Shown: one piece after another, positions 1 through 23,886 of the stretch
Position numbering within the stretch: position 1 is the stretch's first letter
How the letters are laid out: each line of letters starts with the position of its first letter
IMG/VR virus record: IMGVR_UViG_3300036944_000395
Coordinates: 1-23,886 of that record
Direction: 5' to 3' (one strand)
Origin: a virus
DNA length: 23,886 bases
Notes under the pieces: model-generated
What the model saw: the letters and a program-made list of their open reading frames with translations, nothing else
The model's database searches: none
What the model was told of the DNA's origin: nothing
Made by a program: the position numbers and the translations under genes

Positions 1-303
1 AAGGACGCGAACGAGCGCGCCAAGGCCATCGAGAACCGCGCGGAGAGCCTGCGCGAGTACCTGAGCAGCAACATGATGGCGTGCGGCATCACGCGCGTTG
101 AAGGCCCCGGAATAACGCTGTCGTTCCGCAAGTCGTCGGCTGTGGTGATTGATGACGCAGCGCAGTTGCCGTCGCGCTTCATGCGGCAGAAGCCGGCGCC
201 GGAGCCGGAGCCCGACAAGGTGTCGATTGCTGCGGCGATCAAGATGGGAGAGGAAGTTCCGGGGGCTCGGATGGAAACGCGACAGTCACTGCAAGTGAAA
301 TGA
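1..303 (+). CDS. Gp157-family phage protein (5' end missing)
   Basis: The frame is open from base 1, so the gene starts outside the window; the ATG codons at 73-78 are internal. The visible 100 residues match the C-terminal half of the siphovirus Gp157 family as I know it: a charged helix with AESLREYLSSNM, a short beta-rich part (ITLSFRKSSAVVIDD), a 'lP..f' segment and a tail with D-K-x-x-I-x-x-x-I-K-x-G then VPGA. Gp157 proteins are small early phage proteins of uncertain biochemical role, often coded near recombination functions. The stop overlaps the start of the next gene (ATGA at 300-303), so it belongs to the same early operon as the excisionase and integrase. The family call rests on pattern memory, not a search. 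Confidence 0.75.
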   Translation, partial: KDANERAKAIENRAESLREYLSSNMMACGITRVEGPGITLSFRKSSAVVIDDAAQLPSRFMRQKPAPEPEPDKVSIAAAIKMGEEVPGARMETRQSLQVK

Positions 304-503
304 AACGCATCCCCCTCGATCAGTGGGCGTCTCAGCATTACTCGCCGCCGCCTTCCACCTGGGTACTACGAAAGTGGGCGCGTCAGGGGGAAATCTGGCC
401 CCCGCCTGAGCGTGTCGGACGCAGCTACTACGTGCGCGAAGATGCGAGGCGGCAGACAGAGGCGCGGCCTAGTCTGGTGGAACGACTTACAGGAGCAGCA
501 TGA
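300..503 (+). CDS. xis: Excisionase-like protein (Xis)
   Basis: This 67-aa basic protein has the pattern of phage excisionases of the winged-helix MerR/AlpA-like type: M-K-R-x-x-L-x-x-W-A-x-x-x-Y-x-P-P-P near the N-terminus, a helix with TLRKWA-type residues (VLRKWARQGEI), then PPPERVGRSYYV, the usual wing. Xis binds next to the attachment site and directs the integrase toward excision. The gene starts at an ATGA overlap with the Gp157-like gene and ends at the start of the DUF551 gene, and the integrase follows at 691, which supports the role. Its last residues, PSLVERLTGA, are almost repeated inside the integrase (PSLVERLSGA). Length is typical for the family. Confidence 0.8.
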   Translation: MKRIPLDQWASQHYSPPPSTWVLRKWARQGEIWPPPERVGRSYYVREDARRQTEARPSLVERLTGAA

Positions 504-694
504 TGGAATGGCAACCGATTGAGACGGCACCCAAAGACAAGGAAATCCTTCTCCACGTTGGCGTGACTGTTGGCTCGATGTTGATTGTGCAGGGGTGCTG
601 GTACAGCGACTCAACAGGGGATGAGGGGTGGATTGACTACATGGGCGATGTCCAGAACGTCACGCACTGGATGCCCCTGCCTCCCGCCCCATGA
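500..694 (+). CDS. DUF551 domain protein
   Basis: A 64-aa protein (63 aa from the second ATG at 503) with the DUF551 signature: WQPIETAPKDKEILL at the N-terminus, an aromatic-rich middle with G-C-W-Y, and a THWMPLPPAP-like end (here VTHWMPLPPAP). DUF551 proteins are common small early phage proteins of unknown function. A good Shine-Dalgarno (AGGAG at 491-495) lies 4 nt before the first ATG and 7 nt before the second, which favours the ATG at 503. The first ATG overlaps the stop of the excisionase gene, and the stop TGA (692-694) overlaps the integrase ATG (691-693). It sits between xis and int, so it is co-transcribed with them. Confidence 0.8.
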   Translation: MMEWQPIETAPKDKEILLHVGVTVGSMLIVQGCWYSDSTGDEGWIDYMGDVQNVTHWMPLPPAP

Positions 695-1767
695 ACGCAG
701 CCCGCCGCAACGCGCACCGCAGAGGCTGGCCGCGCGGCCTCTACGAGCCACGCCCGTCTTACTACGTCTTCCGTACACCGGATGGCCGCGTGCTGCCCAT
801 AGGCCGCGTCCCGCTGTCCCACGCCAAAGCGGAAGCCATCGCAGCCAATCAACACTTGGCCGACATGGCGCCGAGCCTCGTAGAGCGGCTATCCGGTGCA
901 GATCACACGCTGTCCGATGTGCTGCCGAAGATGGAGCCGCCCAAGGCAGTGAACACGGTGCGCTCTTGGAAGTCTCTCGACAAGCAGATCACCGCAGCGC
1001 TGGGCAAAGTGCCCTGCAGCCGACTGACGGTGGCGCAGTGCGCGGAGTTTCTGGATGGCGTGCGCGAAGCCGGCAAGCACCGCAGCGCCGCAGCCCTACG
1101 CACGCGGCTGGTGGCGATCTGCAAGCGCGCCCAGCAACTGGGCTGGATGGACAGCAACCCGGCAGACATCACCGCAACTCACAAAGTGAAGGTGAAGCGC
1201 GGCAGGCTTACGCTGGAGACATGGCAGGCCATCTACGCAGAGGCGCCCAAAGTCGCCCCGTGGCTCCCGCGTGCCATGCGCCTGGCGCTGGTGATGGGCG
1301 TCGATGTGCTGACGCTCTCGGGCCTGCAGCGCTCGATGGTCGTTGACGATGTGCTGACGTACCGCAGACAGAAGACAGGCGCCATGATCGCTGTCCCCAC
1401 CGCTATCCGGCTGGATGCAATCGGCGTGTCGCTGGCCGACATCCTGGCCGAGCGCACGGGGGTGCTGTCGCCGTGGCTGGTGCATCACACGCAGGCAAAA
1501 GGGCAGGCGAGGGCAGGGGCTGCGGTGAATCACCAGACGATCAGCGCAGCGTTTACGCAGGCCCGCAAGCTGGCGGGTATACCGGATGAAGGGTGCCCGA
1601 CCATGCACGAGCAGCGGAGCCTCTGCAAGCGCTTGTACGTGCTGCAGGGCGGGGTAGACACGCTGGCCTTACTCGGACACGCAGGCGAGAAGATGGGCGA
1701 GCTTTACGCTGACTCGCGGGGCGCCGAGCCGGTGCGCGTGAAGCTACGAAGCAACGCCGATTTATGA
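691..1767 (+). CDS. int: Lambda-type tyrosine integrase with altered catalytic motif
   Basis: A 358-aa protein with the order of a lambda-family integrase: an N-terminal arm-binding part (RRGWPRGLYEPRPSYYVFR), a core-binding SAM-like region at about residues 70-165, and a C-terminal catalytic domain. Catalytic residues visible are Lys228 (QKTG), His306/Arg309 (HEQR), His330 (LLGHAGEK) and Tyr339 (ELYAD). The first catalytic arginine, expected in a TGQRxxD motif, is missing: an ungapped alignment to my memory of lambda Int puts Asp205 (MGVDVLTL) there. Reading frame 3 over 1296-1322 gives G-R-R-C-A-D-A-L-G, the expected motif, so two compensating single-base indels are likely (see findings). 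There is no clear Shine-Dalgarno; translation is probably coupled to the DUF551 gene. The fold call is firm; activity is doubtful. Confidence 0.9.
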   Translation: MNAARRNAHRRGWPRGLYEPRPSYYVFRTPDGRVLPIGRVPLSHAKAEAIAANQHLADMAPSLVERLSGADHTLSDVLPKMEPPKAVNTVRSWKSLDKQITAALGKVPCSRLTVAQCAEFLDGVREAGKHRSAAALRTRLVAICKRAQQLGWMDSNPADITATHKVKVKRGRLTLETWQAIYAEAPKVAPWLPRAMRLALVMGVDVLTLSGLQRSMVVDDVLTYRRQKTGAMIAVPTAIRLDAIGVSLADILAERTGVLSPWLVHHTQAKGQARAGAAVNHQTISAAFTQARKLAGIPDEGCPTMHEQRSLCKRLYVLQGGVDTLALLGHAGEKMGELYADSRGAEPVRVKLRSNADL

Positions 1768-1966
1768 TCCATGTAAACACTTCTAGGCGCGCTGGATGTC
1801 GCCCAGGTATCCCCAAGATGCGCGGGTTTGTACGCAGAGCCCCAGCAGAATCAAGAACTTACGCGTGCTGTGTAAGAAAGTCGCACAGCCGACAGCGCGT
1901 GAAGAATCAACCACTTGCAGCGCCGATGTAAACGAGTTGCTGCGTGTTCAACCGAAGGAGAAAACG
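1768..1966. other. Non-coding gap after int; possible attP region
   Basis: These 199 bp separate the integrase from the next operon. I see no tRNA-like sequence. Nested dyads lie at 1858-1876 (CTTAC, 9 nt, GTAAG) and 1867-1889 (GCTGTG, 11 nt, CACAGC). In temperate phages the attachment site often lies directly beside int, so this is the natural place for attP, but the core cannot be defined without the host site or the other junction. The gap probably also carries a promoter for the next gene; I could not pick one with confidence. Confidence 0.3.
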
Positions 1967-2320
1967 ATGACTGATCGAGAGCTTTTGGAGGCGGCTGCTA
2001 AAGCTGCGGGGCTGGAGCCGGGACGATGGCGCGAACTGCCGCACCAGTGCCTGACGCTGCTGGACGCAGAAGGCGAAATTGTCAACGCAGGCTGGAACCC
2101 GCTGCAAGACGATGGAGACGCGCTGCGGCTGGCTGTGAAGCTGCGGCTTGTCGTCAGCATCGAGCCCACAGACACCGCAGTTGGCCTGCCGGATGGGCGT
2201 GGCATCCTGCCAGATGGGCGCGACTTGCTCATGACGCATGAGCCGCACCAAGCCGATGCTGCCGCAGCCACCCGCCGCGCAATCGTCCGCGCAGCCGCTG
2301 CGCTGGGAGAGAAGCGATGA
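1967..2320 (+). CDS. Small phage protein of unknown function (GWNPL...DGDALRL type)
   Basis: A 117-aa acidic protein starting MTDRELLEAAAKAAG. The start is chosen because AAGGAG at 1955-1960 lies 6 nt before this ATG; the open frame extends back to 1796 but without a site or coding character. It shows a pattern I recognise from many proteobacterial phages: an N-terminal helix 'elLelAAkAaG', a central GWNPLQDDGDALRLAVKL block, and a C-terminal helix ATRRAIVRAAAALG. No catalytic or metal-binding motif is visible, and function is unknown. The stop overlaps the next start (ATGA at 2317-2320). It forms a two-gene unit with the following gene. Confidence 0.8.
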   Translation: MTDRELLEAAAKAAGLEPGRWRELPHQCLTLLDAEGEIVNAGWNPLQDDGDALRLAVKLRLVVSIEPTDTAVGLPDGRGILPDGRDLLMTHEPHQADAAAATRRAIVRAAAALGEKR

Positions 2321-2709
2321 GCGAACCCCTGCCGCTGCCGGAGCCCGCGTATTTCATTGGCGCTGACGGGCGCGTATACAACCACGAACGGCATCCATCG
2401 CTTCACGCTTGGGACGACAAGCAGATGCACGCCTACGCTGCCGCCGCTGTTGCTGCCGAGCGCAAGTGGCGAGAGACGGTTGACGACATGCTGGTCTGTC
2501 AGCACGAAGTTGCCAGTGACGACCCGCGTGAGTCCATCAACCGGCTCATCAACTGGAGCGTGATGTGCGCTCTAGACCCCGCCATCTCCAGCGAGGCAGC
2601 CAAGCTGGTTGCTGCCGAGAGGGAGCGGTGCCTCAGCATCTGCGAGGAGCACTACTCCATCGAGTTCATCGCGCAGGACATCGCCGCAGCTATCCGCGCA
2701 CAGCCCTAG
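2317..2709 (+). CDS. Hypothetical early phage protein
   Basis: A 130-aa protein starting at an ATGA overlap with the gene before it. The N-terminus has YFIGADGRVYNHERHPSL, a short beta/turn part. The rest is mostly helical, with two similar segments: AYAAAAVAAERKWRE and AAKLVAAERERCLSI. The second is followed by IAQDIAAAIRAQP, a common end of small phage proteins that carry the 'R.aAAeAIR' helix. No enzymatic motif is seen. The repeated 'AAERxx' helices suggest an oligomer or adaptor. It is the last + strand early gene before the convergent late operon. Function unknown. Confidence 0.75.
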   Translation: MSEPLPLPEPAYFIGADGRVYNHERHPSLHAWDDKQMHAYAAAAVAAERKWRETVDDMLVCQHEVASDDPRESINRLINWSVMCALDPAISSEAAKLVAAERERCLSICEEHYSIEFIAQDIAAAIRAQP

Positions 2710-3021
2710 CGTTTTGTGTGCGGGCATGGCACAAGCCGAGGGGTGACCTGCACCCGCTTTGCCCGGCTATTGGCTGTTGCAGCCGCCCAGCATGTCCCGG
2801 AGGATGAGCTTCTATTTCCACGGCGCCCCGTAACGTGGGGCCAGACGCATGTCACCTTGCTGCCGTGTTCCTGCGGTCCCGCTCAAAGGTCCGCGCGCTG
2901 GCTTGTGAGTAAGCGCAAGTCTGTTTCTGCGGTGGGGGCCAACTCACGCCCACTACGTTTTGCCACCACACAGCCGCTCTGGCATGCAGAAAGGCGAAAG
3001 CCCGCAGCTTCAGCCCATCCG

Positions 3022-3110
3022 TGCTTGGCGGCAGTTGACGAAAGTTCGTCTACGGATGAACCGAAGGCATGCGAGCCTTCAGGGTGAACTTTACCAACCG
3101 CCGCCAAGCA
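3022..3110 (-). ncRNA. Candidate structured RNA (three-way junction)
   Basis: The two ends are complementary over 16 bp: 3022-3037 (TGCTTGGCGGCAGTTG) pairs with 3095-3110, with one mismatch on the + strand that becomes a G-U wobble on the - strand. Inside, 3063-3080 forms a perfect 6-bp hairpin (GAAGGC/GCCTTC), and 3044-3061 forms a 7-bp hairpin with a TACG loop (one G-T pair on the + strand) or, instead, 3037-3050 forms GACGA/TCGTC. The - strand is preferred because the SOS-type promoter at 3118-3133 would start RNA at about 3115, just before the outer stem. No U-tract ends it. Existence as an RNA is inference. Confidence 0.35.
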
Positions 3111-3117
3111 GTGACGA

Positions 3118-3133
3118 CTGTATTTTATCACAG
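3118..3133 (-). promoter_or_regulatory. LexA (SOS) box overlapping an extended -10 promoter
   Basis: The sequence CTGT-8 nt-ACAG is a perfect match to the LexA half-sites used in Gamma- and Betaproteobacteria. On the - strand the same bases contain TGATAAAAT (3130-3122), an extended -10 element (TGn plus TAAAAT). No good -35 is seen, as is usual for extended -10 promoters. LexA bound here would block this promoter, so transcription leftward would rise on DNA damage. The predicted RNA would start near 3115, cover the structured element at 3022-3110 and run antisense toward the early genes. Confidence 0.6.
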
Positions 3134-3172
3134 TGGTAAATCTACGGATGCGCTATCAGATACCGCGTGCTA

Positions 3173-3871
3173 TCAGCGCTTGATCCACTTGCCCGAGAAC
3201 GGATCAAGTTCTTCGGCAAGCTTTGCCTTGGCGCCGGTCGCTGCGTAGTCGAAGAAGGCAACTTCTTTGCCGGGCACAACCTCCACGCCGTCAAACCCCT
3301 CCCGCTTGATAGCGGCCCAATCACCGGCATCGACGGCCTTGTCTAGCTTTGGGCTGTCACCTATCTTGTAAACGCGCATGCCTGCGTCATCCAGCGCATG
3401 CACCGCGCCTTGGTTGTGGCTTGCGTACTCTCTGGCGCTGCGCTTGCTGGGCGTAAACGACAAGGCAGGCACGCCATCCAAGACAATGCCCTGCTTGTCT
3501 GCCGTCGGATTCTTGACGATGTTTCCGCCGTGCCACATGGTTGCTGGACTCGCGCCTGCTGGCCCCAAAGCGCCGTTATACCGCTGGAACTGGTCAGCAT
3601 GCCGCAACAGCCCGCCCGCGATCTGCGGCGCAGCAGCTTGCACAGCAGCAGGCGACAGCAGGCCCAGCGTCTGCCCGATCACTTGCCCTGCGCCTTGCTC
3701 CACGGGTGCCATCAAGCCCTGAGAGCGCATCCACTCCGACGACATCAGAGCGTTGGCCGGAACCGGAATGCCTGCTTTGCGCAAGAGCCACGCGATGCCG
3801 TCAACCGGCCCGCTGATGTTCTCGGCTGCGGTGTTGCTCATCGCTTGGAGAGCGTTGCGGATTTCACTCAT
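3173..3871 (-). CDS. Virion-type protein with ADP-ribosyltransferase-like C-terminal domain
   Basis: This 232-aa protein is the last gene of the late operon. Residues 14-90 (AAENISGPVDGIAWLLRKAG, then a small-residue helix region) resemble the linker found in large phage ejection proteins. Residues 113-208 look like an ART fold of the polyvalent-protein type: WHGG (113-116), LSFTPS followed by A-x-x-Y-A (137-150), VYKI (167-170), GFDGVEV (192-198) and KEVAFFD (202-208). ART domains transfer ADP-ribose from NAD+ to targets. The canonical catalytic E is not certain here. A start at 3871 is supported by AGGT upstream. It may be an effector injected with phage DNA. The domain call is from pattern only; it could be a degenerate remnant. 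Confidence 0.45.
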   Translation of the reverse strand: MSEIRNALQAMSNTAAENISGPVDGIAWLLRKAGIPVPANALMSSEWMRSQGLMAPVEQGAGQVIGQTLGLLSPAAVQAAAPQIAGGLLRHADQFQRYNGALGPAGASPATMWHGGNIVKNPTADKQGIVLDGVPALSFTPSKRSAREYASHNQGAVHALDDAGMRVYKIGDSPKLDKAVDAGDWAAIKREGFDGVEVVPGKEVAFFDYAATGAKAKLAEELDPFSGKWIKR

Positions 3872-3929
3872 GTCGATTACCTAAGCATGTTCGGGGAACG
3901 TGTACGTTTTCGGGCGGAATCTGTACACG

Positions 3930-4196
3930 TCACGCAGGCTTCGGCGCCTTCACCATCTGCGCAGGAATCCGCGCAATCTCGCCATCGAGGAACACCACGT
4001 TCACCGATGGCCCGCCAGCCGTCCAGCAGCCAGCAACACGCGCACCGGACACCGGCACCCACTCCGCGAACAGCGCATCACCGACGCACATGCGGGCCTC
4101 GTCGTGCAGCAGCACAGAGCCGGCGGGGATGTCGGCCACGCCGATTACGGCAGAGTGTGCCGACGTGCATAGAAAGAGGGCAAGAAGTGCGCGCAT
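3930..4196 (-). CDS. Small secreted protein
   Basis: An 88-aa protein. The start at 4196 is chosen because AAAGGA lies 6 nt upstream and because it places a typical signal peptide at the N-terminus (MRALLALFLCTSAHSA, cleavage probably after AHSA). The mature part has two cysteines (MCVG and AGCW), possibly a disulphide, and a beta-rich sequence ending in a Lys/Pro tail. It lacks a clear lipobox, so it is not an obvious o-spanin. It lies between the metallophosphoesterase and the ART-like gene, with short gaps. Function unknown; a periplasmic role or a role in lysis or exclusion is possible. Confidence 0.65.
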   Translation of the reverse strand: MRALLALFLCTSAHSAVIGVADIPAGSVLLHDEARMCVGDALFAEWVPVSGARVAGCWTAGGPSVNVVFLDGEIARIPAQMVKAPKPA

Positions 4197-4294
4197 GGTG
4201 CGTCCTTTGAGTCCGAATTTAGACTTTTGCTGCTTCAGTGTCCAAGGCTGAAACAGCATGCGGCCTGTGCCGCGCGTTTACAGCCCGTGATGCG

Positions 4295-5476
4295 TCAGGC
4301 AAGCATCCCAACATCGCAGCGATGCCGTTCAATCTCGCCGTGCAGCTTGTGATGCACAAGGCAGCGCATGTCGCGCCCAGCACGGTAGCCAGCACCAGCC
4401 GCATAGGCATCCTTTGCCGCCAGCGTGCGGAAGGACTCGCACACCAGCCCCGGCAGCTCGGTGACGGTCTGCGAGTGGATGTGCCCGGTGTAGAAGTACC
4501 GATGCTTGGTCTGTCCCCAATCTTCGGGACGGTCCGCAGCCATCACGCCGAGCAGTTGGGCATGCTTGGTTTTGTCTCCGTGCGTGGCGCCGATCAAGAC
4601 GCTGCCGAACCGATAGAACCAGTGAGCAGCCGGTGACAGGTCAACCGTCACGCGGGGCTCGTTGTCGAAGTACGCAGCGATGGAGAAGGCCAGCGCCCAG
4701 ATTGCGTGAGGGTCATGGTTGCCAGGCACGAAGCGCACCACCACGCGGGCATGCTTCTCCAGGCACCGCAGCACCGCATGCCGGAACGTCTGGATGCCGA
4801 CTTGCAGCACCTTCACGAACCGCCCATCTGCGTCCAGTTGGTGCCTGTGCGCGGGCGTCTGGTTGCTCTGGTCGTCCATGTGGAAGACATCGCCCAGCGG
4901 CAGCAGAATCGCCGTGTGGGCCGGTGGAGCAGCCTGCACCAGCCTATCCACAGCGCCGAGCGTGAGCTTGCGCGCGATGTCCAGATCGAAGTCGTCGCCC
5001 GCCTCTTTGGCCCATGCGTACATGCCGAAGTGAGGATCCCCCAGCGGGTACACGGCCAGCAGATCAGCCATCGTGTGCTTGGGCTTCTCGATCAGCGGAG
5101 AAAGCCCCTTGCAGTCTTCCGAAAGCGCAGCCACTGACGCACGGATGATTGCATCGCGCTGTTCATCGTCGGCGTGAGACTTCACCCATTGCAGCACTGG
5201 CTCAGGCTCGCCGCGCTTGTAGAGCGTGGATGCCCCGCGCAGAATCTGGCCTGGTGCAACGGGGCGCGTGAGGTCGTGCTTCGGGCTGTAACCGAAGATG
5301 GCTGCCTTCGTCTTGACGGCTTCGATGCCCTTCATGACTGCGGACTTGTTCAGCCCCAGCGCACGGGCAGCAGCACGCATTGACTGGTGCTTGTTCGTCT
5401 CGTCGATGTACAGCTTCTGCCGATCAGTAGCCCACTCTTTGAGCCTGTCATCAACGAGGTAAACGGGGGCCGGCAT
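4295..5476 (-). CDS. Calcineurin-like metallophosphoesterase with N-terminal HTH
   Basis: A 393-aa protein. Residues 32-58 look like a helix-turn-helix (SMRAAARALGLNKSAVMKGI). From residue 146 the metallophosphoesterase motifs follow in order: GDPH (146-149), GD (195-196), GNHD (252-255), THGD (298-301) and GHIH (331-334). All the metal ligands of a two-metal calcineurin-like site seem present. Such enzymes cut phosphodiester or phosphomonoester bonds; here the DNA-binding part suggests a nucleic acid substrate, which is inference. The start at 5476 overlaps the previous stop (TGATG) with GGTGA before it; the frame is open to 5506. Similar proteins occur in the accessory part of Pseudomonas and Burkholderiales phages. 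Confidence 0.88.
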   Translation of the reverse strand: MPAPVYLVDDRLKEWATDRQKLYIDETNKHQSMRAAARALGLNKSAVMKGIEAVKTKAAIFGYSPKHDLTRPVAPGQILRGASTLYKRGEPEPVLQWVKSHADDEQRDAIIRASVAALSEDCKGLSPLIEKPKHTMADLLAVYPLGDPHFGMYAWAKEAGDDFDLDIARKLTLGAVDRLVQAAPPAHTAILLPLGDVFHMDDQSNQTPAHRHQLDADGRFVKVLQVGIQTFRHAVLRCLEKHARVVVRFVPGNHDPHAIWALAFSIAAYFDNEPRVTVDLSPAAHWFYRFGSVLIGATHGDKTKHAQLLGVMAADRPEDWGQTKHRYFYTGHIHSQTVTELPGLVCESFRTLAAKDAYAAGAGYRAGRDMRCLVHHKLHGEIERHRCDVGMLA

Positions 5477-5685
5477 CAGTTCACCGACACCAGTTCGCCG
5501 CACCACTCGTCAGCGCTGGTGACGGTCCATGCCGGATAAGGGCATTCATCGTCGCCAATCATCGTGGGCGGGTAGCGGTGGCAGGTTCCGTAGCGCTCGT
5601 CTGAGCCGGGTTCGGTGACTTCTCGCCAGTATTTGCAGCCGCCGCAGGACGGTTGCATATCAACGAGTTCCTTGGACTTTTTCAT
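5476..5685 (-). CDS. Small Cys-rich (probable zinc-binding) phage protein
   Basis: A 69-aa protein with C-G-G-C-K-Y-W at residues 14-20, then GTCHRYPP, then DECPYPAW and a final DEWCGE. This C-x-x-C ... C-H-R-x-P-P ... D-x-W-C-G-E pattern is common in small phage proteins of Burkholderiales and related hosts and most likely binds zinc; function is not known to me. The start at 5685 lies in an ATGA overlap with the holin stop, preceded by GGGGAAG, while the frame upstream has no similar logic. The stop overlaps the metallophosphoesterase start. It is therefore tightly coupled between lysis genes and the enzyme. Confidence 0.75.
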   Translation of the reverse strand: MKKSKELVDMQPSCGGCKYWREVTEPGSDERYGTCHRYPPTMIGDDECPYPAWTVTSADEWCGELVSVN

Positions 5686-6191
5686 TGCTTCCCCAACAAC
5701 TGCGTCTTGGCCGCGCTGCCTGCGCTGCTGCCGAAGTAGTAGCTGATGACGCTTGCCCACGCACCACCCAGCGCACCCAGCATCACCAAGAGCGCATCGC
5801 CGCCCGTCTCCGGCTTGCCGTACACCAGAAGCCACGCCAAGGCCCCAAAGAAGCCCAGCGTGACTAGGCCAGCGAGGAGACGCGGGGTAAGGGTGTCGCC
5901 GGTCTTTGCTTCGCGCTCTCGGGCGCTGCTGCGGTCTGTCTGGTGCAGGCGCTCAATGTCAATGTCGAGTTCCTTCATGCGCGAGGCAAACGCCTGTTCC
6001 GACTGCTTGATTGCCAACAGCGCATCAGGCCCGCCGGCCAGCACTGCCGCGCCTATCTCGTCAGGCGTGCCATCTTTTTTGCCAAGTAGCTGCGACGACA
6101 ACGCAGAGACAGCCACGCCCGCGAGGGGGCCACCGAGAGCCGCCGCGATGGTGGGGGCAACTGCACCGACAATGCTTTTCCAATCGCTCAT
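5682..6191 (-). CDS. Phage holin (GTA-holin 3-TM type)
   Basis: A 169-aa protein starting MSDWKSIVGAVAPTIAAALGG, the typical beginning of the 3-TM holin family first described in gene transfer agents. A hydrophobic N-terminal segment (about residues 5-35) is followed by a charged helix (about 55-95, with MKELDIDIERLHQTDRSS) and two C-terminal membrane segments (LLAGLVTLGFFGALAWLLVYG and ALLVMLGALGGAWASVISYYF). Holins form holes in the inner membrane and let the endolysin out at a set time. The start ATG overlaps the endolysin stop (TGATG); a GTG codon directly before it is in frame but less likely. Its place after a GH108 endolysin supports the call. Confidence 0.85.
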   Translation of the reverse strand: MSDWKSIVGAVAPTIAAALGGPLAGVAVSALSSQLLGKKDGTPDEIGAAVLAGGPDALLAIKQSEQAFASRMKELDIDIERLHQTDRSSAREREAKTGDTLTPRLLAGLVTLGFFGALAWLLVYGKPETGGDALLVMLGALGGAWASVISYYFGSSAGSAAKTQLLGKQ

Positions 6192-6658
6192 CACGCCGCC
6201 TTCAAGTTGTCTGCGATCCTCTGCGCCCAGCCACGCCCGAAGCTGGGCCAGGTCGGCAGGTCGTTGAGGTGATCGAGCCGCCAGCCGTTGAACCGCGCCA
6301 CCAAGCGCTCCGGGTCCATGCTCTGCGCGGCCTGAATCGTCAGCGGGCCGAGGATGCCGTCGGGCGTCTCGTTGACAGCCCGTTGCAGCGTCTGGACCGC
6401 CTTGCGCACACCAGCGTTCACCGCCATGTCGAACAGGTCGAACTTGATGGCGTTGGGCACGGTGTCGCAGCCCGCAGGCCCCCAGAAGTCACGGCGATAG
6501 ATGAGCTTTGCGCGGTCCAGTGTCATGCCCCGGATGTCTTCGCCGGGGTAGCTGCGTTGGGAAATTCCATACTTGGTGAGCCCACCGGGATCGCTTGGGT
6601 GATCGACTAGCCCGCCCTCATGGCCGATCAATCTCTCGAAAGCGTCGTCGTAGTTCAT
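6191..6658 (-). CDS. Endolysin, glycoside hydrolase family 108
   Basis: A 155-aa soluble protein. The N-terminus has the GH108 catalytic motif E-G-G (Glu14 in IGHEGGLVDHPSDPGGLTKYGIS), followed by the P-x-D-P-G-G-x-T-x-Y-G-I segment, RDFWGP, and a peptidoglycan-binding-3 part (NETPDGILGPLTIQAAQ) in the C-terminal half. These enzymes cut the glycan strand of peptidoglycan (lysozyme type). There is no signal peptide, so export depends on the holin coded just downstream. The ATG overlaps the stop of the coiled-coil membrane protein gene, and the stop overlaps the holin ATG. Length fits the family. Confidence 0.93.
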   Translation of the reverse strand: MNYDDAFERLIGHEGGLVDHPSDPGGLTKYGISQRSYPGEDIRGMTLDRAKLIYRRDFWGPAGCDTVPNAIKFDLFDMAVNAGVRKAVQTLQRAVNETPDGILGPLTIQAAQSMDPERLVARFNGWRLDHLNDLPTWPSFGRGWAQRIADNLKAA

Positions 6659-7089
6659 GGGGTTCCCTTCATCACAAGAGCCAACACCGCAGCGCCCACG
6701 ACACCCAGCACCATCAGCCCGCCGCCGATAACCCAGGAGCGCATCTCAACCAGCGGGCCGACCTGCTTCTCGATGGTCTGAACGCGCTTGTCGATGGCAT
6801 CAACGTCAGCCCTCAAGACGACAGCCGTAGCGTTGTGGTGTTGCATCTGTACGTCGTGCCTTACCAGCACGGTCAGTGCTTCGCGTAACTCGTTGACGCC
6901 GTTTGCCACGCCGTCCACCTTCTCGCGGACAGCAGCAACAGAACCCTTGATGGAGCCGACATCGCCCACCAGCGCGTCGATGCGCATGGAGTCGGCGCCG
7001 GTCATCGCTGCTAGGGCTTGGTGTTCGCGCGCCAGTGCTTCGGCGGCTTGCTCCGCGTCAACGGAGCGGATCACGCGCGGGGTAGACAT
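6655..7089 (-). CDS. Coiled-coil protein with C-terminal membrane anchor (lysis block)
   Basis: A 144-aa protein. Residues 10-115 are mostly helical with heptad-like spacing (MRIDALVGDVGSIKGSVAAV, VDAIDKRVQTIEKQVGPLVE), and one membrane segment lies near the end (about 118-140, WVIGGGLMVLGVVGAAVLAL), followed by a short K-containing tail. This resembles XhlA-like or other small tail-anchored proteins coded with phage lysis genes, but it is not a standard i-spanin, whose membrane segment would be N-terminal. The ATG overlaps the stop of the tail-fibre gene (TAATG), and the stop overlaps the endolysin start. Function uncertain. Confidence 0.75.
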   Translation of the reverse strand: MSTPRVIRSVDAEQAAEALAREHQALAAMTGADSMRIDALVGDVGSIKGSVAAVREKVDGVANGVNELREALTVLVRHDVQMQHHNATAVVLRADVDAIDKRVQTIEKQVGPLVEMRSWVIGGGLMVLGVVGAAVLALVMKGTP

Positions 7090-8288
7090 TACGCGTTTGC
7101 CCCCTTGATGACGGCGAAGTTCAGCACCAGCGTGTCACTCGGTGATGCGCTTGTCGTCAGGTTCGCTATTTGGATTCGCGCCGTGCCCGAGCCGATTGAG
7201 GTGACGTTCGCCGCGTAGGTGTTGATCGTTGCGCCGCCGCTGATGTTCACCAGCACCAAATCGCTGCCGTCAATCGTGGAGTTTGTGAAGGTGAAACTCA
7301 CCGCAGTGCTTGCCGCGATGCTTGCGCTATGCGTGGTGATCTGCCCGGTTGCGCTGTTCAGCGTGACGGGATTGCTCTTGCTTGTCGTTTGCGTAACGGT
7401 AGCCCCAGAGCCCGACTTGTAGCCGATAGTGGCGCCGGCAACTTCCAGCAGCACGTCGCCCGAGAAGATCGCCTGTTGACTGCTGTTCACAGTGAAAGCA
7501 AGAGCCGGCGTGTCGCTTGCGTTGGGCGTTGTGTAGAACTCCAGCCGCGCGGGCATGTCGTTGGTGCCAGGCGCAGCGTCCACCACAGCGCGAATCCGCG
7601 CACCGCGAATGAACGCGGTTCCGTCATCGCCGCCAAATGCGATGGTGCCCAACTCGTCGCCGTTCGACACAGCACCACGGGTGCCCACGGTGCCCGACTT
7701 CGACTTGCTGAATGCCAACGTGGGATCTGTGGCCGCATCGGTTGACCACGAATACAGGCCGAGGCTTGCGTCTCCCTGCGCCGTGCCGTGCATCTGCATG
7801 TCGGGCGTGACGCCGCCACCAGCGGAGTAGCTGACGCTGGTTCCGTCGCTCAGGATGAACCGCCCCGCGCTGGTCAGCGTGACGTACTGTGTGCCGTTCA
7901 CCCACAGCGACAGTTCGTCAATGCTGTGGTCGTACCGGAGCCGGCCCTGCGTTGCGCTGCCGGAGTCGCCAAAGATGACATTGCCTGCGTTGGCGGTGCC
8001 CGAGAGGATCGTAAGCCCCGCGTTTGCGTCACCGTCGATCACGATGTCATCGGCAACAACGTTCGCGGTGCCGCCCGAGCCTGCGCCCTGCATCACGCCT
8101 AGCGTGCCTTGGGTGGCGCCTTCCAAGCGCACGTTGTCGGTGAAACTTGCACCGTCTCTGAGCAGCGCGATGCACGATGCGAAGAACCTCAAGTAGTCGT
8201 CGAGATTCGGGAGGATGGCCTCCGTGCCGGGCGGGCTGTTGCTGGCTGCGGTGGTGGACAAGTCGGCTAGGCTGGCGGGTACAGGCAT
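7089..8288 (-). CDS. Tail fibre protein
   Basis: A 399-aa protein rich in Gly, Ser, Thr and Ala with little Lys or Cys, as in trimeric phage fibres. The N-terminus (NLDDYLRFFASCIALLRDG) is probably the virion-attachment part. Beta-repeat segments follow, such as GRLRYDHSIDELSLWVNG and QYVTLTSAGRFILSDG, a pattern common to phage fibres. The C-terminus (NISGGATINTYAANVTSIGS) is beta-rich and may bind the host. A good Shine-Dalgarno (AGGGA) lies 6 nt before the ATG, and a terminator stands just upstream, so this gene begins a new segment after the ejection genes. No chaperone or peptidase motif was seen. Confidence 0.75.
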   Translation of the reverse strand: MPVPASLADLSTTAASNSPPGTEAILPNLDDYLRFFASCIALLRDGASFTDNVRLEGATQGTLGVMQGAGSGGTANVVADDIVIDGDANAGLTILSGTANAGNVIFGDSGSATQGRLRYDHSIDELSLWVNGTQYVTLTSAGRFILSDGTSVSYSAGGGVTPDMQMHGTAQGDASLGLYSWSTDAATDPTLAFSKSKSGTVGTRGAVSNGDELGTIAFGGDDGTAFIRGARIRAVVDAAPGTNDMPARLEFYTTPNASDTPALAFTVNSSQQAIFSGDVLLEVAGATIGYKSGSGATVTQTTSKSNPVTLNSATGQITTHSASIAASTAVSFTFTNSTIDGSDLVLVNISGGATINTYAANVTSIGSGTARIQIANLTTSASPSDTLVLNFAVIKGANA

Positions 8289-8311
8289 ATCGAGTCCCTA
8301 AAAATGCAAAA

Positions 8312-8328
8312 AGCCGCACTAGGCGGCT
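8312..8328 (-). terminator. Rho-independent terminator after the ejection genes
   Basis: A perfect 6-bp stem (AGCCGC/GCGGCT) with a 5-nt loop is followed on the - strand by a short T-run (8312-8308). It lies between the 808-aa ejection protein gene and the fibre gene, both - strand, so it should lower but not abolish read-through to fibre and lysis genes. Confidence 0.65.
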
Positions 8329-8370
8329 GTGGTGAAATGGGCGCCCGCGTTTTGCGGGTTAGGGGATGCG

Positions 8371-8526
8371 TTGGACTACATCGACTACATGCTGTGGAAA
8401 GCCGTAGTTCTTTTTGTCTTGGCTGTTGCTTGGGGCATCTTCTGCGGCTGGAACGGCCTAGAGCTCAACGGTCGGCCACGGCAACCGGAGCGCCGCGCAA
8501 CAACAGACTCTGAAGCTCAGGACTAG
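8371..8526 (+). CDS. Small single-pass membrane protein on the opposite strand
   Basis: A 51-aa protein if started at TTG 8371, which has AGGGG at 8361-8365 five nt upstream; the frame is open from GTG 8329 but without a site. The sequence is (M)DYIDYMLWKAVVLFVLAVAW, then a Gly-Trp turn and a polar tail rich in Arg, Glu and Pro. One strong membrane segment is clear. A small hairpin (CCCGC/GCGGG, 8344-8358) stands just before the ribosome site. The last 62 bp overlap the end of the ejection gene on the other strand. It may be a small holin-like or exclusion protein. Similar 'M-L-W-K' small membrane proteins occur in related phages as far as I recall. Confidence 0.5.
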   Translation: MDYIDYMLWKAVVLFVLAVAWGIFCGWNGLELNGRPRQPERRATTDSEAQD

Positions 8527-10891
8527 CCAGCAGGCCAGTCATCGCGGGGTCGTTGAACCTCACCAGCCCCAGCGCGTCAGCAGCAGCCCCGGAGTCAGAC
8601 AGCAGGCCAGCCATGCGCCGGCCTTTTGCCTCGCGCGCCGTATCCCGCATCCATAAAAGCGCCGGGCCGCTCACGTTGTTGACAATCGGCACACGGTTTG
8701 CCGCCGCGTTGAGCAACGGGTTATCCAGCAGGCCAAGGTTCAGCGCGTTCTGTGCGTTCTGATAGGTGTTGGAGCCACGGGACATGCCCGCAGTCGCCGC
8801 CATCTCTGCACGCTTGATGTCAGCCGCGATACGTTGCAGCGTCTTGACTTCGGCGGGGTCGAATGCCTCGCGCAAGCCCGGCAGCGTGTTCTCCACCCAC
8901 TTGACAAACTTCCCGGTGAGGTTGCCCGCCTGCGTGGCAGTGCCTGCGCCTTCGGTCGTCACCATGCTGCGGAACTGCCCGAGCAGCCGGGGCTGATCAC
9001 CAATGAGCCGCTTGAGCGACTTCACATCGTCTGCAACGCCCGGCCTGCTGCCCCAGAACTTCGCAGCAATCTCGCCGCCTTGCACGCTGGGCATGCCGTC
9101 TGAGCCGGTGCGGAAGATGGAAGCCTGCGGGCCAGTGCGGAAGCGCTGCACCTGATCCAGCTTCGCACGCCGCGCCGCATCAAGTTGGTTCGCCCACTCA
9201 ATCGGCAGGTTCTCGTCTATCGCGCCGTCACCGCGCACCACCTCGTTAATACGGTCATCCAGCGCCGACTTCATCTTGTTCAGCGCTGCCGCTTCGGTGG
9301 CGCGTTCGGCATCCATGCCAGCACCGCGCGCAGATGAGCCAATCGACTTCCGAAGGTTGTCGAACTCGCGCAAAGTCACCTTCTTGGGGATGGCTTCAGC
9401 GCCTGGCGCATCACCCATAGCCGCATCACGCATAGACGCAAAGTTGCGCTCTAGATCGTTCTGAGCCGAGAAACTGCGCCCGCCCCGCGCTTCTGCCTTC
9501 AGCGCATCGAACAGCCCTTCTGCGCTCTCGTCGTCGATGAAGCCCAACGCCTTCATGCGTTCAGCCATCATGTCAGGCGACAGGCCGCCGTTCTGGCGAA
9601 CGAGGTTCTTGAACTCGCCGCGCATGCCGGCAATCTCGCCGCGCAAGCCATCGTTGTTCTTGATCGACAGCCCACCAGCGCGCCGCACCGCTTGCGCCAG
9701 CGTCTCAGACTGCGCACCAGGCCGCGCCGCCTTCATCGCCGGCAGTGTCTCGGTGCCAATCTCGCGCGCCGTGTTGACGGCTTGATCCACCGCAGCCCGT
9801 GGCGTGAACGAGCCGCGCCCGAAGAACTGATCACGGATGCCACCAAGTTCAGGCAGGTACAGCGTTGCCTCGTCCTGCGGTACAGCGTCGTACAACGCCC
9901 GCGTGCGAGCCTTGGCTGCAGCATCACCAGCCACGGCAAAGCGCCCAACAGTCTCGCCGAGGTCTTGCTGGGCGCTGCGAAACCCGTTCGGATTCGTCGG
10001 CGCCACACGCTCCAGCGCAGCTAGCCGAGCCGCGTTCTGTGCTGCCAGTTGATCGCGCAAAGCACCGCCACCAGCACTATCGCTCACCACACGCTGGACG
10101 ATGCCGGCTTGCGGAGTGCGGAGCGCTTGCGCAGCGGTCGGCACAGAGCCGGGAACCATCTCTTTCGCCGCGCGCAGCTTGGCAATCGTCGCCTCAATCT
10201 CTGAAGCCGACTTCAGATCCAGCGCTTTGGCAATCTCCATACCGCCCTTGGCTTGATCCCCCGCAAACATGCCGCGCGCAGATGAGCCAACAGCCCGCCC
10301 GACAGCACCGCCAGCCTGAAGCACCCCAGGCAGCGCAGCGCCGACACCAGCGCCCAACGCCGCATCTTCAGGGTTCACCAGGCCAGCCGAAGCCGCACCA
10401 GTGATGCCGCCGCCCAGCGCACGCACGCCAAGCCCCGCAGCGCCTTGCACGCCACCCGACGACATGCCGGCAGTCCGCACCGCATCCAGCACCGGAGCCA
10501 TAGCAACTGGCAGCGCACGGCCTGCGACGTTTGCCAACGCACCGCCCATGCCCATCGTGCCGCCAATCTCCGTCAGCACCTTGCCGCCACCAAAAGCAAG
10601 CGAATCAGTATCGGCACCCATGCTTGCAAGGCCCGCCGTCATGTCCGCGCGCCGCTGCCGGTTTGCATCCAGTGACAGCCCCTTGCCGGCCAGCGCATCA
10701 CGCGCCATGTCGTAGGGAGCCAGCAGAGTCGCGCCAATGCTTCCAGCGCCACGGATGGCGCCTGCACCAGCGTTTAGGACGCCACGGCCAAGTGACACAG
10801 CAAACGGCTCGTCCTTCTCAGGCTCCGCGCCGTACTTCGTCCACGGCCCAGCCTCAGCGGGAGCCGCGTATTTCTCCCACGGGCCAGCCAT
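8465..10891 (-). CDS. Large DNA-ejection (internal virion) protein
   Basis: An 808-aa protein. It begins with two copies of a GPW-x-K-Y motif (GPWEKY and GPWTKY within the first 20 residues), common at the start of phage ejection proteins. Residues about 35-220 are Gly/Ala-rich and hydrophobic (GAGSIGATLLAPYD, VAGRALPVAMAPVLDAV), the rest is long, helical and Ala/Arg-rich. No lytic transglycosylase motif was found. Proteins of this type sit in the capsid and enter the host cell envelope to form a DNA channel. The ATG overlaps the stop of the previous gene (TGATG). A terminator follows at 8312-8328. The role is inferred from size, composition and position. Confidence 0.65.
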   Translation of the reverse strand: MAGPWEKYAAPAEAGPWTKYGAEPEKDEPFAVSLGRGVLNAGAGAIRGAGSIGATLLAPYDMARDALAGKGLSLDANRQRRADMTAGLASMGADTDSLAFGGGKVLTEIGGTMGMGGALANVAGRALPVAMAPVLDAVRTAGMSSGGVQGAAGLGVRALGGGITGAASAGLVNPEDAALGAGVGAALPGVLQAGGAVGRAVGSSARGMFAGDQAKGGMEIAKALDLKSASEIEATIAKLRAAKEMVPGSVPTAAQALRTPQAGIVQRVVSDSAGGGALRDQLAAQNAARLAALERVAPTNPNGFRSAQQDLGETVGRFAVAGDAAAKARTRALYDAVPQDEATLYLPELGGIRDQFFGRGSFTPRAAVDQAVNTAREIGTETLPAMKAARPGAQSETLAQAVRRAGGLSIKNNDGLRGEIAGMRGEFKNLVRQNGGLSPDMMAERMKALGFIDDESAEGLFDALKAEARGGRSFSAQNDLERNFASMRDAAMGDAPGAEAIPKKVTLREFDNLRKSIGSSARGAGMDAERATEAAALNKMKSALDDRINEVVRGDGAIDENLPIEWANQLDAARRAKLDQVQRFRTGPQASIFRTGSDGMPSVQGGEIAAKFWGSRPGVADDVKSLKRLIGDQPRLLGQFRSMVTTEGAGTATQAGNLTGKFVKWVENTLPGLREAFDPAEVKTLQRIAADIKRAEMAATAGMSRGSNTYQNAQNALNLGLLDNPLLNAAANRVPIVNNVSGPALLWMRDTAREAKGRRMAGLLSDSGAAADALGLVRFNDPAMTGLLASPELQSLLLRGAPVAVADR

Positions 10892-12165
10892 CAGACTTTC
10901 TCCCAGTTCTTCGGATCAGCGGGGTTGCCGCCCTTGAAGCGGTAGCCGTTCTCCACGGTGCCCGGCTTGGGGCCTGCCTGCGGGGCCTGAACTTCAGGCA
11001 CAGCCGGTACACCGTCCGTCAGATACGAGCCATCCCGGATTGCTTTGGCCTTCGCGTCCGCATAAGCAGCCCGGCGCTTTGCCGCTGCAATAGCGCGGTC
11101 CATGATGGCTTCACGCTGCACGGGGGTCTTGTCCACCGATGCCTGCATGTCGAGAAGAATCTTCCGCTCGCCTTCAGTTGGCGCCGCTCCGAAGATGGCC
11201 TTCATGCTCTCCAACCCCTGCCCCGTCATCAGGTTGTCGATGTCGATGGTTGCATCAGCAGCAGCCGTGCCGCCCGGAACCACGTTGCTTGTCAGCGTGG
11301 CGCGCGGCTTTGCCAGATAGCCGGAGTACGCGGTCTTGTTCTGCGCCTTGGCTGTCTCAAGCGCACGAACCACAGACGCAGCAGACTGCACCGCGTCATC
11401 GCTTTCGAGGAGTTCCTTTTGCAACGTCACCGACATGGGGCCGGTGCGCTGGTTGCCGCCCAATGGCTTGTTGCGGTCAAACTCCAAACGCGCGTTGAAC
11501 TGCCTGTCAGCCTGAGCCCGAGCCGCCGCAGCGCTCTCGGTACTAGCCACGCTGTCAGGGCTCTGCGTGCGCCGGAACTGCTGCCCAGGAATCAGCGAGT
11601 ACGGGTCCACCGCCTGCGAGGTGCCGCCCATGTTCTCAAGTTGCAACTTCACCGGCTGCGCCATCGCTTGCCCGACTTCGCGCCCGAACTCGTCAACCTG
11701 CACGACTTCAGGCCGTCCATCGGCACCGCGCCGCTCAATGGTGCGCGCCACTTTGGAGCGCCCGAGGTTCGGCGCTTCAGCCATGAACTTGATCATCTGC
11801 GGATCAAGCCCAGCAGACAGCGCAGCCATCGGGTCGAACGGCATCCCCGGCCCCTGCATCCCGCCCATCGAGTCAAGATACGAGTTCTTGCGCTGCTCTA
11901 TCGCCTGAGCCCGCGCAAGTGCTTCAGCCTGCCGCGCCTGCGCCTCTTTCGCCGCCGCCATCTGCATCTGCATCTGCTCATCGAGCATCGCTTGCCGCTT
12001 GCGCTGCTGCTGCATCTGCATCGCTTGCTGCATGTCGCCCATTGCGCCGAGTCCAGCAGTCCCAAGAGCGGTGCCGAAACGTCCCGGTGTACTCATGAGC
12101 CGCAGCCCGAGGGACAAGAGCCCCTGCGATTGCGGGTCGTCCATCATGTCCAGCAAGCCTGCCAT
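10891..12165 (-). CDS. Probable DNA-ejection protein with Gln/Met-rich coiled coil
   Basis: A 424-aa protein starting MAGLLDMMDDPQSQGLLSLG. The start at 12165 is one base after the previous stop, with GGGGG 5 nt before it; the longer open frame lacks phage-like sequence. Residues about 48-105 form a strong coiled coil (MQQAMQMQQQRKRQAMLDEQ and following). The middle is polar (NLGRSKVARTIERRGADGRP) and the C-terminus ends in GYRFKGGNPADPKNWEKV, an ending I know from phage ejection proteins and similar to the GPWEKY motif of the next gene. It is coupled to the 808-aa gene. A role inside the virion is inferred. Confidence 0.65.
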   Translation of the reverse strand: MAGLLDMMDDPQSQGLLSLGLRLMSTPGRFGTALGTAGLGAMGDMQQAMQMQQQRKRQAMLDEQMQMQMAAAKEAQARQAEALARAQAIEQRKNSYLDSMGGMQGPGMPFDPMAALSAGLDPQMIKFMAEAPNLGRSKVARTIERRGADGRPEVVQVDEFGREVGQAMAQPVKLQLENMGGTSQAVDPYSLIPGQQFRRTQSPDSVASTESAAAARAQADRQFNARLEFDRNKPLGGNQRTGPMSVTLQKELLESDDAVQSAASVVRALETAKAQNKTAYSGYLAKPRATLTSNVVPGGTAAADATIDIDNLMTGQGLESMKAIFGAAPTEGERKILLDMQASVDKTPVQREAIMDRAIAAAKRRAAYADAKAKAIRDGSYLTDGVPAVPEVQAPQAGPKPGTVENGYRFKGGNPADPKNWEKV

Positions 12166-12166
12166 A

Positions 12167-13372
12167 TCAACCCCCGAGAAGTCCGCTGTATCGCCCGATG
12201 CCGCTGTTTGCGCCTGGCCGCACCTGTGGCGACAGAAGCCCGTAGTTCGGCTGCGCCATCGGCTTGTAGCTGCCGCGTGCGTCTGCTTGCCAGCCACCGC
12301 GCGTGATCGTGGGCATGGGGCCGGTGTACGGGGCGGGGCCTGAATCGCCGCCGCCCTCAGAGCCGCCCAGCAGGCCACCAGCAAGAGCGCCCACGATGCG
12401 CGGGTTCTTCTTGATCCACTCCCAGATGCCACCGGCTGCGTCCGTCACGCCGGGCGGGAGCATGTCCAGAAGCCCGCTAGGGATGCCTGCAAGGTTGCCC
12501 GCAACGTTGGCAGCGCCGGGGCTTCCGGTAAGCCCGAGAACACCGTCATACGCGCTGGTTTGTGCGCCCGTCATGCCGGGGCCGTAGTTGCCTGCTGCGC
12601 TGTAGCCGGGGTACGTGGTGCCGCCCAATCCGCCCGTGGCCGAAGAGCCGCCAGAGCCCGCCCCGCCCATTGCTTCCAACACACCGGCATCACCGCCCGT
12701 TGGCGTAACGCCGCCCATTGCCTCAAGCCAGCCAGCGTTGCCGCTCAACAGCCCGCCCGGTGCCGTGGTGCCCCCCAAGCCGCCGCCCATCGCTGCGTCA
12801 ATCGCTGCAAGTTCAGCGGCAGATGCGCCACCAGCCGCAGCGCCAGCAGTTCCGGTGCCCATCATCCCGCCGTTCAGTGCGCCGAGTTCGGCGGCAGTGC
12901 CAGCGCTTACGGCACCCGTCGCGCCACTGCCTGCACCAGCGGCAGCGCCGAGCCCGAGCCCGTTTGCAAGCCCGTAGCCACCAGCCAAGAAGCCCGCGCC
13001 TGCGCCGATGCCCTTGATGGCATTCGACATGCTGGACTCTTGCTCAAACTCGCGCGGGTCGCCAATCATCTGATACGAACCGTCATCGCCCAACTTGTAG
13101 TTGGCCTCAAGCAGTTGGTACTTGTCGCGCCCTGGATTCTGGAACTGCACGGTAAACGTGCCGTCAGGGTTCCGCGTGACGTTGTTGTGCTTCGACTGAT
13201 AGGGGCCGATCACGTCCCTGTTGAGACCCCATCCTTCTGGGCGCGTGGCTGCGGTGTAGGCGTTGGAGAGCCCGTCGCCATGCTCGTACATGAACGGCGT
13301 TGCATCGCCAGGGTCGTGGAGGATGGCGTTGCTCGCCAGCGCCCGAATGGCTGCGTAGGGATCGGTTGCCAT
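12167..13372 (-). CDS. Gly/Ala-rich virion protein, probable ejection protein
   Basis: A 401-aa protein. The start at 13372 is preferred (AAGG 6 nt upstream); the longer frame overlaps the previous gene by 16 nt. The first 125 residues are a normal mixed domain (MATDPYAAIRALASNAI; NPDGTFTVQFQNPGRDKYQL). The rest is extremely rich in Gly and Ala, with repeats of GGLGGTT-x-PG and LEAMGG, then a hydrophobic segment (NPRIVGALAGGLLGG) and a C-terminal SGIGRYSGLLGG. This suggests a membrane-interacting protein packaged with the DNA. No catalytic motif was seen. It stands between two other probable ejection proteins with tight spacing. Confidence 0.6.
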   Translation of the reverse strand: MATDPYAAIRALASNAILHDPGDATPFMYEHGDGLSNAYTAATRPEGWGLNRDVIGPYQSKHNNVTRNPDGTFTVQFQNPGRDKYQLLEANYKLGDDGSYQMIGDPREFEQESSMSNAIKGIGAGAGFLAGGYGLANGLGLGAAAGAGSGATGAVSAGTAAELGALNGGMMGTGTAGAAAGGASAAELAAIDAAMGGGLGGTTAPGGLLSGNAGWLEAMGGVTPTGGDAGVLEAMGGAGSGGSSATGGLGGTTYPGYSAAGNYGPGMTGAQTSAYDGVLGLTGSPGAANVAGNLAGIPSGLLDMLPPGVTDAAGGIWEWIKKNPRIVGALAGGLLGGSEGGGDSGPAPYTGPMPTITRGGWQADARGSYKPMAQPNYGLLSPQVRPGANSGIGRYSGLLGG

Positions 13373-13380
13373 GGTGCGCC

Positions 13381-14220
13381 TTAAGTCTTGAGCCAATCGG
13401 TGAGCCAGCTATTGAAATTGCCGGTGCTGGTTGTGTCTGACTTCCACAAGTCTTTGAACCAAGGCAGGATCTGCGCACCAGTGATGGCCCCGCCGACGAT
13501 CTGCGACACATTCGACGGGTCGGGCGTCGTCGTGGTTTGAGTGCCGCCGCCAGAACTGACGCCAAGCCGGCGCCCGTAGGCATCCAACTGGTTGCCCGCG
13601 TAGTTCTGCGCTTCTTCCCACCACTTGTTATTCTGGTTGGTGGCGCTCTGGTTGAACGTCTGCTGCTGGTTGCCAACGTTCACCAGCGCATTTGCGTCGA
13701 GGTAGTCGTTTTGCGCAAACGTAGGAGCGGCCATCGTTGCAGCCATTTGATTGCTGCGCTCGGTGTTGTACGCATTGCCGCGCATGTCGGTGGAGATGCG
13801 TGCCAAGTTGCGTTGCAGATCACCCGCAGCCATGCCCGCATATTGCGCGACACCGCTGTTTCCGAACGAACCAGAGCCGGCCATCATTTTGTCGAACTGC
13901 GGCGCCTGAACGTTGTTCCACGCCTTTGTGAGGTCGCCCTGCGCGTTGCGCACTTGATCCGTCAGATACGGGTTGTTGAACCCGCCACCGTTGATTGTGT
14001 TGGTGAGTTGCTTGTTGGCGGCATCCATCACCGGGGAGCCGTTTAGCGCCCGACTGGTGATGGCTTCCCATGCCGTTTGCAACGTCGAGTTGGGCGCGGT
14101 GTAGGTGCCGGGCGACTGCTGATAGGGCGTGTTTGCAACGTCCTGCGCGCGGCCCATGTAATCCTGCACCAGAGGCAGGAGCCACGGCGGGAGGTCGTTC
14201 GATGTGGTGCTAGTTGCCAT
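13381..14220 (-). CDS. Virion/ejection-type protein (PPWLLPLVQDYMGRAQ family)
   Basis: A 279-aa protein, rich in Asn, Gln and Ala. The N-terminus, PPWLLPLVQDYMGRAQDVAN, resembles a widespread family of podovirus proteins that begin with 'PW..qqPyl...f..A', coded just before other ejection proteins. A helical middle includes GDLTKAWNNVQAPQFDKMMA and a C-terminal WLTDWLKT. A good ribosome site (GGGAG, 6 nt) precedes ATG 14220, three bases after the previous stop. Function is inferred from position: packaged internal protein or tail component. Confidence 0.6.
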   Translation of the reverse strand: MATSTTSNDLPPWLLPLVQDYMGRAQDVANTPYQQSPGTYTAPNSTLQTAWEAITSRALNGSPVMDAANKQLTNTINGGGFNNPYLTDQVRNAQGDLTKAWNNVQAPQFDKMMAGSGSFGNSGVAQYAGMAAGDLQRNLARISTDMRGNAYNTERSNQMAATMAAPTFAQNDYLDANALVNVGNQQQTFNQSATNQNNKWWEEAQNYAGNQLDAYGRRLGVSSGGGTQTTTTPDPSNVSQIVGGAITGAQILPWFKDLWKSDTTSTGNFNSWLTDWLKT

Positions 14221-14223
14221 GTG

Positions 14224-15699
14224 TTACTCCCAGCCGTACACCGGCTGCCAAACGAAGTTGATAACCTGCGAGGCCGTTGCGAGGCCCGACATGAACTTGC
14301 CAACCAGCGCCACAAACTCACCGGGGTTCACGTAGATGGACGCATCCCCGAAGTCAGCAAAGATGCGCCCGCCTTGAGGCTGCGCGCCAATCGGAGCCGC
14401 AGCCGGCCAAGTCGCATAGCCCAGCGCAACGCGCCGAGGCGCCTTAGCCGCCGCGCCTTCAGCCGTAGCAAGCGACACAGCGGTGTGCCCAAATGCGAGG
14501 CTCAACTGAATGGTCGTTGCAGAAGCACCCACCGCAGCGCCGAGGTTTACAAGGTCGATCAGCACGCCGCGAATTGCCAGCCTGCGCCCCTGAATCGCCG
14601 TAGTTCCTGCCGGCACCTGATAGCTGCCCCAGATGCCGTCAGTCGCCGCAGCAACCGCAGCAATGACAGCACCTTGCCCGCCCAAGCCGCCCGGCAGGTT
14701 GGCAGTCAGAGCAGTGTTCGACGGGGCTGCAGCGGTGGGGTTCGTGCTGTTGGCATACGTGGCAAGCGAGCCCATCGTTCCGCCGCTCAGGCCCTGATAC
14801 GAGCCCAGCATGCGGTTGCCGATGACAGAAAGCCTGTCGCCCGCTTGGATGCCGCCGAGGCTGGTGCCGTAATACTTCACCACCGGCTGATACACAGCAC
14901 CAGCAGCGCCGCCGACGATGGCAAACCGGGTTGCAAACGCTGGAAGCGACATGCCGGCAAACGGGGCCGGGTTGGTTGTCGGCGTATCCAGAGCGCCCCA
15001 GAGTTCGCCGTCAATCCAGAACTCAGTCTCGCGCTTGCTGCCGGCGATGATGAACCGATGCACCTTGCCGACAACCGGAACCCAGTTTGCACCCGCGTTG
15101 CTTGCGTCAGTCAGGGCAACTTCAGTCTCGACGCCGGCCACGCTCACCACGCCCACTAGCCCCGCCGCCTTCATGCGCCAGAACACGCCATCACTCGGCG
15201 CGTAGGGGTTCGTGATGGCGAGACGGGGAGAGCCGAAGTCGAAAACCACGTTCGCCGGGCATGTGATGGCCGAGAACGTCACGCCGCACTCGTTGTAAAG
15301 CGTGGTCGCGGTGACTAGCTGCGTTTCGGCGTAGGACTGAAACGCCACGCCCGTGGTCGTCGTGGTGATGCCGGATGCGTTGAGCAGCATCCCTGAGGCG
15401 GACCATGTGATCGTCGCGGTGGTGTTGCGGTATGCAGCCTTGCCCGTGTTCTGCGCGGTGTAGTTGAACCACTCCTCGTCAATCAGAACATCCTGCCCCA
15501 CCCGTGCGCGATAGTCCTCATCCACTTCAAACGAGTTGACGTGCGCCTCACCCGTGCGCGTGCCGGGGTCGTCCACCTGATAGGAGCGGATCGCCCCAGC
15601 CAGCAACGGGTCCTCAGGAGTGGAGACAAGGGCAGCGCCGTTGCCATCGTTTTTGAGTTCGCCCGTAGTGGACGAAAGGGCTATTTTCGCACCGGCCAT
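14224..15699 (-). CDS. Virion structural protein, 491 aa
   Basis: Starts MAGAKIALSSTTGELKNDGN; the ATG at 15699 overlaps the previous stop (TGATG) with GGGGG just upstream. The frame is open for five more codons. The protein is Gly/Ala/Thr-rich with alternating beta-like segments (AFATRFAIVGGAAGAVYQPV) and few Lys or Cys. A central part (FRMKAAGLVGVVSVAGVE; HRFIIAGSKRETEFWIDGEL) resembles a jelly-roll/lectin-like layout: sequence features of surface-exposed virion proteins, but no family is certain. It lies between a fibre-like protein and ejection proteins, so a tail or fibre-adaptor role is likely. Confidence 0.6.
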   Translation of the reverse strand: MAGAKIALSSTTGELKNDGNGAALVSTPEDPLLAGAIRSYQVDDPGTRTGEAHVNSFEVDEDYRARVGQDVLIDEEWFNYTAQNTGKAAYRNTTATITWSASGMLLNASGITTTTTGVAFQSYAETQLVTATTLYNECGVTFSAITCPANVVFDFGSPRLAITNPYAPSDGVFWRMKAAGLVGVVSVAGVETEVALTDASNAGANWVPVVGKVHRFIIAGSKRETEFWIDGELWGALDTPTTNPAPFAGMSLPAFATRFAIVGGAAGAVYQPVVKYYGTSLGGIQAGDRLSVIGNRMLGSYQGLSGGTMGSLATYANSTNPTAAAPSNTALTANLPGGLGGQGAVIAAVAAATDGIWGSYQVPAGTTAIQGRRLAIRGVLIDLVNLGAAVGASATTIQLSLAFGHTAVSLATAEGAAAKAPRRVALGYATWPAAAPIGAQPQGGRIFADFGDASIYVNPGEFVALVGKFMSGLATASQVINFVWQPVYGWE

Positions 15700-16184
15700 C
15701 AGACCCCCATGCACATAACAGAGTAGGTGCCCTTAGCTTCGGGCTCCGAATACAGCGTGACGGTGAACCCGTCTCCCGCCACTAGATCACTGATGACGGG
15801 CTCAAACTCCAGCAGCCGCATCTCGTCGGGATCTGTCCCGGATGGCGTCAGAGCCTGCGCCACGATTTCAGAATTCGCCGTCACCCACGCTTGCCCCGTC
15901 ACCACGGTTTGCGCTTTGTCGGTGAACGATGCGCCGAAGTCGCAGGCCACCGTGACGCTGTTGCCGCCACCGCCCGACACCGTGTCGTTGAACCACTCCG
16001 TGCCGTCGTACTTGAGAACCTGCCCAGCAGTCGGCGCGGTGATGACGACATCTGACAGGCCGTCCAGCGTTCCACCAGAGCCAGCCGCGTTGATTGCTTG
16101 TGCGTAGTCGCGGAACAGGTCCGTCAGCTTGCGGATCAACAGCCGCTGATCGGCGGGGAATTGCACATGCAGCGGGAGCGTCAT
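15699..16184 (-). CDS. Small fibre-like tail protein
   Basis: A 161-aa protein starting MTLPLHVQFPADQRLLIRKL. Residues about 40-70 contain the segment LSDVVITAPTAGQVLKYDGT followed by EWFN, a repeat type found in many phage tail fibres and baseplate proteins. The C-terminal half is a small beta domain (TDKAQTVVTGQAWVTANSEI). The ATG overlaps the stop of the gp10-like gene (ATGA) and the stop overlaps the next ATG. It is too short for a complete fibre and could be an adaptor between tail and fibre. Confidence 0.65.
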   Translation of the reverse strand: MTLPLHVQFPADQRLLIRKLTDLFRDYAQAINAAGSGGTLDGLSDVVITAPTAGQVLKYDGTEWFNDTVSGGGGNSVTVACDFGASFTDKAQTVVTGQAWVTANSEIVAQALTPSGTDPDEMRLLEFEPVISDLVAGDGFTVTLYSEPEAKGTYSVMCMGV

Positions 16185-17656
16185 CGGTCGCCTGCGCTAA
16201 CGAGTTCGGGGCGGATAGCAGTCGCTTTCCAGTCGCCCGTGTTGATGATGTAGTACAGGTGCCAGCGCGCCGTGACGCGGACATCGTATTTGCCATCAGT
16301 GCGGACTGTGCTTGTCGTGCGCGATGGCACCGTGCCGACAGCTTCAATCGCCTCGTTCGGGTTCAGCTTGCTGTAAGCCTTGCACGTTGAGGAGGTTGGC
16401 GCCTGCACGTACCTGATACGCACGCTCTTGCACATGCTGTACCCCTGATCGTCGCCGTACACGCCGGTATAGAAGCCGCTGTCACCAGCCGTGCCCGATA
16501 GCGTCTTGATCTTGTGATCGGTGGAGAACACAGCCGGCACAGCCTGGCCCGCAGTCCAGAATGGCGAGTCGTAGCTGAACGGGATAGCGTTTGCGGGGTC
16601 GTTGTACGTCACGCCCGTGAAGATCGAAGTCCCCGTGTTGTACGTGATCGACGGGCTGATGTAGCTCACCAGCGCTTCGATGCTCCGATCATCGACGCCC
16701 CATTTCTGCGCGCTGATGTGGTACACCAAGCACGAATCAGGCGTGCCGTCGCTTGAACTGTTGGATGCGTAGGAGATGCGCACCACGTAGTTCAGCGGAT
16801 CCCACGAAACAATCGTGCGATACGCGAACGCAGGCGACAGGCGCGAGAACAGCCACGAACGCACAACGCCGCGCCCCAGCGGGATAGGTGTGGTGCCGTC
16901 GAATACGTAGATGTTGTCCACGCCCACGAACACATGCCCAATCGGGGTGTTGGCGACTGCCTCTTGCCCTACGCAGCCGACTTCGCTACTGATGCGGTCC
17001 CACTTCCACACTTCCGGGGCGCCAACGTAGCGGCCAACGAACATCGAGCCCATCTTGTATGCCACGATGTCGGAGCCGAACGTAGCCGCAGCAGTGAACG
17101 CGCCAGGCGAAGAAATCAGCCGCCCAGAGGTGCATTGCGTGCTGACACTCAGCGTCCAATCCGTCTCATCGAGATACGCGGAGCAGTACCACTGGTCCGA
17201 AGATGATGAGGTGTTGAACGCCACCACGAAGTCGGATGCGCTTACGACGATCTTTGCCGTGGGCGAGCCGGAGATGTTGGCAAACGCGCCCGAGGTGGAT
17301 TTCTGCAGCACGTTCGCCGGAGACGCTGCGATGGTGGCATTGCCGAACTGCGCGAATGACCAGCGGTTGTCAGCGGCCAGCGTGTAATCGCCCGCGCGGC
17401 TGCGATCCGTCCAGCCGCCGCTTCCGTTGAGTTCGTAGAGCTTTGTGGCGGTGCCGGCAATCAAGCGCTTGTTGCCGCTCAGATCGAGCGTGCCGGTAGC
17501 GCCCACGCACGCAGCGGCCAGGGCATCGGTGCCGACATCCACAGCCGCGGGCGCGGCCTTCATCCCGCTCTCGTAGGGGATCACGGCCTCGCAGGCCGTG
17601 AGTACGCCCGCCGTCGTCGGGTCGCTGTCGGGCGAGAAGCCTTGGAGTGGGATCAA
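16181..17656 (-). CDS. P22 gp10-like tail hub/stabilisation protein (tentative)
   Basis: A 491-aa beta-rich protein starting (M)IPLQGFSPDSDPTTAG. The only start before an in-frame stop (TAG at 17683-17681) with a usual codon is TTG 17656, and its ribosome site is poor (GAG at 7 nt). Repeated beta strands with Trp/Asp turns (LYELNGSGGWTDRS, VFDGTTPIPLGRGV) suggest a beta-propeller, as in packaged-DNA stabilisation proteins of P22 type, which plug the portal after packaging. Its place after the gp4-like adaptor agrees with this. The homing endonuclease gene ends its upstream side, and may have replaced the original start. The family call is tentative. Confidence 0.55.
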   Translation of the reverse strand: MIPLQGFSPDSDPTTAGVLTACEAVIPYESGMKAAPAAVDVGTDALAAACVGATGTLDLSGNKRLIAGTATKLYELNGSGGWTDRSRAGDYTLAADNRWSFAQFGNATIAASPANVLQKSTSGAFANISGSPTAKIVVSASDFVVAFNTSSSSDQWYCSAYLDETDWTLSVSTQCTSGRLISSPGAFTAAATFGSDIVAYKMGSMFVGRYVGAPEVWKWDRISSEVGCVGQEAVANTPIGHVFVGVDNIYVFDGTTPIPLGRGVVRSWLFSRLSPAFAYRTIVSWDPLNYVVRISYASNSSSDGTPDSCLVYHISAQKWGVDDRSIEALVSYISPSITYNTGTSIFTGVTYNDPANAIPFSYDSPFWTAGQAVPAVFSTDHKIKTLSGTAGDSGFYTGVYGDDQGYSMCKSVRIRYVQAPTSSTCKAYSKLNPNEAIEAVGTVPSRTTSTVRTDGKYDVRVTARWHLYYIINTGDWKATAIRPELVSAGDR

Positions 17657-17687
17657 TTGGCAACTCGACGCAATGAATTGCTAAAAT
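17657..17687 (+). promoter_or_regulatory. Promoter of the HNH endonuclease gene (extended -10)
   Basis: A TG-C-TAAAAT extended -10 (17679-17687) stands behind a TTGGCA -35-like element (17657-17662) with a long 19-nt spacer. It is the best + strand promoter seen inside the late region and points only at the HNH gene. The predicted start near 17694 is the first base of a hairpin. Confidence 0.55.
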
Positions 17688-17693
17688 AGCGAA

Positions 17694-17722
17694 GCCGGTT
17701 GCAACTACTAATTGCACCCGGC
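17694..17722 (+). promoter_or_regulatory. 5' leader hairpin of the HNH gene
   Basis: GCCGGTTGCAA pairs with 17712-17722 (10 of 11 pairs, 7-nt loop). It would form the very 5' end of the HNH transcript and lies about 18 nt before the ribosome site (GAGG at 17742-17745). It may protect the RNA or set translation. No T-run, so it is not a terminator in either direction. Confidence 0.45.
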
Positions 17723-17751
17723 CTCTGACCACTCCGCATCTGAGGTGCATC

Positions 17752-18249
17752 ATGGCTACTGCCGATCTTACCGCCGCGCGCCTGCGCGAACTTCTCTCCT
17801 ACGATTCCGACGCTGGGCTTTTCACTCGCCTTGTTTCTGGCCGTGGCCGTGGCTCCGTTGCGGGCAACATCGCCGGCTGCAAAAACACGCACGGATACAT
17901 CCGCATTGGAATCGCTGGCCGCATCTACATGGCTCACCGACTTGCGTGGTTTTATACGCATGGCGTTTGGCCCGCTGGAGACATTGACCATATCAATGGC
18001 GAGAAATCGGACAACAGACTCTCCAATCTTCGAGATGTATCGACGTCCGTCAACATGCAGAACCAGCGCGCCGCGCAGCCACGCAACGCAAGCGGCTTTC
18101 TTGGCGTCACCCGGCACGGAAGCAGATTTGAGGCTTCCATCAAGATAAACGGCGTGAACCGCTATCTTGGAAGCTACGGCTCTCCACAAGAGGCGCACGC
18201 CGCTTACCTTCAAGAAAAGCGCCGCATTCATCCTGGCTGCACCATCTAG
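17752..18249 (+). CDS. HNH homing endonuclease with AP2 DNA-binding domain
   Basis: A 165-aa protein. Residues 62-106 form an HNH_3 nuclease: HRLAWFYTHG, then GDIDHINGEKSDNRLSNL with Asp79-His80, Asn82, Asp87-Asn88 and Asn92, then N-x-x-N. Residues 115-155 match an AP2 domain (GFLGVTRHGSRFEASIKING, then YLGSYGSPQEAHAAY). Such proteins nick or cut an uninserted locus so that the gene spreads by recombination repair. The ribosome site GAGG lies 6 nt before the ATG. It is on the + strand inside the - strand late operon, between the tail esterase and the gp10-like gene, as expected for a free-standing mobile gene. All key residues seem present, so it may be active. Confidence 0.9.
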   Translation: MATADLTAARLRELLSYDSDAGLFTRLVSGRGRGSVAGNIAGCKNTHGYIRIGIAGRIYMAHRLAWFYTHGVWPAGDIDHINGEKSDNRLSNLRDVSTSVNMQNQRAAQPRNASGFLGVTRHGSRFEASIKINGVNRYLGSYGSPQEAHAAYLQEKRRIHPGCTI

Positions 18250-18276
18250 TCCCATCCCAACCGGCAGGGGCTGGGA

Positions 18277-20025
18277 TCAGGCCGGCACGATCCGCATAGA
18301 CGGATTGCGCAGTCGCACTGTCGCGTTGCCGGAGCCCATCGTGATGAACGCTTGCCAGCGCACAGCCGTCGCGCCGGTTGGCACCGTCCACGGCACAGCG
18401 GGCGGCGGGGTGACACCCGCTACACCAACGTCGGGCAGTTGCATTGAGTCCAGGGCCAGCATGGAGTAACCAATAGGCGCAGTGGTTGTCACCGGCTGCA
18501 AGCGAGCATCAATGCCGCGCAGCGCGCCGCCAGAGCCGGCCACGTAAGCCCACTCAACCGTGGCTTCCATCGGCTGACCGGCGACGGGAACTGTTGAGCC
18601 GACTCCTAAGCTGTGTTCGAGTCGGAAGGTCGCCCCAGCGCTGGCCCCGGTAATGGCGTACTCAAGCCAGTCATTGCCGCCGTCTGTCGCTGCAACTTTC
18701 TGCACGACGCAGCCTGTCACCGTGCCGCTGAACAGGCCCGCCGTGTAGCCGTCCGGTACACCGCCACCGCCTGCCGACACGTTCGTGCCGGCCACCGCAC
18801 CGCCTGTGCCGGAATAGCCCACGTTGCCAGCCAAGTTCCCGTTTGGGTTGTTGGTGGCGTCATAGGCCAGCATGGGCGATTGCGTCACCATCGTGGCCGA
18901 CAGCGGGCTGACGAAGGGTTGCAGTTGAAGCGCCGCGAACTCAGCACCCGGGCCAGCCGGATGAACGTTGTCGGCCTGCAGGCGGTTCGCTTTGGGCGCA
19001 GTGGTGCTGGTCGGGTCAACCGTTGCCCCCCACACGTTCACAAACGTGATGCCGTACCGTTCGCAGATGGCAGGAACAACCGAAGTGTTGAAGGCATTCC
19101 ACGCATTCCGCTGCGCCGCTGTGCTCCACGCATAGGCCGGGATGGAGCAAACAATCGCGCCAACGCTGACTAGGCTGGGAGCCGCAGCCAGAAAGTCGGC
19201 CTCAATCTGCGCCACAGTACGCGCGCCGATTACGTCATTGGTTCCAATCTGCACCACCACCAATCCGGGGTTGGCCGGCAGACCCATCATCAGGTCTGAC
19301 AGATGCCGGATTGATGCGCCAGGCGCGCAGATGTTGGTTTGATACAGACGCCCGTAGCTCAGGAACTCCAGCCACTCAGGCACGCCGCGCGTCAGTGAAG
19401 CATTCGACGGGCTACCGGTGTAGGTCACGCTGGTAGATGTGCTCGCCAACGTCGCCATGACGTCGCGGAAGAAGGAGCCCTCGATCCACAACCCGTTCGC
19501 GGACGCGATGCGGAACCGCTGCGAGCGGGTCATTGGCACCCACGGGCCGGCGGTGTCGCTCGGTGCTGTGTAGCGCAGCGACTGCAGCGGCAGACTCCAT
19601 TCAATCGTGCCCGTGCCTGCCGTGTTGGTGTAGAGGCTGGCGAGGAACAGGTTCACGCCGTTACTGAAGATCAGCCCGGTCGGCACAAGCGCGCCATACC
19701 GCACGCCCATGTAGTTGATGCTGTCGCCCACGAAGGTGGCGCGGGGGTAGCCGATCCCAGCCCTTAACACCAGTGCTTGCAAAGACGTATCCATCCCAGC
19801 CGGATCGGTGTACGTCGCCGCGCCGCCTTCTGCCAGCATGCTGATCGTTGATCCTGCGCTCAAGGTCACGCTTGTTGTGCTGTAAATCTCCATCGGCGTG
19901 ACGGGATCGCCGGCAGCGTTGCGGCCATTCAGCGACACCTTGCCGCCAGTGCCCGGCGTTACGGTGATCGTGCTGGAAACGGGGACGTAAACGGTGGCAG
20001 GGGTGCCGGCAACAAGTGAGCCCAT
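18277..20025 (-). CDS. SGNH/GDSL hydrolase, tail-associated esterase
   Basis: A 582-aa protein. An N-terminal beta part (residues 1-85, virion attachment probable) is followed by an SGNH hydrolase: block I FVGDSI (Ser102), block II around APGAS (Gly236), block III QIGTND (Asn263) and block V DNVHP (Asp352, His355). The whole catalytic set is visible. The C-terminal third (about 400-582) is beta-rich with Gly repeats and a final carbohydrate-binding-like domain. Such tail proteins remove acetyl groups from capsule or O-antigen during adsorption. GAGG lies 6 nt before the ATG, which overlaps the stop of the adaptor gene. It sits among the head-neck genes rather than with the fibre. Confidence 0.85.
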   Translation of the reverse strand: MGSLVAGTPATVYVPVSSTITVTPGTGGKVSLNGRNAAGDPVTPMEIYSTTSVTLSAGSTISMLAEGGAATYTDPAGMDTSLQALVLRAGIGYPRATFVGDSINYMGVRYGALVPTGLIFSNGVNLFLASLYTNTAGTGTIEWSLPLQSLRYTAPSDTAGPWVPMTRSQRFRIASANGLWIEGSFFRDVMATLASTSTSVTYTGSPSNASLTRGVPEWLEFLSYGRLYQTNICAPGASIRHLSDLMMGLPANPGLVVVQIGTNDVIGARTVAQIEADFLAAAPSLVSVGAIVCSIPAYAWSTAAQRNAWNAFNTSVVPAICERYGITFVNVWGATVDPTSTTAPKANRLQADNVHPAGPGAEFAALQLQPFVSPLSATMVTQSPMLAYDATNNPNGNLAGNVGYSGTGGAVAGTNVSAGGGGVPDGYTAGLFSGTVTGCVVQKVAATDGGNDWLEYAITGASAGATFRLEHSLGVGSTVPVAGQPMEATVEWAYVAGSGGALRGIDARLQPVTTTAPIGYSMLALDSMQLPDVGVAGVTPPPAVPWTVPTGATAVRWQAFITMGSGNATVRLRNPSMRIVPA

Positions 20026-20672
20026 CAGTAACCTCGCGTGATGTTGAAGCGACCTTCGCGGGAGATCTGCGCCAGCTCAGTCATTAACGGCGCAGATGCG
20101 CGGTTGTCGTTCTCGCTGTCCGAGACATCCTTCAGCGCGGCTTGATACCGGCCCTCGAAAAGCTGCGCGGCTTGCGCATCCTTGAGATACATCGCCGCCT
20201 CGATCAGCGAGCCCCACAGGTACAGATCGGGGGCGTTCGTCAGGACGTAATTCGTGGTGTTGGTGTCGGAGAGCGCGAATGTCTTGGTGTAGCGGAAGTC
20301 GAACGGATACGCAGATTCGGCCAGTCGGTCGAACGCAATTTCGCCGTTGTCGATGGCCCAATATTCCGGGTAGCCGGACTCGCTCTCACGCACCGGCAAT
20401 TCAGCCGGCAGCGTCTGCGTCAGCTTCTCGCGCGGGGTGTTTGCACGCAGCCACAGCGCTACGGCTGTATTGAAGCCGGTGGGCAGCGTGACGAACCGCG
20501 AGCCGGGCGTCATCGTCAGCGTCGTCTCTTCTTCCGCCGAACGCGGGAGAAGCGTGCGATTGATGCGCGCCTCTGCCAGCGTGACGAAATCGGGGATGAC
20601 CGTTGTCAGGTCGGTCCTGTTGATCCACGTCGCTATCGACGCTTTCAACTCTGCGTAAGTGGAGATTGCCAT
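20025..20672 (-). CDS. Head-tail adaptor (P22 gp4 / SU10 adaptor-like)
   Basis: A 215-aa protein starting MAISTYAELKASIATWINRT. The pattern T-Y-A-E-L ... W-x-N-R-x-D-L-x-x-x-I-P-D-F-x-x-L-A-E-A-R-I-N-R (residues 5-42) is typical of the adaptor family that binds below the portal ring in P22-like and SU10-like phages. The later part has APDLYLWGSLIEAAMYLKD and ends with helices. The first 56 codons of the longer open frame look like non-coding sequence, so the start at 20672 is chosen. It follows the coat gene and its terminator, and its stop overlaps the esterase ATG. Confidence 0.82.
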   Translation of the reverse strand: MAISTYAELKASIATWINRTDLTTVIPDFVTLAEARINRTLLPRSAEEETTLTMTPGSRFVTLPTGFNTAVALWLRANTPREKLTQTLPAELPVRESESGYPEYWAIDNGEIAFDRLAESAYPFDFRYTKTFALSDTNTTNYVLTNAPDLYLWGSLIEAAMYLKDAQAAQLFEGRYQAALKDVSDSENDNRASAPLMTELAQISREGRFNITRGY

Positions 20673-20704
20673 ATGCCCTTTTCGCTGCCTTGTGGCAATG
20701 AAAA

Positions 20705-20722
20705 GAGCCCCCGAAGGGGCTC
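20705..20722 (-). terminator. Terminator after the coat gene (UUCG loop)
   Basis: A perfect 7-bp stem GAGCCCC/GGGGCTC with, on the - strand, loop TTCG closed by C-G, the very stable UUCG tetraloop, followed by TTTT. It lies between the coat stop (20728) and the adaptor start (20672). It should reduce adaptor and tail transcripts relative to coat. Confidence 0.75.
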
Positions 20723-20727
20723 CAAGA

Positions 20728-21909
20728 TCAGTTGGACAGGATGCGGCAGGCCAGTTCCGGGCGGATGGTCTTGTAGCCGTAGAGGATGTCCAGGCGGGTC
20801 GGGAACTTGTCGTTGTTGATGTCGTACTGACGCACGACACGCATCGAGATCCCGTCCATCACCTCGCGGGCGGCGAAGTCCACGCCCTGCGGCATCACGA
20901 GGTCAGCCGTGGCAAACGCGAAGGCATCCTTGTGGAACGCCAGCGACGGCTTGTAGACCACGCTCGCGGTGCCGAGCTTCGTGATGATGGCGTTGTCAGC
21001 CGGCGAAGCGGTGACGTTCTGCCGGCCACCCGAGGTGACGATGGCAGGGCTGATCGCCAGCGAGCCGCCGCCACCCGCGTAGTCCGCAGTGATCACGAAC
21101 TGCTGCAGCGAGCCGCTGTCGGCCTTCGACTCGGCGTGAACGCGATTCACACCAGCAATGCTGATGATGTCGCCACGCTTGAAGGTCGTGATGCCGGTAT
21201 CGACCACCAGCGAGGAGCCGGTTTGAGTCGCGCCGTTCACGAGGTAGGTCGCCAGCGCGGTGCCGGTGGTCTGCGTCGGGACGAGCGTGTTCTCGTAGAA
21301 GTCGAAGCCACCAGTGCGGCCCATCATGCCTTCGCGGTACTGCTTGGCAATGGCGCTGCTGTCTTGGAACAGACCCTTCAGGCCGTCAACCAAGTCAACG
21401 TTGTCCTGAGTGTTCAGGATGACGCAGCGGTCGTTGTCCATCGGAGCCAGGTTGTCGTTCAGCACCTTGCGCGAGCCCATCACCTTGTTGAAGGTGATCG
21501 CCGAGCCGATGTTGTTGACGTTGTTGTAAACGTCGAGCGCCATCGTAAAGGCATCGGCTTCGATGTTCGCAGCCAGCACCGACATGGCCGGGTCAAGGAT
21601 GCGCTTGCTGAAGTCGTCCAGGCTCAGGGTGAGGTCCACCGAGGTGAAGTTCAGGTCAACACCCTTCTGGGTGGCAACCTGCAGCGTCGTGCTGGTTTCG
21701 GTGGTGTCCTGCGCCGACAGGGTGGCGCCGGTACGAACCGTGTACTGGTTCGGCAGGCGGATCTTCAGCGAGTCACCGATGCGCGCGCCGCTCTTGGCGA
21801 ACGAGTCGTCATAGGTGCGGTTGACGTTGCCGATGAAGTTGCACTTCTGGTGCAGAACACGCAGCGCCTCGCGGGTCACTGCGGTGGGGGTCAGAATCGT
21901 ATTGGGCAT
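20728..21909 (-). CDS. Major capsid protein (P22 coat gp5-like)
   Basis: A 393-aa protein starting MPNTILTPTAVTREALRVLH. It has the features of the P22 coat family: an N-terminal arm, FIGNVNRTYDDSFAKSGARI GDSLKIRLP (strands of the HK97 E-loop region), NRVHAESKADSGSLQQFVI in a domain that may be the I-domain insertion, and a C-terminal P-domain ending GYKTIRPELACRILSN. It makes the icosahedral shell and assembles on the scaffold coded just before it. A 38-nt leader contains a small hairpin (21921-21932) and GGAAA. A strong terminator follows. Confidence 0.92.
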   Translation of the reverse strand: MPNTILTPTAVTREALRVLHQKCNFIGNVNRTYDDSFAKSGARIGDSLKIRLPNQYTVRTGATLSAQDTTETSTTLQVATQKGVDLNFTSVDLTLSLDDFSKRILDPAMSVLAANIEADAFTMALDVYNNVNNIGSAITFNKVMGSRKVLNDNLAPMDNDRCVILNTQDNVDLVDGLKGLFQDSSAIAKQYREGMMGRTGGFDFYENTLVPTQTTGTALATYLVNGATQTGSSLVVDTGITTFKRGDIISIAGVNRVHAESKADSGSLQQFVITADYAGGGGSLAISPAIVTSGGRQNVTASPADNAIITKLGTASVVYKPSLAFHKDAFAFATADLVMPQGVDFAAREVMDGISMRVVRQYDINNDKFPTRLDILYGYKTIRPELACRILSN

Positions 21910-21919
21910 GATGTTTCCA

Positions 21920-21932
21920 GCGCCTCGCGGCG
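21920..21932 (-). repeat. Leader hairpin copy 1 (before coat gene)
   Basis: The 13-mer CGCCGCGAGGCGC on the - strand is identical to the one before the scaffold gene. It can form CGCC/GGCG with a GCGA (GNRA) loop, ending 11 nt before the coat ATG and next to its ribosome site. Confidence 0.45.
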
Positions 21933-21947
21933 TTAAGAGTTGATGAG

Positions 21948-22796
21948 TTACCTAGATCGCTTGATCTGCGCCTCGCGCCATTTCGTCCACTCCGCAATGC
22001 TCATCTTGTCCGGGTCTTTGTTCGCCACCGCCTTGGATGCGGTGATGCGAGTGACCGGCGCTTCTTGAGCCTCGGGCTTGGGTTTCGTCACGGCTTGCTT
22101 GCGCAATTGCGCCAACGTGTGCGCGTCGTTCAGGAGCTTCACAAAGAGGGGGTTTGTGACCTGCGTCACTTGCTCCTTCTGAAAGCCGTACTGAACCGCG
22201 AATTCCGTCAGCGTGGCCGCCTTTGCGGGCGACCAGTCTTTGATGTCGCGTTTAAGTACCTCAGCGCCCTCCTGCAGTTGCTTGGCAGTGACCTGCTGCT
22301 CCTGCAGAGCCTTCTGTTGGCCCTTTTCCGACACCTTGCGCGACAACTCGGCTTGCCTGTCTTGCAAGGCTCGCTGTTGCCGCTCTAACCGCCTGGCTTG
22401 CACCGGGTCGGTTTCGTCCAGCGCGTCCCAGTTGATCTGCTTGAACTGCTCAAGCTGATACGCAATGGACCGCGCTTCTGTCAGTTCCTCCAGGAATTCC
22501 CGGTGGAACTGTGCTTGCTGCTGGACTTCGGCTTTCGCCTGCTCGACTGCGGCTTTGTGGGCTGCAAGTTCCTGCGTCTTGCGGGTGTAGTCCGCTTGAC
22601 GGAGGAGCGCGTCCTTCAGCTTCTTGGGGAGCTTGTACTTCTCCCCTTCGTAGTCAACTTCTTCCTCGCCTTCGGGTTGCTGCTCTTGCAGTTCCTCGGG
22701 CGCGTCAGTGTCGATGACCTCGTGCTGCTCGGTTGTGGGTTCCGGTGCAGCGGTTGCTACCTCGGAGTCCTGCGCCGGGGCGTCAGGTTGTTCCAT
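21948..22796 (-). CDS. Scaffolding protein
   Basis: A 282-aa, very acidic then coiled-coil protein. Residues 1-50 are Glu/Asp/Gln-rich (PEELQEQQPEGEEEVDYEGE). Residues 55-180 form long coiled coils (KLKDALLRQADYTRKTQELA; QRALQDRQAELSRKVSEKGQ). The C-terminus has DKMSIAEWTKWREAQIKR, the usual coat-binding end of phage scaffolds. It guides coat assembly and leaves the procapsid. The gene lies between portal and coat as in P22-like phages, with AAGGA before the ATG and a hairpin just upstream shared with the coat gene. Confidence 0.88.
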   Translation of the reverse strand: MEQPDAPAQDSEVATAAPEPTTEQHEVIDTDAPEELQEQQPEGEEEVDYEGEKYKLPKKLKDALLRQADYTRKTQELAAHKAAVEQAKAEVQQQAQFHREFLEELTEARSIAYQLEQFKQINWDALDETDPVQARRLERQQRALQDRQAELSRKVSEKGQQKALQEQQVTAKQLQEGAEVLKRDIKDWSPAKAATLTEFAVQYGFQKEQVTQVTNPLFVKLLNDAHTLAQLRKQAVTKPKPEAQEAPVTRITASKAVANKDPDKMSIAEWTKWREAQIKRSR

Positions 22797-22810
22797 GCTT
22801 TTCCTTCGGG

Positions 22811-22823
22811 GCGCCTCGCGGCG
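22811..22823 (-). repeat. Leader hairpin copy 2 (before scaffold gene)
   Basis: The same 13-mer CGCCGCGAGGCGC as before the coat gene; CGCC/GGCG with a GCGA loop, ending 15 nt before the scaffold ATG and just before AAGGA. Possible shared translation control of scaffold and coat. Confidence 0.45.
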
Positions 22824-22880
22824 ATACCGTTGCTGGACTCAAAGGCGGATTGCCTTCGCGCTGCCAGCTATCAGCGCAAA

Positions 22881-23886
22881 CTAAAAAGCGCCCTGCGGCG
22901 CTTCTGGTGTGAGTTGCTGGGGTGCTTGCCCCATCGTAGCCTGTAGCATGCTGGCCTGCGTGTCTGCGGCCTTCGCCTGCGCCTCCGCGATGACCTTCAT
23001 ACGCTCGGTTTCGGCCTTGTACTCATCGACAGCGAGCTTTCTGGCTTCCATCGAGCGATCAGCTTTCGTCTGCTCCAGCTCCTGCCGCAGTTGGCCCACA
23101 GCCTGCTTGGCCATTTGATCCATTTGCTGCATTTGCTGCTGCATTTGCTGCATGCGCGGATCGACGCCGTTCGCCTGCGGAGGCAGCATCGCCTTGAGCC
23201 GGTCTGCGATGTCGTCGGCGCCAGGCCAATCCAAATTCTTGGCGATCAAGTCTCCGATGATCGGCGCCGATGCCGGGAACGAGCGCACGAACTCCATCAT
23301 CTGAACCGCCGACTCCTCGCGCTTCGTCGTGAAGCTCGGGCCGGCAGAGCATGTGATGTCGTACTTGCCCGCCGTCAGGTCATAGATGCGCGTCATGCCC
23401 TCTTGATGCTCTTGCTCCTCTTTCTGCTTCTCAGGGCTGGGCACAAACGGCTGATTCACCTGGATCTCGTCGTTCTCGCCGTCCTCGTGGATCACGCGAA
23501 TGATCCGGGCTTGGTTGTAAACGTGCGGGATCATGTCAACCAAGATCCGCCCAGCATGTTTGATGGCGCGCGACAGGTTGTCGATGAAGTTGAACGTAGA
23601 AACGTCGCCCTCGCGCTGGCGGGCCATGATGGCTCTGCCGCTTGTCTCGTTACTCTTGGCGCCCAAAGATGCGTCATAGATGCCCATGATCGACTTCATG
23701 TCGTCCTGAGCGTTCATCGCCTCCTGAAGGGCACCAGCGGGCGGGCCTGCGAACGCCTGGCGCTGCGGGGGCACCGGGCCGTCATACTCGATATAGGAGT
23801 GGCTGACGTTGTTGGCCGTGTTCCACTTGTCGGCGTTGCTGTTGAACGCACCGCGCGGGCCGATAAACGGCGTCTTGGGCGCCAAC
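22881..23886 (-). CDS. Portal protein (P22-like, N-terminus outside window)
   Basis: The frame runs open to the window edge; the first codon visible (TTG) is internal. The 334 residues start at LAPKTPFIGPRGAF, the conserved portal region, continue with QNLSR-like FIDNLSRAIKHAGRILVDMI, then AEERERA-type helices, and end in a long coiled coil (about 230-310, MQQQMQQMDQMAKQAVGQLR, KADRSMEARKLAVDEYKAET), like the P22 portal barrel. The last codons lie inside a terminator stem. The portal is the ring through which DNA is packaged and ejected; terminase genes should lie beyond 23886. Confidence 0.9.
   Translation of the reverse strand, partial: LAPKTPFIGPRGAFNSNADKWNTANNVSHSYIEYDGPVPPQRQAFAGPPAGALQEAMNAQDDMKSIMGIYDASLGAKSNETSGRAIMARQREGDVSTFNFIDNLSRAIKHAGRILVDMIPHVYNQARIIRVIHEDGENDEIQVNQPFVPSPEKQKEEQEHQEGMTRIYDLTAGKYDITCSAGPSFTTKREESAVQMMEFVRSFPASAPIIGDLIAKNLDWPGADDIADRLKAMLPPQANGVDPRMQQMQQQMQQMDQMAKQAVGQLRQELEQTKADRSMEARKLAVDEYKAETERMKVIAEAQAKAADTQASMLQATMGQAPQQLTPEAPQGAF
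22886..22903 (-). terminator. Terminator inside the end of the portal gene
   Basis: A 7-bp stem AAGCGCC/GGCGCTT with a 4-nt loop and a T-run (22887-22883) on the - strand. Its bases are also the last portal codons (Glu-Ala-Pro-Gln-Gly-Ala-Phe-stop). It separates portal from scaffold transcription. Confidence 0.65.

Follow-up and report, generated by a model that had tools for sequence, protein, structure and literature searches.

LexA-controlled phage promoters and small phage RNAs

Phage promoters under LexA control and small RNAs under LexA control are both known kinds of regulatory elements. Coliphage 186 tum, N15 antC, the Gifsy antirepressors, promoter P1 of GIL01, and CTX are LexA-controlled phage switches (cited in PMC4551915), and the switches described in the literature consulted here drive proteins such as antirepressors. 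tisB and istR-1,2 have been named as LexA-regulated (PMC8072944). The c4 antisense RNA of phages P1/P7 and their relatives is represented in Rfam as RF01695 (PMC2864571).

The locus considered here is part of the linear IMG/VR virus record IMGVR_UViG_3300036944_000395, whose 23,886 bp were analyzed over their full length and are referred to below as the window. Like the above-mentioned switches, it possesses a phage promoter proposed to be under the control of the host LexA protein, but while those switches drive the production of proteins, the promoter of the window would yield an RNA, apparently without coding function, where late and early genes meet. With IstR-2 of the enterobacterial tisB-istR system, a LexA-regulated small RNA, it shares the proposed placement of a small-RNA promoter under LexA; it differs from this system in that no toxin gene was recognized adjacent to it, in that no sequence relation was found (no Rfam match), in being phage-borne, and in its fold. 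Like c4, the window RNA is a small structured phage RNA, but it has its own LexA-type promoter, does not match the c4 model, and has no icd/ant gene that we could find downstream of it. The c4 RNA also pairs with a downstream sequence of its own transcript.

The RNA is apparently undescribed. No family of Rfam 15 matched it at or above the gathering threshold, the c4 covariance model did not recognize it even at a relaxed threshold, the annotated phage, plasmid and E. coli collections contained no relevant similarity, and no description of it was found in the titles and abstracts of the literature searched. As neither Rfam nor the annotated collections searched contain the RNA family, it is open to naming, to modelling and to a search of existing RNA-seq data. 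If our reading of the locus is true, a conserved phage RNA that codes for no protein, lies where the late genes end and is controlled by LexA would extend the prophage SOS regulon by an RNA.

Genetic setting of the locus

The late genes of the phage (the end of the portal gene, and genes for a P22-like coat protein, ejection and tail proteins, an endolysin and an exonuclease) are encoded on the minus strand and end at position 3173, while the early module (Gam-like protein, the excisionase Xis, a lambda-family integrase, and two small ORFs) is encoded on the plus strand and ends at position 2709. Both the SOS box and the RNA locus (Table 1) reside within the 463-bp gap separating these convergent modules, which is where the initial annotation had placed the box; the element is preceded by the exonuclease gene and two small genes and followed by the end of the early module. 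A segment of the window reaching from 2718 to 3116 can be aligned with positions 105-487 of another IMG/VR contig (L269) with 78% identity. Searches of Pfam and NCBIfam for an Icd/Ash-like protein on the plus strand of the gap gave no match. The window and L269 have in common a plus-strand reading, FPRRPxxxGQTxVTLLPCSCG, within 2718-2986, after which the frame is shifted. The 232-amino acid protein encoded at the late end (3173-3871, minus strand) has no family match; the gene at the equivalent place in the phage contig L016 matches ART-PolyVal below the cut-off.

Table 1. Features of the gap between the early and late modules (window coordinates)
Feature	Position	Strand	Evidence
LexA-like (SOS) box, core CTGTATTTTATCACAG	3116-3135 (core 3118-3133)	.	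19.3 bits; exceeds every other site of the window by 15 bits
Extended -10 TGATAAAAT within the box	3122-3130	-	Homologous elements and distant ones have a -10 equally far from P1; predicted start near 3115
Predicted structured small RNA, ~125-130 nt	2987-3115	-	Covariance model R3; homologues; non-coding in homologues
P1 5' arm (TGCTTGGCGGC plus extension)	3095-3110	-	Inverted repeat; five-sequence pairing count
X, 5' strand of P2, within the loop of P1	3052-3080	-	Complementary to 2996-3021; pairing retained in homologues, in part by compensatory changes
P3 hairpin GACGAACUUUCGUC within the loop of P1	3037-3050	-	100% of cells paired; one pair changed on both sides
P1 3' arm (GCCGCCAAGCA plus extension)	3022-3037	-	Inverted repeat; five-sequence pairing count
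X', 3' strand of P2	2996-3021	-	X/X' pairing in homologues
Pyrimidine-rich tail GCCUUUCUGC, weak terminator-like end	2986-2995	-	UUCGCCUUYC conserved in homologues
Rest of the gap	2718-2986	.	Homologous to L269

The closest syntenic phage fragment (L162; integrase 82%, holin-like protein 74%) possesses neither the box nor the RNA nor an unusual fold in its corresponding gap, which does not share a single 9-mer with that of the window. This bears on the idea that the gap serves as the phage attachment site or as another recombination element. In two phage contigs, the gap between late genes and int contains a CTGT-N8-ACAG sequence near a tRNA-derived sequence resembling an attP core (L006, 7849-7930; L016, 8350-8460), but arm-type repeats that the window has in common with L162 (AATCAA at a 56-bp spacing, and ATGTAAAC) place attP just behind int, at 1768-1966, and the gaps of the window and L162 have no 9-mer in common. 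The arm-type repeats beside int that mark a lambda-type attP are lacking in the gap, and judged from its repeats, the 1768-1966 segment is the likely attP; a recombination function of the gap has, in our view, very little to recommend it. L006 and L016 are phages that have the exonuclease in common with the window.

A LexA-like box overlaps an extended -10 sequence

The CTGT-8-ACAG palindrome that had been reported in the gap is indeed present, and CTGTATTTTATCACAG is the sole CTGT-N8-ACAG sequence of the entire record. Most Betaproteobacteria have this pattern as their consensus (PMC6595937). Taken by itself, it does not exceed chance expectation, as 0.35 occurrences are expected per window and 29 of 100 shuffled sequences contain it. 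The full 20-bp site, GACTGTATTTTATCACAGTG, gives a different picture: assessed with a LexA matrix derived from a set of 14 SOS sites of E. coli (a caveat to all scores given here), it scores 19.3 bits, and hence falls within the range of operator strength spanned by the E. coli training sites (15.4-33.1 bits). The second-best LexA-like site of the window has 4.5 bits, none of 400 simulated windows reached 19.3 bits, and only 0.015% of simulated gaps with the local base composition attained the score of the box. That the box arose as a random match within AT-rich promoter or spacer sequence is therefore quite improbable; the chance-level frequency of the bare pattern and the lack of the box in L162, the only close syntenic relative, speak for it, but they are outweighed by the full-site score and by the independent sites present at homologous elements (see below).

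With the same matrix, convincing SOS boxes were also detected upstream of DUF1654 genes in L205 (at ~2003) and L206 (at ~3569), two phages related to the window via their integrase. In these cases, as in the window, an SOS box is situated upstream of a phage gene, but this gene is protein-coding there, while it would specify an RNA here.

As had been proposed, an extended -10 sequence is embedded in the box on the minus strand (TGATAAAAT, read from 3130 to 3122), so that the operator-like site overlaps the putative promoter, though the -35 region is poor: no good match to a -35 hexamer precedes the extended -10 of the window. The exact sequence TGNTAAAAT occurs twice in the window versus 0.08 expected occurrences; when one mismatch is permitted, extended -10 sequences are present at chance frequency (2 versus 2.0 expected).

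A predicted structured RNA downstream of the putative promoter

The structured element alluded to in the initial annotation can be recognized from the arms of P1, the only inverted repeat of at least 13 nt reported in the window (distance limit 120 nt), and from fold z-scores between -5.0 and -7.6. When folded from its predicted start at 3115 on the minus strand, the RNA has a free energy of -66.6 kcal/mol (z -5.0), and its architecture reads, in order, 5'-P1 - X - P3 hairpin - P1' - X'-3'. A covariance model (R3) scores 145 bits at 2987-3114, a value to which the membership of the window in the model alignment contributes. A terminator scan did not report a match at the tail of the RNA (2986-2995), which is poor in U.

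The transcript had been suggested to run antisense to the end of the early operon. We prefer to view it as a self-contained RNA with a length of ~125 nt and a 3' end near 2987; the early gene p6 ends ~280 nt further on, at 2709, and an antisense transcript covering p6 would require read-through past 2987, which is unsupported. The transcript may nevertheless be longer than drawn here, because the homology to L269 continues past the predicted 3' end, up to position 2718.

The segment from 3012 to 3154, box included, folds better than the RNA starting at 3115, and this raises the alternative that the CTGT/ACAG palindrome is stem B of a three-way junction in the 3'-terminal part of the late message rather than a protein-binding site. 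In the window alone, 3012-3154 does close into such a junction, in which the palindrome forms the short arm (z -7.6 on the minus strand, -6.9 on the plus strand). However, the outer helix depends on the repeat TCTACGGATG (copies at 3049 and 3141), whose upstream copy is missing in the homologues, and the fact that this helix is not kept counts against a junction. P1, P2 and P3, in contrast, are kept in the homologues, and every homologue has a -10 sequence at this place. We consider a purely RNA-structural role of the palindrome improbable.

Homologues and distant relatives of the RNA

A pattern derived from the P1 arms, GCTTGGCGGC-N50-80-GCCGCCAAGC, retrieved 16 contig stretches. Among these, the covariance model identified five IMG/VR contigs with true homologues, three with scores of 76-79 bits (L262, L266, L269) and two with 37-39 bits (L255, L267), which are 75-91% identical to the window (about 80-91% over the RNA); the number of independent lineages among the contigs is no higher than about three or four. 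On the five-sequence alignment, 94% of the cells are paired in contrast to 34-45% in slid controls; six cells are compensatory and three pairs are changed on both sides. P1, P2 and P3 are thus kept with compensatory changes, in an alignment of five sequences only. Since P1 is nearly invariant, the support for the structure rests on P2, P3 and the extension of P1. The X/X' duplex has a mean energy of -43 kcal/mol when both strands come from the same member and of -24 kcal/mol across members. Reading frames through the RNA are interrupted by stops in the homologues; the RNA is therefore not a conserved peptide gene.

The element recurs mostly at late or lysis ends, in phages that have only patches of other DNA in common with the window. 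It follows the genes for an endolysin and an Rz-like spanin in L269, those for an Rz-like spanin and an exonuclease in L266, and tail and holin-like genes in L267, where convergent integrase and excisionase genes come next. Four more distant elements (L256/L265, L260, L264, L268) share P1 by the design of the search; independently of it, they possess a long P2, in which the P1 loop pairs with the sequence following P1, and a terminator-like end. The match in L261 is doubtful, and the remaining pattern matches are due to chance or coding sequence.

Scans with the exonuclease, coat, integrase and holin-like proteins revealed no homologue of the gap, L162 being the only syntenic fragment and lacking the element; the neighboring protein p8 had no relatives when used as a query. 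A single-sequence model of the RNA found nothing in 299 Pseudomonadota genomes, and prophages with related coat proteins in two genomes (G347, G295) had no box in the portions examined. The hairpin loop GAAGGCNNGCATGCCTTC yielded coincidental matches only. R3 gave three weak matches in 369 genomes of one class, none of which was accepted (two lie in coding sequence and have large deletions, the third is weak), and when the P1-arm pattern was run against 398 genomes from a single order, its matches looked coding, as judged by eye.

Conservation of the putative promoter and of the LexA-like site

A -10-like hexamer is present 12-13 nt in front of P1 in the window (TAAAAT), L269 (TATACT), L266 (TAAACT), and L255 and L267 (both TAAAAT), and it occupies the same place in three of the four distant elements (L256, L260, L264). 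This placement supports the proposals of a minus-strand promoter and of a start beside the structured element, for which we predict position 3115 from the comparison of the contigs.

In the window and in L266, L269, L255 and L267, that is, in five of five contigs, the top-scoring LexA-like site found anywhere in the contig adjoins the promoter of the element, with best and next-best scores of 19.3/4.5, 7.5/5.2, 12.8/-3.8, 11.9/3.5 and 11.9/6.5 bits, respectively. When read on the RNA strand, these sites lie over the -10 hexamer in the window (CTGTGATAAAATACAG) and in L255/L267 (CTGTATAAAATCACAC), and at the -35 region in L269 (CTGGATGCCCATCCAG) and L266 (CTGGACGCGCGTACAG). As a control for AT-richness, 1000 column-permuted palindromic motifs were used; at most three of the five contigs were reproduced in any of these trials, and the single-contig rates were 1-4%. 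The four distant elements have no LexA-like site at their promoter; the site is therefore not a by-product of promoter composition. An operator-like sequence is hence kept at the homologous loci, though in degenerate form in some of them: the site of L266 is weak, and in that of L255/L267 the CAG half, which is near-invariant, carries a mismatch. The expectation that relatives would conserve the half-sites thus holds in part. L162 has neither box nor RNA, while the relatives endowed with the RNA retain a LexA-like site that is weaker and, in two of them, found at -35 instead of -10. The recurrence of the top-scoring site at this very place in each of the contigs compared lends support to the suggested LexA control.

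It is also conceivable that RNA and promoter are real, but that the palindrome serves a repressor other than LexA as operator, for instance the phage's own, or has no function and is not bound by LexA. Both the sequence and the place of the palindrome vary with the lineage, the -10 of L269 is contained within a palindrome of its own (GCGGG-N9-CCCGC), and the site of L266 attains just 7.5 bits. Set against these features is the coincidence of the top LexA-like site with the element in all five contigs, which the permuted motifs failed to reproduce. We regard this alternative as unlikely, yet deserving of serious attention.

Proposed function of the RNA

We favor, as the probable explanation, that the box is a LexA operator covering the -10 region of a minus-strand sigma-70 promoter for a short structured regulatory RNA. 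In the lysogen, LexA would keep this promoter off; upon DNA damage, cleavage of LexA would permit synthesis of an RNA that starts at ~3115 and ends at ~2987. This RNA would fold into stem P1 with a loop bearing X and the P3 hairpin. Because X', which follows P1, is complementary to X, P2 could form as a pseudoknot-like or terminator-like structure that would end the RNA. Action in trans would be most likely, the target in the course of induction being an RNA or a protein of the phage or of the host. A search for cis targets in the respective contigs gave only 11-mer matches, in about the number expected by chance; L266 is the exception, with four matches (two of them overlapping) versus 0.8 expected. 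The initial annotation had further suggested that the locus could couple DNA damage to prophage induction without going through repressor cleavage; this finds no footing in our data, and no repressor gene was recognized in the window contig.

Since a LexA-like site recurs beside the RNA promoter in other phages, it is probable that certain temperate phages produce this RNA in response to damage to the DNA of their host. A broader proposal, which we advance tentatively and rate as possible rather than probable, is that of an undescribed family of phage regulatory RNAs, characterized by a P1 with the GCUUGGCGGC stem, X-X' pairing and P3, of which one branch, found at the late or lysis ends of several temperate phages, would be under host LexA control, be made on damage, and tune induction or lysis.

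The distant RNAs are located at 8775-8894 in L256, 129-240 in L260, 6816-6929 (minus strand) in L264, and 5795-5907 in L268, and have promoter-like sequences without a LexA site upstream. Those of L264 and L268 seem to be situated among early or recombination genes, and a protein resembling the product of window positions 1967-2320 (phrog_5086) is also encoded near the RNA of L264, at -621 to -226 relative to the element. The RNA of L256 directly precedes a gene resembling a replication gene.

What the first reader, a model, noticed from the sequence alone, without database searches (positions are those of the whole stretch)
21910..22823. Same 13-nt hairpin before the scaffold and the coat gene
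CGCCGCGAGGCGC occurs at 21920-21932 and 22811-22823, both on the - strand just before the ribosome sites of coat and scaffold, and nowhere else that I noticed. It forms a GNRA-capped stem. P22 scaffold is known to control its own synthesis after transcription; a shared leader hairpin could be the target of such control in this phage, linking both assembly proteins.
Basis: partly seen in the sequence, partly recalled or inferred. Interest (0 to 1): 0.5.

Follow-up and report, generated by a model that had tools for sequence, protein, structure and literature searches.

The report
Shared RNA hairpin before virion genes
The two matching hairpins in front of this phage's scaffold and coat genes are copies of an RNA leader structure that phages with unrelated capsids also place in front of their virion genes, and its shape is kept even when its letters change.

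Summary
The 13-nt repeat is real: CGCCGCGAGGCGC lies at 21920-21932 and 22811-22823, minus strand, and nowhere else exactly in the window. Inside the window alone it is unremarkable. Comparison shows a larger RNA element: outer stem of 3-4 bp, 3x2 internal loop, inner stem of 4 bp (mostly CGNN/NNCG), GNGA tetraloop. Both window copies have all of it, with different but paired outer stems (UCU/GGA before coat, CGG/CCG before scaffold).

A covariance model trained only on phages with another coat family (SU10_MCP) ranks these two sites first (32.1 and 28.6 bits). Covariation is far above shuffled and slid controls; the outer stem, not used for selection, pairs in 82% of cells of the SU10 set. 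In a loop-blind scan 44 of 47 distinct contexts had GNGA loops. The element precedes capsid, scaffold, portal, decoration and tail genes of phages with unrelated capsids. No Rfam 15 match was found.

Most likely it sets translation or stability of virion messages. Function is inferred, not shown.

The parts
21916..21938 (-). Leader hairpin of the coat gene: outer stem UCU (21938-21936)/GGA (21918-21916), internal loop UAA/CU, inner stem CGCC/GGCG, loop GCGA (21928-21925). The 3' outer strand overlaps the likely Shine-Dalgarno bases.
   Evidence: Sequence; MFE fold shows both stems, the centroid only the inner one; 32.1 bits with model R2, which held no window row; 31.5 bits with R1, which did
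22807..22829 (-). Leader hairpin of the scaffold gene: outer stem CGG (22829-22827)/CCG (22809-22807), internal loop UAU/CC, inner stem CGCC/GGCG, loop GCGA (22819-22816). Shine-Dalgarno AAGGA follows at 22806-22802.
   Evidence: Sequence; MFE and centroid fold show both stems; 28.6 bits with R2, 27.9 with R1
20728..21909 (-). Coat protein gene, P22 type
   Evidence: PF11651 E 6.5e-43; phrog_283
21948..22796 (-). Scaffold protein gene
   Evidence: phrog_3927 E 1.8e-26; no Pfam match
20704..20723 (-). UUCG-capped terminator-like hairpin plus T run after the coat gene, so that the coat cistron lies between a 5' GNGA hairpin and a 3' UUCG hairpin
   Evidence: the order capsid gene - UUCG hairpin - GNGA hairpin - next gene is seen in several SU10_MCP relatives

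Best explanation
Each hairpin is a copy of a structured RNA leader element of phages: an outer stem of 3-4 bp, a 3x2 internal loop, an inner stem of 4 bp and a GNGA tetraloop, set between the end of one gene and the start of the next. Shown here by sequence comparison: the structure, its covariation, its strand, its place before virion genes, and a mostly all-or-none presence per genome. Inferred: it acts on the message and gives each virion cistron its own efficient start, by marking or protecting the 5' side and keeping the initiation region in a defined shape, probably read by a factor of the host (ribosome, ribonuclease or RNA-binding protein) rather than by the scaffold. The strong preference for GNGA over other GNRA loops suggests that the loop bases are read and not only stable.
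For: 139 thinned leaders chosen by protein homology: 41 carry a GNGA hairpin with 4 Watson-Crick pairs, against 0.59 on average (most 3) in 100 shuffled sets; such a stem flanks 41 of 128 GNGA tetramers against 54 of 5988 other tetramers. Outer stem, not used in selection: 43 of 82 pair at offset 3/2 against 13.8 permuted; covariation score 0.609 against 0.214 shuffled and 0.135-0.195 slid on 78 rows, 0.685 against 0.219 on 56 SU10-only rows. Loop-blind scan: 44 of 47 distinct contexts GNGA. Strand: in SU10 loci 143 of 244 GNGA hairpins in leader position against 9 of 244 for the complementary loop. Genes. Phage-bound: second-class 17-mer in at least 120 viral stretches, reversed control in 3; first-class 22-mer in 0 of 399 bacterial genomes. 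Gene content: no protein family set the bearing genomes apart (best 5 of 10 against 1 of 10), and the scaffold family is the same with and without hairpins.
Against: No expression, probing or binding data. The portal (low copy number, recalled) also has it, so it is not simply a mark of high-copy proteins. The Shine-Dalgarno site lies inside the outer stem before coat genes but outside it before scaffolds, so one masking rule does not fit. Most P22-type relatives lack this class (75 of 80 loci without an R2 match; some of these contigs do not reach both leaders). The hairpin-free comparison set is nearly one clade, so the gene-content test is confounded. In P22-type loci GNAA hairpins also occur before coat (7) or scaffold (2); those before coat are terminator-like, with T runs. 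No named host or cultured phage with it was found (regions of 15 named records).
Confidence: 0.45

Rival explanations
1. Operator for a trans-acting RNA-binding protein (host-encoded, or phage-encoded but too diverse for BLAST) that represses or times virion gene translation, forming one RNA regulon of assembly genes.
For: Loop strongly GNGA rather than any GNRA; recurrent 3x2 internal loop; mostly all-or-none presence per genome; similar gene sets marked in different phages.
Against: No candidate protein: the best family is in 5 of 10 hairpin-bearing and 1 of 10 hairpin-free contigs. The element occurs in phages with several unrelated capsid families.
Confidence: 0.3
2. Processing or end-protection element: late polycistronic message is cut near the hairpin, which then protects the new 5' end, while UUCG hairpins protect 3' ends.
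For: Coat lies between a 5' GNGA hairpin and a 3' UUCG hairpin in the window, and the same order is seen in several SU10_MCP relatives.
Against: No cleavage data. The pyrimidine-rich stretch upstream of coat-type hairpins is missing before many scaffold genes.
Confidence: 0.15
3. Autogenous control by the scaffold protein.
For: Hairpin before scaffold and coat in the window and in L005, L009, L011 and L019. Scaffolds of phrog_3927 accompany the element in the window, in an SU10-type and in a second-class phage.
Against: Element before tail, portal and capsid genes of phages with other heads, including, for the second class, a capsid fused to a protease domain; 10 of 10 hairpin-free relatives tested have a phrog_3927 scaffold too.
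Confidence: 0.07
4. Chance resemblance, or a DNA element such as an operator or promoter.
For: Within the window alone the repeat and fold are unremarkable.
Against: Covariation in two stems around an asymmetric internal loop; strand asymmetry; extra-base pentaloops GNGAU tolerated; independent model finds both sites; the one promoter-like match in 20500-23886 lies inside the coat gene.
Confidence: 0.03

Closest known systems
Start Associated Sequences (SAS) and extended SAS of Cluster K mycobacteriophages (PMC3203893, passages read), with similar motifs in Microbacterium phage clusters EC, EF and EG (PMC7302621, passages read)
   Same: Short element repeated at translation starts of several genes of one phage, in gene orientation, absent or nearly so from the host genomes checked, function unknown but thought tied to initiation.
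   Different: SAS is a fixed 13-bp sequence within one phage cluster, and its authors found little support for RNA pairing of the extended inverted repeats. Here the sequence varies and the pairing is kept, across phages with unrelated capsids, before virion genes.
Translational operator hairpins such as that of MS2/R17 coat protein (recalled, no call)
   Same: Small stem-loop next to a start codon with fixed loop letters and an unpaired feature in the stem.
   Different: Those serve one gene of one virus group and bind a known protein; here no binder is known and several genes share it.
Post-transcriptional autoregulation of P22 scaffold, gene 8 (recalled; two searches found no paper)
   Same: Concerns the same gene pair.
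   Different: No RNA site is recalled for it; the present element was found in only 5 of 80 loci with related P22-type coats and also in phages without P22 heads.
Intrinsic terminators between phage genes
   Same: Hairpins in the same gaps; some P22-like relatives have them at these very places.
   Different: The window's leader hairpins have no U run, carry GNGA loops and sit at the ribosome site.

Membership tests
SAS/ESAS start-associated sequences | Repeated element immediately upstream of several gene starts in one phage genome | tested here: met
   2-5 copies in 16 of 19 records searched whole and 1 in one more (records mostly chosen for having a motif), before portal, scaffold, coat, decoration and fibre-like genes
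SAS/ESAS start-associated sequences | Conserved 13-bp asymmetric sequence GGGATAGGAGCCC | tested here: not met
   The element's consensus and window copies are different; SAS consensus from passages
SAS/ESAS start-associated sequences | Inverted repeats whose changes do not generally support RNA pairing (authors' statement on ESAS) | tested here: not met
   All 8 pairs show changes on both sides; score 0.609 against 0.214 shuffled
Any Rfam 15 family | Match at or above the family's gathering score | tested here: not met
   0 matches in the window and in 18 loci of relatives; permissive search of 21880-22900 gave only mir-145, below threshold and inside the scaffold gene
Intrinsic terminator | GC-rich hairpin followed by a U run | tested here: not met
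   No terminator-like site at either window leader on the coding strand; sequence
Scaffold autogenous operator | Found only before genes of scaffold-dependent head modules | tested here: not met
   First class before tail-type genes; second class before tail sheath, tail tube, major tail and protease-fused capsid genes
Scaffold autogenous operator | Direct binding of scaffold protein to the hairpin | not testable with these tools
   needs a binding assay
boxB/nut antitermination site (features recalled) | boxA sequence upstream of every hairpin | tested here: not met
   CUCUUAAC-like stretch before many coat-type leaders; scaffold leaders often have GGGCAU, GCGGCAU and similar instead (read by eye)

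The most novel reading that the evidence does not exclude
One factor reading GNGA hairpins governs an RNA regulon of virion genes (portal, scaffold, coat, decoration, tail) in many phages with unrelated capsids. Phages gain or lose the whole set of sites together as they move between hosts that do or do not supply the factor. This would be a shared, host-dependent post-transcriptional control of particle assembly across phage families.
Probability: 0.3. Interest if true: 0.9.

Novelty: new variant of a known kind. Interest (0 to 1): 0.74.

Why it matters
Phages must make portal, scaffold, coat and tail proteins in very different amounts from shared late messages (recalled). A small covarying RNA element in front of just such genes, in phages whose capsids are otherwise unrelated, points to a common post-transcriptional solution that Rfam 15 and the papers searched here do not describe. 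It also gives the old question of how phages set scaffold and coat dosage a short, mutable target for laboratory tests.

Tried and rejected
Window-only statistics gave nothing beyond chance; comparison was needed.

Rfam, strict and permissive: no known family.

Blastn of two consensus leaders against cultured phages: only short, weak matches (E 0.6 or more; such short queries can hardly reach significance). Regions of fifteen named phage records searched with R1 gave no convincing copy: 10 loci, best 13.1 bits on the opposite strand; 5 loci, best 17.9 bits on the opposite strand inside a gene. So hosts remain unnamed.

Idea that the hairpin masks the Shine-Dalgarno site: fits coat and decoration leaders, not scaffold leaders. 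Idea of a nut/boxB site: the boxA-like stretch is missing before many scaffolds. Idea of a phage-encoded binder: no protein family separates 10 hairpin-bearing from 10 hairpin-free contigs, though the hairpin-free set is close to one clade and contigs were cut at 40 kb.

The class with CGUC-GUGA-GACG and a C.C mismatch is not found by R2 (2 matches at E up to 0.1 in 80 of its loci, 18.6 and 18.0 bits), so I treat it as a second class that may be related or convergent.

UUCG hairpins are also common in leader position in SU10 loci (77 of 178). All 77 lie downstream of the capsid start, 43 with a T run, several just upstream of a GNGA hairpin, so I take them as a separate, terminator-like feature. 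In P22-type loci the GNGA excess is smaller than in SU10 loci: 23 of 132 GNGA hairpins in leader position, four of them starts inside the coat gene, against 5 of 132 for the complementary loop and 11 of 121 GNAA.

A shorter first-class pattern does occur in a bacterial genome at about control level (2 matches against 1 reversed in the 8.3-Mb genome G001).

Papers: searches found no report of this element in their listings; search 70 led to the SAS papers. Passages read: PMC3203893, PMC4351075, PMC7302621, PMC2864571, PMC8040213. The 2017 paper on 224 candidate RNAs (recalled) is not held.

Rows dropped: one search left out stems CAGC and AAGC and starts inside the coat gene before thinning 104 sequences to 82; A1 used 78 of the 82 (four rows judged intragenic by eye); A2 used 56 of the 59 SU10 rows. 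In one search at least four of the nine 'scaffold only' cases (L513, L525, L533, L535) look spurious. The gene survey used the first 80 of 119 and the first 80 of 120 stretches, and 40 of 50 cluster representatives.

Full report
What was checked. The window is a 23.9-kb virus record. Its minus strand carries portal (cut by the window end), scaffold and P22-type coat genes. The 13-mer CGCCGCGAGGCGC occurs exactly twice, at the stated places and strand, ending 10 and 14 nt before the coat and scaffold ATGs. Within the window nothing marks it as special: seven matches with up to two mismatches against 6.25 expected, and fold z-scores near -0.5.

Relatives chosen by protein. Eighty loci encoding a related coat protein (the best 80 of 354) were read upstream of coat and, where the contig allowed, scaffold. 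Some relatives have a GNGA-capped hairpin in one or both gaps, others a terminator-like hairpin with a T run, others neither. Closest to the window's form are L005, L009, L011 and L019: coat leaders CGCC-GAGA-GGCG; scaffold leaders CGCT-GAGA-AGCG (L005), CGTT-GAGA-AACG (L009, L011) and CGTC-GCGA-GACG (L019). In these phages the sequence differs between the two genes while the pairing is kept.

Scans by pattern. In the collection of 84,980 species genomes it is in 55 stretches, near what I would expect by chance in 257 Gb (my estimate). Two scans left the loop open. TAACGCCNNNNGGCGCTGGAG, listed completely at 55 stretches, gave 44 GNGA loops in 47 distinct contexts (GCGA 20, GUGA 13, GAGA 11) and none of GNAA type.

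Statistics on leaders not chosen by hairpin. Leaders of P22 coat, P22 scaffold, SU10_MCP and HK97-type capsid genes (families) were thinned from 221 to 139. Forty-one carry a GNGA hairpin with four Watson-Crick pairs; shuffled sets average 0.59 and never exceed 3 in 100. The stem flanks 41 of 128 GNGA tetramers, 3 of 94 GNAA and 51 of 5894 others.

Structure. Eighty-two distinct leader hairpins, selected on GNGA, the inner four pairs and a following start (exclusions in Tried and rejected), were tested for an outer stem at offsets 0-5 on each side. Offset 3/2 stands out: 43 pair over three positions against 13.8 after permuting the 3' flanks, and 30 against 10.3 over four. Offset 4/3 is the same register one pair further out. 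Offset 1/1 is raised in a smaller set (22 against 9.4), partly an alternative register and partly the second class with a C.C mismatch. In the gapless alignment of 78 rows all eight pairs show changes on both sides; the covariation score is 0.609 against 0.214 shuffled and 0.135-0.195 when partners are slid; the outer helix pairs in 72.8% of cells. With 56 SU10 rows only: 0.685 against 0.219, outer helix 82.1%. The number of further pair types was not above shuffles (204 of 500 and 108 of 500 reached it). The inner stem pairs in 100% by selection, so only its variety and the outer stem count as evidence. Energy folding gives this two-stem structure as the minimum for both window leaders; for the coat leader the centroid keeps the inner stem only.

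Independent test on the window. Model R1 contains the two window rows, so its hits there (31.5 and 27.9 bits) are partly by construction. Model R2 was built from SU10 rows alone. It finds the coat leader at 32.1 and the scaffold leader at 28.6 bits; the next site is 17.9 bits on the other strand. In 540 kb around P22-type coats R2 gives 10 matches at E up to 0.1, in 5 of 80 loci. Eight are the coat and scaffold leaders of L005, L009, L011 and L019; the other two are the scaffold leader of L020 and a leader further downstream in L020. It gives none at E up to 0.1 in 392 kb of hairpin-free relatives (best 16.7 bits, E 0.11). E-values are rough, as the tool warns.

Which genes. In SU10_MCP loci 143 of 244 GNGA hairpins sit before a start (a few of these frames are intragenic by eye), against 9 of 244 for the complementary loop, 8 of 72 for the reversed one and 2 of 99 for GNAA; in P22-type loci the figures are 23 of 132, 5 of 132, 1 of 60 and 11 of 121. 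In 10 hairpin-bearing contigs R1 sites precede portal-, scaffold- and capsid-like genes, the roughly 104-aa gene after the capsid, and a few others; 35 of the 38 sites listed had an open frame downstream in my scan (gene names there by likeness to proteins searched). Among pattern hits with a usable downstream frame (85 first form, 73 second form, 25 clusters each, from the first 80 stretches of each scan), 40 cluster representatives were searched. They match major head families phrog_1328, 283, 371, 212, 617, 334 and 267, scaffold 3927, tail families 158, 290, 165, 185 and 807, portal 156, large terminase and others; some have no match. If cluster members share their representative's family, these head families make up 68 of the 158.

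Distribution. Whole-contig searches found sites in 17 of 19 records, 1-5 each (most were picked because a motif had been seen). Among 22 SU10-type records, the 11 chosen as bearing have 1-5 sites and the 11 chosen as lacking it at the capsid gene have none anywhere. Capsid and scaffold leaders agree in 53 of 63 loci. The 22-mer TAACGYCGNGAGRCGCYGRAGG is in 0 of 399 bacterial genomes drawn from the order of genome G001, the one holding the Caballeronia locus L441. No protein family marks bearing genomes (best 5 of 10 against 1 of 10), while a capsid and a scaffold-like cluster are in 10 and 10. Scaffolds of 10 hairpin-free relatives all match phrog_3927, the family of the window's scaffold.

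Interpretation. Structure, strand and position make an RNA role in expression of the following gene very likely. A role tied to the scaffold protein is unlikely, since the element serves unrelated heads and tail genes and is missing from relatives with the same scaffold family. The preference for GNGA over GNAA hints at reading of the loop. The coat cistron of the window lies between this hairpin and a UUCG terminator-like hairpin, an order seen in several SU10 relatives, which suits separate stabilisation or separate translation of each cistron. Whether the effect is positive or negative, and what reads it, is not known.

Comparison with what is known. The nearest described kind is the start-associated sequence of actinobacterial phages (PMC3203893, PMC7302621; passages), which shares place and repetition but not structure or type of conservation. 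Eight literature searches and Rfam 15 gave no description of the present element; most subscription papers are not in the library, so a report there could exist.

Noticed in passing
L304, L316, L319, L327, L329, L366: Two such hairpins in tandem before one start, the second sometimes with compensating changes (for example ATGCC-GTGA-GGCAC after CGCC-GTGA-GGCG in L316).
   Followed up: partly
L003, L007, L008, L052, L058-L060, L075, L082: Other P22-like relatives have terminator-like hairpins with T runs in the same two gaps, before scaffold and before coat.
   Followed up: partly
window 22883-22902, minus strand: The end of the portal gene itself reads as a GC-rich hairpin (AGCGCC-GCAG-GGCGCT) followed by T's that run into its stop codon; the terminator scan did not list it.
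   Followed up: no
L478 and L518 leaders, G424:298-328 and 8411-8441: Pentaloop versions with an extra base after GNGA (GNGAU), also seen in leaders of L076 and L068.
   Followed up: no
P22-like loci such as L042, L068, L081 and several of the HK97-type loci L543-L553: A second hairpin class, CGUC-GUGA-GACG, often with a C.C mismatch and a UUCCC-like stretch before the ribosome site, found before tail sheath, tail tube and capsid genes; relation to the first class open.
   Followed up: partly
L573 (PQ492659.1): Limnohabitans phage DC33 is filed under Inoviridae in its record although it is 39 kb and encodes a protein 68.7% identical to a tailed-phage major head protein of phrog_212.
   Followed up: no
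window 18277-20025, minus strand: Gene with a GDSL-type lipase/esterase domain (PF13472) among the virion genes.
   Followed up: no
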